From NCBI RefSeq assembly GCF_024832785.1, contig NZ_CP116615.1, forward strand, positions 620,001-684,000: a stretch of DNA of 64,000 nt, read 5' to 3'. The position numbers and the translations under genes are program-made. Origin of the DNA: Fontisphaera persica. Lineage in GTDB: Bacteria; Verrucomicrobiota; Verrucomicrobiia; Limisphaerales; Fontisphaeraceae. Position 1 is the stretch's first letter, and each line of letters begins with the position of its first letter. Below, piece after piece: positions 1-64,000 of this stretch. The notes below the pieces were generated by a model. The model saw nothing but the letters and a program-made list of their open reading frames with translations, had not been told where the DNA came from and ran no database searches.

Positions 1-230
1 ACGTCTGTGTCAGATGCAAACCTTGCGCCATCCACGGGTAATTTACCCTGACCGTGAGGATGCACAAGCAGATTTAGAAAAAACGGCACACAGATTGCTA
101 TCCCCGATGGAAATGGATTGGCCGGAAGGGGCGGGGGCTACAGCGGGCGTGCGTAAGCAGGGATGTTTTGATGAAGGCACGGCTTCCAACAGGTGATAGA
201 ATGCCCCTTCCCGTGTCCCAAGTTTAATCC
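1..230. other. Left-edge stretch with no supported gene
   Basis: A 60-codon open frame at 14-196 (+) has no recognisable motif, and a 111-codon minus-strand frame overlaps the end of the next gene in the wrong frame. Neither looks coding. This is probably the 3' flank of the minus-strand gene ending at 231. I see no clear terminator hairpin. Confidence 0.5.
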
Positions 231-1796
231 TCAAGGCAGAGTGACAGGTTGGCCCAGTGATTTGGCCCAGCGCAGGGTGGACATGAATTTGGGGGAAAGC
301 GCCGGGTTTTCGTCGTAATACTCCATGATGCCCCAACTGCCCCATTTGCTCCAGCGGCCCACGGAGGAAAAATAGCACAGGAGGCTCCCGCCCTCTTTTT
401 GCCAGGCGGCGTAGTATTTTTCGTAAATCTGGCCCATGCGTGGATGGCGGTTGGCCTGATGCAGGAGGCGGGTGATTTGGTCATTATTGGTGACTTCACC
501 CAACCCAACCATGTGTTGGCCGGCTTCGTAGGCGATCAATTGCAGGCCATATTTGTCTGCGATCTTTTTATTGCCTTGAATCCAGCGGATGCATTCCGGC
601 AGCGCTTTGTTTTCGAGGTAATCTAGAGCCTGGTCCACCGTCCAGGCCGCCACCACTGCTTCGTTAAGTTCCTTGCCCTCTTTGGGGATGTTGCAACTGA
701 TATACGGAGCGATGGCCAGGGCATCGGCTTGTTTATAGGCTTCCTGCCATTCCACAATGCGCTCGGAAACGTAAGGATTGGAGGCTTGCGAGGCCAGCAC
801 CCGCACCAGACGTTCGCGGCCGCCGAAGACTTCCTCCCAAATCTTGAAGATTTGCACGGAGCGATAAGCCGTATAGCGCCAGCCTGCTTCCCAAGGTTTA
901 TCGGCAAAGCCCAGTTTGCGTCCTTCCTCTCCCGCCCAGCGGCTTTGTTGGAACATGCCATTCCAGAGCTCATTGGAAAGCTCGACATACACTTTGGCCT
1001 TGGGATGCAAACGCGCTTTGACCAGGCGGGCAAATTGGCGCACGTAGTCGTCGTCCGCCAGATGGGGCATGCAAAACCAGGCATCGGCCTGTTGCCGGTT
1101 GCATAAGTCCACCATCACCTCGACAGGAATGCCGGCACGGGTCCAGGTGAATTCTTCGAGCTTGGGGCGGTCCGCCCATTTTTGCTGTTTGGAGTTGTTC
1201 GTCTCCTGCCAATCCATGAAGCGGAAACAGGCGATTCCCCGCCAGCGCTGAAGGAAAGCGGGATGAAACACCTGCTCGCGGTAATTTTTTTCAAAGCCGG
1301 GCATGATGACGCGGATGTTGCGGGGATGATTGGCTGGATTGACTTGGGTAAGCCGCATAAAAAAAGCCCCGCGGGAGGCGTCCACTTTGAACACAATGCG
1401 CCCCGGCTGGCGGGATACGATGGTGCCGTTGTTGAACTCAAACTGGCCCTCCCCGTCGTAAAGCAGGGTGTACTCACCGGAGGGATAATGCCCGCCCTCA
1501 ATGGTACACATCAGGGTTTCGGCAAAACAGTCCGGCTCCAACCGAGTGACATAGCCCAGCGAGTCCAACGACAGGGCAGGGCCTTTGCCCCAAGGCTGGC
1601 CTTTTTTCTGGCTAATCCACTGGCGTGCCAGCCGCGAAACATCCACAAAAGGCAGCTCGGTGTTCCAATCCGCCGGGCCGTTGAGGTTCATTCCCAGGCG
1701 CGGTTGTGGGGCAGGGGCGGCCGCTTGCGCAAGACTGGCCTGCGCTAAAACCAGGCCAAGGCCGAATACCAGGGCAAGTTGAAGAAGTTTTTTCAT
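231..1796 (-). CDS. Secreted GH-A-like glycoside hydrolase of unknown specificity
   Basis: 521 residues from the ATG at 1796, preceded by AGG four bases upstream; a longer frame to 1847 would add 17 residues before an obvious signal peptide (MKKLLQLALVFGLG...SLAQA), so it was not used. The C-terminal half looks like a TIM barrel. SNELWN places a Glu at about residue 276 as clan GH-A-type acid/base after Asn, and LIAYEAGQH places a second Glu at about 424 as candidate nucleophile. Residues about 30-175 look like a beta-rich substrate-binding region (GMNLNGPADWNTELPF near the start). Family knowledge supports exported glycan hydrolysis; the substrate cannot be read. It lies downstream of a Gfo/Idh/MocA gene on the same strand with an 82-bp gap, so a shared sugar-use transcript is possible. 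Confidence 0.72.
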   Translation of the reverse strand: MKKLLQLALVFGLGLVLAQASLAQAAAPAPQPRLGMNLNGPADWNTELPFVDVSRLARQWISQKKGQPWGKGPALSLDSLGYVTRLEPDCFAETLMCTIEGGHYPSGEYTLLYDGEGQFEFNNGTIVSRQPGRIVFKVDASRGAFFMRLTQVNPANHPRNIRVIMPGFEKNYREQVFHPAFLQRWRGIACFRFMDWQETNNSKQQKWADRPKLEEFTWTRAGIPVEVMVDLCNRQQADAWFCMPHLADDDYVRQFARLVKARLHPKAKVYVELSNELWNGMFQQSRWAGEEGRKLGFADKPWEAGWRYTAYRSVQIFKIWEEVFGGRERLVRVLASQASNPYVSERIVEWQEAYKQADALAIAPYISCNIPKEGKELNEAVVAAWTVDQALDYLENKALPECIRWIQGNKKIADKYGLQLIAYEAGQHMVGLGEVTNNDQITRLLHQANRHPRMGQIYEKYYAAWQKEGGSLLCYFSSVGRWSKWGSWGIMEYYDENPALSPKFMSTLRWAKSLGQPVTLP

Positions 1797-1878
1797 GAAC
1801 CTATAAATATGTGTTGCTCCTGCGCTTGGCGGGAGGGCGCCGGACATGGAATTCTAGCGTGATGGTGTTGTGCTTAAT

Positions 1879-3216
1879 TTAGATCACCGCGGGCACTTCA
1901 AACCCCTTGCGGCGTTCGCGGTCCAGGTATTGATTGGCTTCCGGGTCCTCGGGGAAGATTTCCTTGACCGGGTCCCATTTGAGTTTGCGGCCGGTCCAGC
2001 GGGCGATGTTGACCAGATGGCAGACGGTGGCCGAGCGATGGCCGATTTCGACATCGGCGGTGGGCAGTTTGCGGGTTTTGATGCATTGCAGCCAGTTCTC
2101 AATGTGCCCGGGGATTTTCGGCCGCTCTCGCATCAGTTTCTCATAAATGTCCTCGGGTTGTGAGTCCAGCCGCCCGCGGTCAATGCGCAGCCACCCTTTT
2201 TCCCCGTGCACCACACAACCAAAGCCTGGAGCATTGCCCGGCTCCACCACCACGCCGTTGGCGTATTTGAAATAGACCAGGGGCTCACTGGTGATTTTAT
2301 CGCCGCGCGCCTTGCTTTCCGGTTTGTCGTAGGTGGGCGCTTCAAACTTTTTACCCTCGGGCCAGATTTCCACCGGGCCACTGTCGTCCATGCCCAGCGC
2401 ATATTGAATCATGTCAAAGCCATGGGAGCCCCAGCCGGTGACCTCGCCACCGGAATGGCGCCGGAAAGACAGCCAGCCTGGCGCCGCCCAACCCGGTGAG
2501 CCGGGCTGGCCCACTTCGCGCGGTACATAAAGGGAGTTGCTGAAAGGCACCAGCGGCGCCGGGCCGCACCACATATTCCAATCCAGTCCTTCCGGCACCG
2601 GCTCGGGTGGCAGGTTATATTCCCAGGGGCTGGGATAATTGGAGGCCACCACTTTGGTAATCTTGCCCAGGCCACCGCTGCGCACAAATTCACACGCGGC
2701 CACATCCAACGGGTCAGAACGCTGCTGGCTGCCCACTTGGATAATCCGTTTGTATTTTCGGGCGGCGGTCACCATCCAGCGTCCTTCCTTGATGGTGAGT
2801 GACAGCGGTTTTTCCACGTACAAATCCTTGCCCGCCTGGCAGGCGTGCAACACGATGAGAATGCGCCAGTGTTCCGGCGTGGCCGTGACCACGGCGTCAA
2901 TGTCCTTCTGGTCCAGCAAATGCCGGTAATCCTGGTAAGCCGTCGCCCCCAGGGCAGACGCATTTTTCTGAGCCCGCCCCAGGTGGACATCGGCGAAGGC
3001 GCCGATGCGGGCGGTTTTGCTGCGCAACGCGCCGGAAAGCAAACCGGTGGCCTGTCGGCCAATGCCAATGAAGCCAATGTTGATGCGTTCATTGGCCCCG
3101 GGCTGGCCATCGGCGCCCAGCACGTGGCGCGGGATGACGGTGGGGAGGGCAATGGCGGCGGAAGTGGCGAGGGTATGGCGCAGGAAATGCCGGCGCGAAA
3201 TGGTGAATGACTTCAT
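1879..3216 (-). CDS. Gfo/Idh/MocA family oxidoreductase, Tat-exported
   Basis: 445 residues from the ATG at 3216. The open frame extends to 3507, but the Tat signal (SRRHFLRHTLATSAAIALP, Arg8-Arg9) begins right at the chosen Met, so the extra 97 residues are rejected. An N-terminal Rossmann fold is visible (INIGFIGIGRQATG, about 45-58), and the family EKP motif lies at about 135-137 (VEKPLSLTIKEG), whose Lys is usual in catalysis or substrate binding. The family carries out NAD(P)-dependent oxidation or reduction of sugars and cyclitols; Tat-exported versions are abundant in Verrucomicrobiota and Planctomycetota. It is divergent from the aldose epimerase with a 64-bp gap that must hold promoters for both. 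Substrate unknown. Confidence 0.9.
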   Translation of the reverse strand: MKSFTISRRHFLRHTLATSAAIALPTVIPRHVLGADGQPGANERINIGFIGIGRQATGLLSGALRSKTARIGAFADVHLGRAQKNASALGATAYQDYRHLLDQKDIDAVVTATPEHWRILIVLHACQAGKDLYVEKPLSLTIKEGRWMVTAARKYKRIIQVGSQQRSDPLDVAACEFVRSGGLGKITKVVASNYPSPWEYNLPPEPVPEGLDWNMWCGPAPLVPFSNSLYVPREVGQPGSPGWAAPGWLSFRRHSGGEVTGWGSHGFDMIQYALGMDDSGPVEIWPEGKKFEAPTYDKPESKARGDKITSEPLVYFKYANGVVVEPGNAPGFGCVVHGEKGWLRIDRGRLDSQPEDIYEKLMRERPKIPGHIENWLQCIKTRKLPTADVEIGHRSATVCHLVNIARWTGRKLKWDPVKEIFPEDPEANQYLDRERRKGFEVPAVI

Positions 3217-3280
3217 ACGTGGGCATTTTGGCGGACACAAACCGGTTGTCAAGACAGGGGGGGCGGCGTAGGCTCTGGGC

Positions 3281-4405
3281 ATGATGCAAAACTTTGTGCC
3301 TCGCTGGTTATTGGTGGGCGTTGCCATGACGGGGGGCGCGTGGGCTGCTGTGCCTGCCCCGGTGGTGGAACGGAATGAGTTTGGCAAGACCGCCGATGGG
3401 ACGGTCATTGAGATTTTCACGTTGCGCAATGGCCGCGGCATGAGCGCCAGGGTCATGACGTACGGCGCCATTTTGGTGGACTTGCACGTCCCCGATCGGG
3501 AGGGCAAAACCCGCGACGTGGTGCTGGGTTTTGATCAACTGGAGCGCTATCTCAAGGGGCATCCCCTCTTTGGCAGCACGGTGGGGCGCTTTGCCAACCG
3601 CATCGGTGGCGCGCAGTTTGTACTCAACGGCCAGACCTACAAACTCGCAGCCAACAGCGGCAAAAACCACATCCATGGAGGACGCAGCGGCTTTGATAAA
3701 AAAGTCTGGAAAGCCGAGCCCTTTTCCACGGCAACGGCCGCGGGGGTACGGCTGCGTTACACCAGCCCCGATGGAGAGGAGGGGTATCCCGGCAATTTGC
3801 AGGTGACGGTGACCTATTCTTTGACGGCAGACAATGAATTGCGCATTGACTACGAGGCCACCACGGACAAGGACACCATCGTCAACCTGACCAACCACAG
3901 TTACTTCAACCTGGGCGGGCATGACAGCGGGGATGTGCTGGGCCATGAGTTGCAATTGTTCGCAGATTTTTACACGCCGGCGGACGAGGGTTTGATTCCC
4001 ACCGGTGAGATTGCCTTTGTCAAAAACACACCCTTGGACTTCACCCAGCCCACCCCCATTGGGGCACGCATTAAAGAACTGCCCAAGACTCGTGGCTATG
4101 ACCACAATTTTGTGTTGAAATCCGACGGAGTGACGCCGGCCTTGGGGGCGCGGGTCTATGAGCCGAAAAGCGGGCGGGTCATGGAAATGTGGACCACCGA
4201 GCCGGGCGTGCAGCTTTACACCGCCAATCACATGAATAATCAGCCGGGCAAGGGTGGAGCGGTTTATCAGCAGTATCAGGGCCTTTGCCTGGAAACCCAG
4301 CATTTCCCGGATTCCATCAACAAACCGCACTTTCCCAGCCCCATCCTTCGGGCCGGCCAAACCAAAAAATCCACCACGATTTTCAAGTTCAGCACGCGCT
4401 CCTGA
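3281..4405 (+). CDS. galM: Aldose 1-epimerase (mutarotase), exported
   Basis: 374 residues. It interconverts alpha and beta anomers of aldoses. Catalytic features are in place: NHIHGG (His130/132), TNHSYFNLGG with the expected catalytic acid His206, and CLETQHFPDS with the expected base Glu338. The family core is about 340 residues; the extra N-terminus (MMQNFVPRWLLVGVAMTGGAWA) reads as a signal peptide, so it likely acts outside the cytoplasm. Start is the ATG at 3281, where a second Met follows directly; the ribosome site is weak. It is divergent from the Gfo/Idh/MocA gene and followed after 111 bp by an AsmA-like gene. Neighbours point to extracellular sugar processing. Confidence 0.92.
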   Translation: MMQNFVPRWLLVGVAMTGGAWAAVPAPVVERNEFGKTADGTVIEIFTLRNGRGMSARVMTYGAILVDLHVPDREGKTRDVVLGFDQLERYLKGHPLFGSTVGRFANRIGGAQFVLNGQTYKLAANSGKNHIHGGRSGFDKKVWKAEPFSTATAAGVRLRYTSPDGEEGYPGNLQVTVTYSLTADNELRIDYEATTDKDTIVNLTNHSYFNLGGHDSGDVLGHELQLFADFYTPADEGLIPTGEIAFVKNTPLDFTQPTPIGARIKELPKTRGYDHNFVLKSDGVTPALGARVYEPKSGRVMEMWTTEPGVQLYTANHMNNQPGKGGAVYQQYQGLCLETQHFPDSINKPHFPSPILRAGQTKKSTTIFKFSTRS

Positions 4406-4516
4406 ATCGGGTGCCGCTTTGAAGACCCGCGGGCGCTGAATCGTCCCAGTTGAGGGATGGTGTTGGCGTTATAAGTGGAATTGAGCGATATTTTTCCTCC
4501 TGAACTGGAGAATTTT

Positions 4517-7500
4517 ATGAGTGATCAATCGCAGAAATCCCCCGCAGCGGGACGCCGCTGGCTGAAATGGCTGGGTTTGGCTGCCGGGGCGGTGGTTATA
4601 TTATTGGTGGCCGCCTACCTGGTGCTCACCAGCGGGTGGTTCGTCAAAAGCGTGGTGCTGCCACGGGCAGGTGAGGCCATGCAGGCCCGCTTAAGCGCAG
4701 AGGAGGCCCAGGTGTCTCCGTGGAGCGGAGTTGTGTTGGGCGGCTTCAAAATGGAAACCACCGGGGGAACGCCTTTGCTGGCGGTCAAACGCCTTTCCGT
4801 GCGGTACCCCAGCCTTGCCGATTTGCTCAAGGGCCGCATCATCCTGGATGAGGTTGCCGTGGATGGATTGGAGGTGCGGATGATGGAGGAGGCGGACGGC
4901 CGCAATAATTGGAGCAATTTGTTAAAACGTACCAGTGATTCCTCCAAGGCTCCACCCCCAACGTCGGCAGCGCCAGAGGTGCTGATTAAAAAGGTGGCCT
5001 TGGCCAATGCCACACTGACCTACCAGCGACGCCAGCCCACCAACGCTGAGTCCTTGGAAATCCACGGGTTGAACCTGACCTTGGAAAACCTGGGCAACCG
5101 GCAGACTGCGGCGATGAAGGTGCAGGCGCTGACGCGCTGGCAACAACTGGAAGGAACGAATGCGCACGCGCTGGGCAGCTCCCTCCAAATGGAAGGCAAA
5201 GTGGCTTTGGATGCCAACCTGGCCCCCGTTTCCAGCCAGGGGCGGCTGGCGATGGAGGTCCGGGAGGCTTCCGGGAAGTTCACTGAAACCCGTGCCTTGC
5301 AAGGGCAAATGGATTGGGATTGGACTCCCACGGAAATCAAACAAGGGACGCTGGCTTTCAGCCGCAGCAATCAACCGCTCGCCAACCTTCAGGTTCGCGG
5401 CCCCTTCCAACCCGCGCGCGGCGAGGGCAGGCTGGAGTTTGAGTTGGATCGCATTGGGGGCCAGGTCTTGAGTCTGGTGGCGGCGGCGGCCGGTTATTCC
5501 ATCCCGCAGGCCACGCTGTCAGCTCGGGGGCAGGTGGAATTCACCGACCAGGCCCAAACCATCAAGACCGCCGGCATCGTGGAAGCTGCCCAAGTGCGGC
5601 TGGCGCAAAAGGGACGAGTGACTCCCCCCACCGACTTGCAAATGCGTTTTGTGGTGGAGGTCCAGCAGGCCAAAGAACTGGCCAATATTCGCGAGCTCGC
5701 CCTGACCGCCAGCTTGAGCAACCGGCCGGTGGTGCAGGCCACCCTGACCAGACCCATGAGCCTGGCCTGGGGCGCCACGGGGGAGGCGGTGGAAGACTCC
5801 GAGTTTTTGCTGACGGTGGACCGCCTGGATTTGGCGGCGTGGCAGGCGTTGTTTCCAGACTATGAGTTGGGTGGTCAGGTGGATTTGCGGGCGCTGGTGC
5901 AGTCCCGCAAAAGCGGCCAGGTTTTAGCCTTGGATGTCCGGGGCGGCGTGCGGGACTTGCGTTGCAAGGTGGACACCAATCTCTTCACCGCGCCGGAGAT
6001 TCAGGCAGAGCTGCGGACGATTACCACGCAAATGCAGCGCACCGAACTGGCGCACTTGACGTTGCGGTATTTGGAAAAGGACGGCGTGGTGGTTTCGGCG
6101 TCTGCCACCGGCCACGTGGACCATGTGCGGCAGGATTTTCATCTGCATTTGGCCACCGAAACCGCCGTGCCGCAAATGTTGGCCAAAGTGGGGCTGACAA
6201 ACGCCCATTTTGTTTCCGGCACGGCGCAATTCCGGGGTGAGGTGAGGCAAATCAATCACGCGCCTTCCAATGCGCCCGCGCCGCGGCTGACTCACTCCAT
6301 CGTCAGCCAATGGCGCTTGAGCAGCCTGACGGGTAATTATGAGGGTTATCCGTTGGACCGTTTCAGCGCGGAAGTGGACAGCGATTTGTTGATGACCAAC
6401 CAACTCCTCATCATCCGCAAGCTGCAGGCGCGCGTGGCGCAATCCGGCCAGCCGGCGGGATACCTGGAACTGGCGGGCCAACATCATTTGCCGCAGACCA
6501 ACGGCCAGTTTTCCCTGCTGTTTTCCAACTTGAACGAGCGGCTTTTCCAAACGGCGGCCGCACTGCTGGGCTCCAATCGCCTGGATTCTGCGCGGGTGGA
6601 TGGCGCGCTGCAGATGGCGTATGCGCCCGGGCAGTGGTCGGTCACCGGCGGTGTGCGACTGGCAAATTGCGTTTTGAGTGACGTGGCGGGCACCTGGCCA
6701 CGAGAGCCGCTGGCCGCGGACCTGGTTTTGGATGTCAGCCAACGCGCCTCGGTGACTGAGGCCCGGCGGTTGCAGGCACGTTTTTCCCTGGGCCAGCGTG
6801 AAGCGGGCAGTATTGCCATGACCGGGCAATGGGACGCGCAGCGCACCAATGGCCAGTTCAAAGCCCAAGTGCAAGGCCTTAATGAACATGCCTTGCGGCC
6901 ATGGTTGGCGGCGGCCATGGCCCCAGCCACGCTTACAAGTGTCCAAATTGACGCGGACGCTGAGGGCCGCTATCAGCCCGGTGCCCAGACCTTTTTGAAT
7001 GCCACTTTGCAGATTAGTCAACTTCTCTGGCGGGATGCTGCCGGCCAGGCGCCTCCTGAGCCGCTGGCGTTTGCCTTGAAGTTGGACGCCGCTGCTTCGC
7101 AGCCAAATCGTTTGGAATTGCGCACCGCCAGTTTGCAGCTTACGCCCACCGCTCGCGCCACCAATCGCGTGCAGTTGGAAGGACAACTGGACCTGGCCAA
7201 CCCGGCCGCCATCACCGGGCGTTTGGCGATTGCCTCGGAAAGCCTCGACTGGACCCCGTATCATCGGCTTTTCCAGGCATTGTCGCAAACCAATGCCGTA
7301 GCTCCGCCCGCCTCTCCACCATCGCAGGCCGAAGCAGCTCCCAGGACATTGCCGCTGACCAATTTTGTCATTACAGCCCAAGCCGGTCGTTTCTTTTTCG
7401 AGGAAATGGCCGTCACGAATTTGAGTGCGCTGGTGCGACTGGACGGTTCCCGGCTGAGCATTACCAATCTGACGGCCAGCATCAATGGTGCTCCGGCCCG

Positions 7501-8380
7501 GGGGCGGTTGGATTTGAACTTGGGGGTGCCGGGCTACCAATATGATCTGGATTTGCAGCTCCAACGGCTGCCGCTGGCCCCGCTGGCAGCTTCCTTCCTG
7601 ACGCCCTCTCCGGATCCCTGGCAGGGGGATCTTTCGCTGGCACTGGCCATCCAGGGCACGGGCAGCACCGGCCCAAATTTGAAACAACATTTGAAGGGCC
7701 ATTTTCATCTGGACCTGACCAACGCGGCCCTGCGCATCAAGCAACTTATCACCCCGCCACGCGGCTCGGCAGTGACGCCGTCTCAGCAGTTCTTGCGGGT
7801 GCTGGTGGGCATATTGGACCCCTTGCTTAACGCGGTGGGCGGCGCAGTGGGCGTGCCCAATCTCATTGCCCAGCCCTTCAACACCTCACGGCTGCAAATG
7901 GAAATAGGGCAGGGGACTATTGAATTGCGCGATTTTACGCTGGCCAATTCCACTATCATTGTGGGTTCGCGGGGCCGCATCCCCATGGCTGACTTGCTGA
8001 TGGCCAGCCCGCTGGATTTGCCGGTGGAAATATCCCTGTCAGTGCCGCTGGCCCAGCGCCTGCAAATTGCCAGCGCCGCCCCGGGAGCCACCCACGTCAA
8101 ACTGCCCGACTTTGTCGTGGTGCGCGGCACGCTGGAGAATCCTCAGACGCGCCTGAACACCAAAGCCATTACCGGCACGGCTTTGCAACGCGTGGGCAAG
8201 GAAGTCGGAGGGGAAGCCGGCGCATTACTGCAGGGGGTGGGTAATCTTTTGGGCGGCGGCGCCAAACCGGTCACCAATGCTCCGGCAAAACCAGCGCCGC
8301 CCAGCCCGGCTCCGCCCAACACCAACGCGCCGATTAATAACCTGATTGATGATTTGTTCCGACCCAAACCCAAGCCTTGA
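4517..8380 (+). CDS. AsmA/YhdP-like large membrane-anchored protein
   Basis: 1287 residues from the ATG at 4517, preceded by CTGGAG at 6-bp spacing; an in-frame GTG at 4475 lacks such a site. One transmembrane helix lies near the N-terminus (WLGLAAGAVVILLVAAYLVL, about 17-37), then a long beta-rich region with repeated AsmA-style statements (LSVRYPSLADLLKGRI near 95-110, ITNLTASINGAPARGRLDL near 985-1005, a late VEISLSVPLAQRLQ) and a Pro/Asn-rich tail. AsmA-superfamily proteins are cell-envelope proteins tied to phospholipid transport or outer-membrane homeostasis. Here family membership is inferred from layout and motif style, and the exact member is unknown. The gene ends 22 bp from a convergent gene. 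Confidence 0.75.
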   Translation: MSDQSQKSPAAGRRWLKWLGLAAGAVVILLVAAYLVLTSGWFVKSVVLPRAGEAMQARLSAEEAQVSPWSGVVLGGFKMETTGGTPLLAVKRLSVRYPSLADLLKGRIILDEVAVDGLEVRMMEEADGRNNWSNLLKRTSDSSKAPPPTSAAPEVLIKKVALANATLTYQRRQPTNAESLEIHGLNLTLENLGNRQTAAMKVQALTRWQQLEGTNAHALGSSLQMEGKVALDANLAPVSSQGRLAMEVREASGKFTETRALQGQMDWDWTPTEIKQGTLAFSRSNQPLANLQVRGPFQPARGEGRLEFELDRIGGQVLSLVAAAAGYSIPQATLSARGQVEFTDQAQTIKTAGIVEAAQVRLAQKGRVTPPTDLQMRFVVEVQQAKELANIRELALTASLSNRPVVQATLTRPMSLAWGATGEAVEDSEFLLTVDRLDLAAWQALFPDYELGGQVDLRALVQSRKSGQVLALDVRGGVRDLRCKVDTNLFTAPEIQAELRTITTQMQRTELAHLTLRYLEKDGVVVSASATGHVDHVRQDFHLHLATETAVPQMLAKVGLTNAHFVSGTAQFRGEVRQINHAPSNAPAPRLTHSIVSQWRLSSLTGNYEGYPLDRFSAEVDSDLLMTNQLLIIRKLQARVAQSGQPAGYLELAGQHHLPQTNGQFSLLFSNLNERLFQTAAALLGSNRLDSARVDGALQMAYAPGQWSVTGGVRLANCVLSDVAGTWPREPLAADLVLDVSQRASVTEARRLQARFSLGQREAGSIAMTGQWDAQRTNGQFKAQVQGLNEHALRPWLAAAMAPATLTSVQIDADAEGRYQPGAQTFLNATLQISQLLWRDAAGQAPPEPLAFALKLDAAASQPNRLELRTASLQLTPTARATNRVQLEGQLDLANPAAITGRLAIASESLDWTPYHRLFQALSQTNAVAPPASPPSQAEAAPRTLPLTNFVITAQAGRFFFEEMAVTNLSALVRLDGSRLSITNLTASINGAPARGRLDLNLGVPGYQYDLDLQLQRLPLAPLAASFLTPSPDPWQGDLSLALAIQGTGSTGPNLKQHLKGHFHLDLTNAALRIKQLITPPRGSAVTPSQQFLRVLVGILDPLLNAVGGAVGVPNLIAQPFNTSRLQMEIGQGTIELRDFTLANSTIIVGSRGRIPMADLLMASPLDLPVEISLSVPLAQRLQIASAAPGATHVKLPDFVVVRGTLENPQTRLNTKAITGTALQRVGKEVGGEAGALLQGVGNLLGGGAKPVTNAPAKPAPPSPAPPNTNAPINNLIDDLFRPKPKP

Positions 8381-8402
8381 TCGTCTGGGGGGATGGGGCA
8401 TT

Positions 8403-10538
8403 TTATTGGCCACGGATTTGCCAGCGGATTTTCACCGCCACGTCCCGGCGGAAATCAGGGATGGCCATTTTGATTCGGCCCTCTTTGACCGGAAGGGTTA
8501 TTTCCTGTAGCGATTGTCCTTTGCGCGTGTCGAACCATTGCGCCTGACAAGTGGCGGCGGGTATTTCGGCCAATTCCAATGCGGCGCCACTGACCAGGGG
8601 AGCTTCCTGTTTTTCCATGGCCAGATTCCACCAGGTGGCTTGTGGGTGCCAAATCCAAAAATAAGCCAGGCCATCTCCTTTTTGTCCAAAGGCCTTGAGC
8701 GGCGGCGTGGCAAGGGCGGGAGTGGGTTTTAGTTGGCCGCGGTTGAAGGGAATGTCGCGGGCGAAACGAGCCAGCGCGGTGTAAACGGGATAGGCGTTGC
8801 GCCGGTGAATGTCATCCCAATACCAGTGGCAGACGGTGCTGCCGTAACCCAGCGCCAGGGTCAGCCAGAGGCCATTATGCAAATGCACCCATTCCTGGTC
8901 CTGGTCCAACTGTGGGGCGCGCTGCCAGTTGGCGTCGGTGATGCCATATTCCGCAAAGAACAGCGGGCGGTCTTTCAATCGGTCGCGATTCAATTCAAAC
9001 TGAGTGGTGATGCTGGCCACTTCGTCTTTCCAGATGTCTCCCGAAGGGGGGCGCAGGTAATGATGTTGATTGGCGGCGTCCAAGTCCGGGTGGGCGTAAT
9101 CTTTGGAGGGCGAGTGCCAGGTGCTGTTCACGCGCAAATGCCGGTACACATCCACGGTATCCAGGTAGCGCGCCAGTTCGGTGTAAAAGGGTTCGGTGGG
9201 CAGGCCCGGGTCCATTTCATTGAAGTACTCCCATGCGGCCACGTGAGTCGAGTATCCCCAACGCGCCACCGCATAGCGCAGCAATCGGCGGGCGTAATCA
9301 GTGGCGGTGCGATAAGCCCGCCCGCCGGCCTGGCGCAAATGGTGCATATAATGGTCGCGGGTGAATAAAACGATTTGCAAATGCACCCCGCTTTGCTCGG
9401 CCGTCTCCAGAATCTGGTCCAGATAAAAACAATCACGCGCATTATAGACACCCAACACGGGGCGGTTGGGGTCTGCTTCCTCCAGCAGCTCCGGCCCGCC
9501 GCGGGCCTCCTGCAGGGAAAAGTCGCGCATATACACCGCGCCCGCGCGATTCAGGCGAAAGACCATTTGCGGCAGGACGGCCCAATTTTGATTGGTGAAC
9601 GCCAGGGTGTAGGGCGACCATTGCCGGCGGGAGGGGAGAGTTTGGGGGCCGGCCAAATCGAAACTCGCCTCGGCCTGGCCCTCGGTGCGGTAGCTTAAGC
9701 GAAATGTGTATGCCGTTTGGGTGCGCAACACCACCGGCTGGGAAGGGTTCATGGTGACCGCAGCCCCGGCCTCGCCACTTAACTTCACGCACAACCGGTT
9801 GGCATGGAAGCCCGTGGCGTCGGGGCTGACCACCAAGGGCGGATTCCAGTTCCACGAGCGGCCCCACGCGCTTTTCCGCGCCTCGATGCCCAGCCCCCAA
9901 TCCTCGGCGCAGGCCCATACGCGGGCAAAATTGCCGCCAGCGGCGCCCAAACGCCGGAGCATTTCCCCCTGCAGGGCCACCTCTTTGATGAAGGCCACGT
10001 TTTGGCCGATGGCAAAAAACGGCGTGCCATCCGTAAATTCCAAATATCGCGTGTCATTGGTGGAGACGCGCAGAAAGCCCCGGCGAGCGGAAGGGCGGGA
10101 TTCAAAAGTAAATTCCTCGGACTGCACGGTGCCCGCCCGGTCGGTGAGCAAAGCCCAGGCACGATAGCGGCCGGTTTCCGATGGTGCGAAACGGGCTTTC
10201 CATAATGCCGGACCGCTAGGATACCAAAGCTCGCCACCTTCTGCCCGGCCCGGGCGCGAAATTTTTTCGTAGGGTTGATAATAAAAGGCGGGCAAGGTCA
10301 GCCGGTCTCCTGAGGGAGTGACCATTTCCACCCGCAAATCCACCTCCAGAGGATCGTAAGGATTTTCAGCCACGGCTTGAATGGGGAACGTGAATTCAAT
10401 TCTCTCGAAACGTCCCACGCTGGTTGTCGAAAGCTCCACCGGCAGCCGCCGGTCTGCGGGGGCGGCCGTTGCGATTTCCACCATGATAAGCCAGAAACAA
10501 AGCCAAAGGCTGGCACAGTTCATCCCAGAGAGCTTCAT
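8403..10538 (-). CDS. Secreted GH-A-like hydrolase with DUF5060-like N-terminus
   Basis: 711 residues from the ATG at 10538, where AGGATAAAGCT precedes the start; an extension to 10625 would precede the signal peptide (SLWLCFWLIMVEIATAAPA). Residues about 30-150 resemble the beta-sandwich DUF5060 found ahead of glycosidase barrels (RFERIEFTF, RYRAWALLTDRAG). A jelly-roll-like insert lies at about 235-345 (SGEAGAAVTMNPSQPVVL, YTFRLSYRTEG). The barrel carries WEYFNEMDPG with Glu441 as acid/base candidate and FFAEYGITD with Glu530 as nucleophile candidate. A carbohydrate-binding insert within the barrel entry is less usual. Specificity is not readable. It is divergent from argD with a 199-bp gap. 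Confidence 0.75.
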   Translation of the reverse strand: MKLSGMNCASLWLCFWLIMVEIATAAPADRRLPVELSTTSVGRFERIEFTFPIQAVAENPYDPLEVDLRVEMVTPSGDRLTLPAFYYQPYEKISRPGRAEGGELWYPSGPALWKARFAPSETGRYRAWALLTDRAGTVQSEEFTFESRPSARRGFLRVSTNDTRYLEFTDGTPFFAIGQNVAFIKEVALQGEMLRRLGAAGGNFARVWACAEDWGLGIEARKSAWGRSWNWNPPLVVSPDATGFHANRLCVKLSGEAGAAVTMNPSQPVVLRTQTAYTFRLSYRTEGQAEASFDLAGPQTLPSRRQWSPYTLAFTNQNWAVLPQMVFRLNRAGAVYMRDFSLQEARGGPELLEEADPNRPVLGVYNARDCFYLDQILETAEQSGVHLQIVLFTRDHYMHHLRQAGGRAYRTATDYARRLLRYAVARWGYSTHVAAWEYFNEMDPGLPTEPFYTELARYLDTVDVYRHLRVNSTWHSPSKDYAHPDLDAANQHHYLRPPSGDIWKDEVASITTQFELNRDRLKDRPLFFAEYGITDANWQRAPQLDQDQEWVHLHNGLWLTLALGYGSTVCHWYWDDIHRRNAYPVYTALARFARDIPFNRGQLKPTPALATPPLKAFGQKGDGLAYFWIWHPQATWWNLAMEKQEAPLVSGAALELAEIPAATCQAQWFDTRKGQSLQEITLPVKEGRIKMAIPDFRRDVAVKIRWQIRGQ

Positions 10539-10737
10539 AGCTTTATCCTGACACATCGGGCAGGGGAGGCAAGGTTGGACGCGTATGACGGGCTGCGCTT
10601 TTCGGTGTTCTCCAGGGACGCGCAAGGTTTAGTCGGCGGAGGGAGCCTTTGCGCCTGAGGCCTTCCTGCCTGCGCCGATTCATAAATAAGTTGACGGCGC
10701 CGCGCATTTTTCTTTTGCTGCGCGGGTTGGTGTGCAC

Positions 10738-12030
10738 ATGCAAACGACCACACAAGCCATGTCTGCGGGGAACGGCCTGACCTGGGAGGCCGTTAAAAGT
10801 TGTTTTCAGCAATATGTGGTGCCCAGCTATGGGCGCTTTGACCTTTGTTTGACACGCGGACGGGGCGCGTGGGTGTGGGACGTGGAAGGCCGCCAGTATC
10901 TGGATTTGGGCGCTGGTATTGCGGTATGCAGTCTCGGCCATGCGCACCCGGAGCTGGCGGAGGCGCTGGCGGAGCAGGCCCGCACCCTGGTGCATGTGTC
11001 CAACCTTTACTATCACCCTTGGCAGGGGCGGCTGGCCGAGCGTTTGACCCACTTGATTGCCCCGGGCAAGGTGTTTTTCGCCAACAGCGGCGCCGAGGCC
11101 AATGAGGGGTTGTACAAACTGGCCCGGCGCTTTGGGCATGAGGAAGGCCGGTTTGAAATCATCACTGCCGTCAACTCCTTTCATGGCCGTACGCTGGCGG
11201 GCATCGCCGCCACCGGACAGGACAAGGTCAAGAAGGGGTTTGGCCCTTCCGTGCCGGGCTTCCGGCACGTGCCCTTCAATGATTTGCAGGCCGTGAAGGA
11301 GGCGATTTCGCCGGCTACGGTGGCGGTGTTAATCGAGGGAGTGCAGGGTGAAGGTGGCATTACTCCGGCCACGCCGGATTATTTGTTGGGGTTGCGGCGG
11401 TTGTGCGATGAAAACCGTCTGCTCCTGATGATGGATGGAGTGCAATGCGGTTATTTTCGCACGGGCCGTTTTCAAAGTTTCCAGCGCATTCTTGAGGGTA
11501 TATCCGACGCGGAAGGTTTTCTGCCGGATGCCATTTCCATGGCCAAATCGCTGGCGGGCGGCATGCCCATGGGGGCTTTCTGGGTGCGGCAGCCTTATGC
11601 GGATTTGCTGGGACCGGGAAGTCACGCCACCACCTTTGGCGGCACGCCGCTGGCCTGCGCGGCGGCCTTGAAGGTTCTGGACATCGTGGAGCGGGACCAT
11701 TTAGCCGACAACGCCCGCGCCACTGGTGACTGGATGAAACAGCAGTTGGAAAAGCTGGCGGCCCGCTTCCCGCAATGGATTAAATCGGTGCGGGGCCTGG
11801 GTTTTATGCTGGGCTTTGAACTGGCCGACAAGGCAGAAATACCGGCCTTTGCGGCGGCCGATAAACCCGCCTCCCTGCAGATGGTGCAACGGCTGCATGA
11901 GGCGGGCGTGCTCACCATTCCCTCGGGCAACCAGGTGGTCCGCCTGCTTCCTCCGTTGAACCTGACCCAAGAGGAGGCAGCGTTGGGGATTGGAAGAATT
12001 GGGGCGGTCGTCGAGAAACTGGGCTGCTGA
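10738..12030 (+). CDS. argD: Acetylornithine-type class III aminotransferase
   Basis: 430 residues from ATG 10738; a GTG two codons earlier and an ATG at 10759 are alternatives, and no ribosome site decides between them. PLP fold type I class III: LDLGAGIAVCSLGHAHP near 55-71, FFANSGAEANEGLYKLAR for phosphate binding near 115, SFHGRT near 148, and SMAKSLAGG with the PLP lysine at Lys270. The conserved Asp233 that contacts the PLP ring nitrogen is present, but the next residue, almost always Glu in the DE(V/I)Q motif, is Gly234 (MMDGVQCG, codon GGA). The family converts N-acetylglutamate semialdehyde to N-acetylornithine in arginine synthesis. No other arg gene is adjacent, so a different omega-amino substrate remains possible. 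Confidence 0.85.
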   Translation: MQTTTQAMSAGNGLTWEAVKSCFQQYVVPSYGRFDLCLTRGRGAWVWDVEGRQYLDLGAGIAVCSLGHAHPELAEALAEQARTLVHVSNLYYHPWQGRLAERLTHLIAPGKVFFANSGAEANEGLYKLARRFGHEEGRFEIITAVNSFHGRTLAGIAATGQDKVKKGFGPSVPGFRHVPFNDLQAVKEAISPATVAVLIEGVQGEGGITPATPDYLLGLRRLCDENRLLLMMDGVQCGYFRTGRFQSFQRILEGISDAEGFLPDAISMAKSLAGGMPMGAFWVRQPYADLLGPGSHATTFGGTPLACAAALKVLDIVERDHLADNARATGDWMKQQLEKLAARFPQWIKSVRGLGFMLGFELADKAEIPAFAAADKPASLQMVQRLHEAGVLTIPSGNQVVRLLPPLNLTQEEAALGIGRIGAVVEKLGC

Positions 12031-12047
12031 CCTTCGCGAAGGTCAGC
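12026..12047. terminator. Perfect 22-bp palindrome over two convergent stop codons
   Basis: GCTGACCTTC, GC, GAAGGTCAGC forms a perfect inverted repeat. The argD TGA (12028-12030) and the stop of the convergent gene (12043-12045) sit at mirror positions inside it. It would form the same hairpin in both transcripts. There is no U-tract, so it may be a weak terminator or an mRNA 3'-end stabiliser. Confidence 0.6.
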
Positions 12048-12657
12048 GTTCGTCCGGGCGTGTCAGCGTGATGCGATCGCTCCATGCCTCCGCATTTTTC
12101 ATTTGTTTACGCAAAAATTCCTGTAAGTCGCCGGTTTCCGCCGTAAGCACAAAATACGCCTCGGAAGGGTCATCCCCCGGGTTGGTCCGCCATTGATGGC
12201 GTAGGGCTTTGGGGTTCTTCTTCAGCCAGTCTCTCATCCATTTATAGTCCAAACCCTGCAGGGCCAGCTTGCCGTCTTCCAAACGCACCCGCACCACATA
12301 GTGCGATGGAATAGGCGGCGGGACGATGTTTTCAGCGAATTGTCCAAACAGGTTCAAGAACCACTGGTCATCGAGTTTGAACAGATGCCCGGTCATTTTG
12401 GATTCCTTCCCATCGGCGGAATAAGTGACGAAGTAGGCCTTGGCTTCATGCTCGGCCGGTTCAAAACGCCAGCGCTGGCCTTCACCTTCCCAGCGGCCCA
12501 ACAGGGCGGGTTCAAAAAACACATTCTTTTCCTCGTAAAAAGGATTAACCGAGATAACGAAGCAACCGGTGAGGCAGAACAATGCCGCAACCAGCACCAT
12601 GCGGCCCATCTTCCTCGCCGCAGGCCAGTCAGACCCGGCAGGGATGACTCTTTTCAT
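12043..12657 (-). CDS. Putative lipoprotein of unknown function
   Basis: 204 residues from ATG 12657, which overlaps the upstream gene stop by 4 bp (ATGA), supporting this start and translational coupling. The N-terminus has a charged segment, a hydrophobic stretch (MVLVAALFCLTGC) and a lipobox-like LTGC with Cys near residue 32, so it is probably lipid-anchored. The rest is soluble and beta-rich with many aromatic residues (LLGRWEGEGQRWRFEP, SHYVVRVRLEDGKLALQG, SEAYFVLTAETGDLQEFLRK). I do not recognise the family; the pattern resembles small ligand-binding barrel lipoproteins, which is a guess. It is the last gene of a three-gene run. Confidence 0.7.
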   Translation of the reverse strand: MKRVIPAGSDWPAARKMGRMVLVAALFCLTGCFVISVNPFYEEKNVFFEPALLGRWEGEGQRWRFEPAEHEAKAYFVTYSADGKESKMTGHLFKLDDQWFLNLFGQFAENIVPPPIPSHYVVRVRLEDGKLALQGLDYKWMRDWLKKNPKALRHQWRTNPGDDPSEAYFVLTAETGDLQEFLRKQMKNAEAWSDRITLTRPDER

Positions 12658-13019
12658 GGCGATTTTTTGTCTGCAGGCGCTTCTTCAGGTTTTTCAACCA
12701 CCCGGCGGCGCATGATGACATCGTCCTCATCCATCCATGCGATTTCAAAGCCCTTCGCCGCCAGAATGTTAATGCCCCCAGTAATATACCACATCCGCTC
12801 ATCGGCTTTTTCCGGCCGACGGCGGCCCCCAAAAGGAATGACTCGCTGGGTGGTGCCATCCGGCCAGACAATGGTGGTTTGGTCACCGGCAAATCTAAAG
12901 TAGGCATATTCCCATCGTACGGCATCCTGGCTTGCCGGTGGTTTGGCAGGAGTCTCGGCGGCACGGATGGCTAAACCCATGCTGGCCAGTAAGAGGAGAG
13001 CAGCGAGCCATCTTTTCAT
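12654..13019 (-). CDS. Small exported protein of unknown function
   Basis: 121 residues from ATG 13019, which overlaps the preceding stop by 4 bp (ATGA); ATG 13031, four codons earlier, is an alternative. Signal peptide MKRWLAALLLLASMGLAIRAAE, then a compact domain (VRWEYAYFRFAGDQTTIVWP, GGINILAAKGFEIAWMDEDD) and a charged, proline-containing tail. The VRWEYA...LAAKGFE pattern resembles small domains with a conserved WEY motif and a LN.LG.EGWE-like segment seen in many bacteria (DUF4177-like); this is a tentative resemblance. It is translationally coupled to both neighbours. Confidence 0.7.
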   Translation of the reverse strand: MKRWLAALLLLASMGLAIRAAETPAKPPASQDAVRWEYAYFRFAGDQTTIVWPDGTTQRVIPFGGRRRPEKADERMWYITGGINILAAKGFEIAWMDEDDVIMRRRVVEKPEEAPADKKSP

Positions 13020-13234
13020 TGTTTTTTCCATTGTTCGTAGGAGAGAATCGGGCGCGGGGCCAAACCGCTTTTCTCACGCTCCATGTTAATTCTTTCCGCC
13101 TCTGCGCGATAATCCAAGTAATGTCTTCGGTCTTCGGAATCCATGATGCGGTCAACGATACACCCATTACTTGCCAACGCCGCTGTTAGAACAAGAAGCT
13201 TAAATCCGGACCCAAAAGACCACTTGAGTTTCAT
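13016..13234 (-). CDS. Very small putative lipoprotein
   Basis: 72 residues. MKLKWSFGSGFKLLVLTAALASNGC is a signal with a lipobox-like end (Cys25), followed by a short, highly charged helical stretch (SEDRRHYLDYRAEAERINME). Its stop overlaps the next gene start by 4 bp, which supports it as real despite its size. It is first of the run 13234 to 12043 and no function is recognised. The charged helix could tether or partner the two downstream proteins; that is inference from gene order only. Confidence 0.62.
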   Translation of the reverse strand: MKLKWSFGSGFKLLVLTAALASNGCIVDRIMDSEDRRHYLDYRAEAERINMEREKSGLAPRPILSYEQWKKQ

Positions 13235-13540
13235 AGAACAGATTTATAAAGCTCTCATTTCCACCATGTCAACCCTGGGATGGAGGCCATCAGCTCTGGC
13301 TCTGGCGGGAGATGTTGACGTTGTGCGTTGGGGAGATGAAGCTTATTTGCTCGGGCGGCCATGGACTCATTACCCCGACAACCGCCCATGAATCACAGAC
13401 CTGAGACACCTCACCCCTCCGCAATCCCACCAAATATTCGTGAAAATCTTCAAGCAAGCCTGTCCACGTAATATTGGCACAATGGCGTGGAGTTCCCCCA
13501 TGCCCAGCCCCATGATTTCATCAAGGCAGAATAATGGCGC
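13235..13540. other. 306-bp gap with no supported gene
   Basis: This gap lies upstream of the small-lipoprotein run and downstream of the glycosyltransferase ending at 13541. An 82-codon plus-strand frame ending at 13391 has no motif and overlaps the small lipoprotein gene antisense. The stretch just above 13234 is AT-richer (ACAGATTTATAAAGC) and probably holds the promoter of the lipoprotein run. Confidence 0.5.
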
Positions 13541-14578
13541 TCAAGCCGCCATGAGAAAGTCCTTGCCTTCGACGAATCCGCGTTGACGGAGAGCTTGGCG
13601 GATGAGTTGTCGAGCACCTCGATTGGCCACATAGCCGGCTACAAATGCCTTGTCCGGGGGGGGTAATTGCTCGGGCAGTACAGTGATATGGCTGGCGCGG
13701 CCAGGCTGGCATTTGGCGGGGTCCACATCCACGTAACCCGTGATGGTGAGGCCGTGGTTTTCAAGATATGCCGCTCGTTTCCGGGTCACCCGCCCCGCGC
13801 CCCAAATCCATAGGCTTCGTCCTTGCAGGAGGCGTTTGACGGTGCGAGCCAGGTAATAGGCCTTCATCTCGTAAAAGGCTTCCTGGCTGTAACGCGGGTC
13901 CTGGCGCGAGAGTCTCTGCGGGGAATCATTCCAGATGATTACGCGGTGTTTGACTTTGGCCACGCCCACGCCGGCGTCCATCCAGCGGAGCCAAAGCTCA
14001 TAATCTTCGGGAAAAGGGCCGGCCCGATAGCCATCGTAGCGGTCTATGAGATTGCGGCGAAACATGACCGAGGGATGGGCAAAGGGGGATTCGATAAAAC
14101 GGTTCAGGTAAATATCCTCTGCCTTGGTCAGACTGTTCATCCAGTCCACATGCAGCGCAAACCCCTGGTTGGCGGCGGCTTCGCCGCCATATTCGACCAG
14201 CCCGCCCACCAGTCCCAGTTCACTGTCCCAGTCCAGCAATTCCACCTGTTTTTCCAGCCGGTCCGGGTAGCAGACGTCATCGGCATCCATGCGGGCGATG
14301 TAACGTCCGCGGGCCTGGCGCAGGCCGGCTTCCAGCGCGGAAACCAGGCCTTCATGGGGACGGCGGAGAACTTGGATGCGGCGGTCATTCAAGGCCAGAT
14401 GCTGGGCGATTGGGGCCGAGTCGTCCGTGGAGCCATCGTCCACCACGAGCAGCTCCCAGTCGGATAAAGTTTGGGTGCAAATGCTGCGGATGGCGGCGCG
14501 CAGGGTGGCGGCCGCGTTATACACGGGCAGCAACACCGTGACCGCCGGCTCAATAAATTTGGCTCGTCCACGCCGCAT
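13541..14578 (-). CDS. Family 2 glycosyltransferase with C-terminal nucleotide-binding-like domain
   Basis: 345 residues from ATG 14578, with AAGG upstream; a TTG at 14611 is less likely. The GT-A domain fills about residues 12-235: VTVLLPVYNAAATLRAAI, LLVVDDGSTDDS, and a DXD-type metal site in ARMDADDVCYPDR at about 98-100. The C-terminal 100 residues contain a glycine-rich Rossmann-like start (LWIWGAGRVTRKR, about 255-267) followed by ITGYVDVDP, which is typical of a dinucleotide-binding beta-alpha-beta ending in Asp. Such a fusion is uncommon for GT2. It probably transfers a sugar to a surface glycan; donor and acceptor unknown. It is divergent from a secreted-protein gene. Confidence 0.82.
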   Translation of the reverse strand: MRRGRAKFIEPAVTVLLPVYNAAATLRAAIRSICTQTLSDWELLVVDDGSTDDSAPIAQHLALNDRRIQVLRRPHEGLVSALEAGLRQARGRYIARMDADDVCYPDRLEKQVELLDWDSELGLVGGLVEYGGEAAANQGFALHVDWMNSLTKAEDIYLNRFIESPFAHPSVMFRRNLIDRYDGYRAGPFPEDYELWLRWMDAGVGVAKVKHRVIIWNDSPQRLSRQDPRYSQEAFYEMKAYYLARTVKRLLQGRSLWIWGAGRVTRKRAAYLENHGLTITGYVDVDPAKCQPGRASHITVLPEQLPPPDKAFVAGYVANRGARQLIRQALRQRGFVEGKDFLMAA

Positions 14579-14646
14579 AAGACGGGCCTTGACACTATCG
14601 CTCCCCGGCAAGGGGCATCAAGTGAGGAATCGCTGTTAAATTAAGG

Positions 14647-14674
14647 TTGCAGTTAGGCAAAAAATGGATATACA
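14647..14674 (+). promoter_or_regulatory. Possible sigma70-like promoter for the 1096-residue protein gene
   Basis: TTGCAG, a 16-bp spacer and TATACA lie 30-58 bp upstream of ATG 14705, in the AT-richest part of the intergenic gap. The match to consensus is moderate (3/6 and 4/6). Confidence 0.3.
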
Positions 14675-14704
14675 GGTAGTTGAAACCCAAAAAAGCAAAG
14701 CCTT

Positions 14705-17700
14705 ATGAAAACGCTGACTCGACGCGTGTATTCCACGTTTCACTTCACCCTCCTTTGTGCCTTTGCGGTATTATTAGTGGGACTCGTACCCAGCCATGCC
14801 GCCAATATCTTGTGGGTCAGTGACAATGGCACTGACAATACTTTTTCGGATGCGGGTAATTACGCGGATGGGGGATTTATCACCATCCTGCAAAATGCGG
14901 GCCACACGGTGACCCGCTACAATGGCCCGAACAGTCAGAATACCCGTTTGACTGCACAGGAACTAACTCAAATCAACAGCTTTGACCTGATTATCATAGG
15001 GCGCGCTGTCACCAGCACGGCTTTTCAAAATCCCCAGGTCATTGACTGGAATGTCAACATCACCAAGCCGTTGATGACCATCAATGCTTATCTGGCAAGA
15101 GCAAGCCGTTTGGGCTGGTGCACAGGCAGTACGATGATTGATGGCACCCCTACGCCGGTGCGGGCCCTAAATTTGGCTGATCCGGTAACGGAGTATATCT
15201 TCAGCGAAGTCGCCATGAACGGCAACGTCACGGTCAACCCGTATGATGAGGCTCTTCATCGCAACACCAGCCAGGTTTTGGAGGGACCGGTGAGCGGCGG
15301 CCGCGTGCTGGCCGTGGCGGATTTTACGGATTTGGGCGGTACCGCCCGCAATAATATCCCCATCATCATGGAATGGCCGGCGGGAACGCCGGTACGGGGC
15401 GGGGCGGATGTTTTGGGCGGCTATCGCATGTACTTTGCGGCCAGCAGCCGCGAGCCGAACGGCGGCAATATCTTGACCGACTGCGTCGAGAATCTGAGCG
15501 CGACGGGCGAGGCCATGTTTATCAAGGCAGTGGAGATTGCCATCAACCGCGGACAATTGCCTTTTGACCCTTCATCGGCGGTGGGCTTTGCTGGTAATTT
15601 GCAGGATGTGACCGTGCCGGAAGGGACCGTGGTCACGCTGAGTGTCAACGTCACTGGGGCGCCGCCGCGCACCATTCAATGGCAGCAGTGGGATGGAAGC
15701 GGGAGCTTCACCAACATTGAGGGAGCTACGGGTACCTCCCTGCCTTTGGGCGCGGTCATACCGCCGCAAGATGGGATGCAGTTTCGGGTCATTGCCACGA
15801 ACCGCAACGGCAGCGCGACCAGCGCTGTGGCGCGGGTGACGGTCATCACGGACACCAATGCGCCACAAGTGACCCAAATCACCGCGGATGTGTCCATGAA
15901 TCAGGTTTCACTGTTTTTCTCGGAGCCAGTGCGCGCGGCTGAGGCGCAAAACATGAATAACTATGTTTTTACACCGCCTCTGGGAATTCAAAGCGCCACC
16001 TTGTCGGCTGATGGCCGCCGGTTGCAAATCGTGACAGAGCCTTTGACGCCGGGACAACTATACCGACTCATGATTGTGGAAGGCATCCCCGACCGGGCTT
16101 ATTACACCAACTGGCTGGCGGCGGGCACCGAACTAACCTTTTATGCCTGGGTTCGCAGCCAGGGCTTTTTGGCGGCGCAAAGGTACTTTGGCATCAGCGG
16201 CAACGATGTGGCCTCCCTGATTAATTCGCCCAAATACCCCAATGGATGGGATGAACTTTTCCATGTGAACTCGGCCCAGACGCTGCAATCGGCGCCCAAT
16301 CGGGACAATTATGGCGGGCGGCTGATTGGGTGGTTGCGTCCGTTAGAGTCCGGATTCCACACTTTCTTTATTCGCGGGGACGATGGCACGGAGCTGCGGC
16401 TGGGCACCACGGATGACTTTACCACCTTGAGTGTCGTTGCTCAGCAGGCCACCGCTAATCAACCCTTTACCTCTGGCCAGTCCGTATCCATTTATCTGGA
16501 TGCCGGGCAGCGTTATGCGCTGGAGGCGCTTTGGAAAGAGGGGACGGGTGGCGATTATGTGCAGGTGGCCTGGCAGCCGCCCTCTGGCACGGGGCCGGTG
16601 ATTATTCCTGCCGAGGCCCTGGAATGTCTGGCGAATCCCTCCGCCAATCAGGTAACCATTACTGCGCATCCCCAGAGCCGCACCGTTCTGCAAAACCGCA
16701 CTCATACTTTCACGGTGGCGGCCACAGTGACGCCAGCGGATGCGCCGGTGGTTTATACCTGGCAGCGCTGGAATGGTGTGGATACTTTCACCAATGTGGC
16801 CGTGGTTTTGACCAATGCCTACACCACCCGCTTGCTGACGATGGCAGATGATGGGTCTCAGTGGCGGGTTTTGGTGGCTGCGCCCGGCGTGGTGGTTACC
16901 AGCGCGGTGGCCACCTTAACTGTCAGTCAGGACTCAACTCCACCGACGATGTTAAGGGCCATCAACAACCCCGGCAATCCCACCGCCATTATTATTGAGT
17001 TCGATGAGTTGGTGAATCGTGCCATCGCCGAGAGTTCGGCCTCTTACGTGGTTACCAACTTGTGGGACAATTCAACGGTGCCGGTGAATGATGTCACCTT
17101 GCCAGTGTTGTCTGCTGATGGCCGCACGGTGACGCTTTATGTGACGGCGCCGTTGACGAATGGCACTTATTACACGATAACCGCCCACGCTTTTGACCTG
17201 GTGGATAATTATGCTTTGGTCACCCGGCGCATTGAACGCACGGGTTTGTTGGCGCCCAGCGGCCCACAAGGCTTGGTGGTGGTCGAGGCCGAGGATTACG
17301 ACGAAATGATTTCGCGCTCATGGGAGGGGGTGGAGCGTTACTGGACCCTGGTCACCAACCGGGCCGACTTCTCTGGCCGCGGCGCCATGCGCGCCCTGCC
17401 TAATACGGAGGGCAACCGCCCCGGTGGCAATGAAGCGGCATCGTTGGACTTCTTTGTGCAATTCCCCGGCCCGGGACGTTATTTCGTGTGGGTGCGTGGT
17501 GGAGCCGAAGGCGGGGCCGATAATTCCATCCACGTTGGATTGAACAACACGGTGCCTTCCTCGGCCCAGAATGTGCAACAGGGATATGACCTGGGCATGT
17601 CGGGCTGGCATTGGGGCAGCGTGAGCGATACCACCGGCGGCCGGGTCTATTTGGACATTCCCAGCGCGGGGGTGCATCGCGTGCAGGTGTATATGCGGGA

Positions 17701-17995
17701 GGATGGTTTCTACTGCGACAAGATTGTTTTGACCACCGACATGAATTACAGCCCGGCCGGCATAAATGCGGGTCTGGGGCCGGAGCCTTCAGTCAAGGAA
17801 CTCCCGGCGCCTGTGTTGCGGCTGCAGGCTTCACCGGTCACTCAAGGGTTACAATTGAGCTGGCCGCTCTTTGGTACGCGATTGGAGCAAGCGGACAACA
17901 TTTTGGGACCGTGGCAGCCGGTCACCAACGCCGCCAGTCCATTCTTGGCTCCGCTGACGGGCGCGCAGAAGTTCTACCGGGTGGTGCTGCCATAA
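14705..17995 (+). CDS. Large modular secreted protein (Ig-like, PA14-like, carbohydrate-binding-like)
   Basis: 1096 residues with a signal peptide ending near SHAA at 33. The order seen is: an alpha/beta domain at about 34-285 (ILWVSDNGTDNTFSDAG, FDLIIIGRAVTS) resembling ThuA/glutamine-amidotransferase-like folds; an Ig-like domain at about 295-380; a bacterial Ig/SbsA-like segment (SEPVRAAEAQNMNNYVF) to about 480; a PA14-like domain at about 486-640 (GFHTFFIRGDDGTELRL); a second Ig and SbsA-like pair to about 850; a CBM6-like region from about 855 (LVVVEAEDYDEM) to 1030; and a C-terminal module ending FYRVVLP. It is probably cell-surface or extracellular and glycan-binding. No catalytic residues are evident. 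Confidence 0.8.
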   Translation: MKTLTRRVYSTFHFTLLCAFAVLLVGLVPSHAANILWVSDNGTDNTFSDAGNYADGGFITILQNAGHTVTRYNGPNSQNTRLTAQELTQINSFDLIIIGRAVTSTAFQNPQVIDWNVNITKPLMTINAYLARASRLGWCTGSTMIDGTPTPVRALNLADPVTEYIFSEVAMNGNVTVNPYDEALHRNTSQVLEGPVSGGRVLAVADFTDLGGTARNNIPIIMEWPAGTPVRGGADVLGGYRMYFAASSREPNGGNILTDCVENLSATGEAMFIKAVEIAINRGQLPFDPSSAVGFAGNLQDVTVPEGTVVTLSVNVTGAPPRTIQWQQWDGSGSFTNIEGATGTSLPLGAVIPPQDGMQFRVIATNRNGSATSAVARVTVITDTNAPQVTQITADVSMNQVSLFFSEPVRAAEAQNMNNYVFTPPLGIQSATLSADGRRLQIVTEPLTPGQLYRLMIVEGIPDRAYYTNWLAAGTELTFYAWVRSQGFLAAQRYFGISGNDVASLINSPKYPNGWDELFHVNSAQTLQSAPNRDNYGGRLIGWLRPLESGFHTFFIRGDDGTELRLGTTDDFTTLSVVAQQATANQPFTSGQSVSIYLDAGQRYALEALWKEGTGGDYVQVAWQPPSGTGPVIIPAEALECLANPSANQVTITAHPQSRTVLQNRTHTFTVAATVTPADAPVVYTWQRWNGVDTFTNVAVVLTNAYTTRLLTMADDGSQWRVLVAAPGVVVTSAVATLTVSQDSTPPTMLRAINNPGNPTAIIIEFDELVNRAIAESSASYVVTNLWDNSTVPVNDVTLPVLSADGRTVTLYVTAPLTNGTYYTITAHAFDLVDNYALVTRRIERTGLLAPSGPQGLVVVEAEDYDEMISRSWEGVERYWTLVTNRADFSGRGAMRALPNTEGNRPGGNEAASLDFFVQFPGPGRYFVWVRGGAEGGADNSIHVGLNNTVPSSAQNVQQGYDLGMSGWHWGSVSDTTGGRVYLDIPSAGVHRVQVYMREDGFYCDKIVLTTDMNYSPAGINAGLGPEPSVKELPAPVLRLQASPVTQGLQLSWPLFGTRLEQADNILGPWQPVTNAASPFLAPLTGAQKFYRVVLP

Positions 17996-18032
17996 TCCGT
18001 CCCTCTTCAACCTGACCTTGTTGTGTTGCACG

Positions 18033-18066
18033 CGCCGCGCCGCGGGTGAACAACCCCGGCGCGGCG
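18033..18066. terminator. GC-rich hairpin between convergent genes
   Basis: CGCCGCGCC at 18033-18041 pairs with GGCGCGGCG at 18058-18066, extended inward with one mismatch. It lies between the 1096-residue gene (ends 17995) and the convergent methyltransferase gene (ends 18125). The flanks are not U-rich, so it could serve either strand. Confidence 0.5.
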
Positions 18067-18124
18067 AGGTTTCAGGGTTATTCCTGGCCGGTTCGGCGAG
18101 CAGTTCAATCTTGATTTGCCGAGT

Positions 18125-18757
18125 TCACTCCTGAGAAAGGCTGGGGTGATTCATGTCTTGCTTCTCCAGCCAGGCGATGAAGTGCAGGGAGCGCTCGAAG
18201 AACCAGGAGGCGGGTGGGGGATAAAGGTGGAGTCGCCGCAGGCAGGTGGTGGGACGGAGGCCGAGTTCAGACCAGGTAGTTTGCCATTGGGCCCACGGCC
18301 AATAGTTGTAGGGCAGGGCCACCCCATGCCGGGCGTTGCCGACCCAGTCCATGAAGCGCAGTGTCGGCCCGGCCAGCCAGCCCTCAAGACAATGGTCTTT
18401 GATGAGCAACCCGCGGCGCGACACGCGGACGGCTTCGCGCAACAGGATTAGGGGATCGGCGGTGTGGTGCAGCACATCCACAAACATCACCACGTCGTAA
18501 TGACAATCGGGGCACGGGATGCGCTGGCCGTCAAATGCCTTTACCGGGATGAATGTTTGGGGACGTATTAGCACGTCCAGACCTTCGATGCGCACGTCGG
18601 GCCGACGCTCCCCCATGGCCCTGGCCACGCGGCCATCGCCGCAACCGACATCGAGGACGGAGGCGTTGGGGGGCAGCAGGGCGGCTAGATGACCGGCAAG
18701 GACGCGCACACGGCGCTCAAACACCAGGCGTCCGTGCAATGTATCCAGGCAGCTCAT
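18125..18757 (-). CDS. Class I SAM-dependent methyltransferase
   Basis: 210 residues from ATG 18757, which overlaps the preceding glycosyltransferase stop by 4 bp (ATGA); a longer frame to 18901 overlaps that gene and is rejected. Motif I is clear (SVLDVGCGDGRVA, about 33-45), followed by IEGLDVLIRP and a motif-IV-like region (YDVVMFVDVLHHTADPL). The C-terminal half is rich in Trp and Tyr (YNYWPWAQWQTTWSELG), typical of small-molecule or lipid-glycan methyltransferases. Tight coupling to a polyprenyl-type glycosyltransferase suggests the same glycolipid pathway; substrate not determined. Confidence 0.86.
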   Translation of the reverse strand: MSCLDTLHGRLVFERRVRVLAGHLAALLPPNASVLDVGCGDGRVARAMGERRPDVRIEGLDVLIRPQTFIPVKAFDGQRIPCPDCHYDVVMFVDVLHHTADPLILLREAVRVSRRGLLIKDHCLEGWLAGPTLRFMDWVGNARHGVALPYNYWPWAQWQTTWSELGLRPTTCLRRLHLYPPPASWFFERSLHFIAWLEKQDMNHPSLSQE

Positions 18758-19986
18758 CGGCGTTTCAGACCCAGCACGCTGAGGAAGAAGCTTGAGAAAA
18801 TGGTCTGGATGCCCAGCACCAGGGCCAGCAGGGCGGGAATGATGGTGCGCAGGGTTTCGGTGGGTTGCAGCGGGCCAAAATGGGTCTGACCCCAGCTCCA
18901 AACGGCATACACGGAGCCAGCCAGACCCATGAGGGTAAGCACAAGGCCGGCCGTTAATCCCACTTCCAGGGTGATAATGCGGTAAAGTTTTTCCAGCCGC
19001 GGGTCAGACGGGAGCAAACCCTCGCTGATGGCAAAAACCTTGGTGAAGACGGCAAATAAGACGGCTTGATAGCCCATCAGCACCATCATGGCTCCGTAAA
19101 GCAGGGTATGCACATCCAGGGTCACGTCGCCCACTTGTCGAGGGCCGGGCAACAGCCAGCCCATGAGCAGAATGCCCAGCAGCATCATCAAACCGCCAGG
19201 AATAAGAAACAGCCAGCGCGGGCTGTACAGCAGCATGAAACGCAGATGCCGCCAGCCGTCGCGCCAGCGGCGCAGGTGGGGCGGGCGGCCGCGGCCGTCG
19301 GGGGACAGGGTGACCGGCACCTCGGCAATTTTCAATCCAAGCAGGGCAGCCTTGACCACCATTTCGCTGGCAAATTCCATGCCGGTGGTACGCAATGCCA
19401 TGCGTTCAGCAGCTTCCTTGGTGAAGCCGCGCATACCGCAGTGGAAATCGCGCGCCGGCGCCTGGAAAAACAAGCGGCCAAGCCCCGTGAGCACGGGGTT
19501 GCCCAGGTAACGGTTTAGCCAGGGCATGGCCCCCGGTTGAATGCCGCCGCTAAAGCGGTTGCCCATCACCAGGTCATAACCTTCGCGCAGTTTTTCCACA
19601 AATGGCCAGATGGCGGACCAGTCGTAACTGTCATCCGAATCGGCCATGATGAGATAGTGGCCGCGCGCGGCGGCAATGGCGCCCATGAGCGCGGCCCCGT
19701 AGCCTTTGACCGGGACCTCAACCACGCGCGCGCCCAGGTTTCGCGCAATGTCCTGGGAGCCATCAGTACTGCCGTTGTCGCCGACTACAATTTCGCCGGC
19801 AAGGCCGTGGCGCTCGAGGGCAGCTTGCGCTTTCCGGATGCAATTGCCCAGCGTTTTGGCCTCATTCAGGCAGGGCATGATGAGGCTGACCTCCGGCTCG
19901 GCATGGTTTTTGGTTGCATTCGGCACGGGCAGAAATATGGGCACTCGAGGACGGGGAATCAAACAGGAAATGGCCGGAATGCACAC
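18754..19986 (-). CDS. Membrane-anchored family 2 glycosyltransferase (dolichol-phosphate-mannosyltransferase type)
   Basis: 410 residues from a GTG at 19986; the next Met lies inside the catalytic motif, so a non-ATG start is likely. GT-A domain: VSLIMPCLNEAKTLGNCI, IVVGDNGSTDGS, and ADSDDSYDW as the metal-binding DXD-type site. It is followed by two to four transmembrane helices (PGGLMMLLGILLMGWLL, LEVGLTAGLVLTLMGLAG, IIPALLALVLGIQTIFSSFFL). This matches the DPM1/GtrB-like group that charges polyprenyl phosphate with a sugar at the inner membrane. It is followed with a 4-bp overlap by a methyltransferase. Divergent from the broken Gfo/Idh/MocA gene. Confidence 0.86.
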   Translation of the reverse strand: MCIPAISCLIPRPRVPIFLPVPNATKNHAEPEVSLIMPCLNEAKTLGNCIRKAQAALERHGLAGEIVVGDNGSTDGSQDIARNLGARVVEVPVKGYGAALMGAIAAARGHYLIMADSDDSYDWSAIWPFVEKLREGYDLVMGNRFSGGIQPGAMPWLNRYLGNPVLTGLGRLFFQAPARDFHCGMRGFTKEAAERMALRTTGMEFASEMVVKAALLGLKIAEVPVTLSPDGRGRPPHLRRWRDGWRHLRFMLLYSPRWLFLIPGGLMMLLGILLMGWLLPGPRQVGDVTLDVHTLLYGAMMVLMGYQAVLFAVFTKVFAISEGLLPSDPRLEKLYRIITLEVGLTAGLVLTLMGLAGSVYAVWSWGQTHFGPLQPTETLRTIIPALLALVLGIQTIFSSFFLSVLGLKRR

Positions 19987-20164
19987 GTGGCCAGCGAGTA
20001 AAAGGAAGCCTTGTTTGCCTCAGGGGGGCGCTCTGTGCGGTGTTGCAGGCATCACAGTCGCCTGCCCAGCACATGGCTTTGAAGCCCTCGGGCGCAGCCG
20101 AACTCCGGCGCGGCCACGAATGGAAAAATCTTGTGCGGCTGCAAGGGGCATGTCAAATAGGCTC

Positions 20165-21232
20165 ATGCAAAAAAACATCCCTGAAGTCTCTGTTTCATTG
20201 AGTCGCCGTCGTTTTTTGTCCGGCGTGGGCGCGGCCACGGTCACCTTTAGCATTCTGGCCCCCCAAAGCGTGTTTACTGCCGAAACCGGCCCCAAAATCA
20301 AAGTGGGCCTCATTGGCGCCGGCGGGCGCGGCCAGTGGATTCTCAAGTATTTCAAGGACCACGGCGGCTATGAGATTGCCGCAGTCTTTGATTATTTTGA
20401 AGACCGCGCCAAAGCGGCCGGCGACAAATACCAGGTGCCGGACAACATGCGCTTCAGCGGGCTGTATGGTTACCGCAAGCTGCTGGAGAAAGGGGTGGAT
20501 GCCGTCATTGTTCAGTCGCCGCCTTATTTCCATCCGGAGCAATGCGCGGAAGCGGTGGAGGCGGGGAAGCATGTTTATCTGGCCAAGCCACTGGCGGTGG
20601 ATGTGCCGGGCTGTTTGTCCATCGTGGCCAGCGGCCAGAAGGCGACGCAAAAGAAGCTGGTGTTCCTGGTGGATTTCCAGACGCGCGCTCATCCGTCGTA
20701 CCAGCAGGCCATCCAACTGGTGCATGAGGGCAAAATTGGGCGCATCGTTTGTGGCGAGGCCAATTACCAGTGCAGTCTGATGTTTGCCAGCATGGATGCG
20801 CGTTTCCGCAAAGACCCCAAAAACCCCGAGGAACGTCTGCGGGCGTGGGCGATTGACCGGGTGTTGTCCGGCGACATCATCACGGAGCAGAACATTCACG
20901 CGTTGGATGTGGCTTCCTGGGTGCTCAACGCCGAGCCCATCAAGGCGTACGGCACAGGCGGCAAGGCGCGTCCCTTCCTGGGGGATTGTTGGGACCACTT
21001 CGCCTGCATTTTCTATTACCCGGAGGGCATCATTCTGAGCTTCAGCTCTAAACAGGTGGGCAAAGGGTGGGATGACATTCAGTGCCGCATTTATGGCACC
21101 GAGGGTACCCTGGACACCCACTACGGCGGGCCGGTGCGGTTGCATTGCGATGATGCCTACAACGGCGGCATCACCAACACCATTTACGAGCTGGGCGTGC
21201 AGAACAACGTCAAGACATTTTACGACAGCATT
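20165..21232 (+). pseudogene. Gfo/Idh/MocA oxidoreductase, 5' part, split by an IS
   Basis: The first 356 codons of a Tat-exported oxidoreductase (SRRRFLSGVGAATVTFSILAP). Rossmann motif IKVGLIGAGGRGQWIL and the family motif in the AKPLAVDV form, Ala in place of the usual Glu. ATG 20165 is used; ATG 20150 (MSNRL) is an alternative. The host sequence stops at FYDSI, where a 1.19-kb IS begins. Translation would run on 51 codons into the IS (to 21385) and lose the last 54 native residues. Joining to 22439-22603 after removal of one duplication copy gives an unbroken 410-residue protein, so the insertion is probably recent and the gene otherwise intact. Confidence 0.9.
21218..21232 (+). repeat. 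Target-site duplication, left copy
   Basis: TTTTACGACAGCATT, identical to 22424-22438. It encodes part of FYDSI in the interrupted gene. A 16th matching base (G) could belong to either the duplication or the element end. Confidence 0.88.
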
Positions 21233-21259
21233 GGGAAAGACTGGGTAGATCATGACCCC
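21233..21259 (+). repeat. Left terminal inverted repeat of the IS
   Basis: GGGAAAG, then A, then CTGGGTAGATCATGACCCC. It matches the reverse complement of 22397-22422 except for the extra A at 21240. Similarity resumes with GTGG shortly inside. Confidence 0.9.
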
Positions 21260-21303
21260 CCCGTGGTTAAGATCAACGTGTTGAGTGCACGCCGCAAGGA
21301 TGA

Positions 21304-21337
21304 GCTGCTGCACCTCCTCCGGAGGAGGTGCAGCAGC
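21304..21337. repeat. Perfect 34-bp palindrome in the IS leader
   Basis: GCTGCTGCACCTCCTCC at 21304-21320 is followed without spacer by its exact reverse complement at 21321-21337. It lies between the left inverted repeat and the transposase start. In RNA it would form a very stable stem, and it carries GGAGG, a perfect ribosome-binding sequence, in its 3' arm. A role in blocking read-through expression of the transposase is plausible. Confidence 0.85.
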
Positions 21338-21365
21338 GGCGCGCCCCATCTGCTATCCTCCCGGC

Positions 21366-22423
21366 GTGCACACCACCTACTTTGAATTGTACCGTATGCG
21401 CACCCACCGCCATTGGTTGCGACAAAAACTCGTCGCCTTCGCCAAAACCCACGGCATCAAAGCCGCCGTCCGCGAGTTCGGCTGTTCCCGCAACACCGTC
21501 CGTAAATGGCTCCGACGCCACGTGCCCGGCAAGCCCTCCTCCCTCCAAGAACACAGCCGCCGCCCACGACGCTCCCCCCGCCGTATCCCCTCCGGCCTCG
21601 AAGGCCAAATCGTCAAACTCCGCCACCAAACCGGCTTCGGCGCCGAACGCCTCCAGCGCGAATTCGCCCTCCCCTGCAGCCACAACGCCATCGCCCGCGT
21701 CCTCCGCCAACACCATCTCCTCCGCCCACGCAAAAGAAACCCGCCACCAAAAAACTCCTCCGCGCCCTCAAACGGAACTGGCCACTCTTCTCCCAACTCT
21801 CCGCCGATACCAAGTATTTACAGGACATTCCCCATTACTGGCCCCAAATGAACCGCCTCCACCTCCCCCGCTTCCAATACACCGTCCGCGAACCAGTCTC
21901 CGGCGCCTGCTTCACCGGCTACGCCGACGAACTCTCCAAATCCTACGCCACCCTCCTGGCCACACAACTCTCCGCCCACCTCGCCGCCCACGGCGTCAAC
22001 CTCACCACCCTGGTCTGGCAAACCGACAACGGCAGTGAATCCAAGTCAACCAACACCACCAAGGCCTCCCCGCCACCGTCCGCGCCCTCGGCTCCGACCA
22101 CCGCTTCATCCCTCCCAAACGCTACACCTGGCAAAGCGACGTCGAAACCGTCCACCGCCTGGTCGAAGACGAATTCTTCGACCGCGAAACCTTCTCCAGC
22201 CCCCAAGACTTTTGGGCCAAAATCACCACCTACTGGCTGTACTTCAACCTCGTCCGCCCCAACCGCGGCAAAGAATGGCAAAGCCCACTCCAAATCCTCA
22301 ACGCCAAGGCCCCAGCCCTCGCCGGGGCCCTAATCCACTGGCTCCCCCTCAACCTCTCCCAACCCCACCATCCCGACTTGCCTCCACCCCTCCACCGGGG
22401 TCATGATCTACCCAGCTTTCCCT
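21366..22423 (+). pseudogene. IS481-like transposase, two frameshifts
   Basis: Likely starts at GTG 21366. N-terminal helix-turn-helix (AAVREFGCSRNTVRKWLRR), then an integrase-core domain spread over three frames. Frame 1 runs to the A-run near 21737-21739; inserting one A there gives KRKPATKKLLRALKRNW in phase. Frame 2 carries YWPQMNRLHLPRFQYTVRE and the catalytic-type TDNGSE, ending near 22040; inserting one T gives GSEFQVNQHHQGLPATV. Frame 3 carries IPPKRYTWQSDVETVHRLVE with the final Glu region. So two single-base deletions break an otherwise full-length gene. No stop is seen in the last frame before the right end; it reads into host DNA to 22581. Confidence 0.85.
22397..22422 (-). repeat. 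Right terminal inverted repeat of the IS
   Basis: Reads inward on the minus strand as GGGAAAG then CTGGGTAGATCATGACCCC, pairing with the left end at 21233-21259 but lacking one A. Confidence 0.9.
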
Positions 22424-22438
22424 TTTTACGACAGCATT
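22424..22438 (+). repeat. Target-site duplication, right copy
   Basis: TTTTACGACAGCATT, identical to the left copy at 21218-21232, immediately outside the right end of the element. Confidence 0.88.
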
Positions 22439-22603
22439 GCCAAAGGCGATTTCACCAACCCCACGGTGGCGCCCAGCGTGCGCAGCAATTTGGTGACCAT
22501 CCTGGGCCGCACCGCAGCTTACAAGAACACCGAAGTCACCTGGGCGCAGATGATGAAGGCCCGCGAGAAATGGACGTTTGACACCCGGGGCCTCAAGGCT
22601 TGA
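22439..22603 (+). pseudogene. Gfo/Idh/MocA oxidoreductase, 3' part
   Basis: Carries the final 54 residues (AKGDFTNPTVAPSVRSNLVT, then ILGRTAAYKNTEVTWAQMM) and the stop of the oxidoreductase that begins at 20165. The TILGRTAAY region is the usual C-terminal part of this family. It has no start or ribosome site of its own, although a short in-frame ATG at 22403 inside the IS end could yield a 66-residue peptide. Converges with alr. Confidence 0.88.
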
Positions 22604-22629
22604 GCGCTCGGCCGTCCCTCAGGAAGCCT
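22596..22629. terminator. Imperfect hairpin over convergent stop codons
   Basis: AGGCTTGA at 22596-22603 can pair with TCA and AGCCT in 22619-22629, with a small GGA bulge and a 15-nt loop. The two arms hold the stop codons of the oxidoreductase fragment and of alr. No U-tract. Confidence 0.4.
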
Positions 22630-23761
22630 GTCCCCCGCGGTACACTCGCGGCACGCGGTAGCTGATGTTGGTCAGCACTTCCCACGGGATGGTGCCAAAC
22701 CACCCGGCCAGTTGCGCGGCGGTGATTTCTTTGCGGCCCTGCCGCCCCAGCAGCACGACTTCGTCGCCGGGTTTGACGCGGGGCAGGGCAGTGACGTCCA
22801 CCAACGTCTGGTCCATGGTCACCCGGCCCAGCACGGGACACAATCGCCCGCCAATGAGCATGGCGGCGCGCTGGCTGGCGGCGCGCATATAGCCGTCGCC
22901 GTAACCGCAACCCACCACAGCCACGCGCATGCGGTGGGGCGTGGTGTAGGTGTGACCATAGCTCAGGGGGGTGCCTTTGGGCACTTCCCGCACCAGGGTC
23001 ACGCGGCTTTTCCATTGCAGGGCGGGTTTCAAGTGCTTCGCCAGCTCTGTGGCGGACCGGCGCTTGCCGGGAGGGATGATTCCATAAACGAGCAGGCCGG
23101 GGCGGACCAGATTAAAAAGAGCCGTGGGCTCAAACAAGACCCCTCCACTGTTGCAGGCATGGATGTAGGGCAATACCACGCCCTGGGCTTCAATCGCGCG
23201 AACAACTTCCGCAAACCTTTCGCGCTGTTGCCGGGTAAAAGGGGCGTCATCTTCGGCAGAACTGAAGTGCGTCATCAAACCGGTCAGCCGCACGCCGGGC
23301 AGACGGGAAATGGCATGGGCCAGTTGGGCTGCTTCTTCCGGAAATGCTCCCAGGCGGCCCATGCCAGTATCCACTTTGAGATGCACCTCCACCGTTTTAT
23401 TCTGGCGCCTCGCCTCGCGGGAAAAAGCGCGCGCCTCTTGCAGCGTGGAAATGGTGGGCATGACGTCGTCGCGCACGGCGGCCGGAATTTCCCCTGGCAG
23501 GCAGGCGCCCAACATCAGCACCGGCCAGCCGCGGCCCACGAGCCGCACGCTGCGGGCTTCCGCGAGGTTGGCCACACCGAAAATATCGGTGCCGCTTTGC
23601 ATGAGCAGGGCGGCAATTTGTTTCAGACCGTGTCCATAGGCATCGGCTTTGACGACGGTCAGAATCCGGGTGTGTGGTCCGAGCCGATGGCGAAGCCAGG
23701 CCAGATTGGAGCGCAGGGCATCGAGGTCCACTTCCGCCCAGCAGCGATAGGGCACATTCAT
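22619..23761 (-). CDS. alr: Alanine racemase
   Basis: 380 residues, normal family length. It converts L- to D-alanine for peptidoglycan, in the cytoplasm, with PLP. The PLP lysine is Lys38 in VVKADAYGHG; the opposite base is Tyr268 in LSYGHTYTT, and VVGCGYGDGY follows. VEVHLKVDTGMGRLG lies at about 124-138. The start ATG 23761 overlaps the tsaB stop by 4 bp (ATGA), supporting the start and coupling. It is last in the run CPBP-thiL-tsaE-tsaB-alr. Pairing of alr with the t6A genes is known in scattered bacteria. Confidence 0.95.
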   Translation of the reverse strand: MNVPYRCWAEVDLDALRSNLAWLRHRLGPHTRILTVVKADAYGHGLKQIAALLMQSGTDIFGVANLAEARSVRLVGRGWPVLMLGACLPGEIPAAVRDDVMPTISTLQEARAFSREARRQNKTVEVHLKVDTGMGRLGAFPEEAAQLAHAISRLPGVRLTGLMTHFSSAEDDAPFTRQQRERFAEVVRAIEAQGVVLPYIHACNSGGVLFEPTALFNLVRPGLLVYGIIPPGKRRSATELAKHLKPALQWKSRVTLVREVPKGTPLSYGHTYTTPHRMRVAVVGCGYGDGYMRAASQRAAMLIGGRLCPVLGRVTMDQTLVDVTALPRVKPGDEVVLLGRQGRKEITAAQLAGWFGTIPWEVLTNISYRVPRVYRGGQAS

Positions 23762-24414
23762 AAATCCTTAATCATTCTTGGGGGTGGGGCTTTGGCAAAG
23801 CGCGCCTCGCGAAGGTACAGGGGGGTTAGAGCACTGGCATCGGTCAGGGGGGCGGCAGCCGCTGCCAGCCGCGCCAAGTCTTCGGCGCGGGGATGCCATT
23901 CAGTGGCCGCCGGACACCACGGCTTCAGGTCCGGCCCCCATACCCGCTTACCGTTTTGGGTTTGCTCTCGCACCATGCTCTGGGGCAGTAATTGCAGCGG
24001 TTGGGTTTCCTGCCAGCCCGCATCGTTAATTTGGTAGCCAGCCCAGCAAGCTTCGCCTCGTTGAGCATCCACAGCCAAAAAAATGTTACCCCGTTGGCCA
24101 CTCCGCCACAGCCCTTCGGCCATGACGTGGAAACTATTGATGCCCCATAAAGTTATCGGCCGCGCCGCATGCCATCCTTGGGCGGCAGCAATGGCCATGC
24201 GGATGCCGGTATAACTGCCGGGACCCAATCCGACGGCCAATCCCTCCACCGTTTCCCGGCTCCAACCGGCGGCGTCCAGCGCCTGCTGCACCATGAAAAA
24301 TAGGCGGGTGTGGCGGGCATGTTCCTCCCGGACTGCCGCCAGGCAGCCCACTTCAGAATCCACGGCGGCCACGGAGCGGATGCCCGCCGACAGCTCAAGC
24401 GCCAAAATCTTCAT
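23758..24414 (-). CDS. tsaB: tRNA threonylcarbamoyladenosine biosynthesis protein TsaB
   Basis: 218 residues, close to the usual length. N-terminal MKILALELSAGIRSVAAV and the TsaB signature GLGPGSYTGIRMAIAAAQG near residues 70-88 are clear. It is an ASKHA-fold, catalytically inactive partner of TsaD and TsaE in making t6A37 on ANN-reading tRNAs. Its start lies 20 bp inside tsaE, and its stop overlaps alr by 4 bp. TsaD is not in this window. Confidence 0.93.
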   Translation of the reverse strand: MKILALELSAGIRSVAAVDSEVGCLAAVREEHARHTRLFFMVQQALDAAGWSRETVEGLAVGLGPGSYTGIRMAIAAAQGWHAARPITLWGINSFHVMAEGLWRSGQRGNIFLAVDAQRGEACWAGYQINDAGWQETQPLQLLPQSMVREQTQNGKRVWGPDLKPWCPAATEWHPRAEDLARLAAAAAPLTDASALTPLYLREARFAKAPPPRMIKDL

Positions 24415-24892
24415 GGACGATTAACCGCTCCTGTTCGCTTTGGAATTGCAGCCATGCCAGCCGGCAAGGGTGTGGCAAACCTGCGCCAACTTCGGGCAGG
24501 GCGGACGCCAGATTGGCCTGCAGTCGCTTTTGCCAGGCGGCAACGGCTTCGGGCAGCCAGCGTTCAATCCATTCCACCACCACAATGCCTTGGGGGTTGC
24601 AGAGATATTCTTCCAGCCCTGCCGCCACAATTTCCGGTGGGTCATTCAGCCGATACAAATCCAGGTGATAGAGCGGCCAGCGGCCGCCGTGGTATTCCAC
24701 CATCAGCGCGAAACTGGGCGAATGCACGCGGTCTGGGCAGCCCAGGCCTCGTGCCAGTCCTCGCACGAGCTGGGTTTTGCCTGCGCCCAAATCGCCGGTT
24801 AAACCAAGGAGCCAGCCGGGGGACAATTCGCTGGCCCAGGCTTCTCCCAAAGCCTCGGTCTCTTGTGGGTTATGCGAAATGTTCGTAACCAT
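24395..24892 (-). CDS. tsaE: tRNA threonylcarbamoyladenosine ATPase TsaE
   Basis: 165 residues from ATG 24892; the open frame to 25213 lies wholly inside thiL and is rejected. Walker A GDLGAGKTQL at about 33-42, then SPSFALMVEY and the HLDLYRL motif (about 80-86) typical of TsaE, then a Glu-rich VVVEWIERW segment. TsaE is the P-loop ATPase of the t6A complex. Its start overlaps the end of thiL by 23 bp and its end overlaps tsaB by 20 bp, so translation is probably coupled along the run. The C-terminus is a little longer than in small TsaE proteins. Confidence 0.92.
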   Translation of the reverse strand: MVTNISHNPQETEALGEAWASELSPGWLLGLTGDLGAGKTQLVRGLARGLGCPDRVHSPSFALMVEYHGGRWPLYHLDLYRLNDPPEIVAAGLEEYLCNPQGIVVVEWIERWLPEAVAAWQKRLQANLASALPEVGAGLPHPCRLAWLQFQSEQERLIVHEDFGA

Positions 24893-25802
24893 GCAGGTCC
24901 AAGGGTTGCAAGCTTTTGCGCCGTCGGATGCGGATGCCGGGCTCGGCGGTGATTTTGCCCACGCAAGTGAGTTTAAGCCCCGGAAAGGCTGTTTTCCAGG
25001 CATCCACCAAGGGCACGGCCTTTTCTGGTGGGACGGCAAAGAGCAGCTCGAAATCTTCCCCATCCGTGAGCGCGGCTTCCAGCGGCGGTTTGGCTTGAGG
25101 ATTCTCACGGTGCCGCAGCCGGGCCGCGCGGCTGATGGGGATGGCTTCAGCCAGCAATTCCGCTCCGCAATGAGCGGCGTGGAGCAAGTGGCGCAAGTCA
25201 CCCGCCAATCCATCGCTCAAATCAATCATGGCCCGCACCGGGAAATGGGCCGCGAGCCAGCGTGCTTCGGCCAGACGCGGCTCAAAGTCGAGGTGCTTTC
25301 CGGCCAGCGAACCTCCCAATTCACCGGTGACAAACAGGGCATCGCCCACCTTGGCACCCCGGCGGAAAACTACACGTTGGGATTCGACCCGTCCTAAGAG
25401 GGATACTGAAATCCAAATGCCGGAGGTGCTGGTGGTGGTTTCGCCACCCACAATGGCCACGCCGTATTTTTCCGCACAGGCGCGCAGTCCCTGATACAGG
25501 ATTTCGATACGGCTCACCTCATGGGGGTTGGGCAGTCCCAAGGTGATTAGGGCGTGCATGGGAATGCCGGCCATGGCGGCGATGTCGCTCAGACAACGGG
25601 CCAGCGCTTTGCGTCCCACTTTTTCCGGTGGAGTTGCCGAGGTGAAATGCACCCCCTCCACCACCGCGTCCGTTTTCAGCAGGAAATACTGGCCGGGAAC
25701 CCCCAAATCCAGCACGGCACAATCATCTCCGACACCACTCACCACGCCAGCGGGCACGGCCAGGCCGCCAGTCAAACGGGCGATAAGCTCAAATTCGTTC
25801 AT
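24870..25802 (-). CDS. thiL: Thiamine-monophosphate kinase
   Basis: 310 residues. It phosphorylates thiamine monophosphate to the diphosphate cofactor. Motifs: MNEFELIARL start, GVGDDCAVLD (Mg-ATP binding Asp cluster near 24-33), GGETTTS near 120, and a C-terminal DLSDGLAGDLRHLL. The start overlaps the stop of the CPBP gene by 4 bp (ATGA). No other thiamine genes are next to it; it is placed in the t6A/alr run. Confidence 0.94.
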   Translation of the reverse strand: MNEFELIARLTGGLAVPAGVVSGVGDDCAVLDLGVPGQYFLLKTDAVVEGVHFTSATPPEKVGRKALARCLSDIAAMAGIPMHALITLGLPNPHEVSRIEILYQGLRACAEKYGVAIVGGETTTSTSGIWISVSLLGRVESQRVVFRRGAKVGDALFVTGELGGSLAGKHLDFEPRLAEARWLAAHFPVRAMIDLSDGLAGDLRHLLHAAHCGAELLAEAIPISRAARLRHRENPQAKPPLEAALTDGEDFELLFAVPPEKAVPLVDAWKTAFPGLKLTCVGKITAEPGIRIRRRKSLQPLDLHGYEHFA

Positions 25803-26593
25803 GGCACGAAAATCCGCAGCCAGTCAAAGTAGGGGTCCAGATTCCACTGGCAGGAAAGCACCAGAAAATTGACCAGATTGAAGATGGCATGAACGAGGGT
25901 GGGAGCCCACAAGTTATCGGTGGCCTCGTACACGACCACCAGCGTCAGCGCCAGCACAAAGAGCGGCGCCAGCGTCATCAAATTGCTGTGATAAACCGCG
26001 AACAATAGCGAAGTGCCAAAAAGCGCGGCGCGCGGATAACCCGCCTGCTTGACGGTGGGGTAGAGAATGCCGCGAAACAAGGCTTCCTCCACCACCGGCG
26101 CCACCAGAATGGTCATGACCCCCAAACCGGCCAACTCCCACCAGGGCGGCTGTTGTTGGATGTATTGCACCGCCAGTTGCGTTTGGGGCTTCCCGCCCAG
26201 GCGTTCAATCAGCAGGGCGGAGAATTTGCTGAGCGTCCACGCCAGTGGCAGGACCAGGAGGGTGGCGGCCAGACTATAACCGAAAACCTTGCCAACGGGG
26301 CCGTTGCGCCAACCGAAAGCCTCGGCCCAGCGCAGGCGATTGACGCGGAGAAAGACGCCCAGCATGACCAACAGGGCGCCATGCACAAAAACCAGGTTGC
26401 CGGCGAGCGTGAGCAGCCGCTGGGTGTTTTGGAGACTGTCCGCGAAAAGGGAACTGATGACGGCCACCACCAGGTAGCCCAGGCAAAGGCTGAAGAACAT
26501 CCCCACCACCAGGTAAGGGACGGTCTCCGGTTGCCAGCGTCGTTCCGTCAGCACGCCGCCTTCATATCGCACCTGTGCCACTGCGCCAAACAA
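25799..26593 (-). CDS. CPBP family intramembrane metalloprotease
   Basis: 264 residues, with about seven or eight transmembrane helices. CPBP (Rce1-like) motifs are present: EEALFRG at about 168-174, a second-motif His in FAVYHSN, and a third His in LVHAIFN near the C-terminus. The family cleaves membrane substrates or acts in CAAX-like processing; bacterial targets are mostly unknown. The start is probably TTG 26593; no ATG in frame lies before the first helix. First gene of the run with thiL, tsaE, tsaB and alr, divergent from homoserine dehydrogenase by 63 bp. Confidence 0.85.
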   Translation of the reverse strand: MFGAVAQVRYEGGVLTERRWQPETVPYLVVGMFFSLCLGYLVVAVISSLFADSLQNTQRLLTLAGNLVFVHGALLVMLGVFLRVNRLRWAEAFGWRNGPVGKVFGYSLAATLLVLPLAWTLSKFSALLIERLGGKPQTQLAVQYIQQQPPWWELAGLGVMTILVAPVVEEALFRGILYPTVKQAGYPRAALFGTSLLFAVYHSNLMTLAPLFVLALTLVVVYEATDNLWAPTLVHAIFNLVNFLVLSCQWNLDPYFDWLRIFVP

Positions 26594-26656
26594 GATTTTC
26601 AGCCATGTTCGGGCTTGTCGGATGCCGCGCGGAGCGGCAAGCTTTGCGCCCGTACT

Positions 26657-27985
26657 ATGTCACAGCAGGTTAATTTGGGCATGATTGGGGGCGGGACGGT
26701 GGGCAGCGGTGTCTATCACGCGCTGTCGCGCAACCGGGCATTGATGGAGTCCCGCCTGGGTATCCGGCTCAACTGGGTGGGGGTGGCGGTCAAGGAGATT
26801 GACGAACCACGGCCGTACCCCATTCCGCGGTCACTCTTAACCACGGATTGGACGCAGGTGGTGAACGATCCCCAGGTGAATATTGTCATCGAGTTGGTGG
26901 GGGGCACCACCATCGCCAAAACCATGGTGCTCGCCGCCCTCAAGCTGGGCAAGCCGGTGATTACCGCCAACAAAGCCCTGTTGAGCGCGCATGGGGAGGA
27001 ATTATTTGCAGCGGCGCAGAAATATGGGGCCAATCTTTATTACGAGGCCAGCGTTTGCGGCGGCATTCCCATCATTAAAGCCTTGCGCGAGGGTTTTGTG
27101 GGCAATCGCATCACACACCTCTACGGCATCGTCAACGGCACGTGCAACTACATCCTCAGCCGCATGCAGCATGAAGGGGCGGAGTTTGAGGACGTGCTGA
27201 GGGAGGCCCAGCGGCTGGGCTATGCGGAGGCGGACCCCTCGCTCGACATTGATGGGCACGATGCCCGGCACAAAATTGGCATTCTGGCTTCGCTGGCTCA
27301 TGGTTTTTGGGTGCGGCCAGAAGATATTTACGTGGAAGGCATCCGGCAGGTGACGCAGGCGGATATTCGTTTTGCGGCCCAGCTTGGTTACACCATTAAA
27401 TTGTTGGGCATCATCAAAACCGTGCCGGGCCGCGGCAAGGCGGGGGAGGGGGGCGCGCGCATTCAAGTGGCGGTGCATCCCACCCTGGTGCCGCATCGCC
27501 ACGTGCTTGCCAGCGTGAACGACGTATTTAATGCCGTTTTTGTGCGGGGCGACGTGGTGGGCGACACCCTTTTTTATGGCCGCGGCGCAGGCAAAGATGC
27601 CACCGCCAGCGCGGTACTGAGCGACATTGCTGATGCCGCGCTGGAAATCAAACACGGCACGCGGCATCGCATCCCGCCTTTTGTGCCGCACGCTAATGGC
27701 AGCAGCGTGGTGCCCATGGACCACACCATGAGCCGATATTATCTGCGCTTGAGTGTGGTGGACCGCCCCGGCGTGCTGGCGCGCATTTCCAGTATTTTGG
27801 GGCAGGCGAATATTGGCATCATGTCCGTGATCCAACCCGAAGCCCATGAAGGGCAGACGGTGCCCCTGATATTGATGATTCATGATGCTCCCAACGCTGC
27901 CATGCGCAAAGCGCTGGCCAAAATAGGGCGGCTGACAGTGGTCAAAGCCCCACCGGTCATGTTTCGCGTGGAAACTTTCGATTAA
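26657..27985 (+). CDS. hom: Homoserine dehydrogenase with ACT domain
   Basis: 442 residues from ATG 26657; an open extension to 26153 overlaps the divergent gene and is rejected. NAD(P)-binding MIGGGTVGSGVY at about 9-20, ITANKALLSAHG, the IVNGTCNYILSRM substrate region, and EADPSLDIDGHDARHKI with family catalytic Asp/Lys. A C-terminal ACT domain (LRLSVVDRPGVLARISSIL, about 362-380) usually gives feedback control by threonine. It reduces aspartate semialdehyde to homoserine for threonine, methionine and isoleucine. Standard length for the ACT-bearing form. Confidence 0.95.
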   Translation: MSQQVNLGMIGGGTVGSGVYHALSRNRALMESRLGIRLNWVGVAVKEIDEPRPYPIPRSLLTTDWTQVVNDPQVNIVIELVGGTTIAKTMVLAALKLGKPVITANKALLSAHGEELFAAAQKYGANLYYEASVCGGIPIIKALREGFVGNRITHLYGIVNGTCNYILSRMQHEGAEFEDVLREAQRLGYAEADPSLDIDGHDARHKIGILASLAHGFWVRPEDIYVEGIRQVTQADIRFAAQLGYTIKLLGIIKTVPGRGKAGEGGARIQVAVHPTLVPHRHVLASVNDVFNAVFVRGDVVGDTLFYGRGAGKDATASAVLSDIADAALEIKHGTRHRIPPFVPHANGSSVVPMDHTMSRYYLRLSVVDRPGVLARISSILGQANIGIMSVIQPEAHEGQTVPLILMIHDAPNAAMRKALAKIGRLTVVKAPPVMFRVETFD

Positions 27986-27990
27986 TCCTG

Positions 27991-29568
27991 GTGTTGATTG
28001 TGCCTCGCCCATCCGCGCCATACACCTGTTGCCTGCAGTGGTGGCTGTGGGTGCTGAAACGTGGCTTGGTCGTCATCGGATTGATTCCTCTCCTTCTGGA
28101 GGGAGCTTCCGCCACTTATGTGGCTTCCAACATCAAACCCCCCAATCCGCCCCGCGAATTTCGCGGGCTTTGGGTGGCTTCCGTCGCCAACATTGACTGG
28201 CCTTCCAAGCCCGGTTTGCCCGCGGCCCAGCAGCAGGCCGAGTTGCGGGCTTTGCTGGACCGTGCGGTGCAATTGCGGCTCAACGCGGTGATAATGCAGG
28301 TGCGGCCAGCGTGCGATGCCCTGTATGCCTCCAAATATGAACCATGGAGCGAATACCTCACGGGACGGATGGGGCAGCCCCCTTCGCCGGAGTATGATCC
28401 CCTGGCTTTTGCGGTGGCCGAGGCCCACGCCCGCGGTCTGGAATTGCACGCATGGGTGAATCCCTTTCGCGCCCGTCATTTCTCCGGCACTTCTCCCGCT
28501 TCGTCTCAGCACCTCAGCCAGGCGCGTCCCGAGCTGGTGCGCAGCTACGGCAAACAGACCTGGCTGGATCCGGGCGAGCCGGCGGCCCGGGAACATTCCC
28601 TGCGAGTGCTTTTGGACATTGTGCAGCGTTACGATGTGGATGGCCTGCACATGGACGATTATTTTTATCCCTACAAGGAAAAGGATGCCGCGGGCAAAGT
28701 CATCGAGTTTCCTGATGCCACCACCTATGAGCGCTATGTGCGCTCTGGCGGCAAATTAAGCCGGGAGGACTGGCGCCGCCAAAATATCAATCAATTTGTG
28801 GAGAACCTCTACTTGCGGGTCAAAGCCGCCAAACCCTGGGTCAAGGTGGGCATCAGCCCCTTTGGCATCTGGCGCAGCCGTGTGCCGCCGGAAATCACCG
28901 GGCTGGATGCCTATGAGCAGCTTTATGCTGATTCGCGGTTGTGGTTGCGTGAAGGCTGGGTGGATTACTTTGCGCCGCAACTTTATTGGAGTCACGATGC
29001 CGCTGGCCAGAGTTTTTCCGTCCTCCTCCAATGGTGGCGACAGCAAAATGTAAAGCATCGCCATGTGTGGCCCGGACTCAATTTATACCGCGTGGGCAAA
29101 GCCTGGCCGGTGGACGAATTATTGCGCCAGGTGCAGGCGGCACGACAGACGGCCAACAGTGGCCACCTGCTCTGGAGTGCTTCACCCTTGCTGGCCAATC
29201 AAGGGGGGGCGGCAGATGCTTTGAGCCGCAGCGCCTACACCAACCGCGCCTTGCCGCCGGCCTGCGCCTGGCTGGACGCCAAAGCTCCAGTCCGTCCCCG
29301 CCTTTATGGGGGAGGCAACCCCACCCTGAATGCGCTGGTTATCACGGTGGACACGCCCCAAGGCGCCACTTCACCGCGCTGGTGGGTGGTGCAAACCCGT
29401 CGCCAGGGACGGTGGGATTTGGAGTTATGGGCCGGCTCCAAGCGCACGCTGGAATGGACCGGGGCAGCATTACCTGACGTGGTGGCGGTCCGGGGCATGG
29501 ATGGCACTGGTCGGCTTGGCACGGCGGCCGTTTTGGAAAAATCACCCTCTTCCCGGCAGAAAAAATAG
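27991..29568 (+). CDS. GHL10-type secreted glycoside hydrolase-like protein
   Basis: 525 residues from GTG 27991, five bases after hom; the exact start is uncertain because GTG and TTG codons are clustered. A hydrophobic N-terminus (LVVIGLIPLLLEGASA) suggests export or anchoring. The GHL10 (DUF187) core spans about 50-400: REFRGLWVASVANIDWP, NAVIMQVRPACDALY, LELHAWVNPFRARHF, VDGLHMDDYFYPY and VGISPFGIWRSR. The MDDYFYPY region supplies acidic catalytic candidates. The C-terminal about 100 residues form a beta-rich domain. Family members are suspected glycan hydrolases; no substrate is proven here. Confidence 0.84.
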   Translation: MLIVPRPSAPYTCCLQWWLWVLKRGLVVIGLIPLLLEGASATYVASNIKPPNPPREFRGLWVASVANIDWPSKPGLPAAQQQAELRALLDRAVQLRLNAVIMQVRPACDALYASKYEPWSEYLTGRMGQPPSPEYDPLAFAVAEAHARGLELHAWVNPFRARHFSGTSPASSQHLSQARPELVRSYGKQTWLDPGEPAAREHSLRVLLDIVQRYDVDGLHMDDYFYPYKEKDAAGKVIEFPDATTYERYVRSGGKLSREDWRRQNINQFVENLYLRVKAAKPWVKVGISPFGIWRSRVPPEITGLDAYEQLYADSRLWLREGWVDYFAPQLYWSHDAAGQSFSVLLQWWRQQNVKHRHVWPGLNLYRVGKAWPVDELLRQVQAARQTANSGHLLWSASPLLANQGGAADALSRSAYTNRALPPACAWLDAKAPVRPRLYGGGNPTLNALVITVDTPQGATSPRWWVVQTRRQGRWDLELWAGSKRTLEWTGAALPDVVAVRGMDGTGRLGTAAVLEKSPSSRQKK

Positions 29569-29701
29569 AAGTCCGACTTGCTCGCCGGCGCGGACATTCT
29601 TGCTCAACTATCACCGCTCCGTCATACTGATGCGGATTGGGCATAACGGCAGTCGTGGGTTTTGACCGGCCCGCTGTGCCTGGCGAAAAAAGTGAACGAA
29701 C

Positions 29702-30511
29702 ATGTCGAGTCCCCTTGTCAATACCAAAAGCCTGTTCACTGCGTTGCTTAAGCGGTTGTCGTGCGACTTGGTGATGGACATTGGCTCGCGCGATGGCCGC
29801 CAGGCCTTGCTGTTTCGAGACGTCTTGCCCCACACGCCAGTCGTGGCTTTTGAGGCCAACCCCTACAACTTCCGCCGCATGTCGGCCCAAGCTGAACTGC
29901 GGGAGCGGGGGATTCACCTGATGCCGCTGGCGGTGAGCAACGCCGACGGCCAGGCTACTTTTCACATCAGTCAGGCCAATTACGACGCTCCGGAAAGCGA
30001 CACCAACAATCTGGGCACCAGCTCCCTGCTTGTCCATCCAGAGGTCAAAACGCTCGCGGCCATTCCGGTGGAGACGGTGCGCCTGGAGACTTTTCTGCAG
30101 CGTCCGGAGTTTGCCGGTTGCCAGCGGATTGCCCTTTGGATTGATGTGGAAGGAGCAGAGTTTTTCGTGCTGGAAGGGTTGGGTTCTGCCATTTCACGCA
30201 CCAGTGTCATTCACGTCGAAACGGCGCGTGAGCCGGTACGCCAGGGCCAAAAGGCGCGCCGGGAGGTCAGTCAGCTCTTGCGTAGCTGGGATTTCGTGGA
30301 GTTGGGGACGAACATGACGCCCGATTCGATTTGGGGCGACTTGGTATGGATTCGTCGCCCCCATCTGGAATCACATCAGCGCGAGGTCATGGCAGCGGTG
30401 AAAATGGCCCAATGGAATTACCGTCTCAAGGTGGATGCCTGGGCCGTGCGTTTGAAGCGCTGTCCTCCGTTGTACCGCTTGCTGCGCTGGTTTTTCGTAC
30501 GCAGTGTGTGA
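29702..30511 (+). CDS. FkbM family methyltransferase
   Basis: 269 residues. SAM-binding motif I is LVMDIGSRDGRQALLF at about 24-39, then VVAFEANPYNFRRM as motif II, LETFL, and IALWIDVEGAEFFVLEGL, the FkbM hallmark, at about 145-162. The family O-methylates sugars or polyketides. It ends convergent with an O-antigen-ligase-like gene, which loosely supports a surface-glycan role. No hydrophobic leader, so cytoplasmic. Confidence 0.86.
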   Translation: MSSPLVNTKSLFTALLKRLSCDLVMDIGSRDGRQALLFRDVLPHTPVVAFEANPYNFRRMSAQAELRERGIHLMPLAVSNADGQATFHISQANYDAPESDTNNLGTSSLLVHPEVKTLAAIPVETVRLETFLQRPEFAGCQRIALWIDVEGAEFFVLEGLGSAISRTSVIHVETAREPVRQGQKARREVSQLLRSWDFVELGTNMTPDSIWGDLVWIRRPHLESHQREVMAAVKMAQWNYRLKVDAWAVRLKRCPPLYRLLRWFFVRSV

Positions 30512-30527
30512 CGGTTTGCTTAACCGT
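30511..30527. terminator. Short hairpin across convergent stop codons
   Basis: ACGGTT, loop TGCTT, AACCGT. The FkbM-gene stop ends at 30511 and the opposing gene stop is at 30520-30522, inside the loop and arm. No long U-run. Confidence 0.45.
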
Positions 30528-32073
30528 TGGCGGGGGCGGGTAGTGCCTCCGTGCCTGCTGCCGTAGCTGAAGCGGGAGAAGCGGCCGGGGCCCATTGCTG
30601 CACCGGCTCGCGGCACACTCCGCCATTGAGGCTGATGTTTAACCCGAGAATGGCGGTGAACACGACCAAATCCCCATTCAACGCGCCAAAGAAAAACATG
30701 AAGAAGAGGAAACGCGCGGCAAAATAAGCTAGAAAGAAAGTATTGATGTTTTTCAATTCGGGCGGGCCGTTTTTCCAGTTTTTGTACAACACCCACAGTC
30801 CGGCAATGCAAAACCAGAGAAAAGCGGCGGCTCCCCAGATGCCAAAGGGCACAATCACCGAGAGCGGGCCATTATGGTAGTCTCCAGCAACCAGGGCGTA
30901 TTCGTAGGTGGGAGCCAGGCCGCGCAGTACCGATTGCTCGACCAGATACATTTCTGTGGGATCCACGGCATAGCCTTTGCCCAGCAACAGGTGGTCAGGT
31001 AATTCGGCGAGCAGCAGTTTCCACATGGAGAGCCGCCACTCTGAGGAAGCTTGAGCATTAAAGGCAGCGGCGGGGGCCACCTTCAGCCCGGGAATGATGC
31101 TTAAACTGCGCTGCACGGCCAGCGGCAGGCGTTGGACATTGGGTAGCAACACCATGGCCGTCAAGGCCGCCACGATTAGGAAAATAAGGAATATTTTGGA
31201 ACGATACAGCCGCTCCAGCTTGAATTGCAGCATCAGCACCAGAGCAAAGAGAATGACATACGTCCGGAAACCGCCCAGCAAGGTTAATCCCATCACCACC
31301 AGAATGAATAACAGCCGCCAGGGATGACCGAAAACATCGCGGGCCCCGTAACGCGCCAGCATATAACAAAAAACGGCGTGGCCGGCCCAGCTCAACCCCG
31401 TGACCCGCGTGAAGTGGGATTCCGTAACGATGTAATCAGTGGCCGCCTGGTGAATGGCCAGGTCAGGCGGGAAAATGGCATAAAGATACCAGAATTTGGG
31501 CCCCAACAAATAAGCCACATTGCTAAACAGTGCCGTCAGTTCGGATAGGAAAAAGACGCCCACAAACAATCCCGCCTGCGACAGGGGAATGCGCTGGCTG
31601 ACCAGCGCGAAGTACACCAGCACCGCCGCCAAGGTAGTGTAGTAGCGTTTGCCGCCGTACACCCCGCTGCCCAGCACACGGAACCCAATGCCCCCCGTCA
31701 ACTTGGCTGTGACCAGCACCACAATGGTGAGTGCGACCAACGCATAAGCCACGGGGGGCACATGCAAATAATTGCTCTTTTTTTCCATGGCCCGGCGCAG
31801 AATGGCAAACCCGAAGCTCAGCACGGCCATCAACATCCACAGATACGGCTGGCCGGGCAAAAAATATATCATCAGAGTGGCCTTGATGCTGAAAATCAGC
31901 AGCGCATGATGCCAGCGCAGCAAGAGGGGGGTGAATAATACCATCAGCACTCCCGCCACCACCAAAAACGTCAGAAACTCAGCCGGCGTGGCCAGCACAA
32001 AACCCAAGACCACGGCCAGCAGCAGGCTCAGGCCGTAAAACAAGATCATTTGTGGCAGCGACGCCGACGTCAT
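30520..32073 (-). CDS. Polytopic membrane protein, O-antigen ligase-like
   Basis: 517 residues from ATG 32073; a GTG/ATG earlier frame to 32112 and an ATG at 32049 are alternatives. About eleven or twelve hydrophobic helices are visible (MILFYGLSLLLAVVLGFVLA, LLFILVVMGLTLLG and others). A large exported loop lies near 340-430 (SSEWRLSMWKLLLAELPDHL, then LGKGYAV and DYHNGPLSVIV). The W..a...i...P..G.G and H.....l...G motifs and layout fit the Wzy/WaaL ligase-polymerase superfamily. The C-terminus ends in an Ala/Pro-rich tail. Function inferred from topology only. Confidence 0.7.
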   Translation of the reverse strand: MTSASLPQMILFYGLSLLLAVVLGFVLATPAEFLTFLVVAGVLMVLFTPLLLRWHHALLIFSIKATLMIYFLPGQPYLWMLMAVLSFGFAILRRAMEKKSNYLHVPPVAYALVALTIVVLVTAKLTGGIGFRVLGSGVYGGKRYYTTLAAVLVYFALVSQRIPLSQAGLFVGVFFLSELTALFSNVAYLLGPKFWYLYAIFPPDLAIHQAATDYIVTESHFTRVTGLSWAGHAVFCYMLARYGARDVFGHPWRLLFILVVMGLTLLGGFRTYVILFALVLMLQFKLERLYRSKIFLIFLIVAALTAMVLLPNVQRLPLAVQRSLSIIPGLKVAPAAAFNAQASSEWRLSMWKLLLAELPDHLLLGKGYAVDPTEMYLVEQSVLRGLAPTYEYALVAGDYHNGPLSVIVPFGIWGAAAFLWFCIAGLWVLYKNWKNGPPELKNINTFFLAYFAARFLFFMFFFGALNGDLVVFTAILGLNISLNGGVCREPVQQWAPAASPASATAAGTEALPAPANG

Positions 32074-32217
32074 GCAGCAAGTAACTATGCGCGACCGCCG
32101 CCCCCACCGCAATCCCGAAGTGACTCCCAGAGATTTGTTCTTCCAGGGAAGCCATCAGAAAATAGAACACTTTACGGGGTGCAGCAAAGTGTCGGGCATG
32201 TTGATGAACAAAACGGA
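32074..32217. other. Gap upstream of a membrane-protein gene and downstream of tRNA-Arg
   Basis: No supported gene. The stretch just upstream of 32073 should hold the promoter of the O-antigen-ligase-like gene. I see no clear terminator after the tRNA on the minus strand. Confidence 0.45.
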
Positions 32218-32293
32218 TGGTACCCCCACCCGGAATTGAACCAGGATCAACGGTTTAGGAAACCGCTGCTCTATCCATTTGAGCTATGGGGGC
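32218..32293 (-). tRNA. tRNA-Arg (anticodon CCU), CCA encoded
   Basis: Read on the minus strand. Acceptor GCCCCCA pairs with TGGGGGT, discriminator A, then encoded CCA. D-stem GCTC/GAGC, anticodon stem GCGGT/ACCGT with loop TTCCTAA (anticodon CCU, codon AGG), 4-nt variable loop and T-arm CCTGG-TTCAATT-CCGGG. All stems close with only G-U wobbles. Confidence 0.95.
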
Positions 32294-32507
32294 CTTGTTG
32301 AGGCCGGAGCCGACGGCCCCAGCGCAGGGCGCCATTGGCCTCGGTAACTCAAGCATAATTGAGGGTCAGGACCGGGGCAAGCCTGGTATGCGATTTGTTC
32401 GCAAATAACCCAAGGACGCTTTGCCGGGGGGAGGCCGGGCCCGGCCTTGCTGGTTTGTTGACTGGATTATGCTGGATTGGTGGAGGGGAATATGGTTTAT
32501 TTGAGAT
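32294..32507. other. Gap between tRNA-Arg and TPR gene
   Basis: No gene seen. It contains a perfect 16-bp palindrome AGGCCGGGCCCGGCCT at 32432-32447 and a TTGACT hexamer at 32458-32463 with no convincing -10 at proper spacing. Promoters for the minus-strand tRNA and the plus-strand TPR gene should lie here. Confidence 0.45.
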
Positions 32508-33731
32508 ATGCAACCCGAGAGCGTTTCCTGGTTCAAGGTGGCATATAACCTGGCGGTGCTGGCGGTGTTTTTGGGTATCGTGGGGTGGCTGTTTTGGCGG
32601 GGTTTGCGACGGAGCGGCGAGCCATTACGGTTATTGTCCAAATGGGTGATTACCGCGGTGTTACTGTTGGGGCTAATCCCAATGGTAAAAGATGCGGCGG
32701 GGAGTTATCATGCCGTGGTGCGATGGTTCGCGGTGGCCTTGGGTTTGGTGGCTGGTTTGATTCTGGCATTGATTTGGACTCCCACCATTGTGGGCATGGT
32801 GGCGGACTGGATTGGCATTTTATATACGGGGGGCAAGGAGGAGCCGGTGCCGGAGCCAGTGTATTCGCCGGCCAGGGCGAGGCGCGTGCAGGGCCAGCCG
32901 GAAGAAGCGCTGCGGCTGATTCGGGCCGAGTTGGAGAAGTTTCCGGGGGACTATACGGGGCAAATGATGATGGCGGAGATTTACGCGCAGGATTTGGCGG
33001 ATTTGCAAGCGGCGGAGACCTGCGTGTTGAAGGTAGTGCATCAGACCCAGCATCCGCCGGCGGCGCGGGCGTTTGCGTTGTTTTCGCTGGCGGACTGGTA
33101 TTTGGCGGTACAGAAAAACCGCGAGGATGCGCAGCGGGTGTTGGAGATGGTGGCGGAATTGCTGCCAGACAGTGAATATGCCTTGCAGGCGGCCCAGCGG
33201 CTGGCGCATCTGCGACCGTCGGCGGAGTTAATGGAAAAGGAGGAGCGGCGGGTCATCAAGGTGCCCGAGGGGCGGCGCGATTTGGGGTTGCGCCCGATGC
33301 GCGCGGAGGAGCTTGTCCATCGTAAGACTCCGGAGGAAGAGGCTGAGGAACTGGTAAGCCAGTTGGAAAAGCATCCCATGGATTTAGAGGCGCGGGAGCG
33401 ATTGGCGCAGGTGTACGGTCTTGAGTTGGGGCGGCTGGACTTGGCGGTGGAGCAACTGGAGCAGTTGGTGAATTGTCCGCATGTGGCGCCGAAGCAGGTG
33501 GCGCGTTGGCTGCAATTACTGGCAGACTTGCATTTGCGCGTGGCAGGCGATACCGCCGCAGCCGAGGCTGCCCTGCGCCGTATTATTGATTTATATCCGG
33601 ACTCCGCGCTGGCGCGGCAGGCGCAGGAGAATATTTTACGCCTGCCCACCCACCCCGCCCGTTCAACGCCCGCCACCGTCCGGTTGGGAGAGTATGAACA
33701 GTACCTCGGGTTGAAAAAGAGAAACACGTAA
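32508..33731 (+). CDS. Membrane protein with TPR-like repeats
   Basis: 407 residues. Three hydrophobic helices at about 10-30, 43-60 and 70-95 are followed by a soluble region of helical repeats: QPEEALRLIRAELEKFPGDY, QMMMAEIYAQDLADLQAAET, ALFSLADWYL, then LVSQLEKHPMDLEARERLAQ and AEAALRRIIDLYPDSALARQ. These fit tetratricopeptide-type scaffolds. The central linker (residues about 235-275) is rich in Glu and Arg. Role unknown; such proteins often organise envelope complexes. The codon use is more G-ending than in most neighbours. Confidence 0.75.
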   Translation: MQPESVSWFKVAYNLAVLAVFLGIVGWLFWRGLRRSGEPLRLLSKWVITAVLLLGLIPMVKDAAGSYHAVVRWFAVALGLVAGLILALIWTPTIVGMVADWIGILYTGGKEEPVPEPVYSPARARRVQGQPEEALRLIRAELEKFPGDYTGQMMMAEIYAQDLADLQAAETCVLKVVHQTQHPPAARAFALFSLADWYLAVQKNREDAQRVLEMVAELLPDSEYALQAAQRLAHLRPSAELMEKEERRVIKVPEGRRDLGLRPMRAEELVHRKTPEEEAEELVSQLEKHPMDLEARERLAQVYGLELGRLDLAVEQLEQLVNCPHVAPKQVARWLQLLADLHLRVAGDTAAAEAALRRIIDLYPDSALARQAQENILRLPTHPARSTPATVRLGEYEQYLGLKKRNT

Positions 33732-33808
33732 GATTCACTGTTGGGCACGCCGTTTTTACTGGCATTGGGGGGGTGACTTCTTTATTTTGCCCGCCGATTT
33801 GATGCGGC

Positions 33809-35440
33809 ATGAATGATACACAACGATTGTTGCTGAGCGGTGACGAAGCCATCGCGCTGGGAGCGTTGCATAGTGGCGTCCAATTGGGGGCGGGCTATCC
33901 AGGAACGCCGTCCACAGAAATATTGGAATATTTCAGCGAATTGGGCGGAAACGCCCAGTGGTCGCCCAATGAAAAAGTGGCCTTGGAGGTGGCCATTGGG
34001 GCGGCCTTCGGCGGGGGGCGCGCGCTGGCCACGATGAAGCACGTGGGGCTGAACGTGGCAGCGGACCCGCTGTTTACGGCTGCCTATACCGGTGTCAGCG
34101 GGGGGTTGGTCATCATTTCTGCCGATGACCCGGGCATGGCTTCCAGCCAGAACGAACAGGATAACCGGCATTATGCGGTGGCGGCGGGCGTGCCGATGCT
34201 GGAGCCAAGCGATTCCCAGGAGGCTTACGATTTTACCCGTGCGGCATACGAGTTGTCTGAGCGTTTCCACATTCCTGTGATGCTGCGGGTGACCACTCGG
34301 GTGTGCCACAGCAAGACAGCAGTCACTCCGCGCCCCCCTCTACCCCCGTCTCAACCGCATTTTACACGGGACATCAAGAGCAGGGTGATGATCCCCGCCT
34401 ATGCCCGGCCAGCGCACGTAAAACTGCGGGCCAAGCTCAAGGAAATTGAACAATTCAACGAAAGCAGTCCGCTGAATGTGGAAATCCGGGGCGGCTCGGA
34501 GCTGGGCATCATCAGTTCAGGCATCAGCTATATGCACGCCCGCGAGGCGGCGCCCGGGGCGTCCTTTTTGAAGCTTTCCACCACCTACCCGCTGCCGCTG
34601 CAGAAAATTGCGGCCTTTGCCCGCTCGGTCAAGCGTTGTGTGGTGGTGGAGGAGGGGGACCCATACCTGGTGGATGCCATTCGCGCCGCCGGGGTGGCGG
34701 TGGAAGGCAAGCCGGAGATGTACCGTTTCGGCGAATTGAACGTGGCGCGCGTGCGGCGGATTCTGGCGGGAGACACCTCGCCAGAGCCGCCCAAACCGGC
34801 CGGCAAGCCGCCGCAACTTTGTGATGCCTGCCCCTACCGGCTGGTGTTTCAGGTGATTCGCAAGATGGATTTGATTGTGGCGGGGGACATTGGCTGCTAC
34901 ACGCTGGGCGTGCTTTCGCCCTTTGAGGCGATGGATACCTGCGTGTGCATGGGCGCGGCGATTACTGTGGGACTGGGGCTGCGCAAGGTGCTTCCTCCAG
35001 AGCAGGCCCGGCGGGTCATCAGTGTCATTGGCGACAGCACCTTTGTCCACAGCGGCATCACCGGGGTGGTGGACATGGCCTATAACCGCCCGCCCACCGG
35101 CCATGTGGTGGTCATTTTAGATAATTACACCACTGCCATGACCGGACGGCAGGAACATCCAGGCACGGGCCGGTTGCTGAATCACGAGCCGGCGCGCAAA
35201 CTGGTCATTGAGGATATTTGTCGCGCTGCGGGGGTGGACCGCGTTTATGTGGTGGAGCCACGGGCGGGTTCCGACGAATTTGAAACGCGGTTGCGTGAAT
35301 GCCTGGACAGCGGCGAAACCGCCGTCATTGTGGCCCGGCGGCCGTGCATCCTGCTGCTCAAAGATTTGAAAAAACTGGAAATTACCAACCAACCTCAGAA
35401 TCAATCTCAAGCTGCTTGTGAATGCTCCTGTAACCAGTGA
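33809..35440 (+). CDS. iorA: Indolepyruvate ferredoxin oxidoreductase alpha-like subunit, lacking ferredoxin domain
   Basis: 543 residues. A TPP-dependent 2-oxoacid oxidoreductase that decarboxylates arylpyruvates from aromatic amino acids to acyl-CoA with ferredoxin. An N-terminal pyrimidine-type domain (LGAGYPGTPSTEILEYF, ADDPGMASSQNEQDNR) is followed by a TPP-binding domain (GDIGCYTLGVLSPFEAMDT, GDSTFVHSGI, LDNYTTAMTGRQEHPGTG). In the usual IorA, about 600 or more residues, RRPC is followed by a two-cluster [4Fe-4S] domain; here it stops soon after with a Gln/Asn stretch and CECSCNQ, so those clusters are absent. It overlaps the beta-subunit gene by 23 bp. Confidence 0.88.
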   Translation: MNDTQRLLLSGDEAIALGALHSGVQLGAGYPGTPSTEILEYFSELGGNAQWSPNEKVALEVAIGAAFGGGRALATMKHVGLNVAADPLFTAAYTGVSGGLVIISADDPGMASSQNEQDNRHYAVAAGVPMLEPSDSQEAYDFTRAAYELSERFHIPVMLRVTTRVCHSKTAVTPRPPLPPSQPHFTRDIKSRVMIPAYARPAHVKLRAKLKEIEQFNESSPLNVEIRGGSELGIISSGISYMHAREAAPGASFLKLSTTYPLPLQKIAAFARSVKRCVVVEEGDPYLVDAIRAAGVAVEGKPEMYRFGELNVARVRRILAGDTSPEPPKPAGKPPQLCDACPYRLVFQVIRKMDLIVAGDIGCYTLGVLSPFEAMDTCVCMGAAITVGLGLRKVLPPEQARRVISVIGDSTFVHSGITGVVDMAYNRPPTGHVVVILDNYTTAMTGRQEHPGTGRLLNHEPARKLVIEDICRAAGVDRVYVVEPRAGSDEFETRLRECLDSGETAVIVARRPCILLLKDLKKLEITNQPQNQSQAACECSCNQ

Positions 35441-35912
35441 CCTGGGGGTCACCAACATTGTTATTGCCGGTTTGGGGGGGCAGGGTGTGCTCAAGGCCTC
35501 CGATATTCTGGTGGACGCCATTTTCCCCACCGGCCTGGAAGTGAAAAAAAGCGAAGTGCACGGCATGAGCCAGCGGGGCGGCTCGGTATGCAGCGACATC
35601 CGCTTTGGCCGCCAGGTTTTCAGCCCCATGGTGCCGCCCGGCGAGGCGGATTACCTGCTGGTGCTGGCGCCGGACCAGGTGGAGGTCAACCGGCATTTGC
35701 TTAAACCCGATGGCGTTTTGATTGCGCCCGACTCCGTGGACATCAACCGCCTGCCCAACAAGAAAGCCCTGAACGTGGCCTTGCTGGGGCGCTTGAGCCG
35801 GTACTTGGAGATGATTCCCCTGGATAATTGGCGGCAGGCGCTGCAGCGGAATTTTCCGCCTGACCTGCACGCGGGCAATGAGCAGGCCTTTGAATTCGGC
35901 CGCAATAGCTGA
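35418..35912 (+). CDS. iorB: Indolepyruvate oxidoreductase beta-like subunit
   Basis: 164 residues from GTG 35418, inside the end of the alpha gene. Pyruvate ferredoxin oxidoreductase gamma-type domain: TNIVIAGLGGQGVLKASDIL, EVKKSEVHGMSQRGGSVCSD and a C-terminal NEQAFEFGRN, the usual end of this family. It is somewhat shorter than the typical 190-200 residues. The 23-bp overlap implies coupled translation and a 1:1 partner of IorA. As neither subunit carries a visible iron-sulfur domain, electrons must pass to a separate protein if the pair is active. Confidence 0.87.
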   Translation: MNAPVTSDLGVTNIVIAGLGGQGVLKASDILVDAIFPTGLEVKKSEVHGMSQRGGSVCSDIRFGRQVFSPMVPPGEADYLLVLAPDQVEVNRHLLKPDGVLIAPDSVDINRLPNKKALNVALLGRLSRYLEMIPLDNWRQALQRNFPPDLHAGNEQAFEFGRNS

Positions 35913-35957
35913 GGCGGCGCAATTACCCGCGGTGTTTTGGCGGATGGATAAACGACT

Positions 35958-35985
35958 TTGACACGGGGGCGTGAAATGGTAAAGT
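35958..35985 (+). promoter_or_regulatory. Sigma70-like promoter upstream of the thioredoxin-TPR gene
   Basis: A consensus -35 TTGACA (35958-35963), 16-bp spacer and TAAAGT (4/6 match to TATAAT) lie 65-92 bp upstream of ATG 36050. It is the best consensus promoter seen in the window. Confidence 0.5.
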
Positions 35986-36049
35986 GTGGCTGCGCATTGC
36001 AACATATTGGCCACATACATTTTCATTCCTGCCGGAATGACCCAAGCTC

Positions 36050-37261
36050 ATGAAAAAAATCCTGACTTCCGTTTCTGTAATCATGGTCACCCTGTGCCTG
36101 GGGAGCTGGCTGTCCCCGCTGGCAGCGGCTGAACTGGGGGACAAGGCAGCTTCATTATCCATTGCCAAGTGGATTAAAGGGCAATCGGTGGATGTCACCG
36201 ACGGAAAAAACATTTACGTGGTGGAATTCTGGGCCACCTGGTGTCCCCCCTGCCGCGCCAGCATTCCGCATCTGACCAAGCTGCAGAAGAAGTTTGCTGA
36301 CAAGGGGGTGGTGTTTGTCGGCATCAGCGACGAGGATGAAGATACGGTCAAGCCCTTTGTCACCAAGATGGGAGAGCAAATGGATTATCGGGTGGCTATT
36401 GATGACAACGATAAAACCAGCAAGGCCTACATGGCGGCGTTCGGCATCAACGGCATTCCTCATGCTTTCATCGTGGACAAGGGCGGGCGCATAGTCTGGC
36501 ACGGGCATCCGATGGCGGACCTGGAAAAGACCTTGCAGGCCATGGTGGATGGCAAGTACGACCTGGAAAAAGCCAAAAAACGCATCAAAGCCCAAAAGCT
36601 CTTTGAACAGTTTGTGCAGGCGGTGGCGGAAGGTGAGGAAAAAGACAAAGTGGACCAGATGGGCAAGGAACTGGAGGCCTTGGACAAGGAACTGGGTGGC
36701 GTGATGCCCGACGGCACCTCATTCAAGGCCGCTGAGGTGACCCGCATCATCCAATTCCAAATGCTGCTGGAGAAATATGATGAAGCCCTGGAGGAAAACC
36801 CGGCTTCCGCCAAGAAGATGGAAGCCGAGCTGGTCAAGCTGGCGCCCAAGGATTGGTCTCTGGAGGAGCACAAGACCGACGCCCAATTCCGCAAGGACTT
36901 CACCGAATACTATGCCGCGGTGGGGCGCCGGCCGGACAAACTCAAAGCAGCCTCGTTGCGCGCGAAACTGGCCGACAGTCCCTCCAAAAATGCTGGCCTC
37001 CTCAATGACTTTTCCTGGGCCATTCTGACGGACCGCAATGTCAAGGAGCGCGACATTCCGCTGGCGCTGCTCATGGCCGAGAAGGCCGTGAAATACAGCG
37101 GTGGGACCAATGCCAGTGTGCTCGACACTTACGCGCGCGCGCTGTTTGATTCCGGCAAAAAGGAAGAGGCCATCAAACAACAGAAATTGGCCATCAAACA
37201 TGCCAAGTCGGACGACGAGCGCGAGATGTTTGAGGAGAATCTGAAGAATTTTGAGAAATAG
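36050..37261 (+). CDS. Exported thioredoxin-like (TlpA/ResA type) protein with helical C-terminal region
   Basis: 403 residues. Signal peptide MKKILTSVSVIMVTLCLGSWLSPLAAA. The thioredoxin fold spans about 30-175 with the redox pair in WATWCPPCRAS (Cys64, Cys67) and the cis-Pro loop in NGIPHAFIVDKGG. A Lys/Glu-rich helical segment follows, then a TPR-like end (LLMAEKAVKYSGGTNASVLD, TYARALFDSGKKEEAIKQQK). The second half is about as long as the first, which exceeds plain TlpA proteins. It probably reduces or isomerises disulfides in the periplasm, with the repeats binding a partner. Confidence 0.86.
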   Translation: MKKILTSVSVIMVTLCLGSWLSPLAAAELGDKAASLSIAKWIKGQSVDVTDGKNIYVVEFWATWCPPCRASIPHLTKLQKKFADKGVVFVGISDEDEDTVKPFVTKMGEQMDYRVAIDDNDKTSKAYMAAFGINGIPHAFIVDKGGRIVWHGHPMADLEKTLQAMVDGKYDLEKAKKRIKAQKLFEQFVQAVAEGEEKDKVDQMGKELEALDKELGGVMPDGTSFKAAEVTRIIQFQMLLEKYDEALEENPASAKKMEAELVKLAPKDWSLEEHKTDAQFRKDFTEYYAAVGRRPDKLKAASLRAKLADSPSKNAGLLNDFSWAILTDRNVKERDIPLALLMAEKAVKYSGGTNASVLDTYARALFDSGKKEEAIKQQKLAIKHAKSDDEREMFEENLKNFEK

Positions 37262-37407
37262 AGCAGGGGCCAGAAGGCTCCAACTCCCGGGAGGCTTCAC
37301 CGGGGAGGCTGCCGACCAGCCTCCCCGGTTGTTTTTTCATGAGTCAGCCTGCTTGGTTGCGTCCGGGCTTGCGTTGCCCTCTGCGGACGTTTAACCTGCG
37401 GCCACAC

Positions 37408-39030
37408 ATGAACACCAAACTGCGCTTGCAACTTTCAGGGATGATGTTCCTCCAGTATTTCATTTGGGGGAGCTGGTATGTGACGATGGGGCCGTACTTG
37501 AAGGACACCCTGCATTTCAGCGGCCAGCAAATCGGTCTGGCTTTCAGCACCACCGCGCTGGCGGCCATGATTTCACCGTTCTTTGTGGGCATGGTGGCCG
37601 ACCGATTCTTCGCCACCGAAAAAGTGCTGGCTGCATTGCATATTCTTGGCGGGGCCTGTTTGTTTGGGGCATCCAAGGCGACGACTTTTGCCACTTTTTA
37701 TCCCCTCTTGATGGCGCATACGTTGTGTTACATGCCCACCCTGGCATTGACCAATTCACTGGCTTTCCATCACCTCACGGACCCCGGCAAGCAATTCCCC
37801 GGCATCCGCGTGCTGGGCACCATTAGCTGGATTACGGCGGGGTTTGTGGTGGGCATGCTGGGCGTCAAGGCCAACACCACGCCCTGGCCGTTTGTCATCG
37901 GCGCTGTCGTGTCGGTTTTGATGGGATTGTACAGCTTGAGCCTTCCCCACACACCGCCCGCCAAGCTCGGACAGCGCGTCACGGTGCGGGACATTCTGGG
38001 GCTGGATGCCCTGAGCCTCCTCAAAGAGCGCTCATTTTTGGTGTTCGTGCTGGGGGCGTTTCTATTCTGCATCCCCTTGACCTTTTATTTTGCTTTTGTG
38101 CCAGCCTATTTGGCTGATTTGGACATTTCCCAAATTCCCCGCAAAATGACGATGGGCCAGATGTCCGAAATTTTCTTTCTGCTGGTCATGCCGTTCTTTT
38201 TTGTGCGGCTGGGCGTGAAGTGGATGCTGGCGGTGGGCATGCTGGCATGGGCGGCGCGATATTTCCTGTTCGCGTTTGGCGACAATGCGGCCATTCCGGC
38301 GGGCGGTTTGCATGCGGACCAACTGGTGGGCCTGCTGGGGCTGGCCGGCATGTTGTATCTGGGCATCATTCTGCACGGCATTTGCTATGATTTCTTCTTT
38401 GTGACGGCCTACATCTACGTGGATCAGAAGGCCAACGAATCCATCCGCGCCAAGGCCCAGGGCTTTATCGCGCTGGTGACTTTGGGAGCGGGCATGTTTG
38501 TGGGTTCCAACCTCTCCGGCTGGGTCGTGGACCGTTATTCCTTCCCTGAGGTGCACCCGGTGCGCCACAAGGCAGTGCCGGCGGAAAGCTGGAGTCCTGG
38601 AGGCTATGCCCGGTGGGAGTCCCAGGGCCAGGCGGCTTTCGGCCAGGTGATTGCCGTGGTGACCAACGGCGCACCCGCCACCCTGTATGTCTCACGCAGT
38701 GGCGGCGTGTTCAATGTGACGCCCGAGAAACCGTCCAATGCAGAGGCATTGGCTGTGGATGTGGCGGGGTTGGTCAAAGGATTGGAAAAACCGGCTGCCA
38801 TCTTGCAGCTTTTTGAGCCTGTGCGGGACGCCGGCGCGGAGCCTCCAATACAGCCTAAAAGTTATAAACCGTCCTCCACCTTCGTGGCCCAGCCCCCGGC
38901 CGTCTTATCCAAACCCATGAGCAACTGGCGAGACATCTGGCTGCTGCCCGCTTATGGCTCGCTGGTAATCCTGGCCTTGTTTCTCATGCTGTTCAAAGAA
39001 CAGCCCACGCCCAAGCCCAAGCAGGGGTAG
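37408..39030 (+). CDS. MFS transporter, nucleoside-permease (NupG/XapB)-like
   Basis: 540 residues from ATG 37408; ATG 37339 would add 23 residues lacking helix character. [20 protein letters not shown], then [11 protein letters not shown], is the usual NupG-family start. About twelve helices are seen, with [19 protein letters not shown] and [19 protein letters not shown] as strong matches to nucleoside:proton symporters. Between the last two helices, about residues 377-503, sits a long soluble insert ([35 protein letters not shown]) absent from E. coli NupG. The convergent neighbour is a nucleoside hydrolase, so nucleoside uptake and cleavage is a consistent reading. Confidence 0.82.
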
Positions 39031-39052
39031 GGGAGTAAGTTTGAATTGCGGG

Positions 39053-39075
39053 AGGGCCGCTCGGAGGGCGGCCCT
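39053..39075. terminator. Hairpin between convergent transporter and nucleoside hydrolase genes
   Basis: AGGGCCGC at 39053-39060 pairs with GCGGCCCT at 39068-39075 around a 7-nt loop. It lies in the 68-bp gap between two stops. No U-tract on either side. Confidence 0.55.
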
Positions 39076-39098
39076 ACCGCCTTGGTTCAGCCAATGGA

Positions 39099-40100
39099 TT
39101 ATTTCCCGCCCGTCACGCGCTGCACCAGCAAATCCTCAAAGGCGCCCTGGTCTTTCCATTCGGTGGCGGCGTTCACCATTTTACCTTCGGGATCAATGCG
39201 CGTGAAACCGTCTTCGGTGATTTTCACGCCCAGTCGCTCCATTTTGCATAAATCCTGGGCAAAGACCAGGTACACCGCCACGCAATCAAACAGGGTGCTG
39301 CTGCGTGACTCCACGGCCTTGGTGTCCCCTTTGCTGCGATCGGCTTCCCAAGCACGATAGTTCTCAATGATGGCTTTGGCCACGGGATGCTGCGAATTGC
39401 GCACCTTGGCGTAGCGCTCGCCCTGCAGCACAATCAAACCGCAGGTGTCCAGGGGCGTGATTGTCATCTCCCATGGCGCGGCAAACGCCGCCTGGCAGGC
39501 CTTGACATCGGCCCGCACATTCCATTCGGCGTCCACTTTTTGTTTGTTGCCACCGTAGCCCACGCGCAGGCTGCCGTGCATGCCCACAAAGCGCGCCTTT
39601 TGCGCGATGCGCGGCTCGCGTTTGAGCGCTTCCGCGATGTTGGGTAGCGGGCCAATGCACAGCAGGGTGATTGGCTCCGGCGAGCTCATGACCATGTCAA
39701 TCATCGCCTGCACGCCGTCGGAGTACACTTTGCCGGGATACTGCTGCAAATTGTACCCTTTGATCCACGACGCCTGCGGGCCGCTGCCGTGGGCTTTTTC
39801 GTCCACGCCAATCCCAATGGGGATGTCTGTGCGCCCGACGGCCTGCAAAAATTTGGCCACAATGAGCGGGCGATAATTCACTTTGCCATAATCCGTTACC
39901 ACCAGCTTCAAATCCACTTCCGGACTGAGCAAAATCATGCCCAGCGCCCAAGTGTCATCTATGTCATCCCCGATGTCGGTGTCTAAAATCACGGGGATGC
40001 GTTTTTGCGCGGCTTCCGCCAGGGGGGCGAAGCAGCACACGCCGCCCATCAGGGCAAGCACAGCCAGAGAGGTGAGCATGTTTTTCATAGTTGGGAGCAT
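39099..40100 (-). CDS. Exported nucleoside hydrolase (IunH-like)
   Basis: 333 residues from ATG 40100, which overlaps the M42 stop by one base (TAATG); ATG 40088 (MKNML) also fits the signal peptide. The calcium-binding DTDIGDDIDDTWAL motif at about 40-53 is the family hallmark, with GPLPNIAEAL and DPEGK near the end. The signal peptide MKNMLTSLAVLALMGGVCC implies periplasmic action. It splits N-glycosidic bonds of nucleosides to base and ribose; which nucleosides is not readable. The coupled start puts it in one transcript with the M42 gene. Confidence 0.85.
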   Translation of the reverse strand: MLPTMKNMLTSLAVLALMGGVCCFAPLAEAAQKRIPVILDTDIGDDIDDTWALGMILLSPEVDLKLVVTDYGKVNYRPLIVAKFLQAVGRTDIPIGIGVDEKAHGSGPQASWIKGYNLQQYPGKVYSDGVQAMIDMVMSSPEPITLLCIGPLPNIAEALKREPRIAQKARFVGMHGSLRVGYGGNKQKVDAEWNVRADVKACQAAFAAPWEMTITPLDTCGLIVLQGERYAKVRNSQHPVAKAIIENYRAWEADRSKGDTKAVESRSSTLFDCVAVYLVFAQDLCKMERLGVKITEDGFTRIDPEGKMVNAATEWKDQGAFEDLLVQRVTGGK

Positions 40101-41176
40101 TAGTTGATCTTGATTTTGAATTGTTCACCGGCCTTGAGCGACAATGCAAAGGCCGCCATGAGCTGCGGAATGTATTGCAAATCCTTGAGACTCACCACCT
40201 CCACCGGCGAGTGCATGTAGCGGTTGGGGAGGCTGATCAGCGCCGACGGAATGCCGCCGCGTGTCCAGAAAATTACATCCGTGTCCGTGCCGCTGGTGGC
40301 CGAAATGGCCTCGTGCTGCAGAGGAATTTTGTGCTTTTTGGCCACTTCTTCCAGGCGCTCCACCATCGCGGCATGATTGCAGCAGCCATGCGTCAAGGCG
40401 GGTCCTGCACCCAGCTTGATGTCGCCATGCTGCTGCTTGCTGACGGTGGGATAATCCGTGGCGTGCGTCACGTCCACCACCAGCGCCGCATCCGGTTTCA
40501 GCGAGTACGCAATCTGCCGGGCGCCAAACAACCCCACTTCCTCCATGATGTTGGACACGGCGCATACCTCGGCTTTGAGCCGCTTTTTCTCCGGGGCCAA
40601 AAGCCGCAGCGTCTCGGCCACTGCCCACGTGCCGATGCGGTTGTCAAAGGCGCGGGCCACGGCGATGTCTCCCCGCAATATTTCAAATTCGTCCGCGAGC
40701 GTGATGGGATCACCGATGCGTACCAGCGCCTCGGCTTCCTTGCGCTTGCGCACGCCAATATCTATGAACAGGTCTTCAATTTTGGGCAGTTTGCGTTCAC
40801 CATCATTCTTGGTCAAATGGGGCGCCACATTTCCCACGACGCCTTTCACCGGCCCCTGGCGCGTGTGAATCACCACCCGCTGCGCGCGCGTAATGGCCGC
40901 GTCCACTCCGCCCACCTTCCGCACGTAAATAAAACCCTGGTCGTCAATGTAATTCACCGACATGGCGATTTCATCCGCATGCGCTGCCAACATCAGCCTC
41001 GGGCTGCCGCCTTTGTTCAAAACGGCCACGCAGTTGCCATAGGCGTCGCTGAAGGTTTCCTCCGCATACGCCTGCACGTAATTCAGCCATACCCGCTGGC
41101 CACGCCGCTCCTGTCCGCTGGGACTGGGCGTATTAACCAGCGTTTGCAAAAAGTCCAACGATTCCTTGCGCATCAT
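40100..41176 (-). CDS. M42 family metallopeptidase (glutamyl aminopeptidase/endoglucanase-M-like)
   Basis: 358 residues, usual length. Di-metal aminopeptidase motifs are in order: LMLAAHADEIAMSV (first metal His), ARAFDNRIGTWAV (bridging Asp), SNIMEEVGLFGA (catalytic Glu pair), LVVDVTHATD (Asp) and a late MHSPVEVVSLKDL (His). These proteins trim peptides in the cytoplasm; some were mislabelled as cellulases. Its stop overlaps the next start by one base. The upstream gene on this strand is a tRNA-Arg lying outside. Confidence 0.92.
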   Translation of the reverse strand: MMRKESLDFLQTLVNTPSPSGQERRGQRVWLNYVQAYAEETFSDAYGNCVAVLNKGGSPRLMLAAHADEIAMSVNYIDDQGFIYVRKVGGVDAAITRAQRVVIHTRQGPVKGVVGNVAPHLTKNDGERKLPKIEDLFIDIGVRKRKEAEALVRIGDPITLADEFEILRGDIAVARAFDNRIGTWAVAETLRLLAPEKKRLKAEVCAVSNIMEEVGLFGARQIAYSLKPDAALVVDVTHATDYPTVSKQQHGDIKLGAGPALTHGCCNHAAMVERLEEVAKKHKIPLQHEAISATSGTDTDVIFWTRGGIPSALISLPNRYMHSPVEVVSLKDLQYIPQLMAAFALSLKAGEQFKIKIN

Positions 41177-41289
41177 AAAAATACCCCAATGGCGTCCCTA
41201 CCTGCTCCCACAACCCCTAAACGTAAAAACCCCGCCATCCCACCCTATCATCCAGCGGCAGTGTAATCGCTGCGCGGCTGTAGGCCAAT

Positions 41290-41366
41290 TGGCACGCCCG
41301 CCGCGATTCGAACGCGGGACCCGCTGCTTAGAAGGCAGCTGCTCTGTCCAACTGAGCTACGGGCGC
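41290..41366 (-). tRNA. tRNA-Arg (anticodon UCU), CCA encoded
   Basis: Read on the minus strand. Acceptor GCGCCCG/CGGGCGT, discriminator G and encoded CCA; D-stem GCTC/GAGC; anticodon stem GCTGC/GCAGC with loop CTTCTAA (anticodon UCU, codon AGA); T-arm CCGCG-TTCGAAT-CGCGG. With the CCU tRNA at 32218 it completes AGR decoding. Confidence 0.96.
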
Positions 41367-41433
41367 GCTGCAGGATGGCCTAACCCTACTCGATTTCGCG
41401 GTCACAAGCAAGCGGCGGCAGGAGGCCGCCGGT

Positions 41434-42612
41434 TCAGGGCAGGGCAGGGGCAGAGACTACCGCGGCACAGGCGCGGCGGAGGTATTCTTCAAATTGCCAC
41501 TCGCCGCTGCTGCCGGTCTGGCGCACCACCACCAAATCCAGGCTGGGGATGAAGGCCAAAATCTGGCCGCCGGAGCCGGGTTTGGAGCGCGCATCAGGCG
41601 GGATGCCGGCGCCGCTGCGCCCGGATTCGGGATTCAGCAGCGCGGGCAGCTCCCATCCGTGGCTGAAGATGCGGGGGTTGAGCTTCCACCGCATTTCCAA
41701 ACTTTGAACTTCATGCGTGGGCGCGGCGGTCTCCTTGATAAACCACGGCGGAATGATCTGACGATCCTGCCAGCGGCCCTGCCGTAAAAAGCAGTAGCCA
41801 ATGCGGGCCAGATCGCGTGCTGATAAACCCACACCGTGCGAGGGATGTCGGCCATGCCGTTCATCTCCTTCATAATACTGAAACCACCAGCGTTCGATGC
41901 CCAGCGGTTTGAAAAGGGCTTCCCTGGCAAACTGGTCGAACGGCTTGCCCGTCACGGTTTCGCAAACCAGTGCGGCGTGGGCGAAGGCATGCGTGGAATA
42001 ACCGCAGCCCGTGCCCGGGGCAAAGGCCAGGCGTTCGGTGCGTGGATCGCCACTATGGCCCAGGATGTACTCCCAACGCCAGTCATTCGGCGCGCCGGTG
42101 GCCTCCGGGCAAATGCCAGAGGTGTGATTCAGCAGTTGTTGCACGGTGATGCGAGCTTTGCGCGGGTCGCTCAGCGGCTGCGCCCAGGGGATAAAGTCAA
42201 AGGCGGCATCGGAAAAGCGCATGCGTCTGTAAGTCAAGCCCTGCTGGCTTTGTTCGCTGGCAATGGCCAGCACGGTGGCGCAAATGGCTTTGGAAACAGA
42301 GGCCACCCGGCCGGTGTGGGTTTTGGCGCTGTTGCCCCGCTCCACCTCCAGGACCACGTAACCATGCCGCACCACGACGGCGGCGAAGTTGCGCTGGTCG
42401 CTCTGCAGCAGCCAGTCACGCAATTCGCGCATTTTATCGGGGTCCACGCCACCTAAACGGCGAAGGTCCTCGTCGGAGCTTAAAATGCGCCAACCACCTT
42501 GGGACTCAGGCGGAGGGAAATAATCCGCTGCCATTGCCGCCATGGCGTGGCCCAGCCAGAAAAGCAGGCACGCCAGCAAAGTCTTTGCAGTTTTCACAGC
42601 TTTAATATCCAT
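41434..42612 (-). CDS. Exported serine hydrolase, class C beta-lactamase fold
   Basis: 392 residues from ATG 42612, preceded by AGAGGAAAAA; an extension to 42684 lacks this. Signal peptide with TLLACLLFWLGHAMAAMA. The SxxK nucleophile/base pair is in RVASVSKAIC at about 100-110, with YST (GCGYSTHAFAH) near 220 in place of the usual YxN, and a late SGGQILAFIP where HxG/KTG is expected. The fold covers beta-lactamases, esterases and D-peptidases; no beta-lactam role is claimed. A single gene between the tRNA and a long promoter region. Confidence 0.84.
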   Translation of the reverse strand: MDIKAVKTAKTLLACLLFWLGHAMAAMAADYFPPPESQGGWRILSSDEDLRRLGGVDPDKMRELRDWLLQSDQRNFAAVVVRHGYVVLEVERGNSAKTHTGRVASVSKAICATVLAIASEQSQQGLTYRRMRFSDAAFDFIPWAQPLSDPRKARITVQQLLNHTSGICPEATGAPNDWRWEYILGHSGDPRTERLAFAPGTGCGYSTHAFAHAALVCETVTGKPFDQFAREALFKPLGIERWWFQYYEGDERHGRHPSHGVGLSARDLARIGYCFLRQGRWQDRQIIPPWFIKETAAPTHEVQSLEMRWKLNPRIFSHGWELPALLNPESGRSGAGIPPDARSKPGSGGQILAFIPSLDLVVVRQTGSSGEWQFEEYLRRACAAVVSAPALP

Positions 42613-42979
42613 TTTTTCCTCTGGCCGGGAAATGCCTTTACGCAGAAATTTTTTCTGATGCTTTTTTATTGCGTCTGTCACCATTTTGTAACATGGTTTG
42701 CCCCCGTTAGCCCTATGTTGCGGTTAGCTTTTTGTCAGCGTGGCGGCGCCGGTCTGAACATGCGCCGCCAGTGCACAACGCACAGTCCAGCGTTGTGGGA
42801 CCAGCTTCCCTCAGCCTCTCGCATTGCTCAAGTCATTCCTGGGCAACAACTTGTGAGCTATTCGTGAAGAGTTCTGCTCGAGACAACGGGCCTGGGAAAT
42901 CATGGCATGACTTAAGCTGTAAAGCATTAGTAGATGCGTAATTAAAAATCATTTTAACTGATAAACAAAAAAGGCGGCT
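42613..42979. other. 367-bp divergent gap, probable promoters, no gene
   Basis: It lies between a serine hydrolase and the giant LTD/CotH gene. The last 80 bp are AT-rich (GATGCGTAATTAAAAATC), as expected for the promoter of the giant gene, with GGCGG just before ATG 42980. A 122-codon plus-strand frame at 42499-42867 overlaps the opposite gene and lacks motifs; not supported. Confidence 0.5.
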
Positions 42980-45900
42980 ATGATGCGTTATTTCCTCTTT
43001 TTCTTTTTCGCCTTGGCTTCGGTGGCTCAGGCGGCGTTGGTGGGGCCGAATGGGTATCAGGAGAATTTTAGCACGCAGCCTGGGGCGGGGGATTGGAGCA
43101 CCTACAGCATTGGGGGCAGTTCGACTTCCAGCGGGGTGAGCAATGATTTGGTGAATGCGGCGCAGGCGTTGAATGCGGCGGACATCAACGTGGCGTTGGG
43201 GGCCGATGGGGGCAATCCGCCGGGGGCGACGGGCAACGGGGTATGGTCGTCGAGCGGGGGGTATGTGCAGACGCGGCCGACGGGGAACAACGGGACGGTG
43301 TTGATGCTGCGGTTGCAGAATCAGAGCGGGTCGGCGGTGTCGCGGGTGAGTTTGACGTATGACTATATCAAGGCGACGGAGAGTGGGGAGCAGATACCGG
43401 GATTTTTGGTGTTGTACAGTACGAGTGGGCTGGCGGGGAATTGGGTGGTGGTGCCGGAGTTGAGTTTGGCGGGGCCGGGGCGGTTGAGTGCGAGTTGGGA
43501 GGTGAACTGGCCGGTGGGGGGTCAGTTGTATGTGATGTGGGTGGATGACAATGCGGACGGGATTACGGACGAGGGGAATCAGATAGACAACGTGGTGGTG
43601 AGTGTGGTGTCGGCGGTGCAGGTGCCGGCGGTGGTGACGCGGTCGCCGACGAACGTGGTGGTGGGGGAGTTGGGGCGGGTGGAGTTGGTGGGGGGAGCCA
43701 GTGGGAATCCGGCGCCTGGGTATCAGTGGTATCGGGAGGGGGAGGCGGTGGTGGGGGCGACGGGGGCGGTGTGGGTGGTGGAGGAGGTGCCGTTGAGCTG
43801 GAATGGGTCGCGGGTGTGGTTTGTGGCGCAGAACGTGGTGAGCAACGTGACGCAGTCGGCCACCAGTGCGGTGGCAGTGGTCACCGTGCGCGCCGATACC
43901 AATGCGCCTGTCCTGTTGGGGGCATACGCTGAAGGCCTGAATTTGGTCCAGCTCATTTTCAATGAATCCATTTCTTCCGAAACAGCAACGAATGTGGCCA
44001 ATTATGCCATTACCAGCGGTGGGGGTAACCTCGTCGTTTCCAACGCGGCGGTGGGCAGCGCCAAAACCAACATTCTCCTGACGGTCAGTCGCATGACGGA
44101 AAATGTGACCTACACAGTGCGGGTAAATAATCTGCGGGATCGTTCGCAGGCAGGCAATCTGCTGGCGGCCAACAGCACGGCCACCTTTGTTGCCGTGAGC
44201 TTCAACCAGGCGAATGTGGGCAGCACCAGCGCACTGGGCGCTTATTCCACCGTGAGCGGCGGCTACAACGTCACCGCCGGCGGGTCGGACATCAACAGCA
44301 CCAGTGACCAGTTCTTTTTTGTGTATCAGCAGCGCACGGGGGATTTTGATGTCAGCGTGCGGGTGGCCAACTTCAGCCCGTCGGATGTGTGGGCCAAGGC
44401 CGGCCTGATGGCGCGTGAAAACCTCAATGCCAACGCGGCGTTTGCCGCTTCTGTGGCCACGCCGGGGGCGGTGGGTGTTTTATTTTTGTCGCGCACCGCG
44501 GCGGGCGGTTCCGTGAGCATGTCGGGCGGGCAGCCGGTGAATCATCCCTACACCTACCTTCGCTTGAAACGCTTCGGCAGTGTGTTCACGGGATTTGTCA
44601 GCTATGACGGCCTGAACTGGGTCCAGACCGGCACGGCCACCATCGGCATGCCTTCCACGATTTATTTTGGGCTGGCCACGGCGTCCCGCAGCACCAACCG
44701 GCAGACGCAGGTTGAGTTTCGGGAGCTTGCCTCGGTGGTGAATCCGCAGGCAGCGCAGCCGCGCCTGACGCGTGAGCCGCCCGGCCCCTCGAGCCGCAAG
44801 ACACCGGTGGCCATCACGGAAATCATGTACAAACCGGGCGCCTGGGCGGGCACCAATGATTTGGAATTTGTGGAAATCTACAATTCCAATCCGTATTTCG
44901 AGGATCTCTCCAACTGGCGGCTGGCCGGGGACATTGGTTTTCGTTTTCCCACCAATTTCCTGCTGGGCGGCAATGAATACCTCGTCATTGCGAAGGACCC
45001 GGACGCCGTCCGGCACGTTTATGGCATCACGAATGTCATGGGGCCTTACGAGGGACGCCTGGCCGAATCTGGGCGTGTCCGGTTGCGCACCGAAATTGAC
45101 GCCATTGTTCTGGAAGTCAATTACCGCAGCGAAACCCCGTGGCCTGCAGGGGCGGATGGCACCGGCCATTCACTGGTGTTGGCGTGTCCCTCTTATGGTG
45201 AAGATTGGGCCGAGGCATGGGATATTAGCGCCCAGGTGGGCGGATCGCCCGGGCGCATGGACGGTTTGCGGCAAACCGCCCGGCACAATGTGGTCATTAA
45301 TGAGTTCCTGGCACACACGGATCTGCCGGCGGTGGATTTTATTGAGCTATACAATCGCAGCACACAGCCGGTGGACATTTCCGGTTGCGCTCTTTCGGAT
45401 AATCCCTCCACCAATAAATACATTTTTCCGCCCGGCACCACCCTCCCCGCGCGGGGTTTTCTGGTCTTGACCGAAACCGCCCTGGGCTTCGCCCTGGATG
45501 CTGGCGGGGAAACGATTTATTTCCGCAACGCCGAAGACAACGCGGTGTTGGACTGCGTGCGATTCAAGGGCCAGGCCAACGGGGTTTCCAGCGGGCGCTT
45601 TCCTGACGGAGCCAGTGACATCTACCCGCTGCAGGCGCAGACCCCCGGCACCAACAACAATGCCATTCGCATCCATGATCTGGTGATCAACGAGGTCATG
45701 TACAAGCCGTTGTCGGAGCTGGAGGATGACGAATACGTGGAATTGCACAACCAGGGCACAAATGCCTGGAATTTGGCTGGCTGGCGTTTGCGGGATGGCA
45801 TCGCCTATACCTTTCCCGCCAACACCGTGATCCCGGCCGGCGGTTACCTCGTGGTGGCCAAGAATCGCACGAATCTGCTTGATAAATATCCCGGGCTTAA

Positions 45901-48900
45901 CCCAGCCATCGTGCTGGGCAACTATTCCGGTTCGCTGGCCAATCGCGGCGAGCGACTGGCACTGGCGATGCCGGATCAGGTTTGGACCATCTCCACCAAT
46001 GCCCAGGGCCAGACGGTGACCAACTTCGACACCATTTATGTGGATGTGGATGAAGTCGCCTACCGCCGCGGCGGCCAGTGGGGCAAGTGGGCCAATGGCG
46101 GCGGCAGCAGTTTGGAACTTAAGGATCCTCGTGCCAATCATCGGCTGGCTGCCAACTGGGCCGATAGTGATGAAACGCAAAAAGCCCCCTGGTGTACGGT
46201 GGAGTTCACCGGCCCCATGGACCACGGCGCGCAGACCGCTTCGCATTTTGAAGTGCTGTCCCTCGAAGCGGGCGAATTTCTGGTGGATAACGTGGCCGTG
46301 CTGAACACCAGCGGCCAGAATTTGATTTCCACCGCCGACAGCAACTTTGAAACAGGGGGTCCGGGCTGGCTCATGCGCGGCAATCACGCCCGCTCCACTG
46401 TGGACACCTCGGGCGGGGAAGGCGGCGGGCGTTGCCTGCACGTGCGGGCGAGCGGGCGGGGGGACACCCTGGCCAATCGCTGCCTGGTGCCCCTCACCAC
46501 CGTGCCCAGCAGCGGCACTTTCACCCTGCGGGCCAGGGTGCGCTGGTTGTGCGGCTGGCCGGAAATGTTGGTTCGCCTGCACGGCAACTACATTGAGGCC
46601 AGTCGGCGTCTGGAAATCCCCACCAACCTGGGCACGCCGGGCGCGCGCAACAGCCGCTATGAGACGAATGCGGCTCCGGCGATTTATGAGGTGTCTTATG
46701 CGCCTGTTTTGCCGGCGGCGAACGAAGCCGTGGTGGTGACCGCGCGGGTGCATGATCCGGATGGGGTGACCAACCTGGTGTTGCGTTACCGCTTGGACAC
46801 TGCCGGCTCCTACACCTCCGTAACCATGGTTGACAATGGCACGGGTGGTGATGCGGTGGCGGGCGACGGCCTTTATTCGGCCACCATCGCGGGCCAGGCT
46901 TCCGGTGCCTTGGTGGCCTATCAAATCTCAGCCACCGACCTGCGCGGGCGTAACGCCGTCTTTCCCGCTGGGTCAGGCATCAATACGCGTGAGCATCTGG
47001 TGCGGTTTGGCGAGTTGCAGCCCGTCTCCAGTTTCGGCACGTACCGCATGTATTTCACCCAGAATGCGGTCAACTCGTGGATTAACCGGCCGGTGCTGAG
47101 CAATGAGCCAGTGGAGGGCACGATGGTTTATGGCAATTTCCGGGTCATCCACCACATCGGCGCCCGGTACGCAGGCAGTCCCTATCATCAAGGATTTAAC
47201 AGCCCGGTGGGCAACAACTGCCATTACTCGGTGGAATTGCCCGAGGATGATTTAATGCTGGGGACGGAGAACTTCAACAAGCTGCACGGCCCCGGCAATG
47301 GTTCATTCGATGACCCCACCCTGCAGCGGGAGCAGGTGGCTTATGCTGTAGCGCGGTATGTGGGGTTGCCCTGGCTTTATCGGCGCTACGTGGCCGTGTA
47401 TGTCAACGGCGTCCGCCGCGGCACCTTCATGGAAGACATGCAAACACCGAATGGCGATGTCATCGAACAATACTGGCCGGATGATCCCGACGGCCAGCTC
47501 TACAAACTCCAGCCTTGGTTTGAACAAAACGATGTCGCCTCCGGCGCCTCCTCGCCGGTGAACAACCAGTCGTGGTGCACCCTCAATGCCTATTACAGCC
47601 AGGGTCAGCATAAACTGGCGCGTTACCGGCATAATTACCTGACGCGCGCGGCCAAAGGCACCGCCAATGATTACACCAATGTCTTTCAACTGGTGGAGGC
47701 TGCTTCCCAAACCGGCTCCGCCTTCGTGTCCGCCATGGAGCCGCTGGTGGACACCGAGCAATGGCTCAAGACTTTTGCCGTCGAGCATGCGGTGGGCAAC
47801 TGGGACAGCTTCGGCAACCGCAATGCCCAAAACATGTACGGCTACAAGGGCGATGTGAACAAATGGCGGCTGATTATCTTCGACCTCAACATTGTGTTGA
47901 ACAGTCCCAACGACGGCGGCACGGAGTCCGATGCTCCGGGCGCGGCATTGTTTCAGTATAATTCCGCCGACATGAACATGCCGAAGTTTTACAATACACC
48001 GATTTATCGGCGCGCCTACTGGCGCGGTCTCAAGCAGGTTTGCCTCGGGCCGTTCAGCAACCCGCGTTTGAATGACTTTATGGATGTCCGTTATCAGGCC
48101 TTTGTGCTCAACGGCCAGACCAGCGTGCGGGCGCCCTCCGCGGTTAAAACCTTCATCAGCTCCGCCCGCGCGAGCATTCTTAATCAGATTGCGGCGGAAG
48201 ATGCCGCCTCATTCAGCGTGCAGGCCATTCCTTCCAGCCAGAACACCAACCTGCTGGTCATTCGCGGCCAGGCCCCGGTGGATATCTTTACCATCACCAT
48301 CAATGGCAAGGCCTATCCCATCAACTGGACCAGTGTGCGCGACTGGAGTGTTAATTACGTCCTCAACTCGGGCAGTAATAGCTTGCTCATCGAAGGCCGG
48401 GATGCGCAGGGGAATCCCATTCCCGGCATGGAAATCTCGCGTGCCGTGACCTTTACGGGCACCCCACCGGATCCGCAAAACACGGTGATGTTCTCCGAAA
48501 TTATGTACAACGCGGCAGTGACCAATGCGGAATACGTGGAAATTTATAATGCTTCCACCAATGTCACCTTCGACCTGGCCGGCTGGCGCGTCAATGGCTT
48601 GGGCTATGACTTCCCCTTGGGAGCCTTGCTGCTCCCACAGCAGCGGCTCATCTTGGCCAAAGACCGGGCCGCCTTCACCGCCGCCTACGGCAGCGGCATT
48701 TCAGTGTTTGACGTGTTTCCCGGGAATCTGCAGAAAGACGGCGAAACCCTGACGCTTTTCCGCCCCGGTACCAACGGCCAGGAAATTGTGGTGGACCGGG
48801 TCCGCTACGAGCCGAATTTGCCGTGGTCCTTGAAGGCGGCCGGGGGCGGGGCGGCATTGCAGTTGGTGGACGGGCGGCGGGACCACAGCCGTCCGTTGAA

Positions 48901-49528
48901 CTGGGCGGACGGGCAGGGATGGAAGTTCAAGTATTTCAGTTTGTCCAACCGGGCCACGTTGAATTGGACCAATTTATATTTTCAACTTTCCAATGCAGGA
49001 GAGGTGTGGGTGGATGATTTGCGGGTGGAGGAGGGGACCGAAGTGGGTGGAGGGACGAACTACGTGGTGAACGGGGATTTTGAGGCGCCGCTGGAGGGGA
49101 CGTGGGTGAAGGGGACGATGACCCAGCCGACGGTGCGAGATGGGAGTGTGAGCCGGAGCGGGCAGTACAGTTTGCGGCTGGTGGCGACGGGGCGGGTGAC
49201 GCAGGCGGCGCAGTCGTTGTCGCAGCCGTTGGTGTTGAAGACGGGGATGACGTACACGGTGAGTTTGTGGTATTTGCCGAGCGACAGTGTGAGCAATTTG
49301 ACGGTGTATGTGACGGCGTTTGTGACCTCGAACTTTGTGGTGCACGCTTCGATGTATGGGCGGTCGCCGGGGTTGGGGAATCCGGTGGAGGGTTTGTTGC
49401 CGGAGCTGCCGGGGGTGTATTTGAACGAGGTGCAGGCGGAGAATGGGGCTGGGGGGGGGTGGACAACTATGGGGAGCGGGAGCCGTGGGTGGAGTTGTAC
49501 AATGGGGGGAGCAATGCGGTGGATTTGA
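42980..49528 (+). CDS. Giant secreted LTD/CotH-type protein, N-terminal part up to a frameshift
   Basis: 2182 codons in the first frame; the native reading ends near codon 2160, at the G9 tract at 49451. Signal peptide MMRYFLFFFFALASVAQAA. Order: a beta-rich domain at about 20-210; an Ig-like domain at about 213-310; an SbsA-like segment to about 410; a DUF1349-like beta-sandwich (FDVSVRVANFSPSDVWAKAG) to about 590; lamin-tail domains near 606, 770 and 900 (ITEIMYKP, VINEFLAHT, VINEVMYKP); a linker; a CotH-kinase-like domain at about 1352-1710 (ENFNKLHGPG, VGNWDSFGNRNAQN, LIIFDLN); a fourth LTD near 1835; and the start of a fifth (VYLNEVQAENG). Probably cell-surface. Confidence 0.85.
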   Translation: MMRYFLFFFFALASVAQAALVGPNGYQENFSTQPGAGDWSTYSIGGSSTSSGVSNDLVNAAQALNAADINVALGADGGNPPGATGNGVWSSSGGYVQTRPTGNNGTVLMLRLQNQSGSAVSRVSLTYDYIKATESGEQIPGFLVLYSTSGLAGNWVVVPELSLAGPGRLSASWEVNWPVGGQLYVMWVDDNADGITDEGNQIDNVVVSVVSAVQVPAVVTRSPTNVVVGELGRVELVGGASGNPAPGYQWYREGEAVVGATGAVWVVEEVPLSWNGSRVWFVAQNVVSNVTQSATSAVAVVTVRADTNAPVLLGAYAEGLNLVQLIFNESISSETATNVANYAITSGGGNLVVSNAAVGSAKTNILLTVSRMTENVTYTVRVNNLRDRSQAGNLLAANSTATFVAVSFNQANVGSTSALGAYSTVSGGYNVTAGGSDINSTSDQFFFVYQQRTGDFDVSVRVANFSPSDVWAKAGLMARENLNANAAFAASVATPGAVGVLFLSRTAAGGSVSMSGGQPVNHPYTYLRLKRFGSVFTGFVSYDGLNWVQTGTATIGMPSTIYFGLATASRSTNRQTQVEFRELASVVNPQAAQPRLTREPPGPSSRKTPVAITEIMYKPGAWAGTNDLEFVEIYNSNPYFEDLSNWRLAGDIGFRFPTNFLLGGNEYLVIAKDPDAVRHVYGITNVMGPYEGRLAESGRVRLRTEIDAIVLEVNYRSETPWPAGADGTGHSLVLACPSYGEDWAEAWDISAQVGGSPGRMDGLRQTARHNVVINEFLAHTDLPAVDFIELYNRSTQPVDISGCALSDNPSTNKYIFPPGTTLPARGFLVLTETALGFALDAGGETIYFRNAEDNAVLDCVRFKGQANGVSSGRFPDGASDIYPLQAQTPGTNNNAIRIHDLVINEVMYKPLSELEDDEYVELHNQGTNAWNLAGWRLRDGIAYTFPANTVIPAGGYLVVAKNRTNLLDKYPGLNPAIVLGNYSGSLANRGERLALAMPDQVWTISTNAQGQTVTNFDTIYVDVDEVAYRRGGQWGKWANGGGSSLELKDPRANHRLAANWADSDETQKAPWCTVEFTGPMDHGAQTASHFEVLSLEAGEFLVDNVAVLNTSGQNLISTADSNFETGGPGWLMRGNHARSTVDTSGGEGGGRCLHVRASGRGDTLANRCLVPLTTVPSSGTFTLRARVRWLCGWPEMLVRLHGNYIEASRRLEIPTNLGTPGARNSRYETNAAPAIYEVSYAPVLPAANEAVVVTARVHDPDGVTNLVLRYRLDTAGSYTSVTMVDNGTGGDAVAGDGLYSATIAGQASGALVAYQISATDLRGRNAVFPAGSGINTREHLVRFGELQPVSSFGTYRMYFTQNAVNSWINRPVLSNEPVEGTMVYGNFRVIHHIGARYAGSPYHQGFNSPVGNNCHYSVELPEDDLMLGTENFNKLHGPGNGSFDDPTLQREQVAYAVARYVGLPWLYRRYVAVYVNGVRRGTFMEDMQTPNGDVIEQYWPDDPDGQLYKLQPWFEQNDVASGASSPVNNQSWCTLNAYYSQGQHKLARYRHNYLTRAAKGTANDYTNVFQLVEAASQTGSAFVSAMEPLVDTEQWLKTFAVEHAVGNWDSFGNRNAQNMYGYKGDVNKWRLIIFDLNIVLNSPNDGGTESDAPGAALFQYNSADMNMPKFYNTPIYRRAYWRGLKQVCLGPFSNPRLNDFMDVRYQAFVLNGQTSVRAPSAVKTFISSARASILNQIAAEDAASFSVQAIPSSQNTNLLVIRGQAPVDIFTITINGKAYPINWTSVRDWSVNYVLNSGSNSLLIEGRDAQGNPIPGMEISRAVTFTGTPPDPQNTVMFSEIMYNAAVTNAEYVEIYNASTNVTFDLAGWRVNGLGYDFPLGALLLPQQRLILAKDRAAFTAAYGSGISVFDVFPGNLQKDGETLTLFRPGTNGQEIVVDRVRYEPNLPWSLKAAGGGAALQLVDGRRDHSRPLNWADGQGWKFKYFSLSNRATLNWTNLYFQLSNAGEVWVDDLRVEEGTEVGGGTNYVVNGDFEAPLEGTWVKGTMTQPTVRDGSVSRSGQYSLRLVATGRVTQAAQSLSQPLVLKTGMTYTVSLWYLPSDSVSNLTVYVTAFVTSNFVVHASMYGRSPGLGNPVEGLLPELPGVYLNEVQAENGAGGGWTTMGSGSRGWSCTMGGAMRWI
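43030..43880 (+). other. Block of strongly G-ending codons inside the giant gene
   Basis: Gly is almost always GGG, Val GTG, Leu TTG, Ala GCG and Thr ACG from about 43030 to 43858, whereas the sequence after about 43880 shifts to GGC, GTC, CTG, GCC and ACC. It also contains dense G-runs (43671-43713) able in principle to form G-quadruplexes. Seen by eye, without a calculated index. Confidence 0.7.
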
Positions 49529-49790
49529 CGGGGTGGTATTTGGCGAACCAGTACACGAACCTGGGGCAGTGGGCGTTTCCGGCGGGGACGGTGTTGGGGC
49601 CTGGGGAGTATCGGGTGGTGTGGTGCGATGGGCAGGAGGGGCAGAGTGCGGGGACGAATCTGCACACGAACTTTCGGTTGAGCGGGGGGGCGGGGTCGGT
49701 GGCGCTGGTGATGCCGGTGGACGGGGGGTTGAAGGTGCTGGATTATTTGAACTACACGAATCTGGCGCCGGACCAGAGTTATGGGGATTA
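48830..49790 (+). other. Second block of G-ending codons
   Basis: Same codon style as 43030-43880, strongest between 49000 and 49780, and including the G9 tract. It ends sharply near 49790, where C-ending codons return. It covers the region between the fourth LTD domain and the end of the fifth. Confidence 0.7.
49451..49459 (+). repeat. G9 homopolymer at the frame junction
   Basis: Nine G bases after GAATGGGGCT. The first frame reads ENGAGGGWTT and runs to a stop at 49528; the -1 frame reads GVDNYGEREPWVELYN, a correct LTD continuation. G10 (or G7) would join the two frames into one open frame to 50826. Confidence 0.9.
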
Positions 49791-50826
49791 TCCCAACGGC
49801 CAGATGTTCTATCGCCAAAAATTCATGTATCCCACACCAGGTTGGGCCAACAACACCGATCTGGCGTTGCCGGTGGTGCGGATCAACGAATGGATGGCCG
49901 ACAATACCCTCGTGCTAACGCCCGACCAGCGCTATGAAGATTGGTTCGAGCTCTATAATCCCACCACCAATTTCATCAACCTCCAAGGGTTGTATTTAAG
50001 CGATAATCCCAGCAACAAGCTTCAATTCCGCATTCCCGCGGGTTATACCATTCCGCCGCGCGGCTACCTCTTGGTCTGGGCTGACAACCGGCCCGAGTTG
50101 AACAGCACGAATGAAGTGGATTTGCATGTCAACTTTGCCCTCGCGCGCCGCGGCGAGTCCATCGGCCTCTACGGGCCGGACGGCTCCGTGATTGACGAGG
50201 TGACTTTCGGGGACATGACCGGCAACGTGGTGCTGGGGCGTTATCCTGACGGCAGCTCGCTCATCACCACCTTGAGCCGGCCCACCCCGCGCGGAGCCAA
50301 TGTGGCCTCAATCACTCCGGGTAATACGCCGCCGCAACTGGCGCCTTTGCCCAACCGCAGCCTGCTGGTGGGGCAAACCTTGCAGCTCGACTTGGTGGCG
50401 ACTGACGTTGACCAGCCCCCGCAAAATCTCGCCTTTAGTTTCCTGCCGCCCACGCCGGTTTCGGTGACCTTGACCAATGGCAACCGGTTGCGCTGGACTC
50501 CCACTCTGGCCGAGGTGGGCACGCATCAAATCGTGGTGCGGGTTACGGATGACGGCACGCCACCCATGAGTGCCACCAACACCTTGCAAGTGACCGTGGG
50601 CGCGCTTCCACAGTTGCCACCGGGTGGTCTTTCCCTGGCCAACGGCCGGTTGAGCCTGACCTTTGCCACGGTGCCCGGCGTCACCTACCGCCTGCAATAC
50701 AAGCAGCAGTTGACGGATGCCGTCTGGCTGGACGTGGCGCCTCCCACCAACGCCGCAGGAGCTACGATAACCTTGCAGGACAACCTGACTGCCCCGCAGC
50801 GCTTCTATCGCCTCACGGCGGAATAA
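49459..50826 (+). CDS. Giant secreted LTD/CotH-type protein, C-terminal part in shifted frame
   Basis: 456 codons continuing the protein that begins at 42980. It holds the rest of the fifth LTD (WVELYNGGSNAVDLTGWYLA), a sixth LTD (VVRINEWMADN, WFELYNPTTNFINLQGLYLS), a cadherin/Ig-like domain (DLVATDVDQPPQNLAFSF) and a C-terminal module ending RFYRLTAE. It has no start of its own; an open frame upstream to 49102 is a Gly/Val shadow of the other frame. If the G9 tract changed length by one base the complete protein would be about 2615 residues. Confidence 0.85.
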   Translation: MDNYGEREPWVELYNGGSNAVDLTGWYLANQYTNLGQWAFPAGTVLGPGEYRVVWCDGQEGQSAGTNLHTNFRLSGGAGSVALVMPVDGGLKVLDYLNYTNLAPDQSYGDYPNGQMFYRQKFMYPTPGWANNTDLALPVVRINEWMADNTLVLTPDQRYEDWFELYNPTTNFINLQGLYLSDNPSNKLQFRIPAGYTIPPRGYLLVWADNRPELNSTNEVDLHVNFALARRGESIGLYGPDGSVIDEVTFGDMTGNVVLGRYPDGSSLITTLSRPTPRGANVASITPGNTPPQLAPLPNRSLLVGQTLQLDLVATDVDQPPQNLAFSFLPPTPVSVTLTNGNRLRWTPTLAEVGTHQIVVRVTDDGTPPMSATNTLQVTVGALPQLPPGGLSLANGRLSLTFATVPGVTYRLQYKQQLTDAVWLDVAPPTNAAGATITLQDNLTAPQRFYRLTAE

Positions 50827-50828
50827 AA

Positions 50829-50842
50829 CCGGCATTCGCCGG
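50829..50842 (+). terminator. Short hairpin just after the giant gene
   Basis: CCGGC, loop ATTC, GCCGG, three bases after the TAA at 50824-50826, followed by CTCTTC. Weak as a terminator because the U-run is interrupted. Confidence 0.4.
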
Positions 50843-50954
50843 CTCTTCGCTGCACGGGCAGTTTTCTCCTGCCAGCGCAGGCTTGATTCCACCGTGCCCT
50901 TGACGGTAAGAAGGGGTCACGCGCCATTCCGGCGCTGCGCGGGGAGTAAATGTC

Positions 50955-51842
50955 ATGCCCTTTGTAATGCTCAATGGCCGCCTGGTGCACGAGTCTCAGG
51001 CAATGGTATCCGTGTTTGACCGCTCATTCCTTTATGGGGATGGGCTTTTTGAAACTTTGCTGGTGTGGAACAGCCGGCCTTTTCGCTGGGAGCAACACTG
51101 GGAGCGCCTCCAACGGGGCTTGGAGTTAATGCGGGTGGCGTTGCCCTTTAACGCCGGGCAGGTCAAGGAGCAAATCATTCAACTGCTGGCCGTTAACCAG
51201 GCACGTTATGCCGTCATGCGGCTGCAGGTCAGCCGCGGTGTTGGCGCCCGAGGGTACTCACCCCCAGATAACAGCTCCCCTGCCTTGGTTATCAGCACCC
51301 ATCCCCTTGAACCGGTGGCGCCCGGCCAGCCCAGGGAATGGCGATTGCACCTTTCCTCCATCCATTTGCCCCCCGCCCATCCACTGAGCCATTTCAAAAC
51401 TTGCAACAAACTTTGGCAGGTGATGGCCCGCCTCGAAGCCAAAGCCCACGACGCCGAAGAGGCCGTGCTGCTGAGCGCTGAGGGACATTTGGCAGAGGCC
51501 GCTGCCGGCAATCTTTTCTGGTGGACCGAGGGGCGACTGCACACGCCGCCCCTGACCACCGGAGCCCTACCGGGCATTACCCGCCAGGTGATTTTGGAGC
51601 TTGCCCGCCGCTGGGATTGGGAAGTGCGCGAAACTCTGGCCGGTCCCGATGTGCTGGCTCAGGCCGAGGGCGTCTTTGTGACCATGAGCACGCTGGGGGT
51701 GGTGGAAGCGGTGGCCTTGAATGGACACCCGCTGGGCCGGTCACCCCTGACACCGCAATGTCATGCCGGTTACTGGGCTTTGGTGGCGCGTGAGTCCGAA
51801 TCCCGCCGTTGCGCGCCGCCCAATACAATACAGGTTTCATGA
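50955..51842 (+). CDS. Class IV PLP aminotransferase (PabC/BCAT/D-Ala aminotransferase-like)
   Basis: 295 residues. Fold type IV: DRSFLYGDGLFETLLV near 22-37, Arg-rich middle strands, SHFKTCNKLWQVM with the PLP lysine at Lys148, and HLAEAAAGNLFWW near 178-190 matching the family E-x(3)-NlF cofactor-binding element. Aminodeoxychorismate lyase, branched-chain and D-amino-acid aminotransferases share these motifs and cannot be told apart here; length and the YGDGLFET form lean towards PabC-like. Its stop overlaps the next start by 4 bp. Confidence 0.84.
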   Translation: MPFVMLNGRLVHESQAMVSVFDRSFLYGDGLFETLLVWNSRPFRWEQHWERLQRGLELMRVALPFNAGQVKEQIIQLLAVNQARYAVMRLQVSRGVGARGYSPPDNSSPALVISTHPLEPVAPGQPREWRLHLSSIHLPPAHPLSHFKTCNKLWQVMARLEAKAHDAEEAVLLSAEGHLAEAAAGNLFWWTEGRLHTPPLTTGALPGITRQVILELARRWDWEVRETLAGPDVLAQAEGVFVTMSTLGVVEAVALNGHPLGRSPLTPQCHAGYWALVARESESRRCAPPNTIQVS

Positions 51843-53686
51843 GCACCCAGCCTCCTCAAATCATCCGTATCTGGCGGCGGGCCCTGACTTTTTTTCATCC
51901 GGACTGGCCGCGTTTTTTGGGTATTTGCGTGCTGTTGGTTTGCACCATTGGCGCCAACTTGATTAAGCCATGGCCGGTGGCCTGGATTGTGGATGGTTTG
52001 CTGGGACAGAAGGCGCTGCCCTCCTGGCTGCCGGGCGCGGGGGAATGGCGCGGGGACGGCCCATGGTCGCCTGTTTTGCTGGCCCTGGTGGCCATGGTGC
52101 TGGGAACCCATCTATTGCACAGCTTGTTGTCCACGGCTCAGAATTACCTTGCCATTGGCATGGGCTTGCGGGGCTTGCGGCGTGTGCGCAACACGGTGTT
52201 TGCCTGTCTGCAGCGGTTGTCCTTGCGCTTTCATCAGCGGCAGCGGCTGGGCGATTTAATCTACCGTGCCGCTTGGGACACCTACTCCTTCCAAACTTTG
52301 TTTCAGCAGGGCCTCGTCACCACGGTTTCCGCCATTTTATCCCTGCTGTTCATGGTGGTGGTGATGGTCCAAATCAACCTGCGCCTGACATTGGCTGCGC
52401 TGGTCACCGCGCCGTTGATGGTGGCAGCTATTCGCCTGCTGGGCCGGCGCATGTATGAACAGGGCGCCGCCGCGCAGCAGGCCGACAGTGCCGTCGTTTC
52501 CTTGGTGCAGCAGAACCTTCAGACCCTGCCCCTGGTGCAGAGTTATACCCGTGAAGACCACGAGCAGGAGACTTTTGTGGCCCAGACGGAGGTGGCTCAA
52601 CGCTCCCGGCTGCGCCAGCATTCGTGGGAATTAATTTACTGGCTGGGCATCAGTGCTGCCTTTGGCGTGGGCATGACCCTCACCGTTTGGCTGGGGGCCT
52701 CGCAGGTCATGGCTGGACAGCTCACCATCGGCCAGCTTTGGGTGTTTCTAGCGTATCTGGCGCAACTGTACGATCCGCTCAACCAGCTTTCTCATGCAGG
52801 TGCCACTCTCTCGACCGCCAGCGCCGCGGCGGGGCGCGTCTTTGAATTGCTGGATACCCCCGAAGAGGTCAAAGACGCTCCCGACGCCCGCCCGGCCGTG
52901 CGAGCAGGACAAGCACCTGCTGCCGGGGCCAGTCCGGCTGCGCTTGCCGTGCGGGGGCAGGTGGAGTTTGAACGGGTTTCCTTTGGTTATGAGCCTGCAA
53001 GGCCCGTGTTAAAGCAGGTCTCCTTTGCGGTGGCGCCAGGCCAGCGGCTGGCCATCATCGGCCCCAGTGGGGCTGGAAAAACCACCCTCATGAACCTCAT
53101 CCCGCGTTTTTTTGACCCGCAGCAGGGAACAGTCTGGCTGGACGGCGAGGATTTGCGCCGCATCAAATTGCGCGATTTGCGCTCGCTCATTGCCGTCGTC
53201 TTGCAGGAACCGGTTTTGCTGCCCAGCACCATCGCCGACAACATCGCCTATGGCCGGCCTGGCGCCACTTTGGCGGAAATCGAGGCCGCAGCGCGGGCGG
53301 CCGGCGCGCACGATTTCATCATGGCTCTGCCGCAACAATATCAAACTCCCGTGGGCGACGGCGGCGCGCGGTTGAGCACCGGCGAACGGCAACGCCTGAA
53401 CTTGGCCCGCGCCTTTCTCAAGGACGCTCCCATTTTACTTTTGGATGAACCCACCAGCGCGTTGGACGCGGAAAATGAGGCGTTGGTGGTCAGGAGTTTG
53501 TTTGAATTGATGCGCGGGCGCACCACCATCATGATTGCCCATCGCCTGAGCACCATCCAAAAAGTGGACCATATCTTGGTGCTGCAAAATGGCGAGGTGG
53601 CGGAATGGGGAGCGCCGGAGGAGCTGCTGCGCCGGCCCGATTCCTATTTTGCCCGGGTCATTCGCGGCCAGGTGGCCCTGGCCTAA
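51839..53686 (+). CDS. ABC exporter, fused permease and ATPase
   Basis: 615 residues from ATG 51839, overlapping the preceding stop by 4 bp (ATGA). Six-helix type IV exporter membrane domain to about 330, a linker rich in Ala/Pro (about 350-370), then a nucleotide-binding domain: Walker A GPSGAGKTTL at 408, Q-loop VVLQEPVLLP, signature LSTGERQ, Walker B ILLLDEPTSALD and switch His in IAHRLST. It resembles lipid/multidrug half-transporters that act as homodimers (MsbA group); substrate unknown. It abuts a convergent gene with no intervening base. Confidence 0.92.
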   Translation: MSTQPPQIIRIWRRALTFFHPDWPRFLGICVLLVCTIGANLIKPWPVAWIVDGLLGQKALPSWLPGAGEWRGDGPWSPVLLALVAMVLGTHLLHSLLSTAQNYLAIGMGLRGLRRVRNTVFACLQRLSLRFHQRQRLGDLIYRAAWDTYSFQTLFQQGLVTTVSAILSLLFMVVVMVQINLRLTLAALVTAPLMVAAIRLLGRRMYEQGAAAQQADSAVVSLVQQNLQTLPLVQSYTREDHEQETFVAQTEVAQRSRLRQHSWELIYWLGISAAFGVGMTLTVWLGASQVMAGQLTIGQLWVFLAYLAQLYDPLNQLSHAGATLSTASAAAGRVFELLDTPEEVKDAPDARPAVRAGQAPAAGASPAALAVRGQVEFERVSFGYEPARPVLKQVSFAVAPGQRLAIIGPSGAGKTTLMNLIPRFFDPQQGTVWLDGEDLRRIKLRDLRSLIAVVLQEPVLLPSTIADNIAYGRPGATLAEIEAAARAAGAHDFIMALPQQYQTPVGDGGARLSTGERQRLNLARAFLKDAPILLLDEPTSALDAENEALVVRSLFELMRGRTTIMIAHRLSTIQKVDHILVLQNGEVAEWGAPEELLRRPDSYFARVIRGQVALA

Positions 53687-53700
53687 TTACGGCGCCACCT
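53670..53700. terminator. Inverted repeat spanning two abutting convergent stops
   Basis: AGGTGGC at 53670-53676 pairs with GCCACCT at 53694-53700, enclosing the palindromic TAATTA that supplies both stop codons (53684-53689). The loop is long (17 nt), so confidence is low. Confidence 0.35.
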
Positions 53701-56700
53701 CAAACCACACATCCACGGCAATTTCTTCGCCAAAAGGCACCAGTATTCCTTCGGCCGTGGGCCAGCCCGGGGGCTGGGTGAAGGTGGCGGTGGAAATTTC
53801 CGAGGCCCACCGCCGCCCATCGGCCAGTTCCACCTCCAACCAGAAACGGCGCACGGCGAAGTAATCGTGGTTTGGGTTTTGAACGGTGAGGCGGTTGCGC
53901 CGGCCCAAGGTGCCCAGGATAGCAGCCGGCAATTCCATGCGGGCTGCACCGAAAGCACCTTTTTCCTCGCGAGCGTAAGCCCCGGGCAGCTCGCCGATGG
54001 GCAGGCCATTTAGCCGGCCGTACATCACATAAGGCCCCGGTCCTTCCACCCCGCGTCCCTCAAAATGGAGCCAGCCTCGGCGGGCACGACGCAGCATTTC
54101 CTGCGTCACTCCCGCGAGGGGTAGGGGAGAGGCTTCCCTGCGAATTAAAGCAACGTTGGCCACCAGGCTGTAATTCCACGCTGGCCGCAGAGTCTCCAAG
54201 CGGCCCTCCGCCCAGCAACCCCAGTCGCCGCTGGAATTATCCTTGGGGCCTACGTCGGTTTCCCATTGTATGGTCACCGGCTGCCCTTGCCAGGGTGACA
54301 GGTCGGCCTCCAGAGGCTGCCATTCGTGGCGTAGTACCTTTTGCCGGCCGGCCACGGTACGCCGTCCCCGGCTGTCCACCACCACCACGCGGTATTCCAG
54401 GCCATCCCCCAAATCACTGCCGTTGGCCTTGCCCACCCAGGCACGCAAGGCGACACCTTCGGCGCGATGAGGTATGACGATGGGCCCAAAACGCAACCAG
54501 GTGTACCCCACCCCGCCAAGGTAGGGGGGATGCACAAACCACCCCTGCCGCGTGATTTCCCCACACGTGGAGGGGCGTCTTTCAGCCAGTGCGCCCGTGC
54601 GGCTCAAGTCTTCTCCCTCCGCCTGTCCGCGCATCGCGATGCCGATGGCCTCCGGCTTTTCCAGACGTTGCAGCAACTTCGGCTTGAACTCACAAACCAG
54701 ACCGTATTCTTGCTTTTGTTTCAAGCCGTTGGCGGAACAGACGACTTCAATGACCCGCGCGTCCTCCTGTTGGGGCGCAGGCAATTCTAGCGCGAGACGT
54801 GATGGCTTCCTGGGCGCCAACCGCACCGTTTTTATGACATCGCCTGCCTGCACTTCAAACAGGGCGGCCTGTGCCAGGTGACTGGTGAGGGTCAATTCCA
54901 ATGCCTTTTCGTGCGCCCCTGCGGTGATGCTGGCGAGCGGTGCCACCGTAAAGTCAATCCAGCTCCCTTCGCGCTCAATCCAAAGCCTTTGACCAGGCTG
55001 GGCATCCGCCGGAATTTGCACCTGATGGGCAGATTTCCCGCGGACCACCACCACCTCTCCAGGCACCACTGCATCCCGCTCGCAACGCAAGGCGATTTCG
55101 CTTCGCTTGGATTGCGTGGGGCGCAGCCGGTAGCTGAACGCGCCCTTCACGGGCACGACATAGGCAAGCCCTCGGGCACGCCGCACCTCCGCCGCTCCCA
55201 GTTCGCGCCGCTCCTTGTCGAGCGCCACTGCTTCCACGGCGGGCAGGGCAAAACCGCACTCCGCACCTTCAAACAGCAGCACTTCGTAGGTTGAGTTAGT
55301 CAACAGGCGGCAGATGCCTAGGCCGTTGCCCGCGGCGAGGGGACGGCGAATGAACCGGCCGCGTCCATCAATAAAAAGGTGGGTAGGGGCGGTGGCATAG
55401 TCATGCCGATGACCGTCTTGTTCGGTGGACCATACCTCCACCTGCCCATCAGCCGTCCACCCGCCAAAGCCATTGGGCGGCAAGTCCACTTCTTTCCCCC
55501 AAAGCCGCGCTCGCAGGCGTTCGGTGGAGCTACCATTGGCCACGGTGCACGTGCCGTCGGCGTACCGGGCGGCGACTTGCGATCGGCGATACACCCCATT
55601 AGCCACCGCCGCAGTGGTGTCCCACAACCGTCCTAGCGCGTCCACATAACGAATTTCCACCACATGGGTCAGACAGTACCGCCGATGGAGCGGCAGCAGC
55701 AGGTAATAGCTGCGCAACGCCGAGCGCAGGCCGTCGTCGAAACACAAAAAACCGCTGTGACCAAAGGCCACCGTGGCCGCCATGAAACGGTCCAACCAGA
55801 CTTGTAGTTCTGGGGTCTTCGGCGCGGGACGCCTCTGGCCGGGATAAAACATTTCTGTGTTACCCATGCCGAAATTGCACCCCAGGTCATGCAGCCGCCG
55901 CAGGTCAAAGTCCACCAGCCAAGGATTTTCTGCCGGCCGATAGGCTTGGTCTTGCGCATAGTTTCCGTCTGTCAACCCCATATAAAACGCATGGAAGCCG
56001 CCTTCGGAATACACCGGCCCCTGCCAGGCGGCCTTTTGCAGCAGCATGATCTCGCCGTACGCATAGAACACCGCCGCCATCGTGCCGGCGCCGGGCACCC
56101 GTGCGTCATAGTCCACGCGGTGCCACGGCGCCACCGCCGTGTGCACATCGCAATACGCCGTGCTGAACTTGAACTGCTTTTGAATCAACGGGCTGAGCCG
56201 CTCGCAGAACTCCACCGCCCGGGCCGGTTTGGGGGCGTAACAACGCGCCCAGGCGGTTTGCAACTGGTTGTCCGAGGTGCGGCTCACCAGGTCCAGGTGC
56301 CAGTATTCATTGACGGGAGAGAAATCGGTAAAGTTGTTATACGGCCCATAAACAAAACCCAGCTCGTCCTGCAGCAATCGTGCATAAGCATATTGGCCTG
56401 CCTCCCCTCCCTTGCCGGGCGCCGGACGGGTGCGAAAAGTGAAACTTTCGCCTCCATCGCGCCACATCGTCTCATGGTCAGTGATGATTAAATCGGTCAT
56501 CCCCCACCGGTGGATGTTGCGCCAGAAATCCGCGTCCCGCTGGCGGTCTGAGGCGCCGTAGGCATACCATAAGCGCGTGCCCGTAATGTGTTTCCATGGC
56601 GATACGGGATTGGCCACGATGGGCAGGGTTTCCTCATAGTGCGGCGTCACGGTGAGAAAAAAACGCTCGAAACAGTCGTTCAATTTTCCCTGGGTTAAAG

Positions 56701-58066
56701 GCCGATAGCGAGTGCCCCCATGAAAAGTCACCCCCTGTTTGCCGAGGGATGGATTGGCCCAGAGGATCGAGCCATTGGAGCGGTACCAATCCACGTGGCC
56801 GCTTAGGAAGAGAGGGCGGTTGGTGGGGCCGCTCACCACCACCGCCGGGTGTCTGCCTTCTGCCGGGTAGTAGGGATTGGCTACGAGGCGGGGATTTTCC
56901 AAACCTTCGGCCAGCCCCCATCGTACCTCATGCACCCAGCCACCTGGAGCAAGCACATCCATGATAAGTGATTTATTCCGCAAACGATACCGGTAAATTA
57001 AGCTCTTTGGTCCGGACTCCGTGGAGGCCTCCCAGTGCGATTCCACCACGTCATCCACGAGCCGGGTGCCCTGATGACTCATTTTTTCCGGTAAACGTTC
57101 TCCCGAAGGTGTCCGCACATAAACGCCGCCTCCCACACAGGGACGAAATTCGGAGGCTGGCCCCTTGCCGGCAGGTTGCCAGAGGACCCGCCAGTCAGAC
57201 CAGGTTCCGGTTTCGGGCGTGAGGCGGTATTCCAAATGCCCGTCAGTTCCCGTGTATTTCAGCACAAAATCGTGGCCCGCCTGCAGGACCTGCGTTTGAA
57301 ACTTGGTGGTGAGATTGGGCGGCAGAATGGTTTCTTCACGGGTAGGGAAGGGCAGGGTGCCGGGGCCGGTGTTCACTCCCGGCGATTGTCCGGGAAACAA
57401 CGCCAAATTGCGGCGGGGGCGAGGAGCAAAGGATAGCGGAGGGAAGGTTTCGGTGAACACCGCCAGGTTGTCGAAATACAACACCCTTTCTTGAAGGTTG
57501 CGGCCCTGGGTAATGATGAGCGCCTCGAAAACCGCGCCTTCTTTCACCGCTGCCGCTTGCTCGGGCGTCAATCGCCGGTGCAGTAAATGCCATTCCTGCC
57601 AATCCACCCGACCCAGGTTCACTCGCACTTTCTGCTGCCGCGAGTTCCGAAATGCGACGGTGAGGGTTACGGGCGGAGTGTGGGGATCGGGCGCGTAGGC
57701 CCAGTTATTGCCATAACACCAAAGCGTCACCGCATCGAACGCTTCCCGGATGGGTACGGGTTGCGGCGGGTGAAGGATGATTTCCGGTTGTTGGCCGGTT
57801 GCGCGGTAGCTCAGCCGCCCGACATGCCGCCCCCATAATTGCTGCTCGCGGCTGCGAAAGAAAGTGGCCCATGCTTGCTGTGTTTTTACCTGCCACCCGC
57901 TCAAGTCTTCAAAATCCACCAGCGGAGGCACGTGGTCTTCCATACGCCCAGCCCAATCCATTTCGTAGGGCCGCTGGCCAATGCGTTCTGCCGCCGCCTG
58001 TCCCATAAGAATGCAGGAAGAGCTCAGGAGCAGGAAAGTTGCACCCTTGGTGATGGCCGTTTTCAT
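53687..58066 (-). CDS. Very large secreted protein, possible glycoside hydrolase
   Basis: 1459 residues. Signal peptide MKTAITKGATFLLLSSSCIL then MGQAAA. Beta-rich N-terminal regions (about 40-210 jelly-roll-like, FDAVTLWCYGNNWAYAPD; about 210-490 supersandwich-like) precede a barrel-like region (about 505-800: WGMTDLIITDHETMWRDGG, FVYGPYNNFTDFSPV, FKFSTAYCDVHTAV, LGCNFGMGNTEMFYPG) and several C-terminal beta-domains. Many aromatic and acidic residues in the central region suggest sugar processing. The layout (supersandwich, barrel, beta-domains) resembles large GH101-like endoglycosidases, but I do not recognise the family firmly. It is divergent from sppA. Confidence 0.62.
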   Translation of the reverse strand: MKTAITKGATFLLLSSSCILMGQAAAERIGQRPYEMDWAGRMEDHVPPLVDFEDLSGWQVKTQQAWATFFRSREQQLWGRHVGRLSYRATGQQPEIILHPPQPVPIREAFDAVTLWCYGNNWAYAPDPHTPPVTLTVAFRNSRQQKVRVNLGRVDWQEWHLLHRRLTPEQAAAVKEGAVFEALIITQGRNLQERVLYFDNLAVFTETFPPLSFAPRPRRNLALFPGQSPGVNTGPGTLPFPTREETILPPNLTTKFQTQVLQAGHDFVLKYTGTDGHLEYRLTPETGTWSDWRVLWQPAGKGPASEFRPCVGGGVYVRTPSGERLPEKMSHQGTRLVDDVVESHWEASTESGPKSLIYRYRLRNKSLIMDVLAPGGWVHEVRWGLAEGLENPRLVANPYYPAEGRHPAVVVSGPTNRPLFLSGHVDWYRSNGSILWANPSLGKQGVTFHGGTRYRPLTQGKLNDCFERFFLTVTPHYEETLPIVANPVSPWKHITGTRLWYAYGASDRQRDADFWRNIHRWGMTDLIITDHETMWRDGGESFTFRTRPAPGKGGEAGQYAYARLLQDELGFVYGPYNNFTDFSPVNEYWHLDLVSRTSDNQLQTAWARCYAPKPARAVEFCERLSPLIQKQFKFSTAYCDVHTAVAPWHRVDYDARVPGAGTMAAVFYAYGEIMLLQKAAWQGPVYSEGGFHAFYMGLTDGNYAQDQAYRPAENPWLVDFDLRRLHDLGCNFGMGNTEMFYPGQRRPAPKTPELQVWLDRFMAATVAFGHSGFLCFDDGLRSALRSYYLLLPLHRRYCLTHVVEIRYVDALGRLWDTTAAVANGVYRRSQVAARYADGTCTVANGSSTERLRARLWGKEVDLPPNGFGGWTADGQVEVWSTEQDGHRHDYATAPTHLFIDGRGRFIRRPLAAGNGLGICRLLTNSTYEVLLFEGAECGFALPAVEAVALDKERRELGAAEVRRARGLAYVVPVKGAFSYRLRPTQSKRSEIALRCERDAVVPGEVVVVRGKSAHQVQIPADAQPGQRLWIEREGSWIDFTVAPLASITAGAHEKALELTLTSHLAQAALFEVQAGDVIKTVRLAPRKPSRLALELPAPQQEDARVIEVVCSANGLKQKQEYGLVCEFKPKLLQRLEKPEAIGIAMRGQAEGEDLSRTGALAERRPSTCGEITRQGWFVHPPYLGGVGYTWLRFGPIVIPHRAEGVALRAWVGKANGSDLGDGLEYRVVVVDSRGRRTVAGRQKVLRHEWQPLEADLSPWQGQPVTIQWETDVGPKDNSSGDWGCWAEGRLETLRPAWNYSLVANVALIRREASPLPLAGVTQEMLRRARRGWLHFEGRGVEGPGPYVMYGRLNGLPIGELPGAYAREEKGAFGAARMELPAAILGTLGRRNRLTVQNPNHDYFAVRRFWLEVELADGRRWASEISTATFTQPPGWPTAEGILVPFGEEIAVDVWFEVAP

Positions 58067-58189
58067 GAAAATAATCGCTGTTTATGGTATCCTTCCCCTC
58101 CCGCCACTTCAATATCCGCCTTAACTCCCCAGCCGTTCTTCCAACTCTTTTGTGTGTTTTCCGCTTGCTCAAAAACGCCTGGGGAGTCT

Positions 58190-59449
58190 ATGGCGAACCT
58201 GCCGATGCCACTTGCTCCGGTGGGCGGAGTGAAGTACGCTTTACCTGCTATGGAAAACAATAACATACCTGCTGATGGGGCAGCTCAACCGCAGCCGAAT
58301 CCGCCTCCGTCTCAGGCTGCTGCGTCCCGTCCTGCGCCCCTTGCGCCTCCGCCGCTGCCGGTAACGCCAGCGCCGATGACCCCGCCGCAAAGAAGCAAGG
58401 GCCGCGGCTGGATGATCGTGGCCCTGTTGTTGTTGGTCATGCTGGCGGGCAGCATGTTATTTAATTTTGTTTCCGCCTTTGGCGGCCTGGACGTGGATGG
58501 TTTAAGTCTGGGACAGCCGCGCCTCAAAGCCGGTCCTAATTTGGTGGAAGTGCTGGTCCGTGAAGGGGAAAGCCATGACAAGCTGGCCATTCTGCACGTT
58601 GAGGGCCTCATTGCCAGCGCCATGGGCGGAGATTTGGACTTGCCGCGGCTTATCGAAGCCCAGCTCAAGTTGGCTGAGGAAGACAAGCGCGTCAAGGGTG
58701 TGGTGTTGGTCATTGATTCTCCTGGCGGCGAGGTGTTGGCCTCTGACCGCATCTACCAGCTCATTCGTGATTTCCAAAACAAGACCCAGAAGCCCGTGGT
58801 GGCGTCCATGAGCGCGCTGGCGGCGTCCGGGGGATATTACGTGGCCGCGCCCTGCCGCTGGATTGTGGCGCATGATTTGACCATTACCGGCAGCATTGGC
58901 GTCATCATGCAGGGATACAATTACCGTGGATTGATGAATAAAATCGGATTGCGTCCCGAAGTTTATAAAAGTGGCAAATTCAAGGACATGCTCAGCGGGT
59001 CCAAGGACCTGGACAACCTCACCCCGGAAGAGCGCGAGGTGCTCAAACAAGAACGTGCCATGGTGCAGAAACTCATTGACGAGGCCTTTGATGCCTTCAA
59101 AACGCGTGTCCGAGAAGGCCGCGCTTACGCGGCCAAAATGAATCGCGCTCCCAATCTGCGCCCCAATTGGGAGGAATACGCCGATGGCCGCATCCTTTCC
59201 GGTAAACAGGCGTTGGAACATGGGTTTGTGGATCAGTTGGGCACTTTTGACGACGCGGTGAAATACACCGCCCGTCTGGCAGGGGTCTCGGATCCTCAAT
59301 TGGTGACTTATGGCATGCCCTTTGACATTACCCGGATTTTGCGCCTCCTGGGCAAAAGCGAGCCGACCGAAATCAAGGTGGATTTGGGCATCAAGGTGCC
59401 ACAGCTCAAATCCGGCTGCCTGTACTACTTGTCTCCCCTGTTATTTTAA
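58190..59449 (+). CDS. sppA: Signal peptide peptidase SppA, short form
   Basis: 419 residues from ATG 58190, with GGGGAG five bases upstream; ATG 58250 has no such site, and the open frame to 57839 overlaps the divergent gene. A Pro/Ala-rich cytoplasmic tail (about 25-70) precedes one transmembrane helix (WMIVALLLLVMLAGSMLFNF). The ClpP/crotonase-fold protease domain carries Ser213 in ALAASGGYYVA and Lys260 in VYKSGKFKDM, the Ser-Lys dyad of short SppA. It degrades signal-peptide remnants at the membrane. Followed after 46 bp by a secreted protease gene. Confidence 0.93.
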   Translation: MANLPMPLAPVGGVKYALPAMENNNIPADGAAQPQPNPPPSQAAASRPAPLAPPPLPVTPAPMTPPQRSKGRGWMIVALLLLVMLAGSMLFNFVSAFGGLDVDGLSLGQPRLKAGPNLVEVLVREGESHDKLAILHVEGLIASAMGGDLDLPRLIEAQLKLAEEDKRVKGVVLVIDSPGGEVLASDRIYQLIRDFQNKTQKPVVASMSALAASGGYYVAAPCRWIVAHDLTITGSIGVIMQGYNYRGLMNKIGLRPEVYKSGKFKDMLSGSKDLDNLTPEEREVLKQERAMVQKLIDEAFDAFKTRVREGRAYAAKMNRAPNLRPNWEEYADGRILSGKQALEHGFVDQLGTFDDAVKYTARLAGVSDPQLVTYGMPFDITRILRLLGKSEPTEIKVDLGIKVPQLKSGCLYYLSPLLF

Positions 59450-59495
59450 TGGCGCAGCCCCACAACTTTGGGACGGGCATGGTGTGGGATAAATT

Positions 59496-60893
59496 ATGAG
59501 CGGCAGACGCATGACTTCCGCTTCCGGCCTGGGCTGGTGGATCATTTGTTGCCTGGGCCTGATTGCCTTGGGAGCTGCGGTGGAAAGTCAGGCGGCGCAG
59601 CGTTTGTCTCATGACCGCGCCCAGGGCACTTTCACCGCCATTTTCCAACGGCAGGAGCTGACGAATGTACTGGAGGAATTGACCCGAGTGACCGGCTGGC
59701 AGGTTTATCTGGAACCCGAAACACGGCACACCGTGAGCGTTGCTTTCACCAACCAACCCACGGGCGAGGCTCTCCGGCGCTTGCTTGGCCCCTTGAGCTA
59801 CGCCCTCATTCCCCAGCCCGGCCAGCCGCCGCGCCTCATGGTATTCCGCACTTCAGTCGAAGAAGCCACCCAGCTTATCGTGGCCCGGCAAAAGGGGCCC
59901 GAGGATGGCGGGCGCATTCCCGATGAACTTATTGTCGTGCTCAAACCCGGCCAATCGGTGGACGAAATTGCCAAAGCGCTGGGGGCCCGCGTGGTGGCGT
60001 CTTCCGCCGGGCTTAATGCGTATCGTCTCAAATTCGACAGCGAAGAATCCGCACAAGCCGCCCGTGAACGGCTGGCCCAGAATCCCGCTGTGGCTTCGGT
60101 GGATTCCAATTATTGGGTGCAGCGGCCGGGAGACATTGATGTGCTTCGGGCGGGCGCGGGTCGGCCGCTTGTGCTTTCCGCCAAACCCATTGGCGATGGC
60201 AATCCCATCGTGGTGGGATTGATTGACACCGCAGTTCAATCGCTCGGCAAGGATTTGGACCCGCTCATCCTCAAGGGTATTTCCGTGGCGGGGGAGGCGG
60301 CCCTGCCTGCGGATGTCCTCACCCACGGCACTGCCATGGCCTACGACATTCTCACTGGCTTGTCCCAGTTATTACCACCCGGGCAGGCCACGAGTGTCCG
60401 GCTGGTGTGGGTGGACGTGTATGGGAACAATCCGCAAACCACCACCTTTGATGTCGGCGTGGGCACTTTTACCGCCATTCAGGCAGGAGCCAACATCATT
60501 AATTACAGCCTCGGCGGCGAAGGCGAAAGTGCATTCCTGCGGGACATTTTGCAGTCAGCGCGGCAAAAAGGCATCCTGCCCATCGCGGCGGCTGGCAACG
60601 TCCCCGGCACGGTGCCGGTTTATCCCGCGGCTTTTCCCGAAGCGATTGCAATCACGGCTGGGGATAGGCAGGGTCAAATCGCCCCTTGGGCCAATCGCGG
60701 GGAATTTGTGGATGGGGTGGCGCCGGGCAGCTCGCTGGTGCCCTTTGCGGGCCGCACATTTTTTGTTTCCGGAACTTCAACCGCCACGGCCTTTGCCTCG
60801 GGTTACGCCGCGGCTTTGGCGGACAAAACCGGCAAGCCCGCGCTTGAAGTGGAGCGTCTGCTGCTGGAGCTTATCGGCGTAAAAAAACCCTAG
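59496..60893 (+). CDS. Secreted subtilisin-like protease with STN-like and I9-like N-terminal domains
   Basis: 465 residues. Signal region GLGWWIICCLGLIALGAAVE. Residues about 42-118 look like a secretin/TonB short N-terminal (STN) domain (LTNVLEELTRVTGWQVYLEP, AFTNQPTGEALRRLL). Residues about 143-210 look like an I9-type inhibitor prodomain (DELIVVLKPGQSVDEIAKAL, ERLAQNPAVASVDSNYWVQR). The S8 domain holds Asp244 (GLIDTAV), His277 (HGTAMAYDI), oxyanion Asn368 (AAAGNVPG) and Ser428 (SGTSTATAFASG), so it may be active. The STN fusion to S8 is unusual. It sits between sppA and aroB on one strand. Confidence 0.85.
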   Translation: MSGRRMTSASGLGWWIICCLGLIALGAAVESQAAQRLSHDRAQGTFTAIFQRQELTNVLEELTRVTGWQVYLEPETRHTVSVAFTNQPTGEALRRLLGPLSYALIPQPGQPPRLMVFRTSVEEATQLIVARQKGPEDGGRIPDELIVVLKPGQSVDEIAKALGARVVASSAGLNAYRLKFDSEESAQAARERLAQNPAVASVDSNYWVQRPGDIDVLRAGAGRPLVLSAKPIGDGNPIVVGLIDTAVQSLGKDLDPLILKGISVAGEAALPADVLTHGTAMAYDILTGLSQLLPPGQATSVRLVWVDVYGNNPQTTTFDVGVGTFTAIQAGANIINYSLGGEGESAFLRDILQSARQKGILPIAAAGNVPGTVPVYPAAFPEAIAITAGDRQGQIAPWANRGEFVDGVAPGSSLVPFAGRTFFVSGTSTATAFASGYAAALADKTGKPALEVERLLLELIGVKKP

Positions 60894-60930
60894 CCGTTGC
60901 CCCTTGGCCCTTTTATGCTGCGGGGAGGGT

Positions 60931-62043
60931 ATGCACGATGTTGAGGTACCGTTGGGCAACCGCAGTTACCACATCCTTGTGGGGGTGGGTAATTTATCGG
61001 GACTGGGCGAGGAGTGCCGGCGCCTTCCGTTAAAAGGGCCTCGTTGCGCCATCATCACGGATGACAACGTCCGTCCGTTGTATGGTCCACTGGCGGAAAA
61101 GAGCCTTAAAGACGCGGGCTTTGAGCCTTTGATAATCAGCCTGCCGGCTGGCGAGTCCACCAAAAGCCTGAAATGGGTGGATTTTTGTTATCAGCAACTC
61201 GCCGCATTCCGCCTGGAGCGGCAATCCTTCCTCGTGGCTTTGGGAGGCGGAGTCATCGGCGACCTGGCTGGTTTCGTGGCGGCGACTTACTTGCGGGGTA
61301 TTCCATTCGTCCAGGTCCCCACCACGCTGCTGGCCCAGGTGGACAGCTCGGTGGGGGGCAAGGTGGGCATCAATCTGGAGGCCGGGAAAAATCTGGTGGG
61401 CGCTTTCTACCAACCGCGCCTGGTCATCTGTGATTTGAGCACGCTTACCACTTTGCCCTTGCGCGAGCTCCGCGCTGGCCTGGCTGAGGTCATCAAATAC
61501 GGCGCTATTTACGATGCGGATTTGTTCCAACTCTTGGAAGCCACCCTGCCGGTGCTGCTGCAACTGGATTTGCAGCATTGGGAGCCGCTCGTCGCCCGCT
61601 GTTGTGCCATCAAGGCCGAAGTTGTGGCGCAGGATGAAACGGAATCGGGCTTGCGTGCCATCCTCAATTTCGGGCACACCATCGGTCATGCGATTGAGGC
61701 GGTGTCCGGCTACGGCCACTATTTGCACGGGGAAGCCATCGCCATCGGCATGGTGGCCGAGGCCTGGTTGTCGCAGCAAAATACCGGCCTGTCTCCGGCA
61801 GAGGCACGGCGGTTGGCGAAGCTGATTGCGGCGGCGGGCCTGCCCGTGCGTTATGCGGTGGACGAGGAGCGCTGGCAAAAGCTGCTGCACGCCATGCAAT
61901 TGGACAAAAAAGTCAGCCAAGGACAAATCAAGTTTGTGCTGCTTTCCGCTTTGGGCCGGGCGCTCTGGGGCCAGCCCGTCGCCCCGGAACAAATCCGGCA
62001 ATCCCTGGCATCAACCTTCGCCGACGAGGCTGCATCCACTTGA
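60931..62043 (+). CDS. aroB: 3-dehydroquinate synthase
   Basis: 370 residues from ATG 60931, directly preceded by GGGGAGG; the open frame from 60904 is not used. The NAD-binding core is ALGGGVIGDLAGFVAATYLR, then PTTLLAQVDSSVGGKVGINL. Metal ligands: Glu in AGLAEVIKYG, His in NFGHTIGHAIE and His in YLHGEAIAIGM. It carries out the second step of the shikimate pathway in the cytoplasm, from DAHP. Family-normal length. Confidence 0.96.
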   Translation: MHDVEVPLGNRSYHILVGVGNLSGLGEECRRLPLKGPRCAIITDDNVRPLYGPLAEKSLKDAGFEPLIISLPAGESTKSLKWVDFCYQQLAAFRLERQSFLVALGGGVIGDLAGFVAATYLRGIPFVQVPTTLLAQVDSSVGGKVGINLEAGKNLVGAFYQPRLVICDLSTLTTLPLRELRAGLAEVIKYGAIYDADLFQLLEATLPVLLQLDLQHWEPLVARCCAIKAEVVAQDETESGLRAILNFGHTIGHAIEAVSGYGHYLHGEAIAIGMVAEAWLSQQNTGLSPAEARRLAKLIAAAGLPVRYAVDEERWQKLLHAMQLDKKVSQGQIKFVLLSALGRALWGQPVAPEQIRQSLASTFADEAAST

Positions 62044-62065
62044 AGCTGCCCTACGCATAACCACC

Positions 62066-62701
62066 ATGTCTGCTATCAGCGAAACCATCGTGCGGGAATA
62101 CTTTGAACTGCACGGATTTTTTATTCACCAGGAGCGCAAGGCGGTCAGCCCTGTGCGGCGTGAAGACGAGGACATTGACTTTGTGGTTTGGAACCCGCAA
62201 GCCCAGCCTTCTGCGGCTCATTTGCCCTTTGTTTTGCGCTCGCGCCACTTGCGGCATATTACCCGGGCCGTGGTGGTGGTCCGGGGCTGGCACACGGAGG
62301 CCTTTACGGCGGCTTTTCTCAACGCCGTCCCCGAAATGCTGCGGTTTTTGCAACCGGACAGTCTGGAACGATTGGAGCGTGTTTATCCCGGCCCGGAACC
62401 GTTGCTTAAACTGCTCGTGGCGCCGGAGCTGCCGGTGCAGGAGACGGCCCGCCAGCAAAGCATCGAGTTTCTCAAGAGCAAAGGTCTGGACGGCGTTCTG
62501 CTTTTTCGCGATGTGCTGGCTGATTTGGTGGACAGCGTGGAGGCCAACCGCAATTACCAGAAGAGCGACCTTTTGCAGGTCATTCGCATCCTCAAAAAGT
62601 ATGGATTTCTGCGCGGCCCGCAGTTGGAGCTGTTCAATACCCGCCGTTCCCGCAGTGCGGGAGCACGCAAATCACGGCCTGACCCTGGTGCGCAGGAATA
62701 G
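62066..62701 (+). CDS. Conserved-looking soluble protein of unknown function
   Basis: 211 residues from ATG 62066, 22 bp after aroB; the open frame from 61826 overlaps aroB and is not used. No signal or helix in the membrane. YFELHGFFIHQERKAVSPVR, then EDEDIDFVVWNPQ, and RHITRAVVVVRGWHTEAF resemble nuclease-like or PD-(D/E)XK-type beta-alpha patterns (charged IDFVV strand), but this is a weak resemblance. The C-terminal basic tail (NTRRSRSAGARKSRP) could bind nucleic acid. Likely co-transcribed with aroB; function not known. It overlaps the convergent gene by 30 bp. Confidence 0.68.
   Translation: MSAISETIVREYFELHGFFIHQERKAVSPVRREDEDIDFVVWNPQAQPSAAHLPFVLRSRHLRHITRAVVVVRGWHTEAFTAAFLNAVPEMLRFLQPDSLERLERVYPGPEPLLKLLVAPELPVQETARQQSIEFLKSKGLDGVLLFRDVLADLVDSVEANRNYQKSDLLQVIRILKKYGFLRGPQLELFNTRRSRSAGARKSRPDPGAQE
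62648..62662 (-). terminator. Hairpin 10 bp past the stop of the right-edge gene
   Basis: TCCCGC, loop AGT, GCGGGA, a 6-bp stem inside the coding end of the plus-strand gene and just downstream of the minus-strand stop at 62672. Not followed by a U-tract. Confidence 0.4.
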
Positions 62702-64000
62702 CCAGCCGTTGGTCATGGGCATGGTGAAATTCACCTGGCTTCCGCTGTTCGAGTAGGTGGCCAGCGTCGTCCAGTTCGAGAGATTCAGGGACCCCTGAAT
62801 ATCGTAAGTGAATCCCGGGGTGGTATTGAAAACCAGTTGGATGGAGTTTTGTCCCGCCTTTTGCGGCGGCGGAATCATGGGGGCCGTAACCACGGTCAAC
62901 GTGGCCGGCGTGCTGGTGACTGTGGCTGTAGCATTGCTGATGGTTACGAAATAAGTGCCGGCATGAGCCGGTTGCACATTGGACAGCACCAGCGAGTTAT
63001 TGGTGTGGCCCGCCAAAATCGCGCTGTTAAACCACCACTGGTAGGCCAGCGGAGCATCGCCCGTGGCGTTGACGTTGAAGGTGGCTGTGCTCCCTTGCAA
63101 CACCGTCTGATTCTGCGGCGGCTGGACGATGGACGGAGGATTGGCCGTGAAAAACACCCCCGGCGAGGGAGGCGCGCCGAACCAGCTTGTTTCGTCATTG
63201 GCGTAAAGCGGCGCAATGCGATGCAGGGCATTGCCGCCGCCGTCCACAAAGTTGGTGGGCCAGGGCGCCTGGTCCTCATAACGCACTTTTTCCACGAGTA
63301 ACTGCGGTACATAGCCGGCATCTGGATGCGGCGGACGCTGGGCGAAATCAGGTCGAATCAGTTCAATCAACATCGTGCTGTTGGCCAGCTTGCCGCCGTA
63401 GGGCCCGTAGATGCGATTAAAATTGGTGGGGATGTTGTATTTGGCCTTGAAGATGGCCAGTTGCACGGTGTTGGTGACCGGATCGAAATTAACCACCAAT
63501 AAACTGCTGCGCGCCGGCAATACCACCCCCGTGGGAAAGGTAAATTCAATGCCGCCATTCAAACGCCAGCGGTTGGTGGCTTCGGTGGGGGTGAATAAGG
63601 GCACATTAGTGGAGGCCAAATTCGTCAGCTCAATATACTCATTGAGCGAATCATCCAACTGATTGGTGCCTTGGATGATGTCAGGGGGATGATACATGAT
63701 TTCACTGATGATGATGGGCCCCACCAAGGGATAAGGGTTGGTCTCCCCGCGGCCCGTGAGAAAGACCGACATCATCTCGGGTGGGTCATTGGCCGTGACG
63801 GACGTGCCGAGGGATAAATGCGACATGGGCACAAAGTCCGTTTTGCCATCGCTCTTCACATGCCGTCCCAAAGAGACCCCGTTGGCCGTGGCTTCAAAGG
63901 CCTTGCTCAGCCGGAAACCGGTTAACGGCCCGCCCCGGTTGGTGGCGCTGCACAACACCACTTGATCGCCGCGGGCTGAATTCAGGGTGAAGCTGGGCGC
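62672..64000 (-). CDS. LTD/Ig-like secreted protein, 3' part, cut by the window edge
   Basis: At least 442 codons remain open to the right edge, so the start is outside. Visible: a beta-rich segment (FTLNSARGDQVVLCSATNRG), a lamin-tail domain (IIISEIMYHPPD, YIELTNLASTNVPLF, GVVLPARSSLLVVNFDP), an Ig-like domain (VLQGSTATFNVNATGDAPLA, YQWWFNSAILAGH) and a C-terminal module (FTYDIQGSLNLSNWTTLATY) ending WLFLRTRVRP. It resembles the giant protein at 42980 and is probably an exported surface protein. A CotH-like domain may lie beyond the edge. Confidence 0.85.
   Translation of the reverse strand, partial: APSFTLNSARGDQVVLCSATNRGGPLTGFRLSKAFEATANGVSLGRHVKSDGKTDFVPMSHLSLGTSVTANDPPEMMSVFLTGRGETNPYPLVGPIIISEIMYHPPDIIQGTNQLDDSLNEYIELTNLASTNVPLFTPTEATNRWRLNGGIEFTFPTGVVLPARSSLLVVNFDPVTNTVQLAIFKAKYNIPTNFNRIYGPYGGKLANSTMLIELIRPDFAQRPPHPDAGYVPQLLVEKVRYEDQAPWPTNFVDGGGNALHRIAPLYANDETSWFGAPPSPGVFFTANPPSIVQPPQNQTVLQGSTATFNVNATGDAPLAYQWWFNSAILAGHTNNSLVLSNVQPAHAGTYFVTISNATATVTSTPATLTVVTAPMIPPPQKAGQNSIQLVFNTTPGFTYDIQGSLNLSNWTTLATYSNSGSQVNFTMPMTNGWLFLRTRVRP

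Follow-up and report, generated by a model that had tools for sequence, protein, structure and literature searches.

Terminal modules of giant Fontisphaera persica genes: probable recurrent conversion between paralogues and a coding-strand G bias in the shared tracts

Two terminal modules of a giant gene in the Fontisphaera persica genome are nearly identical to those of one distant paralogue, while the middle of the gene has diverged, and within these modules the coding strand is strikingly rich in G. In our preferred reading, to which we assign a probability of roughly 0.6, recurrent conversion between the paralogues is combined with a fixation bias towards coding-strand G that is coupled to conversion, a cause that we infer. 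The gene lies in the window, i.e. the whole stretch of 64,000 nucleotides analyzed here, which comprises bases 620001–684000 of a 4.73-Mb single-contig genome (G000).

The gene occupies positions 42980–50826 of the window on the forward strand, as do all features of it described below, and its product is predicted to be a giant LTD/CotH protein of the secreted type. The first open reading frame (42980–49528, 2182 aa) encodes a signal-like N-terminal segment, an N-terminal domain, Ig-like and DUF1349-like domains, four LTD domains, CotH and CBM_4_9. A second open frame (49102–50826) is coding from about 49460, where two LTD domains and an Ig-like domain read as the same protein resumed after a frameshift. 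In the assembly, the frame is lost at a run of nine G (49451–49459), which has seven G in the closest paralogue (L001), whose own frame is open for 2550 codons without a break. The first-pass annotation had described a mosaic of codon use within one gene; its blocks are real, but the open reading frame stops at 49528 and the G-rich coding sequence from about 49460 uses another frame. A protein search of the genome with the product of this gene yielded 86 matching stretches, and a search for related loci yielded one distant relative, a Verrucomicrobia MAG, with 35% in its best segment.

The frameshift may be genuine or a homopolymer error. Many differences of one or two bases in G-run length occur between near-identical copies, at 49451 in the window and in the L007/L008, L009/L015 and L003/L004 tracts introduced below; some of them break reading frames, and both sequencing error and real slippage are possible. 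Their resemblance to homopolymer errors is what an assembly artefact would have in its favor as an account of the whole pattern, but a separately assembled draft of a sister species has the same modules, the same bias and the same pairs, which makes this account barely conceivable.

Third-position composition delimits the G-rich blocks clearly. In most 50-codon windows of 43130–43890 and 49000–49770, the fraction of G at third positions (G3) is 0.65–0.84 and that of C (C3) 0.04–0.20, compared with about 0.3 and 0.4 in the middle of the gene; likewise, fourfold sites carry G at a frequency near 0.9 in both blocks versus about 0.4 elsewhere in the gene. Maximum-likelihood change points in G/(G+C) fall at 43021–43842 and 48781–49752, in close agreement with the two blocks of G-ending codons originally noticed at about 43030–43880 and 48830–49790.

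A search for near-identical donors of these blocks, as the first-pass annotation had proposed, found partners for both in a single paralogue, L001 (G000:C1:891.8–898.7 kb), which lies 229 kb away and has the same G-rich mosaic. The first tract (43021–43908, G-rich core 43021–43842) is 99.8% identical to G000:C1:891829–892716, differing at 2 of 888 positions. The second (48790–49812, G-rich core 48781–49752) is 96.5% identical to the same paralogue (about 97% for the block itself) and, from 48956 on, also 79–83% identical to a second pair at G000:C1 about 721.4–722.3 kb and 1585.2–1586.1 kb. It contains a less homogenized island (48954–49043, 74 of 90 columns matching), where G reaches its minimum for the tract interior in the first 30 bases; the remainder of the island is G-rich. 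The 4.9-kb middle (43909–48789), by contrast, shares about 55% DNA identity and 46% protein identity with the paralogue and is of ordinary composition (G 0.298, C 0.296). The tract borders are sharp, with the diverged flanks in place. Near-identical terminal tracts around a diverged middle strongly support the proposed exchange of outer modules with a paralogue, and we consider sequence exchange between the two genes very highly probable. The genome-wide partner searches covered the queried blocks. Silent-cassette antigenic variation was considered with respect to the partners' reading frames; the partners identified are long open genes.

A sister species of the same genus, for which a draft genome (G001) exists, has orthologues of both genes. 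In their middles, amino acid identity is 0.874 for the window gene (contig C6) and 0.875 for the paralogue (C50). Up to 43908, where the two genes part again, tract 1 of C6 and that of C50 show only a handful of differences over about 285 sites, and both differ from the window at 7–13% of sites. In the window, tract 1 is closer to its paralogue (99.8%) than to the sister-species orthologue (89.5%). The borders at 43021 and 43908 are conserved. Furthermore, eleven contig ends of the draft fall in the two modules, and exact overlaps of 141 bp connect C6 and C50 to C35, C64 and C52 to C49, and C70 and C5 to C6, where the end of C70 carries the flank of the window gene and that of C5 the flank of the paralogue; as 141 bp is probably the assembler's k, these overlaps show identity over at least 141 bp and no more. 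The partner genes and the modules that they have in common are thus the same in the two species, with homogenization having proceeded separately in each. As far as sequence comparison can tell, the terminal modules are under concerted evolution by ectopic gene conversion.

The association of near-identity and G bias recurs in other giant-protein genes. We examined the window together with 20 loci selected by similarity to the giant protein (the LTD-related set): all eight blocks with a maximum G3–C3 of at least 0.8 fall in near-identical tracts. They belong to four pairs of otherwise diverged genes: the window gene and L001, L003/L004 (98.4% over 953 bp), L007/L008 (98.1%, 1977 bp) and L009/L015 (98.6%, 1563 bp). 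The copies of L007/L008, and likewise those of L009/L015, are encoded on opposite strands of the chromosome, and each is G-rich on its coding strand. The association thus comprises five tracts in four gene pairs of one protein class. Different module types, including Ig repeats and CBM plus LTD, carry the same bias, and homologous domains in 19–22 other loci are mostly free of it. Exchange also withstood the comparison with distant orthologues that had been put forward as its possible refutation, as the homologous regions of other families are not G-rich, with the exception of L039, which is G-biased along the whole gene; homologous domains of distant species are likewise without the bias.

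The first description of sharp borders needs qualification: they are sharp towards the outside and graded towards the inside. After an abrupt step at the border, G/(G+C) goes on rising inwards for about 100 bp at the 5′ end and about 350 bp at the 3′ end (five tracts pooled); the outermost 50 bp of the tract have values of 0.60 and 0.55, compared with 0.7–0.8 further in. At most borders, the G-rich core lies within the identity tract; the exceptions are block 2 of the window copy, whose core begins 9 bp before the tract at the 5′ end, and L015, whose core overruns the tract on the 3′ side.

The bias is towards G at the expense of A, C and T, with no preference for C relative to T. We pooled six block samples from the four pairs (window block 1, block 2 of L001 and of L004, L008, and parts of L009 and L015, so that the L009/L015 tract is sampled twice). 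In this pool, fourfold sites have A 0.02, C 0.06, G 0.90 and T 0.03, compared with 0.05, 0.43, 0.41 and 0.11 in the rest of the genes. Codons for K, E and Q end in G in 160 of 163 cases (466 of 851 in the rest) and leucine shifts to TTG (103/152 versus 264/775), while twofold C/T codons end in C as often as elsewhere (189/387 versus 1180/2331). With G favored and C versus T neutral, this is not ordinary GC-biased conversion, in which G and C would both gain. Nor is it only the codon-usage bias first reported: third positions do show it, but V also replaces I, by 60:0 and 61:0 in the blocks relative to distant homologues, compared with 389:302 in the middle. The shift at the protein level is partial, since neither A nor D has gained in the blocks against distant homologues. 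Selection on codons or mRNA to keep G-ending codons in the modules would fit an NNG preference, given that G is favored at every synonymous option and C/T sites are neutral. Such selection does not explain a bias that stops at a tract border, i.e. a recombination border, within one open reading frame, and both the amino acid replacements towards G-rich codons and the homologous modules elsewhere that lack the bias weigh against it; we regard it as very improbable.

The comparison between species further shows that G is retained in the tracts. At matched amino acids, G third positions were kept in 167 of 172, 125 of 130 and 167 of 179 cases in the tracts (459/481 in total), compared with 292 of 460 in the middle of the window gene (Fisher p 3e-37), at amino acid identities of 0.74–0.87 in the tracts and 0.87 in the middle. 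Twofold C/T sites had also changed less often in the tracts (39/134 versus 154/339, p 0.001); the tracts are therefore somewhat slower overall, but by much less than the difference in G. In the other middle (L001/C50), G was kept at 365 of 413 sites with 325 gains, this gene having shifted to G in the sister species without a repeat partner there. The G bias in the tracts is actively maintained and is not decaying after import.

This bears on the differently biased source that the first-pass annotation had suggested. In one form of this idea, G-rich modules from another genome would have spread among the paralogues, with an inherited composition. Sharp borders and modules common to otherwise diverged genes are what such an origin would leave. 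It would not, however, lead us to expect one bias across different module types and its absence from most homologous domains, nor a composition that shows no decay, with 95% of G sites kept in the tracts against a loss of 37% elsewhere in the gene. The paralogue is equally mosaic, and the sister species is biased in the same pattern with the same borders. We therefore do not favor a foreign donor and consider this origin improbable.

Polarized differences point to fixation, in line with our preferred reading. Among young differences between paralogues, polarized by the sister species with sites of local identity below 0.8 excluded, 13 are G→N and one is N→G (14 sites), with three others and five ambiguous. 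Fixed differences, polarized with the other pair, comprise 61 G→N, 41 N→G and 50 others, and thus also show a G→N excess. The two ratios differ with a Fisher p of 0.017 (strict subset 6:0, p 0.08). Mutation seems to lead away from G here, and fixation back to it; one small test and one large one point towards a fixation bias rather than a mutation bias.

Skew of this strength was sought in two background sets, each of 20 loci of 20 kb, those of the first set being spread out. In 900-bp windows, an absolute skew of at least 0.4 was reached by 0 of 1280 in the first set and 13 of 1280 in the second; windows the size of the tracts reached tract skew at 0 of 3620–3840 positions in the first set, and, once the tracts and an IS-like element were set aside, 0 of 1233 windows of the LTD-related loci were strongly skewed. 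The idea that strong skew always marks a conversion tract thus holds for the first set and the LTD-related loci, but fails in the second. The 13 windows come from L090, L091 and one IS-like copy in L098. The first of these loci, L090 (G000:C1:930001–950000), is a 20-kb domain with a GC skew of 0.32 and G on the plus strand; its minus-strand genes are C-rich, so this is an effect of the chromosome strand and not of the gene. Other regional skew domains of either sign are present in the genome. A nuo-like operon is single-copy yet G-rich, and a nuo-like gene of L070 in the first set has one block that reaches a G3–C3 of 0.80. The repeats of L095/L099 (85–95% identity), a family with putative Rhs-like C-termini, judging by a motif, have about as much G as C at third positions of their genes and a modest skew, with 200-bp pieces up to 0.48. 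Conversion is therefore not required for G enrichment here and does not always suffice for it, and we restrict our claim to the five tracts, all of one protein class.

On what is probably its coding strand, the IS-like element is rich in C. Its copy in the window (21232–22423, 1.19 kb) is 99.6–99.7% identical to G000:C1:1263217–1264408 and 2661562–2662754, encodes a putative transposase and interrupts an oxidoreductase-like open reading frame (19706–21385). Short-repeat arrays occur in L057 (100–3600), adjoining genes that presumably belong to a type III CRISPR-like system, and in L017 (1–690). L086 (G000:C1:200001–220000) has a GC content of 0.449 across 20 kb, compared with about 0.6 elsewhere.

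The G-shifted regions outside repeats (L090, L091, the nuo-like operon and the C50 middle) are also what a local one-strand mutation bias towards G would produce, by R-loops, repair synthesis or an error-prone polymerase; G-rich runs would then recombine more, making conversion the consequence. In the middle of L072 (G001:C50), compared with its orthologue L001, C→G changes outnumber G→C by 223 to 22, gene-wide and without a repeat partner. The young tract differences (G→N 13:1), however, run in the opposite direction, and the candidate enzymes did not emerge from the genome: a DnaE2 search matched two polymerase III alpha-like genes, neither of which reached the cut-off, and the reverse transcriptase family PF00078 (RVT_1) had no match in G000 at E ≤0.001, with control matches in 3 of 14 genomes. 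The latter also makes a reverse-transcriptase (DGR or cDNA-mediated) route unlikely. ImuABC in Caulobacter reportedly leaves a GC-to-CG signature; the accessible part of PMC7198004 does not confirm it. Overall, we regard a mutation bias as unlikely, though less so than a foreign origin.

Under our preferred reading, recurrent ectopic conversion, restricted to the shared homology, keeps the two terminal modules like those of one distant paralogue, and within the tracts a DNA-level force favors coding-strand G over A, C and T while being neutral between C and T. That this bias is a fixation bias arising from conversion itself is, in our estimate, a matter of about even odds. Heteroduplexes may form with one polarity relative to transcription, for instance when a donor strand anneals to the coding strand displaced by an R-loop, and may be resolved in favor of the G allele. 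R-loops would in turn be stabilized where the coding strand is rich in G, which would close a feedback loop. More tentatively, and with somewhat greater doubt than confidence, we propose that a transcription-polar preference for coding-strand G is intrinsic to ectopic conversion in this lineage. Such a drive, specific to one base and one strand and different from GC-biased conversion, would bring fourfold sites to about 90% G and turn Ile into Val within the conversion tracts of the secreted giant proteins. We also considered a blind spot of mismatch repair, in which C-C mismatches escape and G-G mismatches are repaired; this model predicts that K, E and Q codons are unaffected and was rejected in this form, as these have moved to 0.98 G.

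To our knowledge, biased gene conversion has been described as favoring GC regardless of strand. A literature search over titles and abstract beginnings, with subscription journals outside its scope, returned no publication that describes conversion tracts with a G bias confined to one strand. If it is true that coding-strand G bias is limited to tracts, the polarity of recombination intermediates could be read from sequence alone, and bacteria would offer a natural assay for heteroduplex resolution; moreover, block-wise codon bias within a gene need not indicate foreign DNA.

Related phenomena are known, as far as the accessible parts of the cited texts describe them. In mouse cells, strand-biased mismatch resolution is set by the position of the break and not by the base (PMC9001825). 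In mammalian switch regions, R-loops and switching drop when G density is lowered from 46% to 29% (PMC4245955); our tracts have 43.5–52.3% G and the middle 29.8%. This parallel is suggestive only, as class switching is a different kind of recombination and, in our case, G density is known while R-loops are hypothetical. Concerted evolution of prokaryotic paralogues (PMC6053082) likewise makes paralogues more similar than orthologues, and lasts across speciation; the accessible text contains no occurrence of ‘GC content’, ‘biased’ or ‘Verrucomicrobi’. Unlike in that system, only the terminal modules of the giant genes are homogenized here while the rest diverges, and the bias towards one base is extreme. 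Finally, in GC-biased gene conversion, for example in primate X palindromes (PMC8981503), a conversion bias likewise shifts composition; there, however, the ordinary GC bias is strandless, whereas in the tracts described here coding-strand C falls, G rises and C/T sites stay as they are.

Follow-up and report, generated by a model that had tools for sequence, protein, structure and literature searches.

In the cell, the giant LTD/CotH gene of Fontisphaera persica most likely has an uninterrupted frame; the break in the assembly at a run of nine G is a probable consensus artifact, an error in the length of that single run, to which we assign a probability of roughly 0.7; real slippage is a possible alternative. 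That sequencing or polishing is the cause, and that the cell carries an intact gene, we infer from comparison of assembled copies. The gene lies within the window, the 64,000-nt stretch analyzed here, which corresponds to C1:620001-684000 of a single-contig genome of 4.73 Mb.

The G9 tract and the split gene

Exactly nine G occupy positions 49451-49459 of the plus strand, about 2,160 codons into the giant LTD/CotH gene. The 5' open frame (42980..49528, plus strand; 2,182 amino acids as printed) begins at an ATG at 42980 with a signal-peptide-like sequence and ends at a premature stop codon (49526-49528) about 70 nt past the run. The 3' continuation (49461..50826, plus strand) is in a different frame. 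Pfam matches before the break comprise four LTD domains, a CotH domain, and a CBM_4_9 domain; after the break there are two LTD domains, an Ig-like domain whose Bacterial Ig match is just under the curated cut-off, and a C-terminal domain. The product is predicted to be a secreted multidomain LTD/CotH protein. The family is large, with about 50 places in the genome matching the C-terminal LTD region of this gene.

The preliminary description had located a G9 tract exactly at the frame break, with family-matching sequence in both frames, and this is borne out by the count, by the meeting of the frames at the run, and by LTD domains on both sides, with the proviso that the overlapping frame (49102-50826) matches the family only 3' of the tract. 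Alignment with an in-genome paralog likewise puts the indel inside the run, where the window has G9 and the paralog has G7. The same description proposed that a tenth G would restore a single frame. It would, but G10 is not the only in-frame length, as G7 is in frame too.

Several comparisons bear on which length is the intact one. The paralog (C1:891-900 kb), with G7, is open for 2,550 codons, and the ortholog from the second genome of the genus (contig C6) is open for 2,039 codons without a long G-run. No run at this site exceeds 2 to 4 G in the same-genus ortholog or in 13 relatives from other genera, and 12 of those 13 relatives have a five-residue linker there, which is what G7 encodes; G10 gives the same frame, but with one extra glycine. 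Against the same-genus ortholog, dN/dS is 0.097 in the 5' part and 0.115 beyond the run, and the same purifying selection acts on both parts. The 3' part has no further stops, and an old pseudogene was rejected on these grounds. The lack of decay in the 3' part therefore fits either an artifact or a very recent change.

G-skewed islands shared with a paralog

Strong coding-strand G skew is confined to two islands of the gene, both with sharp boundaries; elsewhere in the gene the skew is near zero. Island 1, in an Ig-like region, spans 43021..43908 on the plus strand (skew at about 43.05-43.95 kb), and its 888 bp are 99.8% identical to C1:891829-892716 in the paralog, with no indel. Island 2 (48800..49850, plus strand) has a coding-strand GC skew of about +0.35 to +0.55, and a block of about 760 bp within it (about 49050-49812) is approximately 99% identical to the paralog at C1:897.9-898.7 kb. 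Between about 49058 and 49659 this block differs from the paralog by two substitutions, and its sole indel is the G9 of the window against the G7 of the paralog. G occupies 67-69% of third codon positions in the islands, compared with 32% in the middle of the gene. Outside the islands, the gene and its paralog are mostly unalignable as DNA.

A run of nine G is not unusual by chance in such a G-rich island. Under a first-order Markov model, the probability of a run of at least nine is about 0.30, and about two thirds of codon shuffles of the paralog's island yielded such a run. Across the genome there are 23 G-runs with a length of 9 or 10, and no run exceeds 10.

Both orthologs in the second species are about 80% identical to their F. 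persica counterparts over approximately 5.5-5.9 kb, whereas island 1 is 99.8% identical within F. persica, 98.6% identical between the two copies of the second species (partial overlap), and about 90% identical between species. Within-genome identity exceeds ortholog identity in the island segment only, so the islands have undergone concerted evolution in both species, for which gene conversion is the best explanation. Concerted evolution by gene conversion between paralogous genes is an established concept, and the present case resembles it in that, for two segments, the copies within a genome resemble each other more closely than their counterparts in the other species, whereas the remainder of the genes tracks the species. 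It differs from the usual case in the strong G skew of third codon positions in the homogenized segments. A G-quadruplex was considered as a cause, but the islands have no strict G4 motif. Several contigs of the second genome end within these islands.

Frame breaks across the assembly

Frame breaks were counted in 434 kb of non-redundant F. persica sequence, chosen around G-runs and paralogs and therefore enriched for such places. The 21 strict frame switches were checked by hand in part, and at least one of them, at 799.6 kb in a MOSC-like gene outside the skewed bins, proved on inspection to be a natural gene end with an overlap and no break. Coding DNA with a G skew of at least 0.3 represents 7.4% of coding bins and holds 12 of the 21 (binomial p = 4e-9), 10 of these 12 being of the -1/+2 type. 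In the same-genus genome, 163 skewed bins contain no strict switch, compared with 12 in 264 skewed bins here. Such a concentration by sequence context across unrelated genes is what an artifact would produce.

The breaks become more frequent with coding-strand run length, from 1 of 108 G6 runs to 3 of 24 G8 runs (a count made before manual checking, which showed one of the three to be a natural gene junction) and 3 of 7 G9 runs. Counting against an artifact, most G8 tracts and about half of the coding-strand G9 tracts in genes stay in frame. Natural gene ends seem to account for two further G9 runs, at 923 kb (MnmA-like) and 1927 kb (WecA-like). The long-tract breaks at 669451 (the G9 of the window), 1231572, 1955453, 1954517, and 513963 are all compatible with changes of +1 or +2, the kind that real slippage produces, although the choice of long tracts itself biases towards this reading.

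At 1231572, a G9 run breaks a large beta-helix-like gene that is represented in the second species by an ortholog with one frame of 2,660 codons. An adjacent near-identical repeat copy has G7 where this site has G9, and at each of two nearby breaks one G has been lost (G4 versus G5). This gene carries a tandem repeat of about 2 kb, 99% identical, at C1:1227991-1232012, and the ortholog frame seems to be without the second copy. The breaks at 1955453 (G9) and 1954517 (G8) affect an autotransporter-repeat-like gene whose ortholog is open for 1,907 codons, and the break at 513963 (G8) is in a kinase-like gene.

Near-identical copies within the genome differ mainly by lost G. Two copies of a NiFe-hydrogenase, named as such from their sequence, are 94% identical and G-skewed. 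The first (C1:712030-714775) has intact genes for the small and large subunits, and the second (C1:1082055-1084747) is frame-broken. Between them lie one 24-nt difference and 18 short indels, and in each of the 18 the second copy is the one that has lost bases, in most cases at a G-run (G7 to G5, G6 to G5, G5 to G4, and G8 to G5). Eight of these losses fall within about 500 bp that contain no substitution. Mutation would not be expected to give this pattern, but it is what failed polishing of the consensus would leave in G-rich, near-duplicate sequence. Copies at 721 and 1585 kb similarly differ by three G-run indels (-2, -2, and -1 in the 721-kb copy) with no substitution in about 170 bp. In both pairs, indels far outnumber substitutions, as would be expected of an artifact. 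The stretch at 695.85-696.03 kb has lost single bases at five places in about 180 bp relative to an intact gene in the second species, while the rest of this 1,786-codon gene is open and 88% identical. At C1:2436.9-2437.7 kb, next to a long unbroken frame, codon statistics also suggest five candidate switches within about 900 bp.

Origin of the break

Since the block around the G9 tract is both near-duplicate and G-skewed in the same assembly, the break there is untrustworthy and most likely an error. We propose that gene conversion keeps the two G-skewed islands nearly identical to those of the paralog, so that long G-runs would be paired with near-duplicate sequence in which short reads may have no unique placement. 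Long-read homopolymer errors in the islands would then stay unpolished. This would give the indels that the assembly shows at G-runs of such islands in several genes, of which the G9 of the window is one. Systematic homopolymer indels with frameshifts are a known error of nanopore consensus sequences (the Homopolish paper, PMC8011154). The likeness to such long-read artifacts, seen at the level of consensus sequence, consists of homopolymer indels in coding genes, broken frames here, and intact homologs; the difference is that mainly G-runs in G-skewed, near-duplicate DNA are affected here.

Other observations also count against an artifact. Island 1 has no indel relative to its partner, and the direction of the change is the reverse of that at the short runs, where the breaks are losses of G, in that the broken copy has more G (G9) than its intact partner (G7). 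An undercall therefore needs a true G10, with its extra glycine; otherwise, the run was overcalled or has really expanded.

A real slipped-strand mutation without regulatory meaning, in which G7 became G9 in this lineage and the protein was truncated, is an unlikely but credible alternative; a later conversion event with the G7 paralog as donor may repair the frame. It would account for the fact that the sole indel of a nearly identical block falls at the longest run, it agrees with the rise of breaks with run length, and the three G9 breaks are in large secreted or surface-type genes. However, it does not explain the clustered losses at short G-runs without substitutions, and the undecayed 3' part also speaks against it, as does intact mismatch repair: mutS and mutL are present and uninterrupted in both genomes, so the strain is not a simple mutator. 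Slippage and miscalling had initially been regarded as equally likely. Both are live explanations, but the equality does not hold, as the evidence clearly favors miscalling: breaks cluster in G-skewed near-duplicates at runs of every length, the same-genus genome has none in comparable DNA, and near-identical copies differ by many deletions of G and few or no substitutions.

Evolved phase variation, in which slippage at the run would toggle the C-terminal LTD domains of a surface protein, had been suggested as fitting the sequence, but it is not supported and we consider it improbable. The case is like the poly-G phase variation of surface genes in Neisseria and Campylobacter jejuni (PMC5953494, PMC8808543) in that a G9 run lies in a large secreted, surface-type gene and the frame changes at this homopolymer, and other large secreted genes also break at G9. 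Unlike in those systems, the run is not conserved, being absent from the same-genus ortholog and the 13 relatives of other genera, which speaks against a tract that evolved for contingency; the break lies deep within the gene, a long way from its start; and it is known here from one consensus sequence per species. Nor is the run longer than composition predicts; a G9 is expected where DNA is this rich in G. Breaks of the same kind occur in the kinase gene and the hydrogenase copy, and a switch some 2,160 codons into the gene would merely trim the C terminus.

Similarly doubtful is a model in which the islands are genuine recombination cassettes shared by a family of giant secreted proteins: conversion would swap them among paralogs, and slippage at their G-runs would switch off the C-terminal domains, the frame being reset later by a donor copy. 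Programmed -1 ribosomal frameshifting or transcriptional slippage on the run, yielding full-length protein, is very improbable: a -1 shift on G9 would lead into the 3' frame, but downstream RNA folding is no better than in shuffled sequences (z = +0.8), and the intact paralog and ortholog need no shift.

Implications

The preferred reading, a consensus error, carries the warning that frame breaks at G-runs in this assembly should not be taken for biology, and comparing near-duplicate copies inside the same genome offers a simple test. If the break were real, it would deprive a giant secreted protein of its C-terminal LTD domains, a loss that conversion might reverse. What is real is the link in this genus between extreme coding-strand G skew and homogenized duplicate segments. 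In the sampled part of the genome, near-identical duplicate segments are mostly strongly G-skewed on the coding strand. Elsewhere in the window, a C-rich transposase-like gene with HTH domains at its start (21285-22406) is apparently split between frames near 21850-22040.
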